A stretch of 64,000 nucleotides of DNA from Cribrihabitans marinus (GTDB lineage: Bacteria > Pseudomonadota > Alphaproteobacteria > Rhodobacterales > Rhodobacteraceae): NCBI RefSeq assembly GCF_900109035.1, contig NZ_FNYD01000004.1:1-64000 (forward strand). The letters are read 5' to 3'. Below are positions 1 through 64,000 of the stretch, piece after piece. A program made the position numbers and the translations under genes. Positions within the stretch are counted from its first letter, which is position 1, and each line of letters begins with the position of its first letter. Below the pieces are notes generated by a model. That model had not been told where the DNA came from and did no database searches. It saw only the letters and a list, made by a program, of their open reading frames with translations.

Positions 1-95
1 ATCGCTGCCGTCAGCGTCGTCTTGCCGTGGTCAACATGGCCAACCGTGCCGATGTTCACATGCGGCTTGTTACGCTCAAACTTTTCCTTTGCCAT
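1..95 (-). CDS. tuf: Elongation factor Tu, N-terminal fragment (cut by window edge)
   Basis: This is the first 31 codons of elongation factor Tu, the GTPase that delivers aminoacyl-tRNA to the ribosomal A site. The start codon is the ATG ending at 95. The translation begins [16 protein letters not shown] and runs into the P-loop GHVDHGKTT, which is diagnostic of EF-Tu. The rest of the gene lies left of the window. It follows fusA on the same strand, giving the classic str order rpsL-rpsG-fusA-tuf, so it is probably co-transcribed. Only the N-terminus can be judged, and a second tuf copy elsewhere cannot be excluded. Confidence 0.95.
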
Positions 96-120
96 TGCAA
101 AGCTCCTTTTTTTCTCTCGG

Positions 121-180
121 ACGGTGCGTGCAAGCACGCACCCTACGGGGTGGTAGGGTGCGTGGTTTCCCACGCACCGT
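121..180. repeat. Palindromic intergenic element between fusA and tuf
   Basis: The 60-nt spacer is bounded by ACGGTGCGTG (121-130) and its exact reverse complement CACGCACCGT (171-180). It also contains a perfect 9-bp hairpin, GGTGCGTGG (157-165) with CCACGCACC (170-178), and further copies of the GTGCGTG/CACGCAC and CCCTAC/GTAGGG units. It can fold in more than one way. No T-run follows, so it is not a simple intrinsic terminator. It resembles the short dispersed palindromes of Rhodobacteraceae intergenic regions, but copy number cannot be tested here. Confidence 0.6.
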
Positions 181-183
181 GGG

Positions 184-2307
<2,124 letters not shown>

Positions 2308-2329
2308 TGGTCTCTAGTGCCTCTGAATT

Positions 2330-2800
2330 TTACCAGCGGTAATGGCTGAAGGCTTTGTTCGCCTCGGCCATCTTGTGGGTGTCTTCGCGCTTCTTCACGG
2401 CGGTCCCGCGCGACTGGACGGCGTCCAGAAGCTCGCCGGCGAGGCGTTCTTCCATGGTGTTCTCGTTGCGGTTGCGCGCTGCGGTGATCAACCAGCGGAT
2501 CGCCAGGGCCTCGCGGCGCTCGGGGCGCACCTCGACGGGAACCTGGTAGGTGGCACCGCCCACACGGCGCGAGCGGACCTCGACGCTGGGCTTGATGTTG
2601 TCGAGCGCCTCGTGGAACATCTCGACGGGGGCGCGCTTGACCTTGGCTTCGACGCGGTCAAGCGCGTTGTAGACGATCGTTTCGGCGACGGATTTCTTGC
2701 CGTCGATCATCAGGTTGTTCATGAACTTGGTCAGCACGCGATCGCCAAACTTGGCGTCGGGCAGGATTTCGCGTTTTTCTGCGCGGTGACGACGGGACAT
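2330..2800 (-). CDS. rpsG: 30S ribosomal protein S7
   Basis: S7 (156 residues) is a primary 16S rRNA-binding protein that nucleates assembly of the 30S head and lines the E/P-site mRNA channel. The protein opens [15 protein letters not shown] and carries the conserved basic N-terminus and the [16 protein letters not shown] segment of the family. Length is exactly that expected. It follows rpsL after about 118 nt holding a palindromic element and precedes fusA by 22 nt. In other bacteria S7 represses this operon post-transcriptionally; I did not identify its target site here. Confidence 0.98.
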
Positions 2801-2830
2801 CTCTCGTTCCTTCGATCTCTACTCTGCGGC

Positions 2831-2896
2831 GTCCCGGCCTTGAGCCGGGACCTCTGGGTCGGGGCCCGCCAGGAGATCCCGGATCACGTCCGGGAT
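2831..2896. repeat. Paired palindromes with CTTGA-type loops (rpsL-rpsG spacer)
   Basis: Two consecutive stem-loops fill the rpsL-rpsG spacer. The first is GTCCCGGC, loop CTTGA, GCCGGGAC (2831-2851). The second is ATCCCGGA, loop TCACG, TCCGGGAT (2876-2896). The first has the same stem-loop design as the element at 37289-37309, including the CTTGA loop and a following CCTC. They are probably members of one dispersed repeat family. Within the str transcript they could act as RNA hairpins that protect or process the mRNA. Confidence 0.6.
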
Positions 2897-2918
2897 GACC
2901 TGAACGCGGGCGTTCAGG

Positions 2919-3290
2919 TCACTTCGGACGCTTCGCGCCGTACTTGGAGCGGCGCTGCTTGCGGTCCTTGACGCCCTGGGTGTCCAGCACGCCGCGCAGG
3001 ATGTGGTAACGTACGCCGGGAAGGTCCTTCACACGGCCGCCCCGGATCAGGACCACCGAGTGCTCCTGCAGGTTGTGGCTTTCGCCGGGGATGTAGCTGA
3101 TGACCTCGTAGCCGTTGGTCAGGCGCACCTTGGCGACCTTCCGCATGGCCGAGTTCGGCTTCTTCGGCGTCGTGGTATAGACCCGGGTGCAGACGCCGCG
3201 CTTTTGCGGGCACTGCTCCAGGTGCATGGATTTGGAGCGTTTCACTTTCGGCTGTCGCGGCTTGCGGATCAGCTGTTGGATCGTTGGCAT
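2919..3290 (-). CDS. rpsL: 30S ribosomal protein S12
   Basis: S12 (123 residues) sits at the decoding centre of the 30S subunit and controls accuracy. The sequence opens [15 protein letters not shown] and keeps the [19 protein letters not shown] and [11 protein letters not shown] segments around the streptomycin-contact loops. Both lysines of these loops (KKPNSA and the later [10 protein letters not shown] region) read as wild type, so no streptomycin-resistance substitution is evident. It is the first gene of the str operon; a strong sigma-70 type promoter lies about 220 nt upstream. Confidence 0.98.
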
Positions 3291-3518
3291 TCCGGTTCTT
3301 TCCCCGTCTCAGCAACACACATGTCATGCACGCGCGTCGCGTGCGGTTTCGGTTTCCTGCGCCCGGCATGGCCGCAAACGCAAAATCCGCGACGTTCCCA
3401 TTCCGAGGTGAACGGCGCGGTTGGTTATCAGAGGATCGGGGCGGCAAAATTGCCCGGATCTTGACCACTTCAAGTCTGAAGTCGGTGCCGGGAAAGGACC
3501 TGGCGCCGAGATGGGGCG

Positions 3519-3547
3519 CGTATAGGCGGAGTCGCGCCCGGTGTCAA
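3519..3547 (-). promoter_or_regulatory. Sigma-70-type promoter of the rpsL-rpsG-fusA-tuf operon
   Basis: On the minus strand a perfect -35 TTGACA (3542-3547), a 17-nt spacer and a -10 TATACG (3519-3524) face rpsL. Transcription would start near 3512, giving a leader of about 220 nt. The rest of the 354-nt gap (3291-3644) shows no convincing gene; the small ORFs there are in frames without family resemblance. A long ribosomal protein leader may carry regulation, but no specific binding site was recognised. Confidence 0.7.
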
Positions 3548-3644
3548 CAGCCACCGCCGCTTGCATGTCCCCCGGCCCGGTGCCAACGTCGCGCCGGGCG
3601 GCAGCGCGGCTGTCGCGTCCTGCCACGCGGCGCGGAGAGAGGCA

Positions 3645-4454
3645 ATGCAGGTCATCGGGCTGTGCCGGTTTTCCTGGCCCGGCGAGGGCGGGTTTCAGGT
3701 CGAGCATCCGGATCTGGATGCGCGCATCGCCTACCTCTATTCGGACGCCCGGATGGAGGCGCGGCTGCGACAGTTCGAAGCGATCGCCCTGCCCGGCCTG
3801 AGGGCGCAGACCGATCCGGATTTCACCCTGCTCGTCATCATCGGCGAGACCCTTCCCGAGAAGTGGCGCGACCGGCTCCTGGCGCTGCTGGAGGGGTTTC
3901 CCCAGGCGCGGGTGATGCCCATGCCGCCCGGTCCCCACCGCAGGGTGATGCAGGACGCGATCAACGACGCCCGCCGCGACCCGGACGCGGCCTGCCTGCA
4001 GTTCCGCCATGACGACGACGACGCGGTGGCGATCGATTTCGTCGAACGCCTGCGCCGGGCGGCCCGCGACTGCGCCGGGCTGCTGGAGGGAAACCGGCTG
4101 GTGGGGTTCGATTTCAACCGCGGCCTTGTCGCCCGCGCCGGGCCGCAGGGTCTGGCCGTGGCCGAGACGGTGATACCGCTCTACGGCGTGGCGCTGGGTC
4201 TGGCGGCGCGGGGCGGCGTGCGGCAGACGATCATGAATTTCGCCCACAAGAAGCTCAACCGCTTCATGCCAGTGGTCAGCTTCGGCGACAGCGCGATGTT
4301 CATACGCGGGCTGGGCCAAGACAACGACTCGCGGCAACGGCCTGGGATCCCGGAGCCAAAGCTGACCCGCCCGGACCCGGCAACGGTGCAATTGCTGCAT
4401 GACCGGTTCCGGATCTCCGAAGTGGATGTCAGGCGCGTGTTCGCGGCGCGCTGA
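3645..4454 (+). CDS. Putative rhamnosyltransferase-like glycosyltransferase
   Basis: This 269-residue cytoplasmic protein resembles the putative rhamnosyl transferase family seen in alphaproteobacteria. It opens MQVIGLCRFSWPG, has a Rossmann-like strand FTLLVIIGE and an acidic cluster RHDDDDAV at 121-128 that could serve as the metal/nucleotide-sugar DxD site. The ATG at 3645 is chosen over upstream in-frame starts because GGAGAG precedes it at good spacing. Its 3' end overlaps the convergent DMT transporter gene by 26 nt. It lies between the str operon and rpoC, unusual company for a glycosyltransferase. The acceptor cannot be inferred. Confidence 0.65.
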   Translation: MQVIGLCRFSWPGEGGFQVEHPDLDARIAYLYSDARMEARLRQFEAIALPGLRAQTDPDFTLLVIIGETLPEKWRDRLLALLEGFPQARVMPMPPGPHRRVMQDAINDARRDPDAACLQFRHDDDDAVAIDFVERLRRAARDCAGLLEGNRLVGFDFNRGLVARAGPQGLAVAETVIPLYGVALGLAARGGVRQTIMNFAHKKLNRFMPVVSFGDSAMFIRGLGQDNDSRQRPGIPEPKLTRPDPATVQLLHDRFRISEVDVRRVFAAR

Positions 4455-5307
4455 TCCGGCGTTCGCGGTACAGCATGAACAGGCCGCTGCCGACCACCGT
4501 CACCGCCCCCAGCAGGGTCAGCGGGTCGGGCCAGTCGCCGAAGGCCACCCAGCCCAGCAGCAGCGCCCATACCAGACCGGTATAGCGGAACGGCGCGACG
4601 AACCCGACCTCGCCCACCCGCATCACCATCACGCTGCACAGATACCCCAGCAGGATGAAGACCGACGCCCCACCGACCTGCATCGCCCGCGTCGGCGTCA
4701 CCGGCACCCAGGTCACGGTGGTCGAGGCCAGCGCCGCCGCCGTGGTGACCGCAAGCGCGGTGCACAGAGTCACGGTCATCGACGGAACCCCGGCCGACAT
4801 CCGGCGGGTCAGCAGATCGCGGGCGGTCACGCACAGCACGGCGGCCAGCGCAAACCCCGCCCCGCCGCCGAACCCGTCCGGCCCGGGGCGCACGATCAGC
4901 AACATGCCCAGGAACCCGATGCCGATCGACAGCATCCGCCGCCATCCCACCGGCTCGGCAAACAGCAGCGCCGCCCCAAGCGTGACCGAGAGCGGCAGAA
5001 CCTGCAGCACCGCCGTCACATTGGCCAGCGGCATCTGCAACAGGGCGGTCAGGAAAAAGAAGGTCGCGCCGATCTCGGTCAGGCATCGCACCAGCACCAA
5101 CGCCCGATCCCTGCGCCCGAACCGGAAATGCAGTGACCCGAGACTGCGGGCCAGGATGTAGATCCAGATGCAAGCCAGCGCGCCCCGAAGCGTCACGATC
5201 TGGAACAGCGGCATACCGTCCCCAGCAAGCTTGACCAGCGCATCATTGAAGGTGAAGGCCGCCATGCTGGCCATCATCAGGAGCGCACCCTGGGTATTTG
5301 CGGTCAT
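4429..5307 (-). CDS. DMT-superfamily transporter (EamA domains)
   Basis: This 292-residue inner-membrane protein has about ten hydrophobic segments arranged as two EamA repeats, typical of drug/metabolite exporters of the RhaT/PecM type. Recognisable family features are the N-terminal FTFNDALVKL in the first helix, PLANVTAVLQVLPL in the middle of repeat one and the FRYTGLVWALLLGW segment in repeat two. Close relatives in alphaproteobacteria include S-adenosylmethionine or amino-acid exporters, but the substrate is not predictable. It overlaps the end of the convergent glycosyltransferase gene by 26 nt and starts 214 nt from the divergent methyltransferase gene. Confidence 0.85.
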   Translation of the reverse strand: MTANTQGALLMMASMAAFTFNDALVKLAGDGMPLFQIVTLRGALACIWIYILARSLGSLHFRFGRRDRALVLVRCLTEIGATFFFLTALLQMPLANVTAVLQVLPLSVTLGAALLFAEPVGWRRMLSIGIGFLGMLLIVRPGPDGFGGGAGFALAAVLCVTARDLLTRRMSAGVPSMTVTLCTALAVTTAAALASTTVTWVPVTPTRAMQVGGASVFILLGYLCSVMVMRVGEVGFVAPFRYTGLVWALLLGWVAFGDWPDPLTLLGAVTVVGSGLFMLYRERRISAPRTRA

Positions 5308-5452
5308 CTACGCCCTCCGGGACAGGACAGCGCCGGGGGTCGTCACGCTGCCAATCCCGACAGAGAACACCGCCGCGCCCCGGATGGAAAGCCCGCGCGC
5401 GGGAGTGCGAGCGAATCTAAAGGCGCAGTGCCGAACAGGGCGGATGCCTGCC

Positions 5453-5481
5453 TTGCGGAATTCTGGAATCATTTACATATT
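5453..5481 (+). promoter_or_regulatory. Possible promoter of the methyltransferase gene
   Basis: A -35-like TTGCGG (5453-5458), 17-nt spacer and -10-like CATATT (5476-5481) lie about 40 nt before the methyltransferase ATG, in a locally AT-rich patch. The match is moderate. The remaining divergent spacer toward the DMT gene shows no clear second promoter. Confidence 0.35.
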
Positions 5482-5521
5482 AGAACTTGATCGCGGTGCC
5501 GGCGGGTGAGGTGGCGAAATC

Positions 5522-6142
5522 ATGGCAGACGAGATAGTGAGCCATTGGGATGGGCTTTATCGCGAGAAAGACGATGCCCAACTGAGTTGGCATGAGGATG
5601 ATCCATCGTTGTCGTTGGAGCTTTGCGACGTGGCTGGCGTCGATCGTGGCACCTCGGTGATCGACATAGGCGGCGGAACATCTCGCTTTGCCGAACGCCT
5701 GATCGAAAGGGGGCTCAGTGACGTCTCCGTGCTTGATGTGTCCGAAGCTGCGCTAGATCGATCTCGTCGGCAACTTGGACCCGTAGGTGAGCAGATTGAA
5801 TGGATCGCGGCCAATGTGACTACCTGGACTCCTGACCGATACTATGACCTCTGGCACGATCGCGCAGTGTTCCATTTCCTTATCGATGCGGACGGTCGCG
5901 CCGCCTATCGCGACCGGCTGTGCCGGTGTCTTCGTCCGGGTGGATATGCGATTATCGCAACATTTGCGCTCGACGGTCCCGAGAAATGTAGCGGGTTGCC
6001 AGTCGTCCGTTATGATCCGGAAGGGCTAAGCGAGGTGTTGGGGGGTCGTTTCACTCTGGTCGCGCACCGAAGTCACACGCACAATACACCATGGGGCAGT
6101 CCCCAGTCTTTCCAATTCAGTTTGTTCCGCATGGCCCAGTAG
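5522..6142 (+). CDS. Class I SAM-dependent methyltransferase
   Basis: This 206-residue enzyme has the class I methyltransferase fold. Motif I is VIDIGGGTSRFA (about 46-57), followed by an acidic residue after the second strand (VSVLDVS) and the downstream LRPGGYAIIATFA strand. The early DGLYREKDDAQLSWHEDDP and later YDLWHDRAVFHFL segments match a subfamily of small-molecule methyltransferases whose substrates are mostly undefined. GAGGTGG precedes the ATG. Codon usage is noticeably more AT-rich than in all neighbours, suggesting recent acquisition. It stands alone, divergent from the DMT exporter and convergent with rpoC. Confidence 0.85.
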   Translation: MADEIVSHWDGLYREKDDAQLSWHEDDPSLSLELCDVAGVDRGTSVIDIGGGTSRFAERLIERGLSDVSVLDVSEAALDRSRRQLGPVGEQIEWIAANVTTWTPDRYYDLWHDRAVFHFLIDADGRAAYRDRLCRCLRPGGYAIIATFALDGPEKCSGLPVVRYDPEGLSEVLGGRFTLVAHRSHTHNTPWGSPQSFQFSLFRMAQ

Positions 6143-6210
6143 CGCTACAATAGCGGGATTGGCCCGCTTCGGGTCCGAACCGCGCCTCCGATGCCACCGA
6201 ATGAGCCAAG

Positions 6211-6240
6211 GAAAAACCCCCGCGCCGGGGCGCGGGGGTT
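6211..6240 (-). terminator. Intrinsic terminator of rpoBC
   Basis: On the minus strand AACCCCCGCG, a GC loop, and CGCGGGGGTT form a strong stem followed by a T-run (the five A residues at 6212-6216 on the plus strand). It lies 27 nt after the rpoC stop codon and would end the RNA polymerase transcript. Confidence 0.85.
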
Positions 6241-6266
6241 GAATTCTTGTCGGTTGCGGAACGCGA

Positions 6267-10508
<4,242 letters not shown>

Positions 10509-10541
10509 TCTGTTTCCTCATTCACGAGAGGGTGCGGGAAG

Positions 10542-10570
10542 CCGCGGATCCCCAGGCTAGGGATCCGCGG
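10542..10570. repeat. Perfect 11-bp hairpin in the rpoB-rpoC spacer
   Basis: CCGCGGATCCC (10542-10552), a 7-nt loop, and GGGATCCGCGG (10560-10570) pair without mismatch. There is no T-run on either strand, so it is not an intrinsic terminator. Its place between two co-transcribed genes suggests an mRNA processing or stabilising element, or a dispersed palindrome; which one cannot be told from sequence alone. Confidence 0.6.
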
Positions 10571-10594
10571 GACAAGAAAATTCAGCGAATTTCC

Positions 10595-13500
10595 TTATTC
10601 TTCCTCCGCATCCAGGAGTTCCATGTTCAGGCCGAGGCCGCGGACTTCTTTCACCAGAACGTTGAAGCTCTCGGGAACGCCCGCTTCGAAATTGTCCTCG
10701 CCCTTGACGATGCTTTCATAGACCTTGGTCCGGCCCGCCACGTCGTCCGACTTGACCGTCAGCATCTCCTGCAGGGTGTAGGCGGCGCCATAGGCTTCCA
10801 GCGCCCAGACCTCCATCTCACCGAAACGCTGACCGCCGAACTGCGCCTTGCCGCCCAGCGGTTGCTGGGTCACCAGGCTGTAAGGCCCAGTGGAACGCGC
10901 GTGGATCTTGTCGTCCACCAGGTGATGCAGTTTCAGCAGGTACTTGACGCCCACGGTAACCGGGCGCGCGAACTGCTCGCCGGTGCGACCGTCGAACAGC
11001 ACGGATTGGCCCGACTGGTCGAAGCCCGCGCGCACCAGCGCGTCGTTCACGTCGGCCTCTTTCGCGCCGTCGAAGACCGGCGTGGCGATCGGCACGCCGC
11101 GGGTGACGTTCTGCGCCGCCTCGATCAGCGCCGTCTCGTCCATCGACTCGATGCCCTCGTCATAGACATCGTCGCCATAGGCGTGACGCAGCGCGTCGCG
11201 CACCGGCGTCAGGTCGCCCGAGCGGCGGTATTCGCCTAGCGCATCGTCGATCTGGATGCCCAGACCGCGCGCGGCCCAGCCCATATGGGTTTCCAGGATC
11301 TGACCCACGTTCATCCGGCTGGGCACGCCCAGCGGGTTGAGGCAGAGGTCGACCGGCGTGCCATCAGCGAGGAACGGCATGTCCTCCATCGGCACCACCT
11401 TGGACACGACACCCTTGTTGCCGTGCCGCCCGGCCATCTTGTCGCCCGGCTGCAGCTTGCGCTTCACCGCGATGAAGACCTTGACCATCTTCATCACGCC
11501 CGGCGGCAGGTCGTCGCCGCGACGCACTTTCTCGACCTTGTCCTCGAACCTTGCATCGAGCGCGCGTTTCTGCACCTCGTACTGCTCGTTCAGGGCCTCG
11601 ACCACCTGTGCGTCCTGCTCGTCTTCCAGCGCCAGCTGCCACCACTGGCCGCGGGTCAGGGTTTCCAGCAGGTCCTCGGTGATGACCGAGCCCGCCTTGA
11701 CGCCCTTCGGCCCCTTCACGGCGGTCTTGTTCAGGATCATCGACTTGAGGCGCGCATAGATGTTGCGGTCGAGGATGGCCAGCTCGTCGTCCCGGTCACG
11801 GGCCAGGCGCTCGACCTCCTCGCGCTCGATCTGCAGCGCACGCTCGTCCTTTTCGACGCCGTGGCGGTTGAACACGCGGACCTCGACCACCGTGCCGAAA
11901 TCACCCGGCTTCACACGCAGCGAGGTGTCGCGCACGTCGCTGGCCTTTTCACCGAAGATGGCGCGCAAGAGCTTCTCTTCCGGCGTCATCGGGCTTTCGC
12001 CCTTGGGGGTGATCTTGCCCACCAGGATGTCGCCCGGCTCCACGTCGGCGCCGATATAGACGATGCCGGCCTCGTCGAGGTTGCGCAGCGCCTCTTCGCC
12101 CACGTTGGGGATGTCGCGGGTGATCTCTTCCGGTCCCAGCTTGGTATCGCGCGCGGCGACCTCGAACTCCTCGATATGGATCGAAGTGAAGACGTCGTCG
12201 CGTGCGACCCGCTCGGAGATCAGGATCGAGTCCTCGTAGTTGTAGCCGTTCCACGGCATGAAGGCGACGACCACGTTCTTGCCCAGCGCCAGTTCGCCCA
12301 GGTCGGTCGACGGACCATCAGCGATGATCTCGTCCTTGGTGACCTGCTGACCCACCTTCACCAGCGGACGCTGGTTGATGCAGGTGTTCTGGTTGGAACG
12401 CTGGAACTTGCGCATCCGGTAGATGTCGACCCCGGCGTCGCCCAGTTCCAGATCCTCGGTGGCGCGGATCACGATCCGCTGCGCATCGACCTGGTCCACG
12501 ACCCCGGCGCGGCGCGCCTGGATGGCGGCGCCACTGTCGATGGCGACCTTGCTTTCGATGCCGGTGCCCACAAGCGGCGCCTCGGCCCGCAGAAGCGGAA
12601 CCGCCTGGCGCTGCATGTTCGACCCCATCAGAGCGCGGTTCGCGTCGTCATTCTCCAGGAACGGGATCAGCGAGGCCGCGACCGAGACCAGCTGCTTCGG
12701 ACTGACGTCGATCAGATCGACTTCGGAATTCGGCGACAACGGGTATTCGCCCGCCTTGCGGCTGGACACCAGGTCGTTGATGAACCGCCCCTCGTCATCG
12801 AGACGCGCGTTGGCCTGCGCCACGGTGTGCCGCATTTCCTCGGTCGCCGACATATAGACGACTTCGTCGGTCACCTGCGCGTCGACCACCTTGCGATAGG
12901 GGGTTTCGATGAAGCCGTACTTGTTCACGCGGGCAAAGGTGGCCAGCGAGTTGATCAGGCCGATATTCGGGCCCTCCGGCGTTTCGATCGGGCACATCCG
13001 GCCATAGTGGGTCGGGTGCACGTCGCGCACCTCGAAGCCTGCACGTTCGCGGGTCAGACCGCCCGGCCCCAGCGCCGAGAGGCGGCGCTTGTGGGTCACT
13101 TCCGACAGCGGGTTGGTCTGGTCCATGAACTGGCTCAGCTGCGACGAGCCGAAGAACTCGCGCACCGCGGCCGCCGCCGGCTTCGCGTTGATCAGGTCCT
13201 GCGGCATCACGGTATCGATCTCGACCGAGGACATGCGCTCCTTGATCGCGCGCTCCATCCGCAGCAGGCCCACGCGATACTGGTTCTCCATCAGCTCGCC
13301 GACCGAACGGACACGGCGGTTGCCAAGGTGGTCGATGTCGTCCACCTCGCCCTTGCCGTCGCGCAGTTCCACCAGCGCCTTGATGCAGGCGATGATGTCC
13401 TCGCGCCGCAGGGTGCGCTGGGTGTCCTCGGCATCCAGCGCCAGGCGCATGTTCATCTTGACCCGGCCGACGGCGCTGAGGTCATAGCGCTCGCTGTCGA

Positions 13501-14734
13501 AGAACAGCGTGTCGAACAGCGCCGAGGCGGCCTCGACGGTGGGCGGCTCGCCCGGGCGCATGACGCGGTAGATGTCCATGAGCGCAGTGTCGCGGCTCAT
13601 GTTCTTGTCCGCCGCCATGGTGTTGCGGATGTAGGGACCGACATTGATGTTGTCGATGTCCAGAACCGGGATATCGGTGATGCCGGCATCGACCAGCTCC
13701 TTCACCGAACCGCCGATCAGGTCACCGTCCTTGTCGTATTCCAGCGTCAACTCGTCACCGGCCTCGACATAGATCGCGCCGGTCTCTTCGTTGATGATGT
13801 CCTTGGCGACGAACTTGCCGGCGATATGGTCGAACGGCACCAGCAGGTCGGTGACGGTGCCCTCGTCGATCATCTTCTTGACCGCGCGCGGAGTGACCTT
13901 CTTGCCGGCCTCGGCGATCACCTCGCCGCTGCCCGCGTCAACCAGGTCGAAGGTCGGACGGGTGCCGCGCACCCGCTCGGGGAAGAACGGCGTGGCCCAG
14001 CCGCTCTTCTTCTTTTTCTCCAGCTTGTAGCTGATGGTATTGTAATAGGCATCCATGATGCCTTCCTGGTCCAGCCCCAAAGCATAGAGCAGGGTCGTCA
14101 CCGGCAGCTTGCGGCGACGGTCGATACGGGCAAAGACGATGTCCTTGGCGTCGAACTCGAAATCCAGCCAGCTGCCGCGATAGGGGATGATGCGGCAGGC
14201 GAACAGCAGCTTGCCCGAGCTGTGGGTCTTGCCCTTGTCATGGTCGAAGAACACGCCGGGCGAGCGGTGCATCTGGCTGACGATCACCCGCTCGGTGCCG
14301 TTCACCACGAAGGTGCCGTTGGGCGTCATCAGGGGCATGTCCCCCATGAACACGTCCTGTTCCTTGATGTCCTTGACCGACTTGGCGCCGGTATCCTCGT
14401 CGACATCGAACACGATCAGGCGCAGCGTGACCTTCAGCGGGGCGCTGTAGGTCATGTCGCGCTGCATGCACTCCTCGACATCGTATTTCGGCTTTTCCAG
14501 ATCGTAGCGGACGAACTCCAGAACGCTGGTCTCGTTGAAATCCTTGATCGGAAAGACCGACTGGAACACACCCATCAGGCCTTCGCCATCCAGCGGCTGC
14601 TCGGCATCGCCGGAGCGCAGGAACAGGTCGTAGGAGGATTTCTGAACTTCGATGAGGTTCGGCATCTCCAGAACTTCGCGGATCTTGCCGTAATATTTCC
14701 GGAGTCTTTTCTGCCCTAGGAAGGATTGCGCCAT
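10595..14734 (-). CDS. rpoB: DNA-directed RNA polymerase subunit beta
   Basis: The 1379-residue beta subunit carries the rifampicin pocket ([17 protein letters not shown] and [13 protein letters not shown]) and the C-terminal [15 protein letters not shown] block that closes the active centre. The rifampicin-region residues look wild type. The start is placed at the ATG ending at 14734 ([16 protein letters not shown]) because GGAGAA lies 9 nt upstream and homologues begin there; a longer in-frame extension to 14842 is rejected. A glycosyltransferase gene and a terminator separate it from rplJL, unlike the usual rplJL-rpoBC arrangement. Confidence 0.98.
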
Positions 14735-14870
14735 GTCAGCGGGTTCTCCAATAATATCAGAACGCGCCTTAGGGTCGGGGAACCGAAAAGCGCGTCCAGT
14801 TGCGGCCGGACCGTTCCTATGCTCAAGATGTGTCCCAAACATCTTTCCCGAAACGGTCTACTTGCCTGTC

Positions 14871-14892
14871 AAAACGCGCCGGAGGCGCGCTT
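14871..14892 (-). terminator. Short terminator-like hairpin upstream of rpoB
   Basis: On the minus strand CGCGCC, TCC, GGCGCG is followed by TTTT, then GACA. It lies 64 nt beyond the glycosyltransferase stop and 137 nt before rpoB. The T-run is short, so termination may be partial. A TTGACA overlaps its tail but I see no matching -10. The rest of the 222-nt rpoB leader shows nothing else clear. Confidence 0.45.
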
Positions 14893-14956
14893 TGAAAGAC
14901 AAGTTGAGGGTCAAGTAAGGTGATTCATGACAAGGGTTGCGTGGCAAGGTGTCGAA

Positions 14957-16000
14957 TTAAGCGGGATTCGTTCGGAATTCAAGGCGATTCCAGAAATTCA
15001 AGAGAGCTTCTTGCGTGGCGGCCCGGGTGTAGCGCCCCAGAATGGCCTGTGACGCCCCCCGTCGCAGCGCATCGAGCGGTGCGGGATCGCGTTCATAGGC
15101 GGTGACCACCTCGACCACGCGGGTCACATATTCCGCGATATCGTCTTCGGGAATCGGGAATCCGGTGGCCTTGGTGAAGAATTCCTGCCCGCCGACGCCG
15201 GCATATCCGATCGTCAGGCACCCCATGGCCATGGCCTCGGCGGGTGGCAGGCCAAAGCCTTCCTGATGCGAAAAGGACAGGAACAGCAGGCTCTCGCGAA
15301 GGCAGGCGTCGACCTCGGCCCCGGTCATGCCGTGGATCGGCTGAAACTCGTAGCCCTCCAGCGCCGGATGCGCGCGCAACAGGTCGACGATGATATGCAC
15401 CTGGTCGGCCCTGCGCCTGGGCATGTAGCTGATCAGCTTGCGCTTGCGCTCCACATGGCCATAGCGGTCGCCGTCCAGCGCCAGCGGCACCCGCACCGCG
15501 TCGGGATCGGCAAGCGCCCGGACGGTGCGCAGTGCGGCCTCGGACGTGGCGATCGTCCCGATATGCGTCGGGTCGGCCGCCAGGTCGCCATAGCCGGTGC
15601 GCGCGCAGGTCTCGGCCATTATGGTCGTGCTCTGGTTCATCAGGATCCAGGGGCAGCCTGCGAACCGCGCGCGCTGGGCCGGATACTGGACCTCGGGGAT
15701 CACGATGATGTCATCTGGCCCCGGCTGAACCCGCGGGTTGCGCGCCTTGCCCGGCGGGCGCCAGTTCAGCGTCTTGAGCATCCGGTCGCGTTTCCCCAGC
15801 CGCAGCGCCGCCGGGCCGATCGGACAGTAAACCGTCGGCACATCATAGGATACGAACTCGTAGCGATAGTCGGCGCGTTCGACGATCAGGTAGGCATCGA
15901 CGCCGCTCCGGCGCAGAATATCCGCAAACTGGATCGTGATGTTGACCCCGCCGCAGGCATAGGAAACCCGGGGAACGACAAAGAACACTCTACCCGGCAC
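14957..16000 (-). CDS. Glycosyltransferase, GT4-like, between rplL and rpoB
   Basis: This 347-residue cytoplasmic protein is a GT-B fold glycosyltransferase. The C-terminal half holds SHQEGFGLPPAEAMAMGC at 244-261, the GT4 nucleotide-sugar motif with the E-x7-E spacing. The N-terminus MPGRVFFVVPRVSYACGGVN is the usual first strand with a glycine-rich turn. A basic stretch near 184-198 (KRKLISYMPRRR) may bind the sugar diphosphate. The acceptor is unknown. It is flanked by a strong terminator after rplL and a weaker one before rpoB, so it is an insertion within the normally contiguous rplJL-rpoBC set. Its composition matches its surroundings, which argues against very recent transfer. Confidence 0.75.
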   Translation of the reverse strand: MPGRVFFVVPRVSYACGGVNITIQFADILRRSGVDAYLIVERADYRYEFVSYDVPTVYCPIGPAALRLGKRDRMLKTLNWRPPGKARNPRVQPGPDDIIVIPEVQYPAQRARFAGCPWILMNQSTTIMAETCARTGYGDLAADPTHIGTIATSEAALRTVRALADPDAVRVPLALDGDRYGHVERKRKLISYMPRRRADQVHIIVDLLRAHPALEGYEFQPIHGMTGAEVDACLRESLLFLSFSHQEGFGLPPAEAMAMGCLTIGYAGVGGQEFFTKATGFPIPEDDIAEYVTRVVEVVTAYERDPAPLDALRRGASQAILGRYTRAATQEALLNFWNRLEFRTNPA

Positions 16001-16015
16001 GGAAGGCTCATCCCC

Positions 16016-16053
16016 AAAAGAAAAGGGCCCGAAGGCTTGCGACTTCGGACCCT
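16016..16053 (-). terminator. Intrinsic terminator after rplL
   Basis: On the minus strand GGGTCCGAAG, an 8-nt loop, and CTTCGGGCCC pair over 10 bp with one wobble, followed by TTTTCTTTT. It sits 18 nt after the rplL stop. It would separate rplJL transcription from the glycosyltransferase and rpoBC, or attenuate it if read-through is partial. Confidence 0.8.
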
Positions 16054-16071
16054 ATACCGTCTTGATCAGGC

Positions 16072-16449
16072 TTAGGCCAGTTCGACCTCGGCGCCAGCTG
16101 CTTCCAGCTTGCCCTTGACCTCTTCGGCCTCGTCCTTCGAGACGCCTTCCTTGATCTTGCCGCCGGCTTCGACCAGTTCCTTGGCTTCTTTCAGGCCCAG
16201 GCCGGTGATGCCGCGGACTTCCTTGATCACGTTGATCTTGGAGGCGCCGGCGTTCTTCAGAACGACGTCGAATTCGGTCTTTTCCTCTTCCGCGGCGGCG
16301 CCTGCGCCGTCTGCGGGACCGGCCATCATCACAGCGCCGCCGGCGGCGGGCTCGATGCCGTATTCGTCCTTGAGGATGGTTTTCAGTTCTTGTGCTTCCA
16401 GCAGGGTCAGACCAACGATCTCTTCCGCCAGTTTCTTCAGATCAGCCAT
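16072..16449 (-). CDS. rplL: 50S ribosomal protein L7/L12
   Basis: L7/L12 (125 residues) forms the flexible stalk that recruits translational GTPases. The sequence shows the N-terminal dimerisation helix ([22 protein letters not shown]), an Ala/Gly-rich hinge near 38-56 and the globular C-terminal domain with [14 protein letters not shown]. Length is typical. It lies 81 nt after rplJ and is followed by a strong terminator rather than by rpoB. Both stalk genes presumably share the rplJ promoter and the L10 leader. Confidence 0.98.
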
Positions 16450-16530
16450 TGTATCAGCTCTTTCCGTTTACAGTGTGTGTTCCAACGTCGGGGCAACCCC
16501 GCCCCACGCCGGTCATTCAGTGCCAACCGC

Positions 16531-17049
16531 TTACGCAGCCTCTGCCCGCTCCTCGATGGTGGACAGGATGCTTGCGATGTTGCTTGCAGGTGCGCCGATC
16601 GCGCCGGCGATGTTCGAAGCGGGTGCGCCGATGCAGCTTGCGATCTGAGCGATGAGCTCGTCACGCGAGGGCATTTTCGACACGGCTTCGACGCCGGCTC
16701 GGTCCAGAGCGTTCTCGCCCATTGCGCCGCCAAGGATCTCGAATTTCTTGTTATCCTTGGCGAAGCCCTCGGCCACCTTGGCTGCTGCCACGGGGTCCTC
16801 GGAATAGGTCAGAACGGTCATACCCGTCAGCAGGTCGGCCATGCTCTCACACGGCTTTCCCTCGAGGGCGATCTTGGCGAGCCTGTTCTTGGCAACACGC
16901 ACGGACCCGCCCGCTTCGCGTGCACGCGCGCGCAGGTCCTGCATCTCGGCAACTGTCAGACCGACGTAGTGAGCAACCACCACGACGCCAGAGCTTTCGA
17001 AGATCTGGCCGAGTTCCTCGACCACTTTCTCTTTCTGGGCTCTATCCAC
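16531..17049 (-). CDS. rplJ: 50S ribosomal protein L10
   Basis: L10 (172 residues) anchors the L7/L12 dimers to 23S rRNA at the stalk base and represses its own operon by binding the mRNA leader. The start is the GTG at 17047-17049 ([14 protein letters not shown]), which has GGAGAG at 17053-17058. The longer version from a TTG at 17061 would place the Shine-Dalgarno sequence inside the gene. The hydrophobic [12 protein letters not shown] strand and a C-terminal helix repeat ([20 protein letters not shown]) that binds L7/L12 dimers are clear. The two GAPASNI units suggest one extra short helix unit. Confidence 0.96.
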
Positions 17050-17140
17050 AGTTCTCTCCAAATTTGGGATGACGGATCACCCCGGCTCAGTTTTGCCGGG
17101 CAGACGCCCGGCGTTCAGGTCCGTGATACGGGGTTGAGCC

Positions 17141-17170
17141 AAAAAATCGCCCGAGGGTCGGGCCCTCGAT
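17141..17170 (-). terminator. Attenuator-like hairpin in the rplJ leader
   Basis: On the minus strand ATCGAGGG, CCCGA, CCCTCGGGCGAT folds back on itself and is followed by six T residues. It lies about 92 nt before the rplJ start and just downstream of the L10-binding-like region. This is the expected geometry for a terminator hairpin competing with another leader fold. Whether it terminates is untested. Confidence 0.55.
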
Positions 17171-17285
17171 CTCTTTGGTCTTTCCCGTCTCAGGCAGGAG
17201 ATTAAGCCTCGGACCGGATCCGGGGCGCCCACCGTCTTGGACGAAACGAAACACTGCGCGCGACGAATCGCACGCGGGGCTTCGT
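17171..17285 (-). promoter_or_regulatory. Ribosomal protein L10 leader (autoregulatory mRNA structure)
   Basis: The untranslated RNA upstream of rplJ contains GGCTTAATCTCCTGCCTGAG (around 17188-17207 on the minus strand), which resembles the conserved internal-loop core of L10 leaders. In that family the L10(L12) complex binds the RNA and lowers rplJL expression. It lies between the inferred rplJ promoter and an attenuator-like hairpin. The assignment rests on motif resemblance and position; a covariance-model search for the L10 leader family would decide it. Confidence 0.6.
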
Positions 17286-17290
17286 GGCTC

Positions 17291-17319
17291 TCCATAAGGC
17301 AGCGCGCGGGGCATTCCAA
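17291..17319 (-). promoter_or_regulatory. Probable rplJL promoter
   Basis: On the minus strand TTGGAA (17314-17319), 17-nt spacer, TATGGA (17291-17296). It lies between the end of the upstream glycosyltransferase and the L10 leader, and would start transcription near 17284 with a leader of about 235 nt. Confidence 0.5.
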
Positions 17320-17343
17320 GCGACAATCGTCAGGGCGAAATTT

Positions 17344-18267
17344 TCAGGAATCGGGAAACCCCGATCCGAAATGACGCCTTGCAAGCGCATCGATGTCCAG
17401 ATCCAATTCTAGGCAACGACCTTCGACGCGCAGCCGGGCTAGCCTTGCATCGTCGGCCATATGCAGATCACGGTGCAAAGCACGCAATCTTTCGTCCGCG
17501 CCGGAGGCATTCATCGCGGCGCGAATTTCTTCGGTCAGCGGCACCGTGAAACCGCGCGCTCCGGAGCGCCAGTCCAGCTTGCGTTGCCAGGCCGCATAAT
17601 CCAGGCCGATGAAGTGCAACAGGTAGGCGCCGCATTCGGGTCCCACCACTTGCTTGCGCATCGGCTCGCCTCGCCGACGTTCAGGCCAGTGCTGGCGCAG
17701 GCTGACATCCGACAGGCCGGTGCGAATAGCCGATTTTCCCTGCGAATGCCCCACCAAGCCCATGCGCCGCGGCCCGAACAAGTGCTTGCTGTCGCCGTAG
17801 ACTCGCTTTGCGGCAGCGCGGTCCATCGGAAGCCGGAACACCAAACGTCCGACAGGACGAGGTATCGCGATGATCTCAGCAGTCGGAACACTGAGGTAGT
17901 CCACATCACCGGGCTGCCCGGCAAGCAACTCGCCGATGTCGCGGTCCTCGAGGTAGAGGAACTCGTCGCCATCGACATTCAGCAACCAGTCTTCCTTGAC
18001 CTGCTTGTAAAGCCAGGTCAGCGCGGCGTTCTGCCGCTTGGTAAACCGCGTGTCCTGCGCCAGCCCTAGATCGACCCAGAACGCAGGCGTGCAAGGGATG
18101 CAGGTGATATTCGGGTGTCGTTCCAGGATCCCGATAGCGGGATCCTGGGGATTGTCGAAAAATAGACTCAGACCGTCGGCACCCTGTTCGAGATACCACC
18201 CGACGAAGCGCAACGTGTCCGCCAGCGATTCGTTAAGGATGGCCCCGACGCGCCAGGATGCCGCCAT
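17344..18267 (-). CDS. Glycosyltransferase (GT2/GT92-like) between rplA and rplJ
   Basis: This 307-residue cytoplasmic protein resembles the family of glycosyl transferases with a GT-A core often annotated Glyco_tranf_2_4. It begins VGAILNESLADTLRFVGWYL, the usual 'new response at a distance' N-terminus, with FFDNPQD after the second strand and NVDGDEFLYL (97-106) supplying the DxD-type metal site. The C-terminal part has the HWPERRRGE and HFIGLDYAAW segments. Start ATG at 18267 has GGAG 10 nt upstream. It begins 18 nt after the rplA stop, so it is probably co-transcribed with secE-nusG-rplKA. Acceptor unknown. Confidence 0.75.
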   Translation of the reverse strand: MAASWRVGAILNESLADTLRFVGWYLEQGADGLSLFFDNPQDPAIGILERHPNITCIPCTPAFWVDLGLAQDTRFTKRQNAALTWLYKQVKEDWLLNVDGDEFLYLEDRDIGELLAGQPGDVDYLSVPTAEIIAIPRPVGRLVFRLPMDRAAAKRVYGDSKHLFGPRRMGLVGHSQGKSAIRTGLSDVSLRQHWPERRRGEPMRKQVVGPECGAYLLHFIGLDYAAWQRKLDWRSGARGFTVPLTEEIRAAMNASGADERLRALHRDLHMADDARLARLRVEGRCLELDLDIDALARRHFGSGFPDS

Positions 18268-18285
18268 GGTCCGTGTACTCCAGGT

Positions 18286-18984
18286 CTATTCGACCGAAGC
18301 GCTGGCCACGTCCACCGTTACGCCCGGGCCCATGGTCGAGCTGAGCGCGATCTTCTTCAGATACGTGCCCTTGGCGCCGGCCGGCTTGGCTTTGGCCACG
18401 GCCGCGATGAAGGCGCGGACGTTTTCGACCAGCTTGGCCTCGTCGAAGGAAACCTTGCCGACGCCGGCATGGACCACGCCGGCCTTCTCGGCCTTGAACT
18501 GCACCTCACCGCCCTTGGCGGCCTCGACGGCGGCCTTCACGTCCATCGTCACGGTGCCGACCTTGGGGTTCGGCATCAGGTTGCGGGGGCCCAGAACCTT
18601 GCCCAGGCGGCCGACGATCGGCATCATGTCCGGCGTGGCGATGCAGCGGTCGAACTCGATCTTGCCGCCCTGGATGGTCTCCATCAGGTCTTCGGCGCCG
18701 ACGATATCGGCCCCGGCCTCGGTGGCCTCTTCGGCCTTGGGGCCGCGGGCGAACACGGCGACGCGCACGGTCTTGCCGGTGCCGTTGGGCAGGCCGACGA
18801 CGCCGCGGACCATCTGGTCGGCGTGGCGCGGATCGACTCCCAGGTTCATGGCGATCTCGATGGTCTCATCGAACTTGGCGTTGGAGTTCGACTTGATCAG
18901 CGCGACGGCCTCCTCGACGCTCAGGTCGCTCTTGCCGGCGAAGGCTTCGCGCGCGGCGCGGGTACGTTTTCCAAGCTTTGCCAT
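18286..18984 (-). CDS. rplA: 50S ribosomal protein L1
   Basis: L1 (232 residues) binds 23S rRNA at the mobile L1 stalk and helps release deacylated tRNA from the E site; in many bacteria it also represses the rplKA operon. The family signature [20 protein letters not shown] is intact, as is the N-terminal [10 protein letters not shown] segment. It starts 1 nt after the rplK stop, so the two are translationally coupled. A glycosyltransferase gene follows after only 18 nt, where rplJ would be expected. Confidence 0.98.
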
Positions 18985-18985
18985 C

Positions 18986-19411
18986 TTACTTCACCTCGAT
19001 GCCCATGGACCGGGCCGAGCCCAGGATGATCTTCATCGCGCCTTCGATGTCGTTGGCGTTGAGATCCTTCATCTTCGCCTCGGCGATCTCGCGCACCTGC
19101 TTGGTGCTCACCGAGCCCACGATCTCGCGCGAGGGGTTGTTCGCGCCGGACTTCAGCTTGGCCGCCTTCTTCAGGTAATACGACGCCGGCGGCGTCTTGA
19201 TGTCCATGGTGAAGGACTTGTCCTGATAGTAGGTGATCACGGTCGGGCACGGCGCACCGGGCTCCATGTCTGCGGTCTTGGCGTTGAATGCCTTGCAGAA
19301 TTCCATGATGTTGATGCCGCGCTGACCCAACGCCGGCCCCACGGGCGGCGACGGGTTCGCCTGACCGGCGGGCACTTGCAGCTTCATGCTGCCCACGAGC
19401 TTCTTGGCCAT
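18986..19411 (-). CDS. rplK: 50S ribosomal protein L11
   Basis: L11 (141 residues) forms the GTPase-associated centre with 23S rRNA and is needed for the stringent response of RelA-type enzymes. The N-terminal [20 protein letters not shown] proline-rich stretch (thiostrepton region) and C-terminal [10 protein letters not shown] are clear. The start is the ATG ending at 19411 ([11 protein letters not shown]), where homologues begin; the in-frame extension upstream is arginine-rich and unlike the family. Gap to nusG is 108 nt; it abuts rplA. Confidence 0.98.
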
Positions 19412-19519
19412 TGGCCTTCTCCTTTTCCAACACCGTCGGGGCGCGCCCCTCCGGCCTGCTTGTTGTGTGGTCCGGCCGCCGGCGACGCGTCGCCTTCGGC
19501 CTCCCACGGCTCTTTCGCG

Positions 19520-20053
19520 TCAGGTCTGCTTGGTGACCTGCGTGAAATCCAGTTCGACCGGGGTTTCCCGGCCGAAGATCGACACCGAAACGCGCAGTTT
19601 CTGGTTGTCGTCGTCGACGCCCTCGACCATGCCGTCGAAATCCTCGAACGGCCCGTCATTGACCTTGACCCGCTCGCCGATCTCGAAGTGGATCAACGTG
19701 CGCGGCGCGTCCTCGCCCTCCTGGACGCGGTTCAGGATCTGGTTCACCTCGGCGTCGCGCATCGGCATCGGGCGGCCCTGCGGACCCAGGAACCCGGTGA
19801 CGCGGTTGATCGAGTTGATCAGGTGATAGCCCTGGTCCGACATCTCCATATGCACCAGCACATAGCCGGGCATGAACCGGCGCTCGGTCGTGACCTTCTT
19901 GCCGCGGCGCACCTCGATCACCTCTTCGGTGGGCACCAGAACCTCGTCGATCTGCTCGTCCAGGCTCTGCTCGGCAACAGAGGTGCGGATCTGTTCTGCG
20001 ACCTTCTTCTCGAAATTCGAAAGCACGCTGACCGAATACCACCGTTTCGCCAT
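19520..20053 (-). CDS. nusG: Transcription termination/antitermination factor NusG
   Basis: NusG (177 residues) binds RNA polymerase beta-prime, suppresses pausing, and links transcription to Rho or to ribosomal protein S10. The NGN domain begins MAKRWYSVSVLSNFEKKVAEQI and the C-terminal KOW domain is GERVKVNDGPFEDFDGMVEG. The start is set at the ATG ending at 20053; 19 further in-frame codons upstream lack family similarity. It follows secE after an unusually long 212-nt spacer. Confidence 0.97.
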   Translation of the reverse strand: MAKRWYSVSVLSNFEKKVAEQIRTSVAEQSLDEQIDEVLVPTEEVIEVRRGKKVTTERRFMPGYVLVHMEMSDQGYHLINSINRVTGFLGPQGRPMPMRDAEVNQILNRVQEGEDAPRTLIHFEIGERVKVNDGPFEDFDGMVEGVDDDNQKLRVSVSIFGRETPVELDFTQVTKQT

Positions 20054-20265
20054 GAACCTGTCGTCCTTGTCCTTGTCACGCGACCCGTCGCCGCAGGTTC
20101 GCACGTTCATCCAGTTGCGCCGCCCGTCCGGGCCGCCGCGAGTCGCCGGAACAAAAAGCGGCGCGCAGCTCGAATCACCGCACGCCTGTCCCGAAGGTTT
20201 CGGCTCACCTACTCCGATGTTGCGGGCGGTTCAAGAGGCCGCCGGCGCAAACCGCCGGTCCGGCG
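20054..20265 (-). other. Long secE-nusG spacer with hairpins
   Basis: This 212-nt spacer holds no convincing gene. Just after the secE stop on the minus strand there is a GC stem (CCGGCG, GTTTG, CGCCGG). Further on, a weaker hairpin is followed by five T residues (the A-run near 20153 on the plus strand). These could dampen or process the secE-nusG transcript. The features are modest and may be incidental. Confidence 0.3.
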
Positions 20266-20463
20266 TCAGCCGAAGGCGCCCAAGATCGCCTGCAGCCCGC
20301 CCCGGATCGCCAGGTCCACCAGCGCGAAGAACACGGCGGTCAGCGCGGCCATGATGAAGACCATGACCGTGGTCAGCAACACCTCGCGACGCGTCGGCCA
20401 CACGACCTTGGAGACTTCGGCGCGGACCTGCTGGATGAACTGGATCGGGTTGGTGGAGGCCAT
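20266..20463 (-). CDS. secE: Preprotein translocase subunit SecE
   Basis: SecE (65 residues) clamps SecY in the SecYEG protein-conducting channel of the inner membrane. The short single-helix form typical of alphaproteobacteria is seen: an amphipathic IQFIQQVRAEVSKVVWPTRREV segment followed by one membrane helix (about 28-50, TTVMVFIMAALTAVFFALVD). It is the first gene of the secE-nusG-rplKA operon, with a promoter 33-61 nt upstream. A tRNA-Trp gene commonly found ahead of secE is absent. Confidence 0.95.
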   Translation of the reverse strand: MASTNPIQFIQQVRAEVSKVVWPTRREVLLTTVMVFIMAALTAVFFALVDLAIRGGLQAILGAFG

Positions 20464-20495
20464 GTGGCTGTTGTCTCTCTCTGGGCTGTCGCCCG

Positions 20496-20524
20496 GACAT
20501 AGCGGGCGGATGCGGCAATTTCAA
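20496..20524 (-). promoter_or_regulatory. Promoter of secE-nusG-rplKA
   Basis: On the minus strand TTGAAA (20519-20524), 17-nt spacer, TATGTC (20496-20501). Predicted start is near 20489, leaving a leader of about 26 nt with a GAGAGAGA-type Shine-Dalgarno sequence before the secE ATG. Confidence 0.6.
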
Positions 20525-20575
20525 GTCGTCCCGGTACGCTATCGAAACACCCGCCGCAACAATCCCGTGCAAGGT

Positions 20576-20980
20576 TCAGGACGCCGCCGCAAGGTAGTCG
20601 GCATCGCTCACCTTTTCCTGCCAGTCGGCAACCCGGCCATCCTCGGCCTCCTGCATGGCCAGGTGCGTCATCGCGATGTCCGGCGTGGCGCCGTGCCAGT
20701 GCTGTTCGCCGGGCGGGATCCAGACCGTGTCACCGGCGCGGATCAGGCGCGGCGCCTCGCCGCGCCGCCCCACCAGCCCGACGCCGGACAGCACCATCAG
20801 GGTCTGGCCCAGCGGATGGGTGTGCCAGGCCGTGCGCGCGCCCGGCTCGAACCGGACCACCAGCGCCCGCACACGCGCCGGCTCGGGCGCCTCGATCACC
20901 GGATCCTGCCAGACGGTTCCGGTAAAATAGTCCGGGTTCGCCCGGCGCGTTGGGCGGCTTCCTGCGGGGTGGATCTGCAT
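20576..20980 (-). CDS. Cupin-domain protein at the end of the ccoGHIS operon
   Basis: This 134-residue single-domain cupin is a small beta-barrel, probably metal binding. Cupin motif 1 is visible as TAWHTHPLGQTLMVLSG (two His, then the glycine) and motif 2 as WIPPGEQHWHGATPD. It resembles the (R)-mandelonitrile lyase-like and carboxymuconolactone-associated cupins, whose substrates vary. The ATG ending at 20980 is preferred to a GTG 15 nt upstream because a GAGAGGGAG stretch precedes it. It lies 33 nt after ccoS on the same strand, so it may be co-expressed with the oxidase assembly genes; no functional link is established. Confidence 0.75.
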   Translation of the reverse strand: MQIHPAGSRPTRRANPDYFTGTVWQDPVIEAPEPARVRALVVRFEPGARTAWHTHPLGQTLMVLSGVGLVGRRGEAPRLIRAGDTVWIPPGEQHWHGATPDIAMTHLAMQEAEDGRVADWQEKVSDADYLAAAS

Positions 20981-21013
20981 GGTGCTCCCTCTCACGTCTG
21001 ACGGGCGGACGCG

Positions 21014-21172
21014 CTACGGCTTGGGCCGGTCGTCCCATTCGTCGCTGAGGATCCTGCGCGCATCGCCCTCGGGGTCCTCATACTGGTTCGACCGGACCGT
21101 GTAGAGGAACCCCACCAGCCCCACGGCGCCCAGAAACAGCGATATCGGTATCAGGATTGACAGCACTTCCAT
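21014..21172 (-). CDS. ccoS: cbb3-type cytochrome oxidase assembly protein CcoS
   Basis: CcoS is a tiny (52-residue) inner-membrane protein needed for cofactor insertion into the CcoN subunit of cbb3 oxidase. The translation begins MEVLSILIPISLFLGAVGLV, one transmembrane helix, followed by the family tail GFLYTVRSNQYEDPEGDARR. It ends DEWDDRPKP. The gene starts 4 nt after ccoI and completes the ccoGHIS set. It was read directly from the sequence because it is too short for routine ORF calling. Confidence 0.93.
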   Translation of the reverse strand: MEVLSILIPISLFLGAVGLVGFLYTVRSNQYEDPEGDARRILSDEWDDRPKP

Positions 21173-21176
21173 CACG

Positions 21177-23354
21177 TCACCTCAGGCGCAGGGCATTCAG
21201 GGACACCGTAATCGACGAGGCGGACATGGCCAAGGCCGCAATCAGCGGCGTCGCCAGCCCGGCCACCGCCAGCGGCACGGCGATCACGTTGTAGACCGTG
21301 GCGATCTGGAAGTTCTCGCGAATCCGCCGTGTCGCCTTGCGGGCGATCCCGCAGGCCTCGGCAATCGGCGACAGGTCACTGCCCAGAAGCACAATGTCCG
21401 AGGCGACCCGCGCGGCGTCCAGCGCCGAGGCGGGCGAGATCGAGACATGGGCCGCCGCCAGCGCGGCGGTGTCGTTCAGGCCGTCACCGACCATCAGCAC
21501 CTTGGCGCCCGCATCGCTCAGCGCCTGCACCCGGTGCGCCTTGTCCCGCGGCAGCGCCTCGGCGATCCACTCGGTGATGCCCAGACGCTCGCCCAGGCCG
21601 CGCACGGCACCGGTGGTGTCGCCCGAAATCAGCAGAACCCGCTTGCCGGCGGCCTGCAGCCCGGCCACCGCCTCCGCCGCGCCGGGGCGCAGCGCATCGG
21701 CATAGAAGAAGCCGGTGGGCGCGCCACCACCGATCGAAAGCCAGGCGGCGGTGACATCCCCCTGGTCCGCCCCGGTCCATCCGGCCCGGCCCAGCCGCGC
21801 CTCCTGCCCCTGCCATTGGCCCTTGGTGCCATAGCCCGGAACCTCGGTGATGTCTGTGACGCGGGCAGGCCTGATCCCCGCCTCGCGCGCCGCCCGCGCC
21901 AGCGCGACCGACAGCGGGTGCGCCGATGCCTCGGCGAGCGCCAGCGCGACCTCCAGATCGGCGCGGTCATGTGCGGCCAGGTTGGTCAGCTGCGGCGTAC
22001 CGGAGGTCAGTGTGCCGGTCTTGTCGAACACCACCGTATCCACCTGCGCCAGCCGCTCCAGCGCCGTCGCCTGCTTGATCAGCATCCCGCTGCGGAACAG
22101 CCGCCCCGACGCCGCCGTCGTCACCGCCGGCACCGCCAGCCCCAGCGCACAGGGACAGGTGATGATGAGCACCGCCGCCGCGATGTTCAATGCCGTGCGC
22201 AGATCGCCGGAATAGAGCAGCCAGCCCAGGAAACTCAGCGCCGACAGGATGTGCACCCCCGGCGCATAGAGCTTGGCCGCGGAATCGGCCAGCGAGGTAT
22301 AGCGCGACCGCCCCGACTCTGCGATCGCCACCAGATCGGCCATACGGTGCAGCGAGGTGTCCTGTCCCACGGCACAGGCGCGGATGGTCAGCGGTCCGGT
22401 CAGGTTGACCTCGCCGGCGCTGACCGTCTGGCCCGGCTCGGCAAAGACCGGCAGCGTCTCGCCGGTCAGCAGCGACCGGTCCAACTCGGACCGGCCCTCG
22501 ACGATCTCGCCATCGACCGGCATCCGCCCGCCCGGCCGCACCAGAAGCAGATCGCCAACGGCCAGGTCCGCGATTGCCACTTCGCGCTCGCTGCCGTCCT
22601 GCAGCCGGATCGCGCGCGGCACTTCCAGCGCCGCCAGTTCCTCGGCCGCCGACCGCGCCGCGGCCCGGGTGCGATAGTCCAGATACCGGCCGGCCAGCAG
22701 GAAGAAGGTCAGCGCCAAAGCCGCGTCGAAATAGGCGTGTTCGCCCGAGAGCGAGGTCTCCCAAAGCGATGTGACCAGCGCGAGCAGGATCGCCAGCACG
22801 ATGGGCACGTCCATGTTCAGCCGCCGCACCCGCAGCGCGCTCCAGGCGTTCTCGAAGAACGGCCGGGCCGAAAAGGCGATGGCCGGCAGCGCGATGGCGG
22901 CCGAGATCCAGTGGAACATGTCGCGGGTGGCATCCGTGGCGCCGGACCAGACCGAGACCGAGAGCAGCATCACGTTCATCGACGCAAAGCCCGCAACCGC
23001 AAGACGCATCAGAAGGTCGCGCCCGGCCCGGTCGTTGCTTGTGGCACTGAGCGCGCCGGGGTCCAGCTCATGCGCCTCGAATCCGGCCCCTTCCAGCACC
23101 GGAATCAGGTCGGCGGCCCGCACCTCGGGACCGGCCTGCACCAGCGCGCGCTTGAGCGTCAGGTTGACCCGCGCGGAGTGTACCCCGGAACAGGCGTTGA
23201 GCGCCCGTTCGACGGTCGAGATGCAGGCCTGGCAATGGATACCCGGCAGCGACAGCGCCACCTGCACATCCTGCGGGATCGGGCGCGCCGGCTCGGCCGG
23301 AGTGGCGATGCAGCCGGGGCAGGCCGCCGAACCTGGTCGGGCCGATGCGTTCAT
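21177..23354 (-). CDS. ccoI: Copper-translocating P1B-type ATPase for cbb3 oxidase
   Basis: CcoI (FixI-type, 725 residues) pumps copper across the inner membrane for assembly of the CcoN CuB site. The N-terminus has an HMA domain with GIHCQACIS (CxxC), preceded by a CPGC near residue 12. The membrane CPC motif lies in TCPCALGLAVP, the phosphorylation site is DKTGTLTSG and the hinge is GDGLNDTAAL. The start is the ATG ending at 23354 (MNASARPGSAACPGC), because the upstream in-frame 38 codons overlap ccoH. It starts 4 nt after ccoH and is followed by ccoS after 4 nt. Confidence 0.95.
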   Translation of the reverse strand: MNASARPGSAACPGCIATPAEPARPIPQDVQVALSLPGIHCQACISTVERALNACSGVHSARVNLTLKRALVQAGPEVRAADLIPVLEGAGFEAHELDPGALSATSNDRAGRDLLMRLAVAGFASMNVMLLSVSVWSGATDATRDMFHWISAAIALPAIAFSARPFFENAWSALRVRRLNMDVPIVLAILLALVTSLWETSLSGEHAYFDAALALTFFLLAGRYLDYRTRAAARSAAEELAALEVPRAIRLQDGSEREVAIADLAVGDLLLVRPGGRMPVDGEIVEGRSELDRSLLTGETLPVFAEPGQTVSAGEVNLTGPLTIRACAVGQDTSLHRMADLVAIAESGRSRYTSLADSAAKLYAPGVHILSALSFLGWLLYSGDLRTALNIAAAVLIITCPCALGLAVPAVTTAASGRLFRSGMLIKQATALERLAQVDTVVFDKTGTLTSGTPQLTNLAAHDRADLEVALALAEASAHPLSVALARAAREAGIRPARVTDITEVPGYGTKGQWQGQEARLGRAGWTGADQGDVTAAWLSIGGGAPTGFFYADALRPGAAEAVAGLQAAGKRVLLISGDTTGAVRGLGERLGITEWIAEALPRDKAHRVQALSDAGAKVLMVGDGLNDTAALAAAHVSISPASALDAARVASDIVLLGSDLSPIAEACGIARKATRRIRENFQIATVYNVIAVPLAVAGLATPLIAALAMSASSITVSLNALRLR

Positions 23355-23358
23355 CCGG

Positions 23359-23817
23359 TCAACCCTTGACGTGCAGCACGACGCGCTGGGTGAATTCGGT
23401 GCCATCCTCGGCGCGGGCGCGCATGCGGATGTTCCAGTTGCCGTCGCCCAGCTCGGCCCGCGCGACATAGGCCTGGCCGTCGAAGGTGAACTCGGGCGCG
23501 ATGTCCTCCTTCACATGGGTCGCGCGCCCGACGACCGCCTCGAGGTCCGACACCTCGACAGGGCGCCCGTCCCGGTCGGTGATCGACAGGATGACCAGCC
23601 CGCCCTGCGCGGTGGCATCGACGCTCCAGCCCAGACCCTCCTGCGCATCCCGGCGCGCGTCGAACTTCTGCGAGGCGACATAGGAGTTCCGGACCTCGAG
23701 CCCGGGAAAGGTCGCCACCGCCTTGTAGGCCAGCACCAGGTTGACCGAAATGATGACCGCAAAGGCGCCCACGAAGAGGATGAGGGCATGTTTGCCGGTA
23801 AACTCGCGTTCGGACAT
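23359..23817 (-). CDS. ccoH: cbb3 oxidase assembly protein CcoH (FixH family)
   Basis: CcoH (152 residues) is a membrane-anchored periplasmic protein required for stable assembly of cbb3 oxidase, interacting with CcoN. It has one N-terminal transmembrane helix (HALILFVGAFAVIISVNLVL, about 10-29) and a FixH domain with NSYVASQKFDARRDAQEGLG. The C-terminal part is a beta-sandwich ending in RVVLHVKG. It lies between ccoG (3-nt gap) and ccoI (4-nt gap) in a tight operon. Confidence 0.92.
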   Translation of the reverse strand: MSEREFTGKHALILFVGAFAVIISVNLVLAYKAVATFPGLEVRNSYVASQKFDARRDAQEGLGWSVDATAQGGLVILSITDRDGRPVEVSDLEAVVGRATHVKEDIAPEFTFDGQAYVARAELGDGNWNIRMRARAEDGTEFTQRVVLHVKG

Positions 23818-23820
23818 GGA

Positions 23821-25251
23821 TCAGCCCCCCCGTCCGTTGAATGTCGTGTCCTTGTAGGCGCGCTCGCCATTGGTCAGGTCCTCGACCCAGATGCGCACCT
23901 CTGTCGTATGGGCGCCAGCCGGTCCGGACCCCTCGGGCGCCACGATATAGACGCGCTGCAGATAGGCGGTGTCGGCCGGCACGGTGACCGTCGTGTCCTC
24001 GACGCCCTCCAGGCTGACGCGCAGCGCCGGGTCGCCGACGATCGAGACCTGGAACGGGCGCTCTTCACCATGCTTGTTGCGCAGGCGCACATCATAGGTG
24101 TTGCGGATCGCCCCGTCCGACAGGGTCACGAAGGTCGGATTGCGCACCGGCGCGACGGTCAGGTCGATGTCGGAGCGGATGAACAGCGCAAATAGCAGGC
24201 CAAGACCCACCAGCGACCACAGCACGGTATAGAGAATGGTTCTCGGCCGCAGGATATGCTTCCATACGTTCCTGGGCGATTGGCCGCTGCGCTCGCGCTC
24301 CTCGTCGCTCAGCGCCATATAGTCGATCAGGCCGCGCGGCTTGCCGATCTTGGCCATCACGTCGTCACAGGCGTCGATGCAGAGCGCGCAGGTGATGCAT
24401 TCCAGCTGCTGCCCGTCGCGGATGTCGATGCCCACCGGGCAGACATTGACGCAGGCCATGCAGTCGATGCAGTCGCCCTGCTCGACACCGGCCTTGACCT
24501 CGGCCGAATGCTTGCGCGGTTCACCCCGCCATTCGCGATAGCCCACGACCAGCGTGTCCTCGTCCATCATCGCCGCCTGGATGCGCGGCCAGGGGCAGGC
24601 ATAGATGCAGATCTGTTCGCGCGCGAAACCCCCGAAGAAGAAGGTCGTGCCGGTCAGGATCAGCATCGTCGTATAGGCCACCGGATGCGCATCGCCGGTG
24701 ATCAGGTCGCGCGCCAGTGTCGGCGCGTCGGCGAAATAGAAGATCCACGCGCCGCCGGTCGCCAGCCCGATCAGGAACCAGACCACCCATTTCGTCACCC
24801 GCAGCCGCGCCTTGCGGAAATCCAGCTTCTTCTGCCGGTGCAGGCGCAGGCGGGCGTTGCGGTCGCCCTCGATCCAGCGTTCGACCAGGATGAACAGATC
24901 GGTCCAGACCGTCTGCGGGCAGGCATAGCCGCACCAGACCCGGCCCAGGGCCGAGGTGAACAGGAACAGGCCGAGACCCGCCATGATCAGAAGGCCGGCC
25001 ACGAAATAGAATTCGTGCGGCCAGATCTCGATCCAGAAGAAGTAGAAGCGGCGGTTGGCCAGGTCCAGCAGCACGGCCTGGTCGGGCAGGCTGGGGCCGC
25101 GGTCCCAGCGAATCCACGGCGTGATGTAGTAGATGCCCAGCGTGACGGCCAGGATGATCCACTTGAGATTCCGGAAAGGCCCCGAGACGCGGCGCGGAAA
25201 GATCGGCTCCCGCGGCGCGTAAAGGCTGGGGGCGGAATTGGATTCGCTCAC
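23821..25251 (-). CDS. ccoG: Cytochrome c oxidase accessory protein CcoG (FixG/RdxA)
   Basis: CcoG (476 residues) is a polyferredoxin-like inner-membrane protein implicated in reducing copper for the cbb3 oxidase. It has several membrane helices in the first half, a CGYACPQTVW motif, and two 4Fe-4S ligand sets, CIDCMACVNVCPVG and CITCALCIDACD, in the middle. The C-terminal Ig-like domain is that of FixG. The start is GTG at 25251 with GGAG 7 nt before it. It is the first gene of ccoGHIS. An FNR box centred about 64 nt upstream places transcription about 23 nt before the start if activation is class II. Confidence 0.95.
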   Translation of the reverse strand: MSESNSAPSLYAPREPIFPRRVSGPFRNLKWIILAVTLGIYYITPWIRWDRGPSLPDQAVLLDLANRRFYFFWIEIWPHEFYFVAGLLIMAGLGLFLFTSALGRVWCGYACPQTVWTDLFILVERWIEGDRNARLRLHRQKKLDFRKARLRVTKWVVWFLIGLATGGAWIFYFADAPTLARDLITGDAHPVAYTTMLILTGTTFFFGGFAREQICIYACPWPRIQAAMMDEDTLVVGYREWRGEPRKHSAEVKAGVEQGDCIDCMACVNVCPVGIDIRDGQQLECITCALCIDACDDVMAKIGKPRGLIDYMALSDEERERSGQSPRNVWKHILRPRTILYTVLWSLVGLGLLFALFIRSDIDLTVAPVRNPTFVTLSDGAIRNTYDVRLRNKHGEERPFQVSIVGDPALRVSLEGVEDTTVTVPADTAYLQRVYIVAPEGSGPAGAHTTEVRIWVEDLTNGERAYKDTTFNGRGG

Positions 25252-25308
25252 GGACTCACTCCAGTGTTCCTCTTGGGCTCCTTGTCACAATCCTGAGCCC
25301 GGCCGGCT

Positions 25309-25322
25309 TTGACCTGCATCAA
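25309..25322 (-). promoter_or_regulatory. FNR box upstream of ccoG
   Basis: TTGACCTGCATCAA fits the TTGAT-N4-ATCAA consensus with one difference in the left half (TTGAC). It lies 57 nt from the ccoG GTG. With a class II centre at -41.5 transcription would start near 25274. It is located between the LysR stop and ccoG, so it serves ccoGHIS rather than the LysR gene. FnrL is encoded in this window. Confidence 0.75.
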
Positions 25323-25337
25323 TTGCGTATTTAATAC

Positions 25338-26219
25338 TCAGGTTTCGTCGCCGCCCGTGGCCTGTCGCCGCAGCCAGCGCCGGAAGTCGCGCAATGCCGG
25401 CCTGGATACGCCCGGCGCTGTTACGATGAAATACCCGTTTTCGGCGGAATCCTCGAAGAGCACGCGCAGGCGTCCGGCCCGCACGTCCTCCTGCACCCAG
25501 AGGCGCGCGGTCACCAGGATCCCCTGGCCGTTCCGGGCGGCGTCCAGCGCCAGGTTGCCCGGCAGGTACATCCCGCCACGATCCGGCGCCTCGACCCCGT
25601 GGCGGGTCAGCCAGACCGTGGCCTCGGTCGTGCCCAACTCCTGCAGCCAGGGAAAGCTGCGCAGCTGTTCCGGCTCGTCGATGACCGCATCTCCGATCAG
25701 CGACGGCGCGCCGACCACCGCCATGCCAGAGCGTTCAAGAAGCTCGGTTTCGAACCCGTCCCAGGTCCCGGCGCCATAGCGGATGGCCAGGTCCAGCCCG
25801 CCCGGCACGGGATCGTTCAGCGCCGGGTTCGGGTCGATCATCAGGTCGATCTCGGGATGCCGGGCGCGAAACTCCGGCACCCTGGGCATCAGCCAGTTCG
25901 CGGCAAAGGCTGGTGTGGTCGAAATGTGCAGCGGCCGCGCGGCCTCGGCCCCGGTCAGCTCGGACACCCGCTCGGCGATGCGCCCGAAGCCGTCGGTCAG
26001 GGCCTCGGACAGCCGGCGCCCCTCGGGCGTCAAGGTGGCGCTGCGGCCGGATCGGTCGAGCAGTGTGAGCCCCAAGTGATCCTCCAGCTTGCGGATCTGC
26101 TGGCTGATCGCGGGGTGGCTGACATTCAGCGCCTCGCCGGCCCGTTGCACCGACCCGGTGTCGACATAGGCGGCGAAGGCCCGAAGCGCCGAGAGCGGCG
26201 GCAGCTGCATCCAGTTCAT
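25338..26219 (-). CDS. LysR-family regulator (GcvA-like) between ccoP and ccoG
   Basis: This 293-residue transcription factor has an N-terminal winged helix (LSALRAFAAYVDTGSVQRAGEALNVSH is the family start; the recognition helix includes HPAISQQIRKLED) and a C-terminal type 2 periplasmic-binding-like effector domain. The GcvA subgroup is suggested by LPPLSALRAF. The start is set at ATG 26219 rather than further upstream because the upstream in-frame stretch runs through the intergenic region. It breaks the usual ccoNOQP-ccoGHIS continuity. Its promoter faces a small divergent ORF across two inverted repeats. Its ligand is unknown. Confidence 0.85.
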   Translation of the reverse strand: MNWMQLPPLSALRAFAAYVDTGSVQRAGEALNVSHPAISQQIRKLEDHLGLTLLDRSGRSATLTPEGRRLSEALTDGFGRIAERVSELTGAEAARPLHISTTPAFAANWLMPRVPEFRARHPEIDLMIDPNPALNDPVPGGLDLAIRYGAGTWDGFETELLERSGMAVVGAPSLIGDAVIDEPEQLRSFPWLQELGTTEATVWLTRHGVEAPDRGGMYLPGNLALDAARNGQGILVTARLWVQEDVRAGRLRVLFEDSAENGYFIVTAPGVSRPALRDFRRWLRRQATGGDET

Positions 26220-26221
26220 AT

Positions 26222-26263
26222 GTAAACCAAACTTACACGACAAAACCATTGCTGAGTCGCAAT
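26222..26263. promoter_or_regulatory. Inverted repeats (possible LysR operators)
   Basis: Two dyads occupy the 98-nt divergent spacer: GTAAACCAAACTTAC (26222-26236) and ATTGCTGAGTCGCAAT (26248-26263). Each contains a T-N11-A core as expected for LysR-type sites. Together they lie 2-44 nt upstream of the LysR ATG and about 55 nt before the small ORF. Autoregulation plus control of the divergent ORF is the classic arrangement; binding is inferred. Confidence 0.55.
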
Positions 26264-26317
26264 GTGCCGCCTTCTGCAACATATTACCAGCATTACAGCT
26301 AAGACCCGGAGGACATC

Positions 26318-26470
26318 ATGTTCAATATTCTTGCAGATACCATCCGCACCGCAACCCTGACCGCGCCGCGCCGGGACATGCCGGAAGTGCCGCCGCGTCG
26401 CACGTTTCGCTGGTGGCGGCAGGACAAGGCCGCCAACCGTCCGGAGCTCACGCGGACATTTTCACGATGA
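26318..26470 (+). CDS. Small basic protein, 50 residues, divergent from LysR gene
   Basis: The ORF opens MFNILADTIRTATLTAPRR and ends in RTFSR. It has an excellent Shine-Dalgarno sequence (GGAGG, 6 nt from the ATG). A -10-like CATATT lies about 33 nt upstream and a terminator-like hairpin begins 97 nt downstream, so it looks like its own transcription unit. It is highly basic with a WW pair and proline-rich centre (EVPPRRTFRWWRQ). No membrane segment or signal peptide is evident. I do not recognise the family. A regulated micro-protein under the LysR factor is the simplest reading; a short untranslated RNA is the alternative. Confidence 0.55.
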   Translation: MFNILADTIRTATLTAPRRDMPEVPPRRTFRWWRQDKAANRPELTRTFSR

Positions 26471-26566
26471 TCGACCCGATCATCCTTGCCCCCGACACCG
26501 CGCGGCGCAGTCCGGGACGGCCGTCCGCCACCCGATGGCCCTGGTCCGGACGCCGCTGGAGCAACG

Positions 26567-26602
26567 AAAAGGGCAGCCTCGACAAGAGACCACCCTTCTT
26601 TT
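26567..26602 (+). terminator. Terminator-like hairpin after the small ORF
   Basis: AAGGG (26569-26573) pairs with CCCTT (26593-26597), with an inner CTC/GAG stem, followed by CTTTT. The stem is short but has the right tail. It would end the transcript of the 50-residue ORF, and it overlaps the stop region of a second possible ORF, which speaks against that ORF. Confidence 0.4.
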
Positions 26603-26661
26603 GAAATCGGCACCGGCCATTCGGGAAACGCGCGAACAGAACGAATGACCGGCGCCGCGTC

Positions 26662-26687
26662 CCCGCGGGCCATGACCGGCCCGCGGG
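26662..26687 (-). terminator. Hairpin after ccoP (no T-run)
   Basis: CCCGCGGGCC, a 6-nt loop, and GGCCCGCGGG pair perfectly over 10 bp just past the ccoP stop. No T-run follows, so this may stabilise the ccoNOQP mRNA 3' end or act with Rho rather than terminate intrinsically. Confidence 0.45.
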
Positions 26688-26696
26688 TATCCTGCA

Positions 26697-27566
26697 CTAC
26701 TCGCCGCCGCCCAACTGGTGGACATAGGCGGACACGGCGCGGATCTCGGCCTCGGTCAGGCGATCGTTCCACGGCGGCATCACGCCGAACCGGCTGTTGT
26801 GCACCGTCTCGACAAGCGTGTCGTAGTCGCCGCCATAGAGCCAGATCGCGTCGGCCAGATTCGGTGCACCCTGGCTGGTGTCGCCGCTGCCGTCTTCCAT
26901 GTGGCAGGCCGCGCAATTGTCGGCATAGACCACCGATCCGGCCTCGACCTGCGATGCGTCCTGCGGCTCACCCGACAGGGACATCACGAAGTTGACGACC
27001 TGCCCGATCTCCTCGTCGGTCAGCAACTCGTCACGGCCAAAGGCCGGCATCTCGGAATAGCGCGCCTCGTCGCTGTCCTCGTTGCGGATCCCGTGGGCCA
27101 CGGTGAAGTGGATCTCTTCCAGGCTGCCACCCCAGAGCCACGCGTCATCCAGCAGGTTGGGATAGCCCTTGGCCCCCGCCGCGCCCGAACCATGGCATTG
27201 CGCGCACCAGGTCTTGAACACCGCGGCGCCGGCCGACGTCGCATAGCCGGACAGCTCCGGATCCGACGGGATGCTGGCCAGCTCCGCTGCCTCCAGCTTG
27301 GCGTTCATTGGCGCGTTCGCCTCCTCGACCGCGGCGATGTCCTCGGCCACGTTGGCGCGGGTCGACCAGCCCAGGACTCCGGCCGTGGCCGAATTGATCA
27401 GCGGCCAGGCCGGATAGGCGATGGTATAGCCGATGCCCCAGATGATGGTGAGGTAGAACACCCAGACCCACCAGCGCGGCAAAGGGTTGTTGAATTCCTG
27501 GATCCCGTCCCAGCTGTGGCCGGTGGTTTCGGGATCACCCTTCTTGATTTCAGATTTCTTGGTCAT
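26697..27566 (-). CDS. ccoP: cbb3 oxidase dihaem subunit CcoP
   Basis: CcoP (289 residues) is the membrane-anchored dihaem c subunit that feeds electrons toward CcoN. One membrane helix lies at about 33-52. Haem sites are C121-x-x-C124-H125 and C218-x-x-C221-H222. The periplasmic part has the [15 protein letters not shown] and [13 protein letters not shown] segments that supply the methionine ligands. It overlaps ccoQ by 4 nt and is the last gene of ccoNOQP. A strong hairpin follows. Confidence 0.97.
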
Positions 27567-27775
27567 TGCCGCGCCTCCTTGGATGTCGCGGGATTGTCGT
27601 TGCCCTCAGGGGGCGCGGGTGCATCCGAATGCCGGAACGGGATGTCGGCGCTGTCCCGATAGGTCTTGCCCGAACCCGGACGGAAGACCCAGATAACCAC
27701 GCCGATGAAGAAGGCGAACAGGGCCAGCAGCATCCAACTGTCGGCGAATTGGCGCAGAAGCGTGTATTCTTCCAT
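27563..27775 (-). CDS. ccoQ: cbb3 oxidase small subunit CcoQ
   Basis: CcoQ (70 residues) is a small single-helix subunit that stabilises the cbb3 complex and, in Rhodobacter, has been linked to signalling of oxidase activity. The helix is [19 protein letters not shown] (about 16-34), the conserved FRPG following. The C-terminal tail is polar ([12 protein letters not shown]). It overlaps ccoP by 4 nt and follows ccoO after 11 nt. Confidence 0.9.
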
Positions 27776-27786
27776 GTCGTCCTCCG

Positions 27787-28518
27787 TCAGCGGCTGGGAA
27801 GCGGGGTGAAGGTCGAGAAGTCGACCAGCGTACCCAGCATCTGCATGTAGGCGATCAGCGCGTCGGCCTCCGAGACCCCCGGCTGACCGTCGAAGTTGCG
27901 CACGTTCACGCTGTCCTCGCCATAGCGCTCCAGCAGCCCGTCATAGTCGCTGTCGGGATCGGCCTGAGCCGCGAAATCGGCCTGCGCGTTCTCGATCATC
28001 TCGTCGGTATAGGGAACGCCGACGATCCGGTTGGTGGCCATGATTTCGCCGATATACTCGCCGTCGATCATGGTGCGCTCGAGATAGCCGTATTTGGGCA
28101 TCACCGATTCCGGCACCACCGCCTGCGGGTTGCGGAAGTGGTCGACATGCCACTCATCCGAATAGCGGCCGCCGACGCGGGCCAGGTCCGGCCCGGTCCG
28201 CTTTGACCCCCACTGGAACGGATGGTCATACATCGACTCCGCCGCCAGCGAGTAGTGCCCGTAGCGTTCGACCTCGTCCCGCATGGGACGGATCATCTGG
28301 CTGTGGCACACATAGCAGCCTTCGCGCAGATAGATCTCGCGCCCGGCCATCTCGAGAGGAGTGTAGGGGCGCATCCCCTCCACCTTCTCGATGGTGTTCT
28401 CCAGATAGAACAGGGGTGCGATCTGCACGATGCCGCCGATGGTCACGACCAGGAAGCTGAAGATCAGCAGGAGGGTCGCGTTGGTCTCGAGGATCTTGTG
28501 TTTGTCGAGAATTGCCAT
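27787..28518 (-). CDS. ccoO: cbb3 oxidase monohaem subunit CcoO
   Basis: CcoO (243 residues) carries one haem c on the periplasmic side, passing electrons between CcoP and CcoN. An N-terminal membrane helix spans about 14-36, and the haem motif C68-Y-V-C71-H72 follows in [14 protein letters not shown]. The [12 protein letters not shown] and [15 protein letters not shown] segments are typical of the family. It lies between ccoN (14-nt gap) and ccoQ (11-nt gap) in the ccoNOQP operon. Confidence 0.97.
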
Positions 28519-28532
28519 TGCACCGGCCCTCC

Positions 28533-30137
28533 TTATTCAGCCGGGACCGCGACGGACAGGCTGGCCTCTTTGGCCGGCGCCCGACGAACGGTCATCCACA
28601 GGTTGTAGCACATGATGATCGAGCCCAGCAGGAACAGGACCCCGCCCAGACCGCGCACCACGTACATCGGGAACTTGGCGGCCACGGTATCGGCGAACGA
28701 GTTCACCAGGAAACCGTTGGCATCCACCTCGCGCCACATCAGCCCTTCCATGATGCCGGTCACCCACATCGACGCGGCGTAGAGCACGATGCCGATCGTG
28801 GCCAGCCAGAAGTGCCAGGAAACCAGGCTGAGCGAGTAGAGACGCTCACGCTTCCACAGCACCGGCACAAGGAAATACAGGCAGCCGAAGGTGATCATGC
28901 CGTTCCAGCCCAGCGCGCCGGAATGCACGTGCCCGATGGTCCAGTCGGTGTAATGCGACAGCGAGTTGACTGCGCGGATCGACATCATCGGCCCCTCGAA
29001 GGTGGACATGCCGTAGAAGCCGACCGAGATCACCATCATGCGGATCACCGGGTCGGTGCGCAGCTTGTCCCAGGCACCGCTCAGCGTCATCAGGCCGTTG
29101 ATCATGCCACCCCAGGACGGCATCCACAGCACGACCGAGAACACCATGCCCAGCGTCGAGGCCCAGTCGGGCAGCGCGGTATAGTGCAGGTGGTGCGGAC
29201 CGGCCCAGATATAGATGAAGATCAGCGCCCAGAAGTGGATGATGCTGAGCTTGTAGCTGAAGACGGGACGTTCGGCCTGTTTCGGGATGAAGTAGTACAT
29301 CATGCCCAGGAAGCCGGCGGTCAGGAAGAAGCCAACGGCGTTGTGGCCATACCACCACTGCACCATCGCGTCCTGCACGCCCGGCCACACGATCACCGAT
29401 TTCGACCCCCAGATCGACACCGGAATGGTCAGGTTGTTGACCACGTGCAGCATCGCGACGGTCACGATGAACGAAAGGTAGAACCAGTTGGCCACGTAGA
29501 TATGCGGCTCCTTGCGCTTGATGATCGTGCCCAGGAACACCGCCAGATAGGCGACCCACACGACCGTCAGCCACAGGTCCACATACCACTCGGGCTCGGC
29601 GTATTCCTTGGACTGGGTTCCGCCCAGCAGATAGCCGGTGGCCGCCAGTACGATGAAGAGCTGGTATCCCCAGAACACGAACCAGGCCAGGTTTCCGCCC
29701 CAGAGCCGCGCGGCGCTGGTGCGCTGGACAACGTAGAACGACGTGGCGATCAGCGCGTTGCCCCCGAAGGCGAAGATCACCGCCGAAGTGTGCAGCGGGC
29801 GTAACCGGCCGAAATTGGCATAACCCTGCGCCCATTCGAAATTCAGGCCGGGAAAGGCAAGCTGAAATGCGATGAAGACCCCGGCGAGGAACCCGACCAC
29901 ACCCCAGAGCGCGGTGGCGATCACGCCGTAGCGCACCACACCGTCCATGTATTCACCGGAATGGTCGGCCGGTGCCGGCTCGTCGGTCCGGCGCAAGGTC
30001 CAGATGAAAAGCCCACCCGATACAAGCAATATGATGATCGCATGCACCATGTAAGCTATATCCCGCGCGTAATTGATCGCCATCATCGAGAAGAGGGCGA
30101 CCAGACCAAGCGCAATAAGCTTGATGTAATTCGACAT
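28533..30137 (-). CDS. ccoN: cbb3 oxidase catalytic subunit CcoN
   Basis: CcoN (534 residues) is the haem-copper oxygen-reducing subunit with 12 membrane helices. Visible landmarks include [18 protein letters not shown] (haem b ligand His), [15 protein letters not shown] (CuB His), [20 protein letters not shown] and [18 protein letters not shown] (haem ligands). The ATG ending at 30137 is chosen because AAAGGGA precedes it by 7 nt; homologues have about this length. An upstream in-frame ATG at 30155 lacks such a site. It is the first gene of ccoNOQP; an FNR box lies 96 nt upstream. Confidence 0.98.
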
Positions 30138-30232
30138 TTTGCGTCCCTTTGCCATGCCGCGCGCGGTTCTTCCGCGCCGCGCGCGACGGAGTTGACTGTC
30201 CGCCTTGATGTAGAAACCCCCCGGGCGCCGCC

Positions 30233-30246
30233 TTGATCTGCATCAA
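30233..30246. promoter_or_regulatory. FNR box in the ccoN-uspA divergent spacer
   Basis: TTGATCTGCATCAA is a perfect TTGAT-N4-ATCAA palindrome, centred at 30239.5. A class II position would start ccoN transcription near 30198, about 60 nt before the ccoN ATG. It could also influence the divergent uspA-like gene, 86 nt away. It is the best FNR site in the window. Confidence 0.85.
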
Positions 30247-30332
30247 GACAATCCGGCGTTTTCTGTGACACGCAGAAGGGCATAGCCACTCAATGCGGAG
30301 TCGCCGCGCTCCGCGCGTTCCAAGAGGTTCGA

Positions 30333-31172
30333 ATGCCCTACAAGTCCCTGATGACAGTTCTGACCGATGTCGAACAGGCGCGCCCCGTCCTGGACCAGCT
30401 AATCGCCCTGGCCGAGGCTCAGGACGCCCATGCCGACGCGCTGTGCCTGGGTGTGGATCGCACCCAGACCGGTTATTACTATGCTGGCGCCAATGCGATG
30501 ATCCTGCAGGAAACGCTGACCCGGGCCACGGCCGAGGCGGCCGACACGCTGGCCTTCGCGCGGGACTATCTCGGCAAGTCCGGGATCCGTTGGTCGGCCG
30601 AGGACGGCGTGGCGCAGATCGCGGATCTGGGCCGCCATGTCGCGCATCGCGCGCGGTTCTCCGACCTGGTGGTGCTGCCCAAGCCCTATGGCGAGGACCG
30701 TGGCGCCGAGGCGGAACCGATCGTCGAGGCGGCCCTGTTCGAAGGCCATGCGCCGGTCCTTGTGGTGCCTGACGCGGCCAAGCCGATGGGCAAGCCGGGC
30801 ACCGTCAACATTGGCTGGAACGAAAGCGTGGAGGCGATGCGTTCGATCCGCCTGGCCATGCCGTTCCTGCGCGAGGCGGATGTGGTGCGGATCGTGGTGA
30901 TCGACCCGCCCAAGCACGGCCCCGACCGCTCGGATCCGGGCGGCCTGTTGTCGCAAATGCTGTCACGGCACGGGGTGAAATGCGAAATCGACGTTCTGAG
31001 CAAGACGATGACGCGGGTTTCGGACATCCTGAACCGCCACGCCACCGACACCGCCGCCGACCTTCTGGTGATGGGGGCCTATGGCCATTCGCGGTTCCGC
31101 GAGGCCATCCTGGGCGGCGCCACCCGCAACATGCTGGAACAGGCGGCGATCCCGGTCTTCATGGCGCACTGA
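30333..31172 (+). CDS. Universal stress protein family, two-domain
   Basis: This 279-residue cytoplasmic protein has the USP fold, apparently in tandem: the N-terminal half MPYKSLMTVLTDVEQA and the C-terminal half beginning KPGTVNIGWNESVEA. The C-terminal MGAYGHSRFREAILGGATRNML is the nucleotide-binding G-2x-G-9x-G(S/T) block, so ATP binding is likely in that domain. AGAGG precedes the ATG. It faces ccoN across an FNR box, consistent with induction at low oxygen. USP proteins of this place in Rhodobacteraceae accompany cbb3 genes; its exact role is unknown. Confidence 0.85.
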   Translation: MPYKSLMTVLTDVEQARPVLDQLIALAEAQDAHADALCLGVDRTQTGYYYAGANAMILQETLTRATAEAADTLAFARDYLGKSGIRWSAEDGVAQIADLGRHVAHRARFSDLVVLPKPYGEDRGAEAEPIVEAALFEGHAPVLVVPDAAKPMGKPGTVNIGWNESVEAMRSIRLAMPFLREADVVRIVVIDPPKHGPDRSDPGGLLSQMLSRHGVKCEIDVLSKTMTRVSDILNRHATDTAADLLVMGAYGHSRFREAILGGATRNMLEQAAIPVFMAH

Positions 31173-31210
31173 ATGCTGTGCCCTCCGGCCCTGCCGCCGC
31201 GGGGCCGGCC

Positions 31211-31465
31211 CTATCCCTTGCGGATCAGGCCGATCAGGAACAGCAGGATCACCGCGCCGATCGTGGCATGCAGGATCGAGGCGATGACCCCGCCGCCGAC
31301 GGCGAAACCCAGCGCCGGAAAGATCAGCCCGGCCAGGAACGCGCCGACGATCCCGACGATGATGTTGCCGATCAGGCCAAAGCCACGCCCCTTCATCAGC
31401 TTGCCGGACAGCCACCCGGCGACGGCCCCGATGATGAGCATGGCGATCAGGCTGTCGAACTGCAT
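31211..31465 (-). CDS. GlsB/YeaQ/YmgE-family stress-response membrane protein
   Basis: This 84-residue integral membrane protein has three hydrophobic helices rich in glycine. The family pattern is visible in IGAVAGWLSGKLMKGRGFGLIGNIIVGIVGAFLAG, broken here as AGWLSGKLMKG followed by GLIGNIIVGIVGA. Such proteins are general-stress membrane proteins of unknown biochemical function. It is convergent with the uspA-like gene (38 nt apart). The 66 nt between it and the SHMT gene hold nothing notable. Confidence 0.85.
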   Translation of the reverse strand: MQFDSLIAMLIIGAVAGWLSGKLMKGRGFGLIGNIIVGIVGAFLAGLIFPALGFAVGGGVIASILHATIGAVILLFLIGLIRKG

Positions 31466-31531
31466 ATTGTCTTCCTCACCAGGTGCTTGACCGCCACTTT
31501 CGCAGCCGTTCCCGACACTGGCAAGGCCGGA

Positions 31532-32854
31532 TCAGAGCCGCATGTAGTGCAGGCCGCGGAAACCCGCCCGAAGCGCGCGCGTACGCGCCGCGACCCCCTC
31601 AGGGTCCGGGCTGCGCAACCCCTCGGCGACCAGATCCGCCAGCCGGTCGGCATCGGCCGGCGTGACGCCCCGGCGCACGAGTTCCGGCGTGCCGAAACGC
31701 AGGCCGTTCATGTCGCCCGTCACCGGTTCGATCGGCAGGCCGATTCCGCTGGCCAGAAAGCCGGCGGCCCGCAGCCGCTTGGCCGCGGCCTGCCCGCCAC
31801 CGAACTCGGCTGCCTCCAGCGCGAACTGATGCGAGCTTGTCCGCTGGTCTCCTGCCGTGAAAACCGGCAGCCCCGCCGCACGCATCCGCTCGGCCAGCGC
31901 AACCGCGAGATCCACCATCGCCTGTGCGTAGTCACGGCCATGCTCGACCCAGTCCAGCAGCGACAGTGCAAGCGCGGCCGATTTCCCCGCATCGAAATTC
32001 GCGGTCAGGCCGGGAAAGGCGATGGCGTCCAGCCGCTCCGCGATCTCGGCCTCGTTGGTCACGATCAGGCCTCCGGCCGGGCCGCCGAGGCTCTTGTAGG
32101 TGCTCATGGTCATCATGTGCGCGCCCTCGGCCAGCGGGTCGGGCCAAACCTCGCCGGCGATGAGACCGCATTGATGCGCCGCGTCGAACAGCACCCTCGC
32201 CCCCACCTCGTCGGCGATGGCGCGTACATCGGCCACCGGATGCGGCACGAGGTTGAGCGAGCCGCCCACGGTGATGAGCGCCGGGCGCACTTCTCGCGCC
32301 AGTTTCCGCAATCCCCGAAGGTCGAGGCCATAGCTGCCGGCATCGACCGGTGCCTCGTGGATACGCAGCCCGAACAACCCGGCGCAGCCCGCGTCGTGAT
32401 GGGTGACATGGCCGCCGATGCTGGCCGGCGGCACGATGATCGCGTCACCCGGCCGGGTCAGTGCCATGAACCCGTAGAGGTTGGACAGCGCCCCGGATCC
32501 GACCCGGATCTCGGCATGGCGCGCGCGGAAGACGCGGGCGGCAAGTTCCGCCGCGATCACCTCGATCTCCTCGATCGCCTCCAGCCCCATCTCGTATTTG
32601 TCGCCCGGATAGCCCAGCGACGGCCGGCTGCCCAGCCCCGCGGCCAGCGCCGCCTCGGCACGCGGGTTCATCACGTTGGTCGCCGGGTTGAGGTTGAAAC
32701 ACTCCTCGTCATGGATCTGCCGGTTGCGCTCGATCAGCGCAGCGATCCGCTGATCGACGGCCTCGGGCGGCATTGCCGCCGTTGCCGCGGCAATGTCCTG
32801 CACACGGGTTTCGCAATGGGCGGGAACCCAGGGGCGTGGGGCGAGCTGTGGCAT
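31532..32854 (-). CDS. Serine hydroxymethyltransferase-like PLP enzyme
   Basis: This 440-residue fold-type I PLP protein belongs to the SHMT family. It has SLGYPGDKYEMGLEAIEEIE near the start, HVTHHDAGCAGLFGL, the aspartate in LFDAAHQCGLIAG, and the PLP-lysine motif STYKSLGGPAGG. It is divergent from housekeeping GlyA (many altered residues, for example GGPAGG after the lysine), so it may act on an alpha-methyl or other hydroxy-amino acid. It starts 80 nt after the fnrL stop on the same strand. CAGGAG precedes the ATG. A housekeeping glyA presumably lies elsewhere. Confidence 0.8.
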   Translation of the reverse strand: MPQLAPRPWVPAHCETRVQDIAAATAAMPPEAVDQRIAALIERNRQIHDEECFNLNPATNVMNPRAEAALAAGLGSRPSLGYPGDKYEMGLEAIEEIEVIAAELAARVFRARHAEIRVGSGALSNLYGFMALTRPGDAIIVPPASIGGHVTHHDAGCAGLFGLRIHEAPVDAGSYGLDLRGLRKLAREVRPALITVGGSLNLVPHPVADVRAIADEVGARVLFDAAHQCGLIAGEVWPDPLAEGAHMMTMSTYKSLGGPAGGLIVTNEAEIAERLDAIAFPGLTANFDAGKSAALALSLLDWVEHGRDYAQAMVDLAVALAERMRAAGLPVFTAGDQRTSSHQFALEAAEFGGGQAAAKRLRAAGFLASGIGLPIEPVTGDMNGLRFGTPELVRRGVTPADADRLADLVAEGLRSPDPEGVAARTRALRAGFRGLHYMRL

Positions 32855-32934
32855 CTCGATCTCCTGTCGTTTCCGGCAGGATGGGACGCGCTCGACCTCA
32901 GCGCAATTCGGTTTTCCGGAGGATCGGGCGGTTC

Positions 32935-33678
32935 CTAGACCAGGAAACCGCCGTCGCTGTCATCTCCGGCCTCTTCCATCAGCCGGCTCATGTCGGGGAT
33001 GGTGACGTGGCGTTTGCCTTCCAGCAGGATCACCCCGTCCCGCTTGAGCGCCGACATCTGCCGGCTGACCGTTTCCAGCGTCAGGCCCAGGTAATCCGCC
33101 ATCGCCTCGCGGGTCAGGGGCAGGTCGAACACCATCCGCTCGCTGGCTTTGCCCTGCCCCAGCGAGGCGTCGCGCCGGGCGATGATCGACAGCAGGCTTG
33201 CGATTTTCTCGCGCGCGGTCTTGCGGCCCAGGACCAGCATCCACTCGCGCGCGGCGTCCAGTTCGTCCAGCGTCATCTCGAGCAGGCGGTGGGCGATATG
33301 CGGGGTCCGCACCATCACTTCCTCGAACGGTTTCTTGCGGAAACAGCACATCACCAGATCGGTGGTCGCAACCACGTCATAGGCCGCGCCGTCGCGCCCG
33401 GGGCGCCCGACGAAATCCGACGGCAGAAGCAGGCCGACCATCTGTGTGCGGCCATCCTCCATCGTCTGCGCCAGCGTCGCGATGCCGGACACGACCGACC
33501 CCACGAAGTTCATCCGGTCGCCTGACCAGATGATCGTCTGCCCGGCCTCGAAGCTTCGGTAATACTTGATCTCCTCCAGCTCGGCCAACTCGTCCGCCTC
33601 GCAGCGGGCGCAGACGGCCCGGTGCCGAATCGGGCAGTCGGAACAGTTCGAATGCAGTGTTGGGCTCGGCGCTGACAT
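32935..33678 (-). CDS. fnrL: Oxygen-sensing regulator FnrL
   Basis: FnrL (247 residues) is the CRP/FNR-type iron-sulfur regulator that controls anaerobic and microaerobic genes. The N-terminal cysteine cluster is C12, C15, C23 and C26 (NCSDCPIRHRAVCARC), with further cysteines in VMCCFRKK supplying the fourth ligand. The recognition helix ETVSRQMSALKRDG carries the FNR E-SR specificity residues. The start is the ATG ending at 33678, giving the length of Rhodobacter FnrL; the longer ORF would read through an FNR box. It is divergent from hemN across that box, suggesting autoregulation. Confidence 0.93.
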   Translation of the reverse strand: MSAPSPTLHSNCSDCPIRHRAVCARCEADELAELEEIKYYRSFEAGQTIIWSGDRMNFVGSVVSGIATLAQTMEDGRTQMVGLLLPSDFVGRPGRDGAAYDVVATTDLVMCCFRKKPFEEVMVRTPHIAHRLLEMTLDELDAAREWMLVLGRKTAREKIASLLSIIARRDASLGQGKASERMVFDLPLTREAMADYLGLTLETVSRQMSALKRDGVILLEGKRHVTIPDMSRLMEEAGDDSDGGFLV

Positions 33679-33691
33679 GAAGAAAATCCAC

Positions 33692-33705
33692 TTGATCTGA
33701 GTCAA
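33692..33705. promoter_or_regulatory. FNR box between fnrL and hemN
   Basis: TTGATCTGAGTCAA matches TTGAT-N4-ATCAA with one mismatch (GTCAA). Its centre is at 33698.5. Counting 41.5 nt toward hemN places a class II transcription start at about 33740, one base before the hemN ATG. On the fnrL side the box lies only 14 nt from the ATG, where binding would repress. It could therefore activate hemN and repress fnrL. Confidence 0.8.
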
Positions 33706-33740
33706 GGATGCGGGTTGCGACTCTGCCTAAACCTAGAGGC

Positions 33741-35096
33741 ATGGTAACGAAATCTCAATTGTCCCGGCTCGGACTTTTTGACGCGAAAGTCCCCCGCTAC
33801 ACCAGCTACCCGACCGCGCCCCACTTCAGCAATGACGTGGGGCCCGATCTGTTCGGGGATTGGATCGCGCAAATCGCCCCCGGCAGCGCCGTGTCGCTGT
33901 ATATCCATGTGCCCTTTTGCCGGCGGCTGTGCTGGTTCTGCGCCTGCCGGACGCAGGGCACCCAGACCGACGGTCCGGTGGCGGCCTATCTGGAAACGCT
34001 CAAGTCCGAACTGGCACTGCTCAAGGACCGGCTGCCCGAGGGTGTCACTCTGTCGCGGCTGCACTGGGGCGGCGGCACGCCGACCCTGCTGAACCCGGCG
34101 ATGATGACCGAGCTGGCCGAGACCATCTTCGACGTGGTGCCGATGGGCGATAATGCCGAGTTCTCGGTCGAGATCGACCCCAACGAGATCGACGGCGCGC
34201 GCCTTGACGCGCTGGCCGCCGCAGGCATGAACCGCGCCTCGATCGGGGTGCAGGATTTCGACGACGAGATCCAGAAGACGATCGGCCGGGTCCAGAGCTA
34301 TGACGTGACCCGCGACGCGGTGGACATGATCCGCGCCCGCGGCATCGCCAGCCTGAATGCCGATATCCTTTATGGCCTGCCGCATCAGACCAGGGCGCGG
34401 ATGACCGAAAGCGTCCAGAAGCTCCTGTCGCTCAACCCCGACCGGGTCGCGCTTTACGGCTATGCCCATGTGCCCTGGATGGCCAAGCGGCAGCAGCTGA
34501 TCCCGTCGGATGCCCTGCCGACGCCCGAGCAACGGCTCGACCTGTTCGACACCGCCCGCCGCCTGTTCCTGTGGGACAACTATGCCGAGATCGGCATCGA
34601 CCATTTCGCGACGCAGGATGACGGTCTGACCCAGGCGCTGCGGACCGGCAAGCTCAAGCGGAACTTCCAGGGCTATACCGACGATCAGGCCGATGTCCTG
34701 ATCGGGGTCGGCGCCTCGTCGATCTCGCGTTTTCCGCAAGGCTACGCCCAGAATGCCCCGGCGACCTCGGTGCACACCAAGGCCATCCGCGAGGGTCGGT
34801 TTTCGACCTCACGAGGACACAGGTTCAAGGGCCAGGATATCCTGCGCTCGCGCCTGATCGAGGCCCTGATGTGCGACTTCCGCATCGACAGCGCCGAGAT
34901 CCTGGAGAACCACGCCGTGTCGCGCGCCGAGCTGGAGGCGATGTATGCCCGTGCGGACCAGGCCTTTGACGGGTTGTTGCAGATCACCGGGGACGGGCTG
35001 TTCATCCCGCAGGAGGCGCGCCCGCTCACCCGGATGATCGCGCGGATCTTCGACGCCTACGACCTGAGCAAGGCCGGACACTCTTCGGCGATCTGA
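33741..35096 (+). CDS. hemN: Oxygen-independent coproporphyrinogen III oxidase
   Basis: HemN (451 residues) is a radical-SAM enzyme that makes protoporphyrinogen IX when oxygen is scarce, supplying haem for the cbb3 oxidase nearby. The iron-sulfur/SAM site is C-x3-C-x2-C-x-C in FCRRLCWFCACRTQG. The SAM-binding GGGTPTLL and the ALYGYAHVPWMAKRQ segment match HemN/HemZ. The ATG at 33741 fits the family N-terminus (MVTKSQLSRLGLFDAKVPRY); it has little room for a Shine-Dalgarno sequence and lies where the FNR box predicts transcription to begin. Divergent from fnrL. A 235-nt gap follows, with at best a weak TTGACG promoter. Confidence 0.95.
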   Translation: MVTKSQLSRLGLFDAKVPRYTSYPTAPHFSNDVGPDLFGDWIAQIAPGSAVSLYIHVPFCRRLCWFCACRTQGTQTDGPVAAYLETLKSELALLKDRLPEGVTLSRLHWGGGTPTLLNPAMMTELAETIFDVVPMGDNAEFSVEIDPNEIDGARLDALAAAGMNRASIGVQDFDDEIQKTIGRVQSYDVTRDAVDMIRARGIASLNADILYGLPHQTRARMTESVQKLLSLNPDRVALYGYAHVPWMAKRQQLIPSDALPTPEQRLDLFDTARRLFLWDNYAEIGIDHFATQDDGLTQALRTGKLKRNFQGYTDDQADVLIGVGASSISRFPQGYAQNAPATSVHTKAIREGRFSTSRGHRFKGQDILRSRLIEALMCDFRIDSAEILENHAVSRAELEAMYARADQAFDGLLQITGDGLFIPQEARPLTRMIARIFDAYDLSKAGHSSAI

Positions 35097-35331
35097 GACC
35101 GGCCGCGCCGCTCCGGGGCAAAGGACTTGACGCGGGGCGGCCCGATTTCCCACACTCATTCGTGAGACGCGCGGGTTAGAAGATGGTCCCGCCATCCGGG
35201 CCCCCGGCCGCGCCCGCGCGTGGGAGGCAGGCCAGACAGAAGACCGGACCAGTGCGAGCGCCGTGCCGTTCGTCCGATTCCTGATCGTGCAGCAGACAGA
35301 GTTTTTGCAGCAACCCAGAGGGAATCGAGCC

Positions 35332-37260
35332 ATGCGCGTCTTTACAGTCCTAGGTCCCACCCAGTCCGGCAAATCCACGCTCGTCGAGGCGATCGCCCGC
35401 CTCGACGGGCGGCCCACGACATTCGATATCGGCGGAACCGTGCACCTGCACGGGTTCGACTATCTGGGCGAGCCCTGGTGCGCGATCGACGTGGACGGCG
35501 GCGGCGACTGCCTGGCCCAGGTCGGCCCCGCGATGGCCATTTCCGACGCCGCCGTGGTTGTCGTGCCGCCCGATCCCGAGGCGGCGGTGCTGAGCGCGCC
35601 CTATCTGCGCCTCGTGGAAGAGGCCGGCATCCCCTGCTTCCTCTTCATCAACCGCATGGACAGCCCCAACGGCCGCATCCGCGACATTATCGCATCGCTG
35701 CAAAGCTATTGCAGCCATCACATCACCCTGCGCCAGGTGCCGATCCGCGAGGGCGAGCAGATCGTGGGCGCCGTCGACCTGATCTCGGAGCGGGCCTGGA
35801 AATACCAGGATGGCCAGCCCTCGGCCCTGATCGAACTGCCTGCATCGGCGCAGGATCGCGAACAAGAGGCGCGCACCGAGCTTCTCGAAACCCTCTCGGA
35901 TTTCGACGACAACCTTCTGGAGCAGCTGATCGAGGACAAGCAGCCGCCCTCCTCGGAGCTTTACGACCTGGCCGCGCAAGTGCTGCAGCATCACCAGCTG
36001 ATCCCGGCCTGCCTGGGCGCGGCAAGCCACGGCAACGGGCTGACCCGGCTGATGAAGGCGCTGCGCCACGAGGCGCCGGAATTCAGTATTGCCGCCGACC
36101 GCGACATGGCCGATGACGCCGCCCGCGCGATCACCGGCTTTGCCGACGTGAAAAAGCACATCGGCAAGATCACCGTCCTGCGCGGACTGGGCGCGGGGGT
36201 TGTCGCGCATGAGCCGCTGGCCGGCGAGACCGTCGGCAGCCTGACGGCACTGGACGCGAAAACGCAGATCCCGTCGCTCGAGGCCGGGCAGATCGGGCTG
36301 GCGGTCAAGTCCGACCACCTGAAACCCGGGCTGATCTGCGAGAGCAGCAGCGCCAGCGAGTTGCCGGAATGGGCGCAGGCCCGCCCGCCCAGTCATCGAC
36401 AGCTTGTCACGCCGCTGCACGAACGCGACGACGTGCGGCTCTCGAACGCGCTGTCACGTCTGGCCGAGATCGACCCCGGCCTGACCCTGTCGCAGGACGA
36501 GGCCACGGGCCACGCCGTTCTGGGCAGCCAGGGACCGCAGCACATGCGCCGGGTTGCCGCGAAGCTGGCCGAGGATTTCGGGATCGAGATCGAGACCGGA
36601 CCGGTCGAGACCGCCTATCGCGAGACGATCCAGAAAACGGTCGAGCATCACCACCGCCACCGCAAGCAATCCGGCGGCGCGGGCCAGTTCGCGGACGTTC
36701 TCGTCAAGATGCAGCCAATGCCACGCGGCGCCGGTTTCCAGTTTGACGAGACGGTCAAGGGCGGTGCGGTGCCGCGCAACTACATCCCCGCCGTCGCCAA
36801 CGGTGCCGAGGAGGCGTTGGCGGAAGGGCCCGAAGGGTTCCCGGTCGTCGACGTGAAGGTGACATTGCTGGACGGCAAGCATCACAACGTCGACAGCTCC
36901 GACTTCGCTTTCCGCACGGCGGGCAAGGCTGCGGTGCGCGAGGCGCTGCCGACGGCCAAGCCGGTGGTGCTTCAGCCGATCCTCAGGGCCGAAATCCACG
37001 TGCCTTCGGCCTTTGTCGGCGACCTGGTTCCCACGATCAGCACGCTGCAGGGGCAGGTGCTTGGATTCGAGAACAACCCGGACGCGCCGGGCTGGGAGAT
37101 CTTCAACGCCCTGCTGCCGGCGGTGGCCGAGGACGAGCTGCACCGCAGCCTGGCCAGCATTTCGCGCGGCACCGGCTGGGTGCGGCTGAACTTCGATCAC
37201 TACGAGGAGTTGCGGGGCCCCTCGCCCAAGGCCGCGCGCGAAAAGGTCGCCACCGCCTGA
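35332..37260 (+). CDS. EF-G-like paralogue with degenerate GTPase motifs
   Basis: This 642-residue protein is homologous to EF-G along its length but shorter. The P-loop survives as GPTQSGKST at 8-16. The switch I (RGITI-type) segment is missing, and DTPGH is replaced by DVDGGGD at 53-59, so the catalytic histidine is lost. NKMD becomes NRMD (107-110). Domains III-V are better preserved, with HRKQSGGAGQFADV matching fusA's [14 protein letters not shown]. It probably binds nucleotide poorly or without normal hydrolysis, and may act on ribosomes differently. AGAGGGA lies upstream of the ATG. It stands alone. Confidence 0.9.
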   Translation: MRVFTVLGPTQSGKSTLVEAIARLDGRPTTFDIGGTVHLHGFDYLGEPWCAIDVDGGGDCLAQVGPAMAISDAAVVVVPPDPEAAVLSAPYLRLVEEAGIPCFLFINRMDSPNGRIRDIIASLQSYCSHHITLRQVPIREGEQIVGAVDLISERAWKYQDGQPSALIELPASAQDREQEARTELLETLSDFDDNLLEQLIEDKQPPSSELYDLAAQVLQHHQLIPACLGAASHGNGLTRLMKALRHEAPEFSIAADRDMADDAARAITGFADVKKHIGKITVLRGLGAGVVAHEPLAGETVGSLTALDAKTQIPSLEAGQIGLAVKSDHLKPGLICESSSASELPEWAQARPPSHRQLVTPLHERDDVRLSNALSRLAEIDPGLTLSQDEATGHAVLGSQGPQHMRRVAAKLAEDFGIEIETGPVETAYRETIQKTVEHHHRHRKQSGGAGQFADVLVKMQPMPRGAGFQFDETVKGGAVPRNYIPAVANGAEEALAEGPEGFPVVDVKVTLLDGKHHNVDSSDFAFRTAGKAAVREALPTAKPVVLQPILRAEIHVPSAFVGDLVPTISTLQGQVLGFENNPDAPGWEIFNALLPAVAEDELHRSLASISRGTGWVRLNFDHYEELRGPSPKAAREKVATA

Positions 37261-37288
37261 CGCCCGGTCCGACCCAAGAGCGCCCCGC

Positions 37289-37309
37289 GCCCCGGGCTTG
37301 ACCCGGGGC
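37289..37309. repeat. CTTGA-loop palindrome downstream of the EF-G paralogue
   Basis: GCCCCGGG, loop CTTGA, CCCGGGGC form a perfect 8-bp hairpin, followed by CCTCCGG and a further CCGGAGG. The design equals that at 2831-2851. It lies between two convergent genes and may help end both transcripts. It has no T-run. Confidence 0.6.
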
Positions 37310-37338
37310 CTCCGGCGGCGCGCCCGGCCGGAGGTATC

Positions 37339-38918
<1,580 letters not shown>

Positions 38919-38922
<4 letters not shown>

Positions 38923-40109
38923 CGCATGTCTCCCGCATCGTCGGAGGATACCGCGTCCATGACAATCACATGGTCCGCCGCCTTGTCGGGCATCGGCGCA
39001 CCGCCGCTGAACGTCTTGCGCGGGTCGAACGCATCCCGCACCCCCTCAAAGATGAACACCAGCAGCGACAGCATGATCGCGAAGGTCAGGAACGCGGTGA
39101 AGGCCAGCCACGGCGCCTGCAGGTTCTGCTTGGCCTGCAGGGTCAACTCGCCCAGCGAGGGCGCCGAAGACGGCAGGCCGAAACCGAGGAAGTCCAGCGA
39201 AGCCAGCCCGCCGATGGTTCCGGTGACGATGAAGGGCAGCATGGTCAGCGTCGCAACCATCGCGTTTGGCAGCATGTGGCGGAACATGATCGTCATGTTG
39301 CCGACCCCCAGCGCCTTGGCCGCCCGCACATATTCCAGGTTGCGCGCCCGCAGGAACTCGGCCCGCACCACGCCGACCAGCGCGGTCCAGGAGAACAGGA
39401 TCATCAGGCCCACAAGGAGCCAGAAACCCCGCCCCAGGATCGCGAACATGATGATGATCACATAGAGCGACGGCGTGGCCGACCAGATCTCGATGATGCG
39501 CTGAAAGATCAGGTCCAGCCAGCCGCCGAAGAAGCCCTGGATCGCCCCCGCGAAGATCCCCACCAGGCTGGCGATGGTGGTCACGACCAGGGTGAAGACG
39601 ATCGACAGGCGAAAGCCGTAGATCACCCGGGCCAGCACGTCGCGCTTGGTGTCGTCGGTGCCCAGCCAGTTCTGCTCGTTGGGTGGCAGCGGGGCCGCAC
39701 CGGGGCGGTCGACCGGGGTGTCATAGCTGTAGCGGATCGGCGGCCAGATCATCCAGCCCTTGGCAAATTCCGCGTCCTCGACCGTTCCGGCCGCAGCCGC
39801 CTCGATCAGCTCTTCGGGCGTGTCGAAACAGGCGTCCAGCCCGCCGGTCGCGATCAGGCAGCGCACCTCGACATCGCGATAGGCGGCCTCGGTCTGGAAA
39901 TCGCCGCCGAAATCCGTCTCGGCGTAGAAATTGAAGATCGGCGTGAAGTACTCGCCGCGATAGTTCACCAGGATCGGCTTGTCGTTGGCCAGGAACTCGG
40001 CAAAGAGCGACAGGCCGAACAGGATCGAGAACAGGATCAGCGACCAGAACGCCCGGCCGTTGCGTCGGAAGTTCCGCCACCGGCGCGCATTGAGCGGAGA
40101 GAGCGCCAT
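38919..40109 (-). CDS. yejE: Peptide ABC transporter permease (YejE type)
   Basis: This 396-residue permease starts MALSPLNARRWRNFRRNGRAF, characteristic of YejE, with an N-terminal helix, a large periplasmic segment (about 40-150) and the C-terminal BPD_transp_1 domain of five helices. The EAA loop that contacts the ATPases is FLRARNLEYVRAAKALGVG. The TDDTKRDVLARVIYGFRLS sequence marks the start of the permease domain. It directly abuts yejB (no gap) and overlaps yejF by 4 nt. Confidence 0.92.
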
Positions 40110-41195
40110 CTACCCCTCCCTCTTTTCGAAATCGATGCGCGGGTCGACGAACACATACATCAGGTCGCTCAGGATGCCCACGACCAGGCTCATCAGGCCG
40201 AAGATGAACAGCGTGCCGAAGATCACCGGATAGTCGCGCGCCACCGCCGCCTCGAAGCCCAGCCGGCCCAGCCCGTCCAGCGAAAAGATCGTCTCGATGA
40301 TGATCGAGCCCGAGAAGAACACGCCGATGAACACCGCCGGGAACCCGGCGATCACGATCAGCATCGCGTTGCGGAAGACATGGCCGTAAAGGACCCGTTT
40401 TTCACTCAGCCCCTTGGCGCGGGCGGTCATGACATAGTGTTTCTTGATCTCGTCCAGAAAGCTGTTCTTGGTCAGCAGCGTCAGCGTGGCGAAGGCCGAG
40501 ATGGTCGAGGCCAGGACCGGCAGGGTGATGTGCCAGAAGTAATCCGCGATCTTGCCGCCCAGGCCGAGGCTTTCCCAGTTGTCCGAGGTCAGCCCGCGCA
40601 GCGGAAAGATCTGCCAATAGGAGCCGCCGGCGAACAGCACCAGCAGCAGGATGGCGAAAAGGAACCCCGGGATCGCATAGGCCACGATGATCGCCCCGCT
40701 GGTCCAGGTGTCGAAGGTGGACCCGTCCTTGACCGCCTTGCGGATGCCCAGCGGGATCGACACCAGGTAGGCGATTATGGTCGACCACAGCCCGAGCGAA
40801 ATCGACACGGGCATCTTTTCCAGCACCAGGTCGGTCACGTCGATCGAGCGGAAATAGCTCTCGCCGAAATCCAGCGTCAGGTAGTTGCCCAACATGTTCA
40901 GGAACCGCTCCAGCGGCGGCTTGTCGAAGCCGAATTCCTTTTCCAACTGCTCGATGAATTCCTTGGGCAGACCGCGCGCGCCAATATATTCGCTGTCCGA
41001 TCCGAATGTCTCCTCAACGGGCGCGGCGTCGCCGCCGGCAAAGCCGCCGAACACGTCGCCCTCGCCCTGTACCTGGGCCAGGATCTGCTCGATCGGGCCG
41101 CCGGGCACGAATTGCACCAGCGTGAAATTGAGGATCATGATGCCGAGCAGCGTCGGGATCACCAGCAGCAATCTGCGAAGGATATAGGCGCCCAA
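40110..41195 (-). CDS. yejB: Peptide ABC transporter permease (YejB type)
   Basis: This 361-residue permease begins with a TTG start ([20 protein letters not shown] after initiation), matching the family, and has a DppB-like architecture of six helices. The EAA-like loop is [21 protein letters not shown] long periplasmic loop near 60-120 includes the [17 protein letters not shown] segment typical of YejB. A GAGG from the end of yejA (stop at 41203) can serve as its Shine-Dalgarno sequence. It is coupled to yejA and yejE in one operon. Confidence 0.92.
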
Positions 41196-41202
41196 GGGTC
41201 TC

Positions 41203-43140
41203 TTACCTCACTGCGCCGGCGGCTTTGAGCGCCTGGTATTTTTCCTCGTTGAACCACCAGAAATCCAGGTAACCCACCGCAAACTTTGGCAGGTCTTCGG
41301 GACGTTCGTACATATCGTAGTAGGCGACCCAGTTTTCGGCGATATAGCCGGCCGGGATCTGGATGCGCAGATGGCGCAATGCCCGGTCCAGCGCCATCAG
41401 CGACGCGATCTCTTCCTCGCGCGACGTGGTGTCCAGCGCCCCTTCGATGATCGCGTCGATCAGCGGGCTTTGCAGCGATTGCGGGTTGTAGGAGGACACC
41501 ACCGCACTTTCCGATCCATAGGCCTGTTTCAGGCCGGTTCCCGCCGTCAGGAACGTCTGGTTGCGGAAATACATCATGTCCCAGTCCTTGTCATAGAACC
41601 GCTGGGCATACTGGGCGCTGTCCACCTTCTCGACCGTCACGTCGACACCGAAGTTCTTCAGGTTGTCGACATAGGTGGTCACCACCGCCTCGACGGTCGG
41701 AGAGGTGGAGGCCGAGATCATCAGCTTGAACTGCATCGGGTTGCCGTCCGCATCACGCAGCTTGCCGCCCGAACTGACGGTCCAGCCCGCCTCCTGGAAC
41801 AATTTCAGGGCGCGGCGCTTGTTGCGGCGGTCGACCACCCGTTCGGGGTCGGAACTGTGCGCGCGAACAGCCTCCTGGGTGAAGATTTCCGCCGGGACGA
41901 CATCGCCCAGCGATTCCAGGAACGTCTTCTCCAGCCCCTCGGGCACGCCCTTGGCCTCGATCTCGGTGTTTTCGACGAAGGAATGGCGCTGCGTGGTCAG
42001 TCCGTATTCCAGCGAGGCGGAACTCCACTCGAAATTGTAGGCCAGGCCCAGCGCTTCGCGGATGCGGATGTCGGTGAAGGGCTCGCGCAGCAGGTTGAAG
42101 ACGAACCCGGTCGGCGTCGGCGGGGTCAGATCGGGCAGCGCCTCGCGCTTGGCCGTACCCTTCTGCATCGCCGGGAAGTCATAGCCGGTGGCCCATTTCC
42201 GGGCGCTCCCTTCGGCGCGGAACGTATAGATCCCGGCCTTGAACGCCTCGAACTCGGCGGCATCGTCCGAGAAATACTCCACCCGCACCCGTTCGAAATT
42301 GTGCCGGCCCTTGTTGATCGGCAGGTGCCATCCCCAATAGTCGGGATTGCGCTTGTAGATGATGAACCGGTTGATCTCGAAATCCTCGACCACGTAGGGG
42401 CCGCTGCCCATCGGGGTCTTGAGGCTCTGCTTGTCCAGCCGCTCGCCGGTTTCCTCGTACCAGGCCTTGGAAAAGACCGGCGTGCCACCGACCTGGCTGA
42501 TCAGCGACCGGCGCGAGATGCCGTCGGCGAAGTTGTAGCGGATGGTGTGGTCGTCGATGATCTCGTAGCCGGTGATCCGCTCCTTGACCGCGCGGGCATA
42601 GCTGCGGATGCCCTGTTCCAGGAACAGGTCATGGGTAAAGGCGGCGTCATGGGCGGTCAGCGGTGTGCCATCGGCAAAGCGCGCCTCGGGCCGCATGTGG
42701 AAAACGCACCATTGCTTGCTCTTGGGATACTCGACCGCCTCGGCAATCAGGCAATAGCCCTCGGTCACCGAATCCGCTGGCGTCGGGGTGCCGAACGGGC
42801 CATCGCCGAACATGCTCTCGGCGATCAGCCCGGAATAGAGCCCGGCCTTGCCCTGCCAGTTGAACCGGTTCATCCCGTCGAATGTGCCCAGCGTGCCGAC
42901 CGAGATCTCGCCGCCCACAGGAGCATCGGGATTGACATAGTCGAAATGCGTGTAGTCGGCAGGGTATTTCAGATCCCCGAAGAAGGAATAGCCATGCGCC
43001 CGGATGATATCGTCCTCACCGGCCAGAGCCAGGCTCGAGACCGATCCGCTGGCCGCCGCGAGCGCGCCCGCCCCCATGAACTTGAGCGTTGTTCTGCGAT
43101 CCACCGCCAAACGGTCACCTTTGAAGGGTAGTCTTGTCAT
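41203..43140 (-). CDS. yejA: Peptide ABC transporter substrate-binding protein (YejA type), Tat-exported
   Basis: This 645-residue extracytoplasmic solute-binding protein family 5 member captures peptides for the YejBEF importer. The N-terminus carries a twin-arginine signal, [12 protein letters not shown], followed by a hydrophobic stretch ending ALA, so export is probably by Tat rather than Sec. The start is the ATG ending at 43140, which has GGAGCG nearby; the longer ORF has no matching site. SBP family signatures such as [17 protein letters not shown] are present. It is the first gene of yejABEF. A weak TTGAAC promoter-like site lies upstream. Confidence 0.92.
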
Positions 43141-43288
43141 GCCGGCCGCTCCCGATGTTGTCTGGATCACGTCTGAACGTGGTTCACACACGCTAGTTTG
43201 CCAGTGCGCCGATGTTCAAGTTGAGAATTCGTGAAGGCGGGATGAAGTCGGGCGCGAACCGGACCGCAACGCGGATCCGCCGGACATG

Positions 43289-43317
43289 AAAAAGCCGTCG
43301 CGCGGACGCGACGGCTT
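43289..43317 (-). terminator. Intrinsic terminator after the dihaem cytochrome gene
   Basis: On the minus strand AAGCCGTCGCG, loop TCCG, CGCGACGGCTT is an 11-bp perfect stem followed by T residues. It lies 29 nt past the cytochrome stop and ends that transcript before yejA. Confidence 0.85.
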
Positions 43318-43345
43318 GGATCTGTCGGGCCTTCCGGTGCGTCGA

Positions 43346-44509
43346 TCAGTCGTCGATGCTGTCAAGATAGGCGATGACGTCGGTGCGGTCCTCTTCCTTG
43401 CGCAGGCCGGAAAAGGTCATCTTGGTGCCCGGCGCAAAATCGCGCGGCTTGGTCAGATAGGCATCCAGCCGCTCGGGCGTCCAGGTGCCGCCAAGCTCGA
43501 TCAGGGCGTCGGAATAGTTGACGCCTTCGACCGAGGCCACCTCACGGCCGACGACACCGTAGAGATGCGGGCCAACCAGGTTCTTGCCCTCTTCCAGCTT
43601 GTGGCAGGCCGCGCATTTCTTGTAGACCTTGGCGCCGTTTTCGATGTCGCCGGAAACCGCCGCGGTTTCGGTCGCCGCGGGGGCTTCCTCTTCGGTCGCG
43701 GCAGCCTCGTCGGTTGCCTCGGGCTCCTCGGTCGCGGCTGGCTCTTCCGTCGCCTCGGATTCCTCGGTCGCGCCCGACTCTTCGGTTGCGGCCGGTTCTT
43801 CCGTGGCGTCCGATCCCTCATCGGCCGCCGGTTCCTCGGTTGCCTCGGTCTCTTCAGCCGCCGCATCCCCACCTCCGGGCGCTTCGGTCTCTTCCGTCGC
43901 CTCGGCATCTTCGGGGGCCGCCGACCCGTCGGCCGCTTCGGCGCCTTCCGCAGGCTCCTCCTCGGCTGCCGCCTCGATCACATAGGGCGAGTCCGAGTTT
44001 TCATTCAGATAGGCGATCAGGTTCACACGGTCGTCCTGCTTCTTGAGCCCCGCAAAGCTCATCGAGGTGCCCGGAACGACGTCGCTCGGCTTGGCCAGGA
44101 AGGCATCCAGCTGCTCAGGCGTCCACTCGCCCTCATGGCTCGCCATCGCGTCGGAATAGCCAAACCCATCGGCCGCCGCGACTTCCCGGCCCACGACGCC
44201 GTAGAGATAGGGGCCGGTTCCGTTCGCGCCCTTTTCGAGCTTGTGACAGGCCGAGCACTTCTTGAAGACGCGCTCGCCCTTTGCGGGGTCAGCAGAGGCC
44301 ATGAGTTCGGCGAAACTCACTTCCGGCTCGTCTTCGGCCTCGTCGCCACCATCGGCCACCTCGATCACGTAGGAGGGTTCGCCATCGGCCTCCACGTGAT
44401 AAATGGACTCGGCCGCCCACTTGGCCAGGAGAAGCGCCAGAAGGGCACCACACAGGGCCGCTGCGGCCTTGGTAACTGTCATCGTGTCGAACATTGATCG
44501 CTTGTCCAT
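43346..44509 (-). CDS. Membrane-anchored dihaem cytochrome c with long acidic linker
   Basis: This 387-residue protein has one N-terminal helix (about 14-32) as an uncleaved anchor, then two homologous class I cytochrome c domains. Haem sites are C85-x-x-C88-H89 and C299-x-x-C302-H303; candidate methionine ligands are M150 and M364. Between the domains lies a linker of about 110 residues (175-286) rich in Glu, Ala, Thr and Pro, with repeated ATEEP/ATEES units. The design resembles the membrane-bound cytochrome cy of Rhodobacter, but that has a single haem domain. It probably shuttles electrons between the bc1 complex and oxidases. Divergent from pheA; a terminator follows. Confidence 0.88.
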
Positions 44510-44525
44510 TTCCGCTGTCTGCGCG

Positions 44526-44568
44526 GGTGTCTAAGGCTTCCCCTTGCAAGAGGCAAGGTATAGACACC
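44526..44568. promoter_or_regulatory. Nested dyad in the cytochrome-pheA divergent spacer
   Basis: The outer arms GGTGTCTA (44526-44533) and TAGACACC (44561-44568) are exact complements, and inside them CCTTGC (44542-44547) and GCAAGG (44553-44558) form a second dyad. A -10-like TATACC for the cytochrome gene (minus strand, with TTGGTC 16 nt upstream) and a TATAGA for pheA overlap the right arm. This looks like an operator controlling both genes, or an RNA hairpin in the cytochrome leader. Confidence 0.45.
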
Positions 44569-44617
44569 GCGACCAATCGACCAAAACGCAATCTTCTTGC
44601 AGGGAAACCGAAAAAAG

Positions 44618-45451
44618 ATGACCGGACGTATCGCATTCCAGGGGGAACCCGGCGCCTACAGTCACGAGGCCTGCCGCACGGCCCGCCCCGAAATGGAGGC
44701 CCTGCCCTGCCGAACCTTCGAGGACGTGATCGAGGCGGTGCGGGACGGCAGGGCCGAACTGGCGATGCTGCCGGTCGAGAACACCACCTATGGGCGCGTG
44801 GCCGACATCCACCGGCTGCTGCCCCATAGCGGTCTTCACATCGTGGACGAGGCCTTTGTCCGGGTGCATATCAACCTGCTTGCCGTGCCCGGCGCCAGGC
44901 TTGCCGACGTGACCGAGGCGCATTCGCACCTGGTGCTGCTGCCGCAATGCGCGGGGTTCCTGAAGGAGCATGGCATCGTGGGGCGCGTCAGCCCCGACAA
45001 TGCCCGCGCCGCGCGCGAGATCGCCGAACGCGCCGACCCGCGCGTGGCCGCGCTGGCCAGCGAACTGGCCGGCGAGATCTATGGGCTGGAGGTCCTGGCA
45101 CGCCATATCGAGGACCACGGCAACAACACGACCCGCTTTCTGGTCATGTCGCGCGAAGTCGACGAATCGCGGCGCGGCGACCACGGCATGATCACCTCCT
45201 TCGTGTTCCAGGTGCGCAATATCCCCGCGGCGCTCTACAAGGCGATGGGCGGCTTCGCGACCAATGGCGTGAACATGACCAAGCTGGAGAGCTACATGGT
45301 CGACGGCTCGTTCACCGCGACGCAGTTCTATGCCGACATCGAGGGGCATCCCGACGACGCGAACGTCAAGCTGGCAATGGACGAACTCTCCTACTTCACC
45401 GCCGAGCTGGAGATCCTGGGCGTCTACCCGGCAGCGCGCGAACGCGGCTGA
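44618..45451 (+). CDS. pheA: Prephenate dehydratase
   Basis: This 277-residue enzyme converts prephenate to phenylpyruvate in phenylalanine synthesis. The catalytic domain (1-180) contains IAFQGEPGAYSHEAC, VENTTYGRV and NNTTRFLVM, the TRF motif being part of the active site. An ACT domain follows (FQVRNIPAALYKAMGGFA, TKLESYM) and would bind phenylalanine for feedback inhibition. No chorismate mutase domain is present. The ATG at 44618 is preferred to an in-frame TTG at 44597. It is convergent with the SRPBCC gene, 6 nt apart. Confidence 0.95.
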   Translation: MTGRIAFQGEPGAYSHEACRTARPEMEALPCRTFEDVIEAVRDGRAELAMLPVENTTYGRVADIHRLLPHSGLHIVDEAFVRVHINLLAVPGARLADVTEAHSHLVLLPQCAGFLKEHGIVGRVSPDNARAAREIAERADPRVAALASELAGEIYGLEVLARHIEDHGNNTTRFLVMSREVDESRRGDHGMITSFVFQVRNIPAALYKAMGGFATNGVNMTKLESYMVDGSFTATQFYADIEGHPDDANVKLAMDELSYFTAELEILGVYPAARERG

Positions 45452-45457
45452 CGCGGC

Positions 45458-45925
45458 TCAGACGCGGCCGGGATTCCGCGCCTCGACATCCTTGGCGAAC
45501 TGCTCCAGCTTCAGGCGGAGCCTTTGCATCAGCGACTTGCGGCCCAGTTTCAGGGACTGCAGGAACAGCCGCGCCGTGAGGGTCCTGGCCCGCAGGTCGA
45601 CATCGACCCCCAAGCGGGTGCGGCGCGGCGACAGTGCCAGCAACTCCAGGTTGACGACCCCCTCCAGCCCGCCCGACAGCGACTCGAACCGCATCAGCGA
45701 AGGCGGCTCATAGCGCGCCAGCCTTGTGTGGACCTCGCGTATGCGCCCGCGCGCCTCGAACCGGGATTCCCATTCCAGTCCTGCACTGTTCGTGGCACCG
45801 CCGGATCGGCGCTGCACCTCGATGCCCCGCCGGATCGCCGACCGTTCGTGCTGATCGAAGCGGGACAGGATATCGAAAACGTCGCCGATCGGCGCCTCGA
45901 TGTCCTCCCTGGCGGAAAACTTCAT
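45458..45925 (-). CDS. SRPBCC (START-like) family protein
   Basis: This 155-residue cytoplasmic protein has the START-like helix-grip fold. It begins MKFSAREDIEAPIGDVFDIL, the usual first strand and helix of the polyketide-cyclase/dehydrase group, and has a beta-rich middle with MRFESLSGGLEGVVNLELL. Its C-terminal helix is basic (LRLKLEQFAKDVEARN). A small hydrophobic ligand is likely but unknown. It is separated from nudC by 38 nt on the same strand, so co-transcription is possible. Confidence 0.8.
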   Translation of the reverse strand: MKFSAREDIEAPIGDVFDILSRFDQHERSAIRRGIEVQRRSGGATNSAGLEWESRFEARGRIREVHTRLARYEPPSLMRFESLSGGLEGVVNLELLALSPRRTRLGVDVDLRARTLTARLFLQSLKLGRKSLMQRLRLKLEQFAKDVEARNPGRV

Positions 45926-45963
45926 GCGTCATTGCCCTGCCGTGACCGGGGCGGAGTGTCGCC

Positions 45964-46938
45964 TCAATCCAGCCGGTCCGCAAGCCAGTTCTCCAGCAGG
46001 AAATGCGCGATCGCACCCTTGCGCGCGGGCTTGATCTGCACGTGCTCGCCGGCGAAGACCTGCATCATCTCGCTGCGCGACAGCCACAGGGCATCCTCGA
46101 TCTCGGTCGGATCCATGCGGATCTCGCGCGACAGGGCCTCGCCCCGGCATCCCAGCATCAGCGACGACGGAAAGGGCCAGGGTTGGCTGGCCAGGTAGCT
46201 GACCTCACCGACCGGCACGCTGGCCTCCTCCATCACCTCGCGCCGGACCGCCGCCTCGACGGTCTCGCCCGGTTCGACGAACCCCGCGAGCAACGAGAAC
46301 ATCCCCTCGGGCCATCCCGGAGATCGACCCAGCAGCACCGAGTCGCCATGCGTGATCAGCATGATGACCACCGGGTCGGTCCGTGGGAAATGCTGCGCGC
46401 CGCAGCTGGGGCACCCGCGTTGCCATCCCGCCTGTGCAACCGCGCTGCGGGCGCCGCAACAGGCGCAGAAACCGTGGGTGTGATGCCAGCCCAGGATCGC
46501 CTTGGCCGTGGCGGCCAGCTCCGCCTCGTGCGTTGACAGGCGGGTCATCATCCGGCGCAGCTCGGCAAAGGCATGGCCATCCGGCAGGTTCGGGTGCTGT
46601 TGTTCGCTTGGGTCGGTGAACTGGCCCAGCGCCGACAGATCCTGCCCATCCGGTTGCCAGTACGAGATATCGGCGGCAAAGATCGGCGCGCCATCGCTTT
46701 CGCGCCCCAGAAAGACCAGCATCTCCGATCCCGCCAGCACGGCATCGTCCAGGGAAACCCGAAGCAGGCGCAGTTCCGTCTGCCCCGACGCCGTGACGGC
46801 CGGCTTGCCGCGCCAAACCAGGATGCACCGGGCCCCGGGCTGCGCCCGCAACTCTTGCTGGGCCTCGGACGAGCCCCGCAGATGCGCCGCCCGATCCAGA
46901 CCGTGACCGCCGAATGTCACCTGTTCCGCGTGCCTCAT
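45964..46938 (-). CDS. nudC: NAD(+)/NADH diphosphatase (NudC), also candidate mRNA deNADding enzyme
   Basis: This 324-residue Nudix hydrolase cleaves NADH to NMNH and AMP and, in other bacteria, removes NAD caps from RNA. The zinc ribbon CACCGARSAVAQAGWQRGC plus SCG supplies four cysteines. The Nudix box is GFVEPGETVEAAVRREVMEE, followed by SQPWPFPSSLMLG, the SQPWPFPxS motif that defines NudC. The ATG ending at 46938 (MRHAEQVTFGGHGLDR) is used instead of an upstream extension. It is divergent from the phosphodiesterase gene across 191 nt. Confidence 0.93.
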   Translation of the reverse strand: MRHAEQVTFGGHGLDRAAHLRGSSEAQQELRAQPGARCILVWRGKPAVTASGQTELRLLRVSLDDAVLAGSEMLVFLGRESDGAPIFAADISYWQPDGQDLSALGQFTDPSEQQHPNLPDGHAFAELRRMMTRLSTHEAELAATAKAILGWHHTHGFCACCGARSAVAQAGWQRGCPSCGAQHFPRTDPVVIMLITHGDSVLLGRSPGWPEGMFSLLAGFVEPGETVEAAVRREVMEEASVPVGEVSYLASQPWPFPSSLMLGCRGEALSREIRMDPTEIEDALWLSRSEMMQVFAGEHVQIKPARKGAIAHFLLENWLADRLD

Positions 46939-47129
46939 TCCGTCCCGACCCCCTTTGCCGTGGCAACAGGGCTGCCACGGTCGCCCGGCCCGGACAATGC
47001 CCAATCGTCACCAACCGCGTCCCGTATGCTTCACTTCAGCGCGTTTCCCGGGAAATTTCGGTTTTTCGCTGGTGCCATTCGCCACTCTCGACGAGATTCA
47101 ACCCTGGGGAGAGTGGGGGCAGTACCGTG

Positions 47130-49049
47130 ATGAACGTTGCATCGACAGAAACCGCCGGCGGGCATCCGGTGGAGATCCCGCCTCGGGGCGCACAGGCGCG
47201 ATTGCGGATTCTGGCGACGACGGATCTGCACATGAACCTGTCCGGCCACGACTATTACAGCGAGCGGTCGAATCCGGGCGTCGGTCTCGCCCGCACCGGC
47301 ACGCTGATCCGGGCGGCCCGACGCGAAGCCTGGGCCGAGGGCGCCACGGTCCTGCTGTTCGACAATGGCGACAGCCTGCAAGGTGCGCCGCTCGATCATC
47401 ACATCCTGTCCACGCCGACCGATCGTCACCCGCTGCTGAAGAGTTTTGGCGTGCTCGGCTATGACGCGATCGGATTGGGCAATCACGATTTCGATTTCGG
47501 CCTCGACCGTCTGAACGCGGTGCTCCGGGCAGCGCCCTGCCCCGCCATCTGCTCGAATCTCGAATTGCCGGGCACACAAGCCGCCTGGCACGACCGGCTG
47601 GTGATCGAGCGCGAGACTCTCAGCCAAGGCCGCCACCATACGCTGCGGGTCGGCGTGTTGTCGGTGTTGCCGCCACAGACCTTGCGGTGGAACGCACACG
47701 TCCTGCCCGACCACATGCGCGCATCCGACATCCTGTGCGCGGTACGCAGAACCGCCCGCCAGTTGAAACGCGAGGGATGCCAGATCGTCGTGGCGCTGGC
47801 CCATACCGGCCTCGGCCCGTCCACCCATCGTCCGAACCTGGAGAACGCCCTGATCCCGCTCTGCTCGCTGGGCGAGATCGACGCGGTGATCGCCGGGCAC
47901 ACGCACCTGTTGTTGCCGGACCCATCGGGAACGGACCACGCGCAGGTCGATCCGGTGCGCGGCCGGGTGCACGGCAAACCGGTGGTCATGCCGGGGTCGG
48001 CCGGCTCGCACCTCGGAATCATCGACCTCGAGTTGCGTGCCGACGGCGCAGGCGGATGGGACTGCGCCGACAACCGCGTCGAGCTACGCCCGGTCGCGAT
48101 GCGTGGGCCGGTTGGCCGGCTGACCGAACTGGCCCCGGAAGCGCCCGACATCCTGCGCGCGATTGCCGGCAGCCACGCGGCCACCCGCCGCCGGATGCAA
48201 GAACCCGCGGGCCGGAGCCGGGTGCCGTTGCACAGCTATTTCTCGTTCTGCGCCCCCGACCGGTCCCTTGCCCTCGTCGCCGAGGCCCAGATGCGCGCGA
48301 TCCGCCCCTATCTGAACGGTACACGCGCCGAGGGCCTGCCGGTGCTGGCGGCCGTCGCGCCGGCCAAGTTCGGCGGCCGCGCGGGGCCCATGTCCTATTC
48401 GGACGTTCCGGCGGGTGCCCTGTCGCGGCGCCATGTGGCCGACCTCTACCCCTTCGCCAACGAGTTGCGGGCGGTCATCGTGACCGGCGCCGCGCTGTGC
48501 GACTGGCTGGAAATGTCGGCAGGGCTGTTCGCGCGGGTCCGGTCCGGCACCACGGAGGGGCCGCTCGCGAACCGGGACTGGCCGGGGTTCAACTTCGACG
48601 TGATCCACGGCGTCACCTGGCAGGTGGACCCGTCTGCCCCGGCGGCGTTCTTTCCCGACGGCACACGGATCAAGGGCGGTCCCGGCCGGATCCGCGATTT
48701 GCGCCGGTGCGGCGAACCGGTCGAGCCCGATCAGCGCTTTGTCGTGGCCACCAACAATTACCGCCTGAACGGCGGCGGGCATTTCCGCGCCCTGGCCCGG
48801 TCCGAGGAGATTCCGCTTCCCCGGCTCGGAATCGGCGACCTCCTGCAGCGCGAGCTTGGCAGGGGGCCGGTCACCGATCCCTTCCTCCGATTGCCTGTTC
48901 CGTGGCGCTTCGTTCCGCTGCCCGGCACCCAGGTCACATTGCGCACCGGCCCCGGCGCGCGGGACCATCTCGACGACCTGGCCGGCCTGTTTCTGGCCGA
49001 TGACGGCCTTGACGCGGCCGGTTTCGCGCGGCTCCGGATCGGCCTGTAA
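47130..49049 (+). CDS. 2',3'-cyclic-nucleotide 2'-phosphodiesterase / 5'-nucleotidase-like
   Basis: This 639-residue protein has a metallophosphoesterase domain followed by a 5'-nucleotidase C-terminal domain. Metal motifs are ILATTDLHMNL, FDNGDSLQGAP, GLGNHDFDFGLD and IAGHTHLLLPD; the C-terminal substrate loop includes NNYRLNGGGHF. It resembles CpdB, but the N-terminus (MNVASTETAGGHPVEIPPRG) has no signal peptide or membrane helix, so it may be cytoplasmic. The ATG at 47130 is chosen near a GGGGG; a CCACTCTC/GAGAGTGG inverted repeat (47082-47116) lies just upstream. The gene is divergent from nudC and followed by the SRP RNA gene. Confidence 0.85.
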   Translation: MNVASTETAGGHPVEIPPRGAQARLRILATTDLHMNLSGHDYYSERSNPGVGLARTGTLIRAARREAWAEGATVLLFDNGDSLQGAPLDHHILSTPTDRHPLLKSFGVLGYDAIGLGNHDFDFGLDRLNAVLRAAPCPAICSNLELPGTQAAWHDRLVIERETLSQGRHHTLRVGVLSVLPPQTLRWNAHVLPDHMRASDILCAVRRTARQLKREGCQIVVALAHTGLGPSTHRPNLENALIPLCSLGEIDAVIAGHTHLLLPDPSGTDHAQVDPVRGRVHGKPVVMPGSAGSHLGIIDLELRADGAGGWDCADNRVELRPVAMRGPVGRLTELAPEAPDILRAIAGSHAATRRRMQEPAGRSRVPLHSYFSFCAPDRSLALVAEAQMRAIRPYLNGTRAEGLPVLAAVAPAKFGGRAGPMSYSDVPAGALSRRHVADLYPFANELRAVIVTGAALCDWLEMSAGLFARVRSGTTEGPLANRDWPGFNFDVIHGVTWQVDPSAPAAFFPDGTRIKGGPGRIRDLRRCGEPVEPDQRFVVATNNYRLNGGGHFRALARSEEIPLPRLGIGDLLQRELGRGPVTDPFLRLPVPWRFVPLPGTQVTLRTGPGARDHLDDLAGLFLADDGLDAAGFARLRIGL

Positions 49050-49065
49050 CCGCCCGGTCTTCGAC

Positions 49066-49094
49066 TTGCACACCGGTCGCAGGCGTCCTATATC
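49066..49094 (+). promoter_or_regulatory. Promoter of the SRP RNA gene
   Basis: TTGCAC (49066-49071), 17-nt spacer, TATATC (49089-49094). The predicted start at about 49101 coincides with the 5' end of the SRP RNA. Confidence 0.75.
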
Positions 49095-49101
49095 GGCGCT
49101 T

Positions 49102-49195
49102 GAGAGGCTGGCGCGGGCGAGCGCCTCGCCAAACTGGTCAGGTCCGGAAGGAAGCAGCCACAACGAGCCCCGCTTGGGTCGCTGTCCAGCCTCTC
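49102..49195 (+). ncRNA. ffs: Signal recognition particle RNA (4.5S type)
   Basis: This roughly 94-nt RNA gene carries the universal SRP signature CAGGTCCGGAAGGAAGCAGC at about 49139-49158, the tetraloop and internal loop that bind Ffh. The ends GAGAGGCTGG and CCAGCCTCTC are exact complements and close the hairpin. It lacks an Alu domain, as usual in proteobacteria. It pairs with Ffh to target inner-membrane proteins co-translationally. It has its own promoter and lies between the phosphodiesterase and amidohydrolase genes. The region after 49195 offers no strong terminator. Confidence 0.96.
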
Positions 49196-49215
49196 ACTTT
49201 CCCGATCTTCGGACC

Positions 49216-50400
49216 CTAGGGCAGCCCGTCCACCGCGCGCGCCAGAACGTCCAGCCCGGCCACCAGGTCCCCTTCGTCGGTATCCTCCTCGAAGGCATGG
49301 CTGATCCCGCCGATGGACGGCACGAACAGCATCGCCACCGGCATGCACCGCGCCAGGTTGGCCGCATCGTGCAGCGCGCCGGAAGGCATCCGTCGCCAGC
49401 GGCCGGGCGCGACCTGCTCAGCCGCCGACTCAAGCGCCGCGCGCAGATCGCCGTCCATCGCTACCGGCTCGATCCCCAGCATCGGACCAAAGGCCAGTTC
49501 CATCCCCGCCTCGCCGGCGATTTCAGCCGCGGTCTCTCGCACGATCTCCTCCATGCGCGACAGGCGGTCGGCATCGCCGTCCCGCCACTGCATCGAGAAG
49601 GTCGCACGCCCCGGCACGATGGAGGAGGCGTTGGGATGCAGCGCCACATGCCCGATGGTCCAGACCGTCTGGGGCGTGACCACGTTGCGCAACCGGTCGG
49701 CCAGCCGCATGTTGAACAGGCTCAGCGCCTGGAATGCGTCGCGGCGCAGGGCCATGGGCGTGGTTCCGGCGTGATTCTGCTGCCCGGTGAAAGTGATGTT
49801 CATGTCGCGGATTCCCACGATGTCTGAGACCACCCCGATCCGATCATCCGACATGTCCAGTGCCGGCCCCTGCTCGATATGCATCTCGAGGAAGCCGCCA
49901 AACCGGCCTGGATCGACGAAATCGCCGGCCAGATGCGCCATCCGCCCGCGCGCCTCGGCCAGCGACAGGCCGGTGTGATCGGTCAGGTCATCCGCCTTGT
50001 CCAGCGGCAGCGCCCCGCTCCAGATCGCCGAACCGGTCGTGACCCCGAAGCGGCCTTCCTCGTCCTGAAAGCTGACGACCGAGACCGGCCGCGCGCTGGC
50101 CCGCGCCACCTCCAGCGCGGCCACCACGCCCAGCGCGCCGTCCAGCCAGCCGCCCTCGGGCTGGCTGTCGCTGTGCGAGCCAAGCAGGAGGGACGGCCCG
50201 TCGGCCAGGCCGAAGAGATTGCCCACCGGATCGAAATGCGGCGTCAGCCCGGCCTCGCGCATCCGCTCGGCCAGCCACGCGCGCGCCGCGATATCGGCAT
50301 CCGAATAAGCCGGTCGCACGACCCCCTTGCCCACGCCCGCCGCGCCGAATTCGCGCAGCCTGTGCAAATCCCGCAGAAATCGCGCTCCGTCGATTGCCAT
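49216..50400 (-). CDS. Zn-dependent amidohydrolase (hydantoinase/carbamoylase family, M20)
   Basis: This 394-residue enzyme belongs to the M20 peptidase-related N-carbamoyl-L-amino-acid hydrolase / allantoate amidohydrolase / beta-ureidopropionase group. Metal motifs are [28 protein letters not shown], and [10 protein letters not shown]; the substrate arginine region is [11 protein letters not shown]. The C-terminal [10 protein letters not shown] supplies a further metal ligand. Exact substrate is undetermined. The ATG ending at 50400 has GGGAGG upstream. It is divergent from the histidine phosphatase gene. Confidence 0.88.
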
Positions 50401-50536
50401 GTCAGACCTCCCTTTCCGGTGCCGGAGGATACTGCGGCGCACGCGCTCCGCAAGCGGCCGGACCCCTGGGTCGGAAAAACGTCACTGGCGCCGGCCGCGC
50501 GGCTTGCCTAAAACCCGTCGGAAAGGAGCGTTCGCC

Positions 50537-51187
50537 ATGTCCCACATCACCCTGATCCGGCACGGACAGGCCAACACCGAGGCCCGCGACGAAATCAGCT
50601 ATGACCGGCTCAGCCCGCTGGGACACCGGCAATCGGCATGGCTGGGCGCGCATCTGCGCGAGACCGGATCCAGCCATCCGCGCGTCTATTGCGGCACGCT
50701 GACCCGGCATGTCGAAACCGCCGCCAGCATGGGCCTGCCCGATCCGATCCGCGATCCGCGCCTGAACGAAGTGGCCTATTTCACGCTGGCGCAGCTCTAC
50801 GAGGACCAGCACGGCGTACCGATCCCCACCGACCGCGAAGGCTTCATCGTGCATCTGCCGCGCACCTTCGGCGCCTGGCAGCGCGACGAGATCGCCGGCG
50901 CGCCCGAAAGCTTCGAGGCGTTCGAGACCCGCGTTTCCGAGGCGTTGCAGGAGATCGCCGGCGGCGCGGGTCCGGCCATCGTCGTGACCTCGGGCGGTCT
51001 GATCTCGATGGCGATGCGGCGGGCGATGGGCCTTGGCGTGCCGGCCATGGCGCGCGTCGCTCTTGCCATCATGAACACGTCGATGCACCGCCTGTTCCCG
51101 ATTGGCGAACACATGACTCCGGTGCTGTTCAACGCCGTCCCGCATCTCGAGGCGCCCGACCGCCAGTTCGCCCAGACCCATCTTTGA
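50537..51187 (+). CDS. Histidine phosphatase family protein
   Basis: This 216-residue enzyme has the phosphoglycerate-mutase-like fold with the catalytic histidine in LIRHGQANTEA (His 9). Supporting residues are the GTLTRHVETA (arginine, histidine) and EVAYF segments, and SGGLISMAMRRAMG near the end. Function could be a phosphatase on a small phosphate ester; the ligand is unknown. GGAAAGGAGC precedes the ATG. It lies 24 nt upstream of the first saccharopine gene on the same strand, so it probably shares its transcript. Confidence 0.85.
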   Translation: MSHITLIRHGQANTEARDEISYDRLSPLGHRQSAWLGAHLRETGSSHPRVYCGTLTRHVETAASMGLPDPIRDPRLNEVAYFTLAQLYEDQHGVPIPTDREGFIVHLPRTFGAWQRDEIAGAPESFEAFETRVSEALQEIAGGAGPAIVVTSGGLISMAMRRAMGLGVPAMARVALAIMNTSMHRLFPIGEHMTPVLFNAVPHLEAPDRQFAQTHL

Positions 51188-51211
51188 TCCCTTCCGGAAC
51201 AGGAGCGCCAC

Positions 51212-52261
51212 ATGACACATCTCTGGGTTCGCGCCGAGCAACGCGCCAACGAGGATCGGGTCGGGCTGGCCCCGGACGGCGCGCGCCGGCTGCGCGCGTC
51301 GGGATATCGCGTCACGGTCGAGGACAGCGGCAGCCGCGTCATTCCAACGGATGCCTATGCCGACGCAGGCTGCGAGATCGCGCCCGAAGGCTCCTGGCCC
51401 GACGCGCCGGGCGACGCGATCGTCTTCGGCCTCAAGGAGTTGCCCGAGGACGGTACGCCGCTGCGCCACCGCCACATCATGTTCGGCCACGCCTTCAAGG
51501 GCCAGCATTCCGGCCGCGCCCTGCTGGAGCGGTTCAAGGCCGGCGGCGGCGCCCTCTACGACCTGGAGTACCTCACCGACGCGGAGGGCCGCAGGGTCGC
51601 CGCCTTCGGCTACTGGGCCGGCTATGCCGGCGCCGCGGTCAGCCTGATGGCCTGGGCGGCGCAGCGGCGCGGCGACACCTGCGGGCCGGTCGGCGCCTAT
51701 CCGGACAAGGGTGCGATGCTGGCCGAACTGGGCACTGCATTGGGTCATACGCAGCGCCCGACCGCCATCGTGATCGGGGCGCTGGGCCGCGTGGGGACCG
51801 GCGCGGCGGATCTGTGCCGGGCGCTGGGCGTCGAGGTGACCGCCTGGGACATGGCCGAAACCGCAAGCGGCGGGCCGTTCCCGGAGATCCTCGACCATGA
51901 CATGTTCCTGAACTGCATCTTCGCCCGCCCCGGCACGCCGGTCTTCGTGCCACGCGCGGCCTTGGGCGCGGCGCGGCGCCTGTCGGTGGTCGGCGATGTC
52001 GCCTGTGACCCCGACAGCGACTACAACCCGGTGCCGGTCTATGACCAGGCGACCACCTGGGACCGGCCGGTGGTGCGGGTCGCCGAGAACCCGGTGCTGG
52101 ACGTGATGGCGATCGACAACCTGCCCTCGATGCTTCCGCTGGAAAGCTCCGGGGATTTCGCCGCGCAGCTTCTGCCGTCGCTGCTGGCGCTCGACGACAT
52201 CGACGCCGGCGTCTGGGCGCGGGCCCGGGCAGTATTCGATGACCACATAGCGAGGATCTGA
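51212..52261 (+). CDS. Saccharopine dehydrogenase, NAD, L-lysine-forming type (Lys1-like)
   Basis: This 349-residue oxidoreductase resembles Lys1-type saccharopine dehydrogenase, linking lysine and 2-oxoglutarate with saccharopine. The N-terminus MTHLWVRAEQRANEDRVGLAPDGARRL is the alanine-dehydrogenase-like domain, followed by VIVFGLKELPED-like sequence and HIMFGHAFKGQ. The NAD-binding GALGRVGTGAADLCRALG and EVTAWDMAE follow. The gene ends 3 nt before the second saccharopine gene. Together they suggest a bacterial saccharopine route for lysine; direction (catabolic or biosynthetic) is not decided by sequence. Confidence 0.82.
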   Translation: MTHLWVRAEQRANEDRVGLAPDGARRLRASGYRVTVEDSGSRVIPTDAYADAGCEIAPEGSWPDAPGDAIVFGLKELPEDGTPLRHRHIMFGHAFKGQHSGRALLERFKAGGGALYDLEYLTDAEGRRVAAFGYWAGYAGAAVSLMAWAAQRRGDTCGPVGAYPDKGAMLAELGTALGHTQRPTAIVIGALGRVGTGAADLCRALGVEVTAWDMAETASGGPFPEILDHDMFLNCIFARPGTPVFVPRAALGAARRLSVVGDVACDPDSDYNPVPVYDQATTWDRPVVRVAENPVLDVMAIDNLPSMLPLESSGDFAAQLLPSLLALDDIDAGVWARARAVFDDHIARI

Positions 52262-52264
52262 GCG

Positions 52265-53407
52265 ATGACCATTCACTGGTGCGGCACCGGCCTTTCGGCC
52301 ATCCCCGGCCTGCGCCGCCTGATCGAGGCGGACCATGACGTGACCGTCTGGAACCGGACGCCCGACAAGGCGCAAGAGGCGGTGGGCGACCTGACCGACC
52401 GGATCCGCGCCTTCGATCCCGACGCGCTCGGGGCCGACCTCGCCCCGGGCGATGTCGTGGTGTCGATGCTGCCGGGCGACTGGCACGTCCCGCTGGCTGG
52501 ACTGGCGATCGACAAGGGCGCGCATTTCGTCTCGTCCTCCTACATCTCCCCCGAGATGCGCGCGCTCGACGACAAGGCCCGCGCGGCCGGGGTCGCCCTG
52601 GTCAACGAGGTCGGGCTGGACCCCGGCATCGACCACCTGATGGCCCATGCCCTGGTGGCCGCCTACCGCGCCAGCGACGCCTTTGCCGCCGACAACCACA
52701 TCAGCTTCACCTCCTATTGCGGCGGTGTGCCCAAGATCCCCAACCCATTCCGCTACAAGTTCAGCTGGTCGCCCTTGGGCGTGCTCAAGGCGCTGCGCTC
52801 GCCGTCGCGGTCGATCCGGGACTATTCCGAGCTTCGCATCGAGCGCCCCTGGGACGCGATCACCAGCTATGACGCGCCGTTGCCCGTGCCGGAACGCTTC
52901 GAGGTCTATCCGAACCGCGATTCCATCCCCTTCATGGCCGAATACGGCTTTGAAGACGGCTGGCCGGTGCGCGAGTTCGTGCGCGGCACCCTGCGCCTCA
53001 ACGGCTGGGCCGACGCCTGGAAGGACGTGTTCGCCGAGGTGGAAACGCTGACCGGCCCCGAGGGCGAGGCCCGGCTGAAGGAGATGTCCAACCGGTTCTG
53101 GGCCGAAAACGCCTATGACGCGGGCGAACCGGACCGGGTGGTGCTCTGCGTCTCGCTGCGCGCGGACCGCGATGGCACGGCGGTCTGGCACCGGACCTAC
53201 GTGATGGACGCCTGGGGCGACGCGCGCGGCAGCGCGATGGCGCGGCTGGTCTCGGTCCCGGTGTCGCTTGCGGTCGAGGCGGTGATGGCGCGGGCCATCC
53301 CGGCCGGTGTTCACGCCGCGCCCGCCGATCCGAAACTGGTGACCGGCTGGATGCGCGAGGTCGACCGTCTGGCACAGCATCTTCAGCTGGTCGACCACCT
53401 GGCCTGA
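52265..53407 (+). CDS. Saccharopine dehydrogenase, glutamate-forming type (Lys9-like)
   Basis: This 380-residue protein has an N-terminal Rossmann segment (MTIHWCGTGLSAIPGLRRLI) and the SDH family motif EVGLDPGIDHLMAHAL, with SYCGGVPKIPNPFRYKFSWSP typical of the saccharopine reductase/Lys9 group. The next step after Lys1 would yield glutamate and aminoadipate semialdehyde. It abuts the Lys1-like gene (3-nt gap) and forms an operon with it and the histidine phosphatase. A palindromic intergenic element follows it. Confidence 0.85.
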   Translation: MTIHWCGTGLSAIPGLRRLIEADHDVTVWNRTPDKAQEAVGDLTDRIRAFDPDALGADLAPGDVVVSMLPGDWHVPLAGLAIDKGAHFVSSSYISPEMRALDDKARAAGVALVNEVGLDPGIDHLMAHALVAAYRASDAFAADNHISFTSYCGGVPKIPNPFRYKFSWSPLGVLKALRSPSRSIRDYSELRIERPWDAITSYDAPLPVPERFEVYPNRDSIPFMAEYGFEDGWPVREFVRGTLRLNGWADAWKDVFAEVETLTGPEGEARLKEMSNRFWAENAYDAGEPDRVVLCVSLRADRDGTAVWHRTYVMDAWGDARGSAMARLVSVPVSLAVEAVMARAIPAGVHAAPADPKLVTGWMREVDRLAQHLQLVDHLA

Positions 53408-53493
53408 GCCCGGCCCCGGGACTTCATCTTTTTCGAAATACTCCGGGGAGTCTGAGGGGCTGGCCCCTCAATCCCCAACCGGGGAGCCGCGCC
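53408..53493. repeat. Palindrome-bearing convergent spacer after the Lys9-like gene
   Basis: The spacer contains a perfect palindrome TGAGGGGC-TG-GCCCCTCA (53453-53470) and a nearby CCCC-AACC-GGGG stem, preceded by an AT-rich stretch with TTTTTCGAAATACTCCGGGG. The TTCGAAATACTCC string is a familiar Rhodobacteraceae intergenic motif. It probably terminates the saccharopine operon and the convergent DUF3775 gene, although no classic T-run follows on either strand. Confidence 0.45.
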
Positions 53494-53811
53494 TCACATC
53501 AGGTCGTTCTCGACATCCTCGGCCGAGATCCCCAGCGCATCCAGCCCGTTCTCCAGATGGTCGGACAGGTGCGGCGTGCCCAGCAGATAATCGGCGCAGG
53601 GGGTCGAGGCCTCGGACTTGGCCGTCGCAATCGCCTCGGCCAGGTCTTCGCGAAAGAAGCTCTCGCGCCCGATCCACATGATCGCCACCAGCTCGGCCTG
53701 TTCGTCCTCACTCATCCGGTCGATGAAGGCGCGCAGCTCGCCCTCGGCCCGGCCCAGTTCGCGACCCATCATCGCCACCTGAGCCACTTTCCGCGCTGAA
53801 ATCTCCAGCAT
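53494..53811 (-). CDS. DUF3775-family protein
   Basis: This 105-residue cytoplasmic protein begins MLEISARKVAQVAMMGREL and contains the DUF3775 core with MSEDEQAELVAIMWIGRESF and YLLGTPHLSDHLENGLDALG. It is mostly helical and acidic. No function is established for the family. The ATG ending at 53811 is used; longer versions read antisense to other frames. It lies 68 nt after the SDR gene on the same strand, so it could be the last member of the sigma-E operon, but the gap makes that uncertain. Confidence 0.8.
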   Translation of the reverse strand: MLEISARKVAQVAMMGRELGRAEGELRAFIDRMSEDEQAELVAIMWIGRESFFREDLAEAIATAKSEASTPCADYLLGTPHLSDHLENGLDALGISAEDVENDLM

Positions 53812-53879
53812 GTTCCCGTTCTCCTGTCCGCTGTGTCCGGATCCACCAGACACCAGCCCGGGTAACATCGTCTTTGATC

Positions 53880-54617
53880 TTACGCAAAGAGCCGGTAGTA
53901 GAGCCAGTCGGGCAGGAATTGCGCGCCACGGAACACCCGGCTGAACAGCGCCGGGAAGCTGCGCTTGAACTTGGCCGTGCCCATGTGGTCGAACACGATC
54001 CGCGCCGCCGGCTCGGGATCCATGATGAACGGCATGGCAAAGTCGTTCTTGTCGGTCAGGCGGGTCCGGATGAAGCCTGGGTTTACCAGCTGGACCTCCA
54101 CCCCGGTCTTGCGCAGATCGGCATACATGCTCTCGGCAAGCGTCATCACGCCGGCCTTGGAGGCGGAGTAGCCGATGGCGCCGGGCAGGCCGCGAAACCC
54201 CGACAGCGACCCGGTAATAACCAGGTGGCCCCGGTCGCGCGCCACCATCGCCGGCACGACAGCGCCCATCACCCGCATAAGCCCGGTGAAATTCACGTCG
54301 GCCATCGCGTTGGCCTTGTCGAAATCCCAATCCTGGGTCGCCATCGGCCAGTAGACCCCCGCCAGGTAGACGACGCCATCCACCTCGCCCACCTCCTCGG
54401 CCGCGTGCCGCACGGCATCGGCATCGGCATCGGTCACGTCAAGCGCCACGACCTCGCAGCGGCCCGGCAGGCGCCCGGCCAGGTCCCGCAACCGGTCGGC
54501 CGAGCGCGCCGACAGTACCAGGCTGACGCCCGCGCGGCTCATCACCTCGGCCAGCGCGGCGCCCAGCCCCTCGCTTGCCCCGATCAGCCAATAGCGTTTG
54601 CCCGACCACTCCCTCAC
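53880..54617 (-). CDS. Short-chain dehydrogenase/reductase
   Basis: This 245-residue NAD(P)-dependent oxidoreductase has the SDR Rossmann motif GASEGLGAALAEVM near the N-terminus (about 13-26), the NAG-equivalent YLAGVYW, the catalytic serine in ITGSLSG and YSASK (Tyr, Lys). Substrate unknown. It is the fifth gene of the putative sigma-E operon, overlapping the DUF3833 gene by 4 nt. In Rhodobacter sphaeroides an equivalent gene accompanies rpoE-chrR in the singlet-oxygen stress locus. Confidence 0.85.
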   Translation of the reverse strand: MREWSGKRYWLIGASEGLGAALAEVMSRAGVSLVLSARSADRLRDLAGRLPGRCEVVALDVTDADADAVRHAAEEVGEVDGVVYLAGVYWPMATQDWDFDKANAMADVNFTGLMRVMGAVVPAMVARDRGHLVITGSLSGFRGLPGAIGYSASKAGVMTLAESMYADLRKTGVEVQLVNPGFIRTRLTDKNDFAMPFIMDPEPAARIVFDHMGTAKFKRSFPALFSRVFRGAQFLPDWLYYRLFA

Positions 54618-55237
54618 GCGGCGTTCCTCTTCTCCGCAGCCTTGGTTTTCTCGGCGGCTTTCTCGGCGGCTTTCTCGTCGGGGCGCATCGTGGCGACCAG
54701 TTCGGCCACCTGGATCCCGAATTTCCGGAATTGCGAGCGGTTCACGATGGTGCCCGCCGGCGTCAGATACATCCAGTCGACCACGTCGAGAACGTGGGAC
54801 CCCGCGCTTTCCGGCAGCCTGATGCGGTATTTCAGCTGCACGGCGGGGCCACGCTGCCAGCCTCTTGCGGTTCCGATCACGTCAGACGCGGTCGCGGTGA
54901 TGCGGCCGTCCTCGGACAGGAACAGCGACCATTCCCGATCCTGGATCGTGCCGCTGTCATACTGGAAATGCTCTTTCATCACACCCGAATCGCCGCTCCA
55001 CCGGGCCTCGAATCGGCCGACGAAGCGCGAGGTCACGCGCCCGGTCGGGCCATAGATCACCCCGTCGCACAGGATCGGCCCGTTCAGGTGCCGGCGCAGG
55101 TCGAATTGCGGCCCGTCCCGCGTGGCATAGTCATCCGGCGTCTGAGCCGTGAACGACAGAAACCGCCGCTTGAGCCAGAGCGCCGCCAACGTGGCGAGCG
55201 CGCCCAGGGTCGCAAACACAATGAGATCCATGATCAA
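54614..55237 (-). CDS. DUF3833-family protein
   Basis: This 207-residue protein has an N-terminal hydrophobic helix (LIVFATLGALATLAALW, about 5-21) and a soluble domain with DLRRHLNGPILCDGVIYGPTG, the DUF3833 opening. It resembles lipocalin-like outer-leaflet proteins but has no lipobox. The C-terminus is a charged Lys/Ala/Glu-rich tail (AAEKAAEKTKAAEKRN). It overlaps the SDR gene and the MFS gene by 4 nt each, indicating translational coupling within the operon. Confidence 0.8.
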   Translation of the reverse strand: MIMDLIVFATLGALATLAALWLKRRFLSFTAQTPDDYATRDGPQFDLRRHLNGPILCDGVIYGPTGRVTSRFVGRFEARWSGDSGVMKEHFQYDSGTIQDREWSLFLSEDGRITATASDVIGTARGWQRGPAVQLKYRIRLPESAGSHVLDVVDWMYLTPAGTIVNRSQFRKFGIQVAELVATMRPDEKAAEKAAEKTKAAEKRNAA

Positions 55238-56481
55238 TCATCCTCCAGATCGGTCGCGGCCAGCAGCGCCAGCGCGAGCAGTTTCAGGCCGCAGGGCACC
55301 GCCGCGTAAAACAGCGAGAGCGTCCAGAGCGCCGCGGCGTCGTTGTCGGAGCCTGCGCGGAACCCGGCGGCCTCGAGCGCCGGCAGCAGCACGATCGCGG
55401 CAAAGGCCAGAGTGGACTTCGACACGAAGGACCACAGGCCGAACCCCTCGGCCGCGGCCGGTGCCACGCGCTCCATCCGCCGCGCGAACATCGCCGGCAG
55501 CAGCGTCATGTCGGCCCCGAGCGTGGCCCCGGACAGCACGCAGATGATGCCGAACGCCACGACATCGCCGGCACCCAGAGTCACGGCGAAGCCGAATGCC
55601 AGGATCGAGAGCACCATGCCGCAGATCAGCGTGCGCTTGGTGCCGAACCGCTCGGCCACACGGCCCCAGGCAGGTGCCGCCGCCGCCGCGGAAAGGAAGA
55701 ACAGCAACAGAAGCGGTCCCGCGCTGTCCGGGGCAAGCAGCCGGCTTTCGACGAAGAACAGGAACAGGGTCGAGGACACCGCGACCGGCGCGGCGTTCAG
55801 GAAGGCGATCAGCAGCAGCCTGCGCGCCACGCGGTCCCGCACCACGGGGCCGAACCCGGCCGAGGGCGGCACCGGCGACGGCGCCCATTCGCCGCGCATC
55901 GCCAGCCAGGAAATGACCGCCAGCCCCGCGAACAGGGCCGCGAAGCCTGCGAAAGGGCTGTCCACCGCGCCGGTGAGCAGGACCGGGGCCACCGCCGCCG
56001 CGCAAACGCCCAGCAACGCGCCGGTCTCGCGCCAGCGCGCCAGTTGCAGATGCCCGGTCGCGCCCAGATCGCCGGCCTTGGCCACGCCCTGGGCATAGAA
56101 ACTGATGGTCAGAAAGCTGAAGGCGGAGAACACCAGCGTCAGCATCGCGGCGAACCACAGCAGCGGAGAGATCGGCGGCACAACCGCGAACAGGCCCAGC
56201 ATCGCCCCGGCCAGAACCGCCACCGCCACGCCGGCGGCCAGGCCGCGGCGGTGGCGCAGGCGTTCGGACAGGTGCCCCAGCAGGGGGTCCTGCACCACGT
56301 CCAGAAGGCGCAGCCCGAACAGGACCGCGCCCAGCGCCGCCAGGCTGACCCCATAGGCGTCGACATAGAATTTCGGCGCGTGGATATAGAGCGGCAGGCC
56401 CGCCGCCGCCAGAAGCGCTGCAAACAGCGCATAGGCAGGCAAGCCCGGTACGGCGCGGATATGGGCGGCGAGTACGCTCAT
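55234..56481 (-). CDS. MFS transporter (GPH/sugar-cation symporter-like)
   Basis: This 415-residue inner-membrane protein has about twelve hydrophobic segments. YALFAALLAAAGLPLYIHAP opens it, and the DVVQDPLLGHLSERLRHRRG loop between helices 2 and 3 is the signature of the GPH (glycoside-pentoside-hexuronide) family of MFS transporters. The start is the ATG ending at 56481, which overlaps the DUF1365 stop by 4 nt; a longer ORF is not supported. The physiological substrate is unknown; in this operon a lipid-related role is conceivable. Confidence 0.83.
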   Translation of the reverse strand: MSVLAAHIRAVPGLPAYALFAALLAAAGLPLYIHAPKFYVDAYGVSLAALGAVLFGLRLLDVVQDPLLGHLSERLRHRRGLAAGVAVAVLAGAMLGLFAVVPPISPLLWFAAMLTLVFSAFSFLTISFYAQGVAKAGDLGATGHLQLARWRETGALLGVCAAAVAPVLLTGAVDSPFAGFAALFAGLAVISWLAMRGEWAPSPVPPSAGFGPVVRDRVARRLLLIAFLNAAPVAVSSTLFLFFVESRLLAPDSAGPLLLLFFLSAAAAAPAWGRVAERFGTKRTLICGMVLSILAFGFAVTLGAGDVVAFGIICVLSGATLGADMTLLPAMFARRMERVAPAAAEGFGLWSFVSKSTLAFAAIVLLPALEAAGFRAGSDNDAAALWTLSLFYAAVPCGLKLLALALLAATDLEDD

Positions 56482-57239
56482 CCCCGGCTCACATCCGGCT
56501 GCCGCGGGGCCGGTTCGCGCCGGAAGGTCGCGCCGCGAAGCCACAGCTTGACTGCCTGCCAGTGGATCAGGGCCATCACGCGGCGCGCGCCGAACGGCCG
56601 GCGCAGCGCGGCGCGCAGGATCCCACCTGTGGTCAGCGCCTGGCGACGCCCGGTCAGCGTGGCGATCAACCCGCCCCGCGCGCGTCCATAGTCGATCCAG
56701 ACACCCACGCGGTCGCCGGTCAGATCGAACCGGAACGTGTAATCGCCCTCGCGCGGCTGGAACGGCGAAACGTGCAGTTGCTTGCTGGCGGTCAGCCGGT
56801 CGGATGGGCCGATCGGCGACAGGTCAGGCTTGTGGCAAAGATAGCTGTGCCGCGTGCCGAAAGTGTTGGTGACCTCGGCAACCACGGCATAAAGCCGGTC
56901 TCGCTCGTCATGACAGAACCAGAAACTGACCGGGTTGAACACGTATCCCATCACCCGCGGCTGGGCCAGCAGCGACAGTCGCGCGGGCTGCGGCAACTGG
57001 AACCGCCGGAACTGCTCGCGCAGCCAGGTCGCGCCGCTGCCCTTGCCCGGCGGCCCGCCGTGATCGGCCGGGCGAAAGCTCATCAGATTGGCCCGATCCC
57101 ACGAGAACAGGGCCGGCCCCGAAGCCGGCGCTTCGGGATCGACCAGCACATAGTCGATGGAATAGCGGAACCCGTTTCGAACCGCCCCCTTGCGCCCGTG
57201 GTAAGTATGGGCCGGGATATGGTCGATCGCTCCGCTCAT
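56478..57239 (-). CDS. DUF1365-family protein
   Basis: This 253-residue protein belongs to DUF1365, found next to FAD oxidoreductases and cyclopropane-type fatty-acid methylases. It begins IDHIPAHTYHGRKGAVRNGFRYSIDYVL-like sequence (YHGRKG-x-N-FRY), and includes the MGYVFNPVSFWFCHD and VTNTFGTRHSYL segments. Family members are implicated in modified fatty-acid metabolism, including furan fatty acids in Rhodobacter. No cfa-type methylase is adjacent here. It overlaps the FAD and MFS genes by 4 nt each. Confidence 0.85.
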   Translation of the reverse strand: MSGAIDHIPAHTYHGRKGAVRNGFRYSIDYVLVDPEAPASGPALFSWDRANLMSFRPADHGGPPGKGSGATWLREQFRRFQLPQPARLSLLAQPRVMGYVFNPVSFWFCHDERDRLYAVVAEVTNTFGTRHSYLCHKPDLSPIGPSDRLTASKQLHVSPFQPREGDYTFRFDLTGDRVGVWIDYGRARGGLIATLTGRRQALTTGGILRAALRRPFGARRVMALIHWQAVKLWLRGATFRREPAPRQPDVSRG

Positions 57240-58534
57240 TCCGCGGGCACGCCGGCCGTATCCAGGCGGTCGATCGCCCGGGCCACGTCGATGCCGCTGG
57301 CCAGCCCGTCCTCGTGAAACCCGTTGCGCATCCAGGCGCCGCAGAACCAGGTGCCCGCGCGTCCGTTGCAGGCCGCGATCCGCGCCTGCGCCTCAAGCGC
57401 CGGGCCGTCATAGACCGGATGCCGGAAGGTGGTCTGGTCATAGATCAGTTCCTCGCGGATGCGGCGGCGCGAGTTGAGGGTCACGAACATCGGATCGTCC
57501 CGCGGAATCGGCTGCAAAGAGTTCATCCAATAGGTCAGGTCGATCCGGTCGGAGGCTGCGTTGGTCTCCTCGGTATGGTTCCAGCTGGCCCAGCATTTCT
57601 TGCGCAGGGGCATCACCGACGGATCGGCATGAAGAACCGCGTCATTCGGCTGATAGCGGATCGCACCGAGGTTGCGGCGTTCCTCAGGCGTGGCGTCGGC
57701 CAGCAGCGACAGCGTGTCGTCGGCATGGGTGGCCAGGACAACCTCGTCGAACTGCTCCCACGCGCCGCCGCGCACCCGCACCTGCGGGCCGGCCGAACCC
57801 CGGCGCACCCCGGCGATGGGCGCGCCCAGGCGCATCTGCACGCCCTTGCCGCGCATCGCCTGCTCAAGCCGGCGGACATATTCGACCGATCCGCCCTGAA
57901 CGGTGAACCATTGATGCTGTCCGGCATAACCCAAAAGCGCATGGTTCTCGAAAAACCGGATCATCGCCCAGGCCGGGAAATCCAGGATCTTCTCCTTCGG
58001 CGTGGACCAGATCGCCCCCGAGAACGGCTCGAGGTAATACTTGCGGAACCACTCGCCGGTGCCGAGACGGGCCAGCAATTCGCGCACGGTAATTGTCTGG
58101 TCATGCGCGAAGCGCGCGGCATGCGCGTTGAAGTGAAACAGGTCCCGCACCAGCCGGACAAAGCCCGGCCGCACGAAATTCCGACGCTGCGCGAACATGG
58201 CGTCGGCGCTGTGAAGCGCGTATTCGATACGCCCTCCCTTGGCGGATACACCGAAACTCATGTCGCTGGGGGCCACCGGAACATCCAGCTTGACGAACAG
58301 CTCGATCAGATGCGGATAGGTCGCCCGGTTGAACACGATAAACCCGGTGTCGACGGGTTGATCCCCGTTCCGGCCGGCCATCACGGTTCGGGCATGCCCG
58401 CCCAGCCTGGGTTCCGCCTCGAAGAGCGTGACGCAGTGCGCGTCCGACAGCGCATTTGCAGCGCCCATCCCCGATATGCCGCCCCCGATCACGGCAATCT
58501 TGCGGGGCATTCCCCCCAGCTGTTCGAAAGGCAT
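57236..58534 (-). CDS. FAD-dependent oxidoreductase (amine-oxidase-like), first gene of the sigma-E operon
   Basis: This 432-residue flavoprotein has the dinucleotide fold IAVIGGGISGMGAANAL near residue 13, then LFEAEPRLGGHARTV, and the MNSLQPIPRDDPMFVTLN segment typical of NAD(P)/FAD oxidoreductases of the desaturase/amine-oxidase class. The upstream ATG at 58534 has GGAG at 11 nt; an alternative ATG at 58510 sits directly behind GGGGGGA. A sigma-E-like promoter (58572-58600) lies upstream. The gene overlaps DUF1365 by 4 nt and leads a five-gene operon. Confidence 0.87.
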   Translation of the reverse strand: MPFEQLGGMPRKIAVIGGGISGMGAANALSDAHCVTLFEAEPRLGGHARTVMAGRNGDQPVDTGFIVFNRATYPHLIELFVKLDVPVAPSDMSFGVSAKGGRIEYALHSADAMFAQRRNFVRPGFVRLVRDLFHFNAHAARFAHDQTITVRELLARLGTGEWFRKYYLEPFSGAIWSTPKEKILDFPAWAMIRFFENHALLGYAGQHQWFTVQGGSVEYVRRLEQAMRGKGVQMRLGAPIAGVRRGSAGPQVRVRGGAWEQFDEVVLATHADDTLSLLADATPEERRNLGAIRYQPNDAVLHADPSVMPLRKKCWASWNHTEETNAASDRIDLTYWMNSLQPIPRDDPMFVTLNSRRRIREELIYDQTTFRHPVYDGPALEAQARIAACNGRAGTWFCGAWMRNGFHEDGLASGIDVARAIDRLDTAGVPAE

Positions 58535-58571
58535 GTCTTGTTTTTCTCCGCCTGCATTCCGTTCTTATTGA

Positions 58572-58600
58572 TCTTACGGTGCGAAATTCCGACCGGATGA
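58572..58600 (-). promoter_or_regulatory. Sigma-E-like promoter of the FAD oxidoreductase operon
   Basis: On the minus strand TCATCC (58595-58600), 18-nt spacer, TAAGA (58572-58576). This is close to the Rhodobacter sigma-E consensus (TGATCC and TAAGA). The spacer equals that of the divergent rpoE promoter. Transcription would start near 58565, about 31 nt before the FAD gene. Confidence 0.6.
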
Positions 58601-58624
58601 AAAGAAAATCATTTGCGCCTGCGG

Positions 58625-58653
58625 TGATCCGACTTGGGTTCGGACACGTAACA
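58625..58653 (+). promoter_or_regulatory. Sigma-E autoregulatory promoter of rpoE-chrR
   Basis: TGATCC (58625-58630), 18-nt spacer, TAACA (58649-58653). The -35 is a perfect match to the Rhodobacter sigma-E consensus. It implies transcription from about 58661 and an rpoE leader of about 100 nt, which also argues that the longest ORF start (58659) is not used. Confidence 0.65.
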
Positions 58654-58760
58654 GGCATATGTTCACCGAAATTGATACGGCGGGATACCATGGGCCGGAA
58701 GCCGAAGCTGCGCCATGCAAAGCGTCGAGGACCACGCGGAGAAAGGCCGGAACAATCGCG

Positions 58761-59318
58761 GTGAACGTGAAGAAGACTGGTTCGAACGAACCGAAAGAAT
58801 GGGTCGCCGAAATGCGGCTGATCCGTGAGGCGCGGGACAAATCGGCGTTTGCCGCCCTGTTCCAGCACTTTGCCCCGCGGATCAAATCGTTCCTCATCCG
58901 GTCCGGGTCCGACCCTGTCATGGCCGAGGAATGTGCGCAGGAGGTGATGGTGACCGTCTGGCACAAGGCGCATCAGTTCGATGCGTCCCGCGCCTCGGTC
59001 GCAACGTGGGTGTTCACGATCGCCCGCAACCGCAGGATCGATCTGCTTCGCAAGGAGCGTCGACCCGAACCGGAGGAATTGCCGTGGGGCCCGGAGGCCG
59101 AGCCGGAACAGGCCGACATCCTGGTCCTGCAACAGGAAACCGCGCATCTGCGCACGGCGCTCAAGGCACTGCCGGACGCACAGCGCGAACTGATCGAGAA
59201 GGCGTATTTCGGCGACCTCAGCCACCGCGAGATCGCCGAACAGACGGGTCTGCCGCTGGGAACGATCAAATCGAGGATTAGATTGGCACTAGACCGCCTG
59301 CGCCACGCGATGAAGTGA
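58761..59318 (+). CDS. rpoE: Extracytoplasmic-function sigma factor, sigma-E type
   Basis: This 185-residue ECF sigma factor matches Rhodobacter sphaeroides sigma-E, which directs the transcriptional response to singlet oxygen. Region 2 is FAALFQHFAPRIKSFLIRSG through TWVFTIARNRRIDLLRK; region 4 is HREIAEQTGLPLGTIKSRIR. The start GTG at 58761 is chosen by alignment with that protein and because the promoter -10 lies at 58649-58653. The chrR gene begins 10 nt after it, giving a sigma/anti-sigma operon. Confidence 0.9.
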   Translation: MNVKKTGSNEPKEWVAEMRLIREARDKSAFAALFQHFAPRIKSFLIRSGSDPVMAEECAQEVMVTVWHKAHQFDASRASVATWVFTIARNRRIDLLRKERRPEPEELPWGPEAEPEQADILVLQQETAHLRTALKALPDAQRELIEKAYFGDLSHREIAEQTGLPLGTIKSRIRLALDRLRHAMK

Positions 59319-59328
59319 ATGGACGAAC

Positions 59329-59982
59329 ATGACTGAGACGATCAAACACCACCTGACGGATGCCCTGCTGATGGGCTATTCCGCCGGCGCCCTGCCCGAG
59401 GCGATGAACCTGATGGTCGCGACACACCTGTCGCTCTGCGACACCTGTCGCGCCCAGATGGAAAGCTTCGACATCCTGGGCGGCTGCTTGCTGGAGGACA
59501 ACACCGACGCTGTTGCGATGGATGCCGGTGCGCTGGATGCGACACTGGCCATGCTCGAGGATGGCGAGGACGTGCCGGCGCGGCAGATCCGAGCGTCCGA
59601 AGGGGTGTTTCCCGGCCCGCTGCAGGACTATGTCGGCGGCGATCTCGACTCGGTCCGGTGGAAGCCGATCGGGATGGGGGTGCGGCAGGCGATCCTGCCG
59701 ACCTCGGGCACGGCCAGTGCGCGCCTTTTGTATATCCCGGCCGGCGCGGCGGTGCCGGATCACGGCCACCAGGGCATCGAACTGACGATGGTGCTTCAAG
59801 GGGCGTTTTCGGACGAGGTGGACCGGTTCGCCCGTGGCGACGTGGAGGTGGCCGATGAGGATCTGGAACACACCCCGGTTGCCGATATCTCCGAGGACTG
59901 CATCTGCCTGGCCGTGACCGATGCGCCGCTGCGCTTCAAGAGCTGGATCCCGAGACTGGCGCAGCCGTTCCTGCGGATCTGA
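59329..59982 (+). CDS. chrR: Anti-sigma factor ChrR (zinc and cupin domains)
   Basis: ChrR (217 residues) holds sigma-E inactive until singlet oxygen triggers its release and proteolysis. The N-terminal zinc anti-sigma domain has H7 or H8, H33, C37 and C40 (HLSLCDTC). The C-terminal cupin-like domain has H145, H147, E151 and H181, the set needed in R. sphaeroides for the oxygen response. Both are intact, so the system should be functional. It follows rpoE after 10 nt. Its 3' end overlaps the convergent cyclase gene by 47 nt. Confidence 0.92.
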   Translation: MTETIKHHLTDALLMGYSAGALPEAMNLMVATHLSLCDTCRAQMESFDILGGCLLEDNTDAVAMDAGALDATLAMLEDGEDVPARQIRASEGVFPGPLQDYVGGDLDSVRWKPIGMGVRQAILPTSGTASARLLYIPAGAAVPDHGHQGIELTMVLQGAFSDEVDRFARGDVEVADEDLEHTPVADISEDCICLAVTDAPLRFKSWIPRLAQPFLRI

Positions 59983-61282
59983 GCGGAGCATCCTTCGCCA
60001 CGCCGGACAGGGCCAACGCGCCCGTCCGGCCGCGCACCTCGATCGGCTCCAGGTCGATAAATCCCAGCGACCCGGCTTCGGCTTTTGCCGTAGCGATCAG
60101 GTCGCGGGAGGCGATCACATCCATCTCCATCTCGCGGGTCAGCGATTCCAGTCGGGCCGCGATGTTCACGGCATCACCAAACACCGAGTATTCCAGCCGG
60201 TTTGCATCGCCGACGACACCGCGAAACACCTCGCCCCAGTGCATCCCGATCCCGACACGGACGGGCGCGTCTCCGCGCATCGTCCGCGCCTTGCTCCAAT
60301 CCGCGATGTCGGCGCGCAGCATCAGGCCGCAATCCAGGCAGCGCCTTGCGGCCCCGTCTCCCTCGAACACGATCAGCACGGCATCGCCCATGAACTTGTC
60401 GATGATGCCCCGTGTCTTCTCGGCGGCCGCCGACACCCGGCGGCGGTAATCCGAAACGAATTCCGAGACCTTTTCGGGCGGCATTTCTTGCGTCATGCCG
60501 GTGAACCCGCGGATATCGACGAAAAGCAGCCCGACCTCCTGCCGTGACCCGCGTTGCAGCGCCGCCAGCCCCACCTCGCCCAGATCGTCCGCAAGCTGGG
60601 CCGGCAAGTAGCGCGTGAGGTTCGCGCGCGACCGGGCGTCGCGAATCGACCGGAGCAGCAACCGCCGCACACGGCGCGCGGCGGTCACCAGGACGATCCC
60701 GGCCAGCGCGATCATCGCCAGGCGCATGACATTGGGCGGCAGCGACAGGAAGAGGTCGAGCGTTTCGCGCCGCCCCTGCTGACCGCTCTCCGCGCCACCG
60801 ATGGCCAGCAGGGCGAGCCCGAGACACAGCACCGCAACGGTGAACGCCATCACCCAGGGATCGCCCCGGATCACCGCAAAGGCCAGGACCAGCGGCACCA
60901 GCCACGCCGACGGAAAGACGAAGATCGCGCCCGGCTCCAGCCCGGTGTTCATCAGGCTCAGCCAAAGGCCGGACAGGACAAAGAGGGTGTCGGCGGTTGC
61001 CACGACCCAGACGCCCCACATCCGGAACAGCCCGCGCGCCGACAGGATCCAGGTCAGCAAGCCCAGCAGGAAATACCCCATCATCGTGCTGCCGGCGAAG
61101 GCCCATTGGCGCAGCAGGACGGGTTCCTGCAACGCATCAGCCGGCTTGACCGCAACCAGAAAGAACAGCCCCAGCCCCAACGCCACGAACATGCGCAGGC
61201 CCGACAGCAGCCGCTCGGCGTCGAGCGCCGCCTGGCGCATCAGGGCGTCGACTTCGCCGACGGGCTCGGTCTGGTCGGTCAT
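59936..61282 (-). CDS. Membrane-bound class III adenylate/guanylate cyclase
   Basis: This 448-residue protein has an N-terminal membrane domain of about six helices (30-200) and a class III nucleotide cyclase catalytic domain. Catalytic features are LLFVDIRGFTGM (metal aspartate), the second metal site in DKFMGDAVLIVFEG, and GMHWGEVFRGVVGDANRLEYSVFGD before VNIAARLES. Adenylate versus guanylate specificity is not settled. The gene is convergent with chrR and overlaps its 3' end by 47 nt, so transcripts can pair. The C-terminal tail is low complexity. Confidence 0.87.
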   Translation of the reverse strand: MTDQTEPVGEVDALMRQAALDAERLLSGLRMFVALGLGLFFLVAVKPADALQEPVLLRQWAFAGSTMMGYFLLGLLTWILSARGLFRMWGVWVVATADTLFVLSGLWLSLMNTGLEPGAIFVFPSAWLVPLVLAFAVIRGDPWVMAFTVAVLCLGLALLAIGGAESGQQGRRETLDLFLSLPPNVMRLAMIALAGIVLVTAARRVRRLLLRSIRDARSRANLTRYLPAQLADDLGEVGLAALQRGSRQEVGLLFVDIRGFTGMTQEMPPEKVSEFVSDYRRRVSAAAEKTRGIIDKFMGDAVLIVFEGDGAARRCLDCGLMLRADIADWSKARTMRGDAPVRVGIGMHWGEVFRGVVGDANRLEYSVFGDAVNIAARLESLTREMEMDVIASRDLIATAKAEAGSLGFIDLEPIEVRGRTGALALSGVAKDAPLRSAGTAAPVSGSSS

Positions 61283-61342
61283 GGCGGCCCCGCGGGCTGT
61301 ATCACGTGCGTATGGAACGGATCGGCCTTCGGTTTCCGGCGC

Positions 61343-62584
61343 TCAGGCCTCGCCCCGGCTCAGCGGCACGATACGCGCCTCCTCGTCGTCGGGGGCCAGT
61401 TCCTCGAAGTCGAAATTGTCCAGCCTCTGGGCCCGACGGCCGGCCTTGTCGGCGCTGATCTTGATCTCCGAGATATCCTTGGACGCCTGCGAGAAATGCC
61501 GGTCGAGATTGCCGACCCGGTCGCCCAGCCGCTCGACATCCTTGTGCAGCAGCCCCAGTTCCTTGCGGATATGGCCGGCCTGCTCGCGCATCCGCGCGTC
61601 CTTGAGAATGGCGCGCATGGTGTTGAGCGTGGCCATGCAGGTCGTCGGCGACACGATCCAGACCCGTGCGGCGAACCCTTCGCGCACGACCTCGGGGAAA
61701 TTGGCGTGCAACTCGGCATAGACCGCCTCGGAGGGCAGGAACAGCAGTGCGCCATCCGCGGTCTCGCCATCAATGATGTATTTCTCGGCAATCGCCTTGA
61801 TATGCGCCCGCAGCGCGCCGCGCAGCAAGCGGGCGGCCTCGGTCACTTGCGCCTGGGTCTCGGCCTTGCGCAACGCCTCATAGGCCTCCAGCGGGAACTT
61901 GCTGTCGATCACGATCGGCCCCGGAGGATTCGGCAGATGCACCAGGCAATCCGCGCGCTTGCCGTTCGAAAGCGTGTGCTGCAGCGCATAGCTGTCCGGC
62001 GGTAGGGCCTTGGACACGATGTCGTTCAGCTGGATCTCGCCAAAGGCGCCCCGGGTCTGCTTGTTCGACAGGATGTCCTGCAGCGACAGCACGTCGCCCG
62101 AAAGCTTGGTGATGTTGTCCTGCGCCTTGTCGATTGTCGCCAGCCGTTCCTGCAACTGGGTCAGCGAGGTCGCGGTCTGCTTGGAGGAGCCGTGCAGGGT
62201 TTCCTTCATCCGCTCCTGCATCTCGGTCAGAGCCCGGTTCTGGCGCATCATGTTGTCGGCCAGGCGGTCGTTCATCTGCTGCTGCACCGAGGACAGGCGC
62301 GATTCGACGGTCTGGATCACCTGCACCTGCGCATTGGCCTGCGTCTCGGACACCGATTGCAGGCCGCCGCGCAGCTGCTCCTGCCCCTGTCCCAGCTGCT
62401 GCACGTTCTGGCCCAGCATCGTGACCTGCTGCACCAGCGGCCCGGTCATGCGGGCCGAGCTGCGCGCCGCGTTCAGGGCCATGAACAGCATCAGAAGGAT
62501 CAGCAGAACAACGCCTGCCGCCACCAGCCCCCCGATCACCAGCGGGTCGTCCAGCGCGTAAGTCTGTCCTGCAATCTCGATCAT
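61343..62584 (-). CDS. rmuC: DNA recombination protein RmuC
   Basis: RmuC (413 residues) is a putative nuclease-related protein that limits inversions at repeats. It has an N-terminal membrane helix (about 13-37), a long coiled coil with many Gln/Glu (LGQNVQQLGQGQEQL), and the PD-(D/E)xK-like domain beginning NKQTRGAFGEIQLNDIV and including IVIDSKFPLEAY. The ATG at 62584 has AAGG upstream; an alternative ATG at 62614 has a weak site. It lies upstream of mutL (62639) in the direction away, both on the minus strand with mutL first; 24-54 nt separate them. Confidence 0.88.
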   Translation of the reverse strand: MIEIAGQTYALDDPLVIGGLVAAGVVLLILLMLFMALNAARSSARMTGPLVQQVTMLGQNVQQLGQGQEQLRGGLQSVSETQANAQVQVIQTVESRLSSVQQQMNDRLADNMMRQNRALTEMQERMKETLHGSSKQTATSLTQLQERLATIDKAQDNITKLSGDVLSLQDILSNKQTRGAFGEIQLNDIVSKALPPDSYALQHTLSNGKRADCLVHLPNPPGPIVIDSKFPLEAYEALRKAETQAQVTEAARLLRGALRAHIKAIAEKYIIDGETADGALLFLPSEAVYAELHANFPEVVREGFAARVWIVSPTTCMATLNTMRAILKDARMREQAGHIRKELGLLHKDVERLGDRVGNLDRHFSQASKDISEIKISADKAGRRAQRLDNFDFEELAPDDEEARIVPLSRGEA

Positions 62585-62638
62585 GCCCGCACCTTCGTTC
62601 ACGTTTTGTCTCATACCTACCGCAACGGCGCGGCCGGA

Positions 62639-64000
62639 TCAACTGCGTCCGAACAGGCGTTCGATATCGCTCAGCTTCAGCTCGACATAGGTGGGCCGGC
62701 CGTGGTTGCACTGGCCCGACATCGGTGTCGCCTCCATCTCGCGCAGCAGGGCGTTCATCTCTTCGCCGCGCATCCTTCGGCCCGAGCGCACCGACCCGTG
62801 GCAGGCGACCCGGCTGAGGATCGCGTCGATCCGGGCGCGCAGCGTGGCGCTTTCGCCCTGGTCGGCCAACTCGTCCAGGATGTCCCGGATCATCGCGGGC
62901 ACGTCCACCTCTCCCAGAACCGCCGGGGTCTCGCGCACCGCGATGGCGCCGCCGCCAAAGGGTTCGAGGCCAAGGCCCAGCTGCGCCAGCTCGTCGCTCA
63001 CCTCCAGCAGGCGGGCCCGGTCGCCTTCCGACAGCTCGACGATCTCCGGGATCAGCAGGGCCTGCGCCGCGATCCCTGTGTCCGCCATCTGGCGCTTCAG
63101 ATTCTCGTAAACCAGCCGCTCATGCGCGGCATGCTGATCCACGATGACCATGCCGTCAGCCGTCTGCGCGATGATGTAGTTCTCGTGCACCTGCCCGCGT
63201 GCTGCGCCCAGCGGCAGCCGCTCCGCCGGCGTGGTGTCCGCATCCCCCGTCTCCGGCACTTCCTCGGCCACGATCCGGCCGCTGAACGCATCCGCCATCT
63301 CGGCAAAGCCGGGGGCCTGCGCCTGGTGCGCGGCCCGGCCGGCCGCCGGCGAGGGGCGGTCCATCTGGTAGATGCGCGCCGGGCCGGGCGCCGGTTCCGG
63401 GCGCATCGCGCCCAGGGTCGCCCCGGCCACCGTCGAAGAGGCCCGGTGTCCCGCCGCGGCCAGGGCATGGCGCAAGGCCGAGACGATCAGCCCGCGCGCC
63501 ACGCCGGGATCGCGGAACCGGACCTCGGATTTCGCCGGGTGCACGTTCACGTCGACAAGCATCGGATCGCAATCGACGAACAGCGCCGCAGCCGGGTGCC
63601 GGTCCCGGCTGAGCACGTCCATATAGGCCGCGCGCAAGGCACCCGTCAGCATCTTGTCACGAACCGGACGGGTGTTCACGAACAGGTATTGCGACACCGC
63701 CGCACCGCGCGAATAGGTCGGCAACGCGGCATAGCCGAACAGCCTGATCCCGTCGCGGGTGGCGTCGATGCGCAGGGCGTTCTCGGCGAACTCGCGCCCG
63801 AGCACCTGGGCCAGACGGCCGTGCAAAGCGTCGAACAGGTCGCCGCTCTCCGGATCGGCGCGGAACGAGACGCGGCCCTCGCCACCGCCCGACATATCCC
63901 GCAGGGTAAACCCGACCGCAGGCTCGGCCATCGCCAGCCGCTTGACCGTGTCCGCGATCGCCTGGGTTTCGGCACGATCCGTTCGCATGAATTTCAGCCG
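62639..64000 (-). CDS. mutL: DNA mismatch repair protein MutL, C-terminal part (cut by window edge)
   Basis: About 453 residues of MutL are present; the N-terminal ATPase motifs lie right of the window. The visible sequence includes the end of the GHKL/transducer domain ([12 protein letters not shown]) and the C-terminal endonuclease domain with [12 protein letters not shown] (the DQHA-x2-E-x4-E motif), [12 protein letters not shown], and [11 protein letters not shown]. It therefore belongs to MutL proteins with nicking activity, as in bacteria lacking MutH. It precedes rmuC on the minus strand. The stop is at 62639. Confidence 0.95.

Follow-up and report, generated by a model that had tools for sequence, protein, structure and literature searches.

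A conserved micro-gene facing a GcvA-like LysR regulator gene at the cbb3 oxidase locus of Cribrihabitans marinus

Introduction

Between the two cbb3 operons of Cribrihabitans marinus lie a LysR-type regulator gene and, facing it, a small basic open reading frame (ORF), which raises the question of what this pair is and whether it serves the oxidase. An initial annotation of the 64,000-nucleotide stretch of DNA analysed here (hereafter, the window) regarded the pair as a self-contained regulatory module that may tune the oxidase. We assessed the conservation of the pair among relatives, the coding potential of the small ORF, the symmetry of the shared spacer and the nature of the hairpin beyond it, and compared the locus with known LysR systems.

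Results

Layout of the locus

The genes and coding features considered are as follows.
23821..25251, − strand: ccoG, downstream of the LysR gene, named from reading and position.
25338..26219, − strand: LysR-type regulator, GcvA-like, 293 aa, with Pfam HTH_1 and LysR_substrate domains above cut-offs.
26308..26312, + strand: ribosome-binding site GGAGG of micro-ORF1, read from the sequence.
26318..26470, + strand: micro-ORF1, 50 aa, with a conserved N-terminal segment and a basic tail (matrix score 24.5, codon statistics).
26467..26604, + strand: micro-ORF2, 45 aa (MIDPI...), starting inside the micro-ORF1 stop (ATGA overlap).
26697..27566, − strand: ccoP, convergent with the micro-ORFs, named from two CxxCH motifs and position.

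On the − strand, genes run leftwards as ccoN, ccoO, ccoP, a gap, the LysR gene, ccoG, ccoH and ccoI; the cco names in the window rest on reading and position, and ccoP and ccoG were the queries for the survey of loci described below. Both micro-ORFs, overlapping each other, occupy the + strand of the gap between ccoP and the LysR gene, with a hairpin just past them. Elsewhere in the window, a bacterial small SRP RNA was recognised at 49101-49199 (+), with 57.6 bits.

The regulator carries an N-terminal HTH_1 domain and a LysR substrate domain, both above gathering scores, as in members of the LysR family. Since its score against the NCBIfam GcvA model (PRK11139), 217.9 bits, lies under the curated cut-off of 288, it is termed GcvA-like only. 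Judging from the starts of homologues, translation most likely begins at 26219 and not at 26282, where a longer ORF starts.

A LysR match at E ≤ 1e-60 was found in 138 of 394 genomes of the family, and 80 of the best loci were surveyed with flanks of up to 4 kb. In 58 of these 80 loci, the LysR gene was flanked by ccoP and ccoG, all three sharing one strand; cco genes were found on one side only in nine, a ccoN match only in one, and no cco gene within 4 kb in 12. The initial annotation was right in placing a GcvA-like LysR gene between the two cbb3 operons. It had also described the ccoNOQP-ccoGHIS run as broken: the LysR gene does interrupt it, but this is not unusual, since the ccoP-LysR-ccoG order recurs in those 58 loci.

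Conservation of micro-ORF1 beside the LysR gene

The 50-residue basic ORF reported to face the LysR gene was recovered, as was its strong ribosome site. Its conservation in relatives, on which the initial annotation had staked its proposal, was checked in the 80 loci: an ORF with an N-terminus like MLGIFAKSFMTATR faces 79 of these closest LysR matches at a distance of 94-119 nt from their starts; the N-terminal pattern of the ORFs upstream of LysRs reads M-[LIF]-[GN]-I-[FLY]-A-x-[ST]-F-M-T-A-T-R. The single exception is a locus (L075) whose contig ends 136 nt past the LysR start. Scoring was done with a matrix for which the first 40 loci supplied 38 ORFs, the window standing outside the training set. 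A score of at least 7 was obtained in 76 of the 80 loci, including 38 of the 40 held-out loci (lowest score 13.6), and three loci in which the motif has one extra residue (L100, L117 and L130), found by eye, bring the count to 79. As no other ATG ORF of at least 20 codons in these loci (14,685 in all) scored above 2.3, bar one real second copy, the comparison indicates that the conserved ORF is not due to chance.

The second copy, MFKVFADSFMTATR..., is a micro-gene of the same family at L066:3841 (+, oriented as the window; G156:C3:137780), situated between the LysR gene and ccoG and divergent from ccoG, in the relative whose LysR is the most similar.

Among 40 loci with more distant LysRs, 24 passed the matrix, one (L148) had the insertion form and 15 were without a clear micro-ORF. 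In 14 loci from named genomes, eight scored at least 7 and six below 7; ahcY is the neighbour of the pair in Rhodobacter sp. NTK016B (19.8) and, for a weakly scoring pair, in Pararhodobacter marinus (0.2); in Rhodosalinus halophilus (17.8) and Pseudooceanicola nanhaiensis (7.5), the neighbour is ccoG. In one LysR subclade nested in the group, the place of the micro-ORF is mostly taken by a GFA-like gene, and the 1.5-kb flanks contain no cco gene (L167, L168, L170, L173, L175-L177, L179, L181 and the Ruegeria conchae plasmid locus L375). GFA is the name annotated at a related plasmid locus and was extended to other members by likeness, and the subclade accounts for part of the 15 non-passing loci.

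A single-sequence search of 147 genomes with the 50-aa ORF gave a convincing match only in its own genome (best other E-value 0.0015). Non-conservation of micro-ORF1, which this search alone would suggest, was ruled out by synteny.

Coding evidence for the micro-ORFs

Column and codon counts were made on codons 2-14 of 101 ORF1s, the four ORFs with a one-residue insertion being left out. Entropy by codon position was 1.03, 0.76 and 1.63 bits, and pN/pS was 0.52 in frame versus 1.04 and 1.19 in the other frames. A Shine-Dalgarno (SD) core precedes all 105 family ORFs versus 407 of 4183 random ATGs (9.7 %), 101 of the 105 ORFs having been chosen without use of the ribosome-site feature; the family ORFs share kinship, so that coding and SD counts are not independent trials. 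Together these statistics argue that micro-ORF1 is under coding constraint. The C-termini of the ORF1s are poorly conserved. For the first 14 residues, a helix model from a single sequence was weak (pLDDT 61.9), and the hydrophobic moment gave P = 0.048.

Micro-ORF2 is less widespread: in 23 of the 105 loci, the window included, an ORF that opens with M-[IM]-[DE]-P overlaps the stop codon of ORF1 by 4 or 8 nt (one of the 23, in L105, has only 7 aa), and one further start of this type was seen at +12. Its codon-position entropies over codons 3-8 were 0.82, 0.70 and 1.42.

These data bear on the possibility that micro-ORF1 is a spurious or decaying ORF, the remnant of a disused DUF1127 gene. Such a remnant would be consistent with the divergence of the C-termini, with the lack of a convincing relative in the single-sequence search and with the absence of any Pfam or NCBIfam match at E ≤ 1 for the window proteins P0001 and P0002. 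Its near-universal presence beside the closest LysRs, at near-constant spacing, the in-frame constraint and the SD core before every family ORF speak against it, and we hold this explanation to be very improbable.

The shared spacer

Two dyads were delineated in the spacer.
26221..26237, no strand assigned: putative LysR box TGTAAACCAAACTTACA, TGTAA-N7-TTACA with T-N11-A symmetry (column-shuffle test, 91 loci).
26247..26264, no strand assigned: a further perfect dyad, CATTGC-N6-GCAATG, at no conserved position in relatives.

The box begins 2 nt from the LysR start codon, and its centre lies 89 nt before micro-ORF1. In 91 loci aligned on the LysR start, TGTAA-N7-TTACA is found 2-18 nt ahead of the start, and the symmetry at this conserved place exceeds that of 500 out of 500 column shuffles under three arm/gap settings. 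For the second dyad (arm 6, gap 6), 441 of the 500 shuffles were as high. Of the two T-N11-A inverted repeats that had been read in the spacer, the first is therefore a true and conserved symmetry, but the second is not conserved in place. A strict-arm T-N11-A count in the spacer gave 0, and the conserved dyad emerged from position-specific symmetry. A -10-like element had also been proposed for the micro-gene; it was left unconfirmed by a consensus scan, which no sigma-70-type promoter passed.

In the C. marinus genome, boxes with at most one mismatch were no commoner than the reversed control (13 vs 12 per strand), and further targets are therefore not claimed. A family-wide box pattern was matched in 44 of 198 genomes, LysR starts included, the reversed control often being matched too. 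Two other exact TGTAA-N7-TTACA sites exist in the genome, at G000:C20:303188-303204 and C22:184922-184938, and may be chance occurrences; the former precedes a 141-aa ORF by about 85 nt and has a copy with one mismatch 60 nt on.

What the micro-gene travels with

The micro-ORF was retained in all 12 fetched loci away from cbb3, and none was found at eight out of eight cbb3 loci without the LysR gene (3 kb each). On a quick tree of 124 LysRs, from which L034 and L035 were left out, the label 'at cbb3' or 'away' changes 11 times by parsimony, at least three changes being forced by well-supported branches; the label is clustered on the tree, and for 40 lower-identity loci 'away' was judged from 1.5-kb flanks and may have been assigned too often.

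When 149 genomes were searched with a profile of the micro-ORF, up to 47 candidates being scored per genome, 46 matches reached E ≤ 1e-3, of which 43 are divergent from such a LysR. The other three are a second copy 3' of a LysR gene, a match in G021 at a contig start running into ahcY, and one situated elsewhere (G054:C92). Once the ten loci used to construct the profile are set aside, 34 of the remaining 36 matches lie beside a LysR gene. The match in the C. marinus genome reached E 1.1e-8, the window ORF itself being a row of that profile.

We further inspected 20 regions with micro-ORF hits, among them the matches at E ≤ 1e-3 away from known LysRs, except G054:C92, and some with E-values of 1e-3 to 0.1. 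A divergent LysR gene, its product 36-44 % identical to that of the window, was present in 19 of them, 92-239 nt away, and the twentieth was cut by a contig start; the LysR gene of five (G077, G022, G010, G066 and G015) was known beforehand. On the strand of the micro-ORF, ahcY lies 0.8-2.3 kb downstream in 15 of the 20, with the LysR gene on the other side in 14, a count that is no rate, as the choice of regions was partly guided by nearness to ahcY.

HvrB is reportedly the LysR regulator of ahcY in Rhodobacter capsulatus, a regulator type described in 1994. The LysRs found here beside ahcY, 36-44 % identical to that of the window, likewise face a micro-ORF with a similar N-terminus. HvrB adjoins ahcY, whereas the window LysR sits at cbb3, and the name hvrB for its group follows the usage in the accessible text of PMC8632094. 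The ahcY gene of C. marinus was located at G000:C12:408451; none of the six LysR matches of this genome (E ≤ 1e-20) is placed there, as HvrB proper would be.

By its neighbourhoods, the unit is the LysR gene plus the micro-gene: the micro-gene follows the regulator and not the oxidase, to which the link is positional only. The part of the earlier proposal that spoke of a self-contained regulatory module holds to the extent that a conserved LysR/micro-gene pair with a conserved box between the two was found. The best explanation, to which we assign a probability of about 0.6, is that of a divergent HvrB-type regulator/micro-gene module made of a LysR protein and an effector or feedback micro-protein.

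A module dedicated to cbb3 regulation, as first proposed, is doubtful. The position of the LysR gene between ccoP and ccoG in most loci and the clustering of the place label on the tree are what it would predict. The pair is nevertheless intact in the 12 of 80 loci without cco genes, the LysR gene has been relocated repeatedly on the quick tree, related pairs occur with the micro-gene between distant LysRs and ahcY, the micro-gene is missing from the LysR-less cbb3 loci, and at the other cco promoters of the genome, searched for exact and one-mismatch boxes, no match was found. A LysR gene at a cbb3 locus thus need not encode a cbb3 regulator.

The same data could suit a feedback peptide whose main partner is the LysR protein itself, which would explain why the micro-gene goes with the regulator instead of with a single target operon. 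The linkage to LysR survives moves from cbb3 and is common to the ahcY-linked LysRs, and no micro-gene was found at the eight LysR-less cbb3 loci, but any gene simply controlled by the regulator beside it would look identical. This version, which overlaps the module reading, has in our view a minor share of the probability.

Alternatively, the micro-ORF might be a leader peptide, of which translation itself matters, with control over a gene further downstream exerted by the conserved first codons. A conserved N-terminus with a variable C-terminus would agree with this, and so could the same-strand ahcY gene downstream in the 15 regions, partly chosen for that. At cbb3 loci, however, the next gene is the convergent ccoP, so that there is nothing to lead, and the third codon positions are the most variable, which indicates that the peptide is kept rather than the RNA. 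We therefore regard a leader peptide as distinctly unlikely.

Relation to DUF1127 proteins and to VtlR

The DUF1127 core (PF06568, 23.3 bits) was not matched by P0001 or P0002. At L099, an ORF in the same place and with the same N-terminus continues into a full DUF1127 domain (41.3 bits). A W-x-P-x-W tail is present in 27 of the 105 ORF1s, compared with a mean of 2.5 and a maximum of 9 in 2000 shuffles, the pattern having been chosen post hoc. An earlier DUF1127-tail pattern, unmatched at most loci, was replaced. The W-x-P-x-W tail also occurs in 29 of 30 DUF1127 proteins, which were picked by likeness to a query bearing it, and the full motif is lacking in the window's own ORF1. Among those 30 proteins (345 genomes, among the matches listed), only the L099 gene carries the micro-ORF N-terminus.

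DUF1127 proteins such as YjiS, CcaF1 and the Agrobacterium SDPs are small and arginine-rich, with a tail motif partly common to the ORF1s; they possess the core, unlike the micro-proteins of the window. The 105 ORF1s have a mean net charge of +4.8 and 14.7 % arginine, versus 14 % for DUF1127 in the accessible text of PMC12501420, where a sensor kinase or RNA is reported as binding partner of such proteins. ORF1 may be related to DUF1127 proteins and have lost the core, a descent argued from one gene (L099) and a short tail motif.

DUF1127 or borderline DUF1127 genes were also seen near other LysR genes. At L036 (G000:C15:102886-104057), a more distant GcvA-like LysR gene of the C. marinus genome faces, 111 nt away, a borderline DUF1127 gene (23.7 bits in one search and 23.1, just under the cut-off, in another). 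At L158 (G187), an ORF with a DUF1127 match of 26.2 bits begins downstream of the micro-ORF, 268 nt from the LysR gene. On the plasmid of Roseinatronobacter sp. S2 (L376), beside a GcvA-like LysR gene (37.5 % identical), a small ORF reading as DUF1127 (1871-2062, −) lies beyond a 69-aa hypothetical ORF.

The pairing of a LysR regulator with small-protein targets recalls VtlR of Brucella melitensis, whose most affected targets are, in the accessible part of PMC12595884, three small DUF1127 proteins, which it activates; for Agrobacterium, VtlR binding to the abcR1, atu1667 and vrsA promoters is described in the accessible text of PMC7486931. LysR control of small DUF1127 proteins is, as far as these sources go, already known from VtlR. 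The two systems differ in their boxes, GCAT-N3-TG-N3-T for VtlR (PMC7486931) versus TGTAA-N7-TTACA in the window, and, in the same partial texts, VtlR also activates sRNAs and its target proteins match DUF1127, unlike those of the window.

The hairpin beyond the micro-genes

26608..26657, − strand: stem-loop with 16-nt arms, 18 nt between them and a conserved loop, fitting HRC-8-4 (covariation; PMC8632094).

The loop, GAAACGCGCGAACRG on the + strand, occurred at most once per genome in 25 family genomes, 15 of which carry one; its reversed control turned up in three of the 41 genomes searched in total. Of the 15 sites, eleven lie within 1.5 kb of ccoP, one (L204) lies beside the LysR gene and ccoG, and two (L197 and L203) are near no cco gene. 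At L202 (G009:C3:3138685), the same kind of hairpin stands beside a ccoI-like gene instead of ccoP.

Duplicates and four hits judged to be chance (L069, L133, L197 and L203) were left out before alignment. In the 72 aligned copies, compensatory changes affect 13 of 13 pairs, as they do in 34 of 500 shuffles; 92.8 % of cells are paired versus 75.9 % in shuffles, and the covariation score, 0.635 versus 0.306, was reached by no shuffle. The loop is near-invariant in these copies, themselves found by that loop. On the + strand, A.C mismatches outnumber G.U mismatches 41 to 3 (47 ungapped of 73 copies, 26 out of register being dropped), so that the RNA is most likely that of the ccoP strand. The window copy is followed by a weak run of U. 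The initial annotation had seen here a terminator-like hairpin of the small ORF; a long hairpin is indeed present, but it appears as a covarying RNA of the ccoP strand and not as a terminator of the ORF.

Rfam gave no match in 26200-26800 at E ≤ 5, and the hairpin is not in Rfam 15. The accessible text of PMC8632094 describes HRC-8-4 in Rhodobacterales as a terminator-like stem-loop, conserved at its tip, that separates ccoNOQP from ccoGHIS; hvrB is given as the commonest inserted gene, with the motif upstream on the same strand, and some cases lie upstream of hvrB away from the cytochrome operons. The hairpin was in none of the 12 loci studied here away from cbb3. The window hairpin agrees with that text description in taxon, position, strand, terminator-like stem and conserved tip, no difference being found, and thus fits an already published motif. 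The micro-gene is not mentioned in the HRC-8-4 section of PMC8632094, as far as its accessible text goes, and a literature search of titles and abstracts retrieved no published description of it.

Discussion

Taken at the level of gene order and codon use, the LysR gene and the micro-gene look like a real regulatory unit. In the HvrB-type module that we favour, the LysR protein would sit on TGTAA-N7-TTACA and repress its own start region, as LysR regulators do in general, and, with a ligand bound, would activate the micro-gene from about 60 nt before its likely transcription start, a usual place of LysR activation. The micro-gene would make one small arginine-rich protein and, in the window, two, probably translationally coupled through the ATGA overlap. 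A short amphipathic helix may span the first 14 residues, and the W-x-P-x-x-W tail element seen in many relatives also ends related DUF1127 proteins; on that likeness, the product probably acts as a reduced DUF1127 protein. It could be a protein- or RNA-binding effector under the control of the regulator, for which the variable C-termini would be odd, or a feedback partner of the LysR protein itself. The HRC-8-4-type hairpin after ccoP would prevent transcripts of ccoNOQP from extending, in antisense, across the micro-genes into the LysR gene and ccoG.

A bolder version can be formulated, which we consider speculative and unlikely: a new micro-protein family, derived from DUF1127 by loss of the core, serving HvrB-type LysR proteins as dedicated partners throughout the bacterial family, kept beside a moving regulator and acting on the LysR protein through the 14-residue segment. 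If true, this family would constitute a built-in small-protein feedback for a LysR factor.

For the interpretation of such loci, a LysR gene at a cbb3 locus calls for caution, as its presence there need not mean cbb3 regulation. Through the analysis, an unnamed ORF becomes a small-protein gene that is widely conserved, open to testing and linked to a regulator type reportedly known since 1994, with TGTAA-N7-TTACA as its predicted operator. It also suggests that the theme of a LysR regulator paired with small DUF1127 proteins, found in Brucella, may extend in reduced form to these bacteria.
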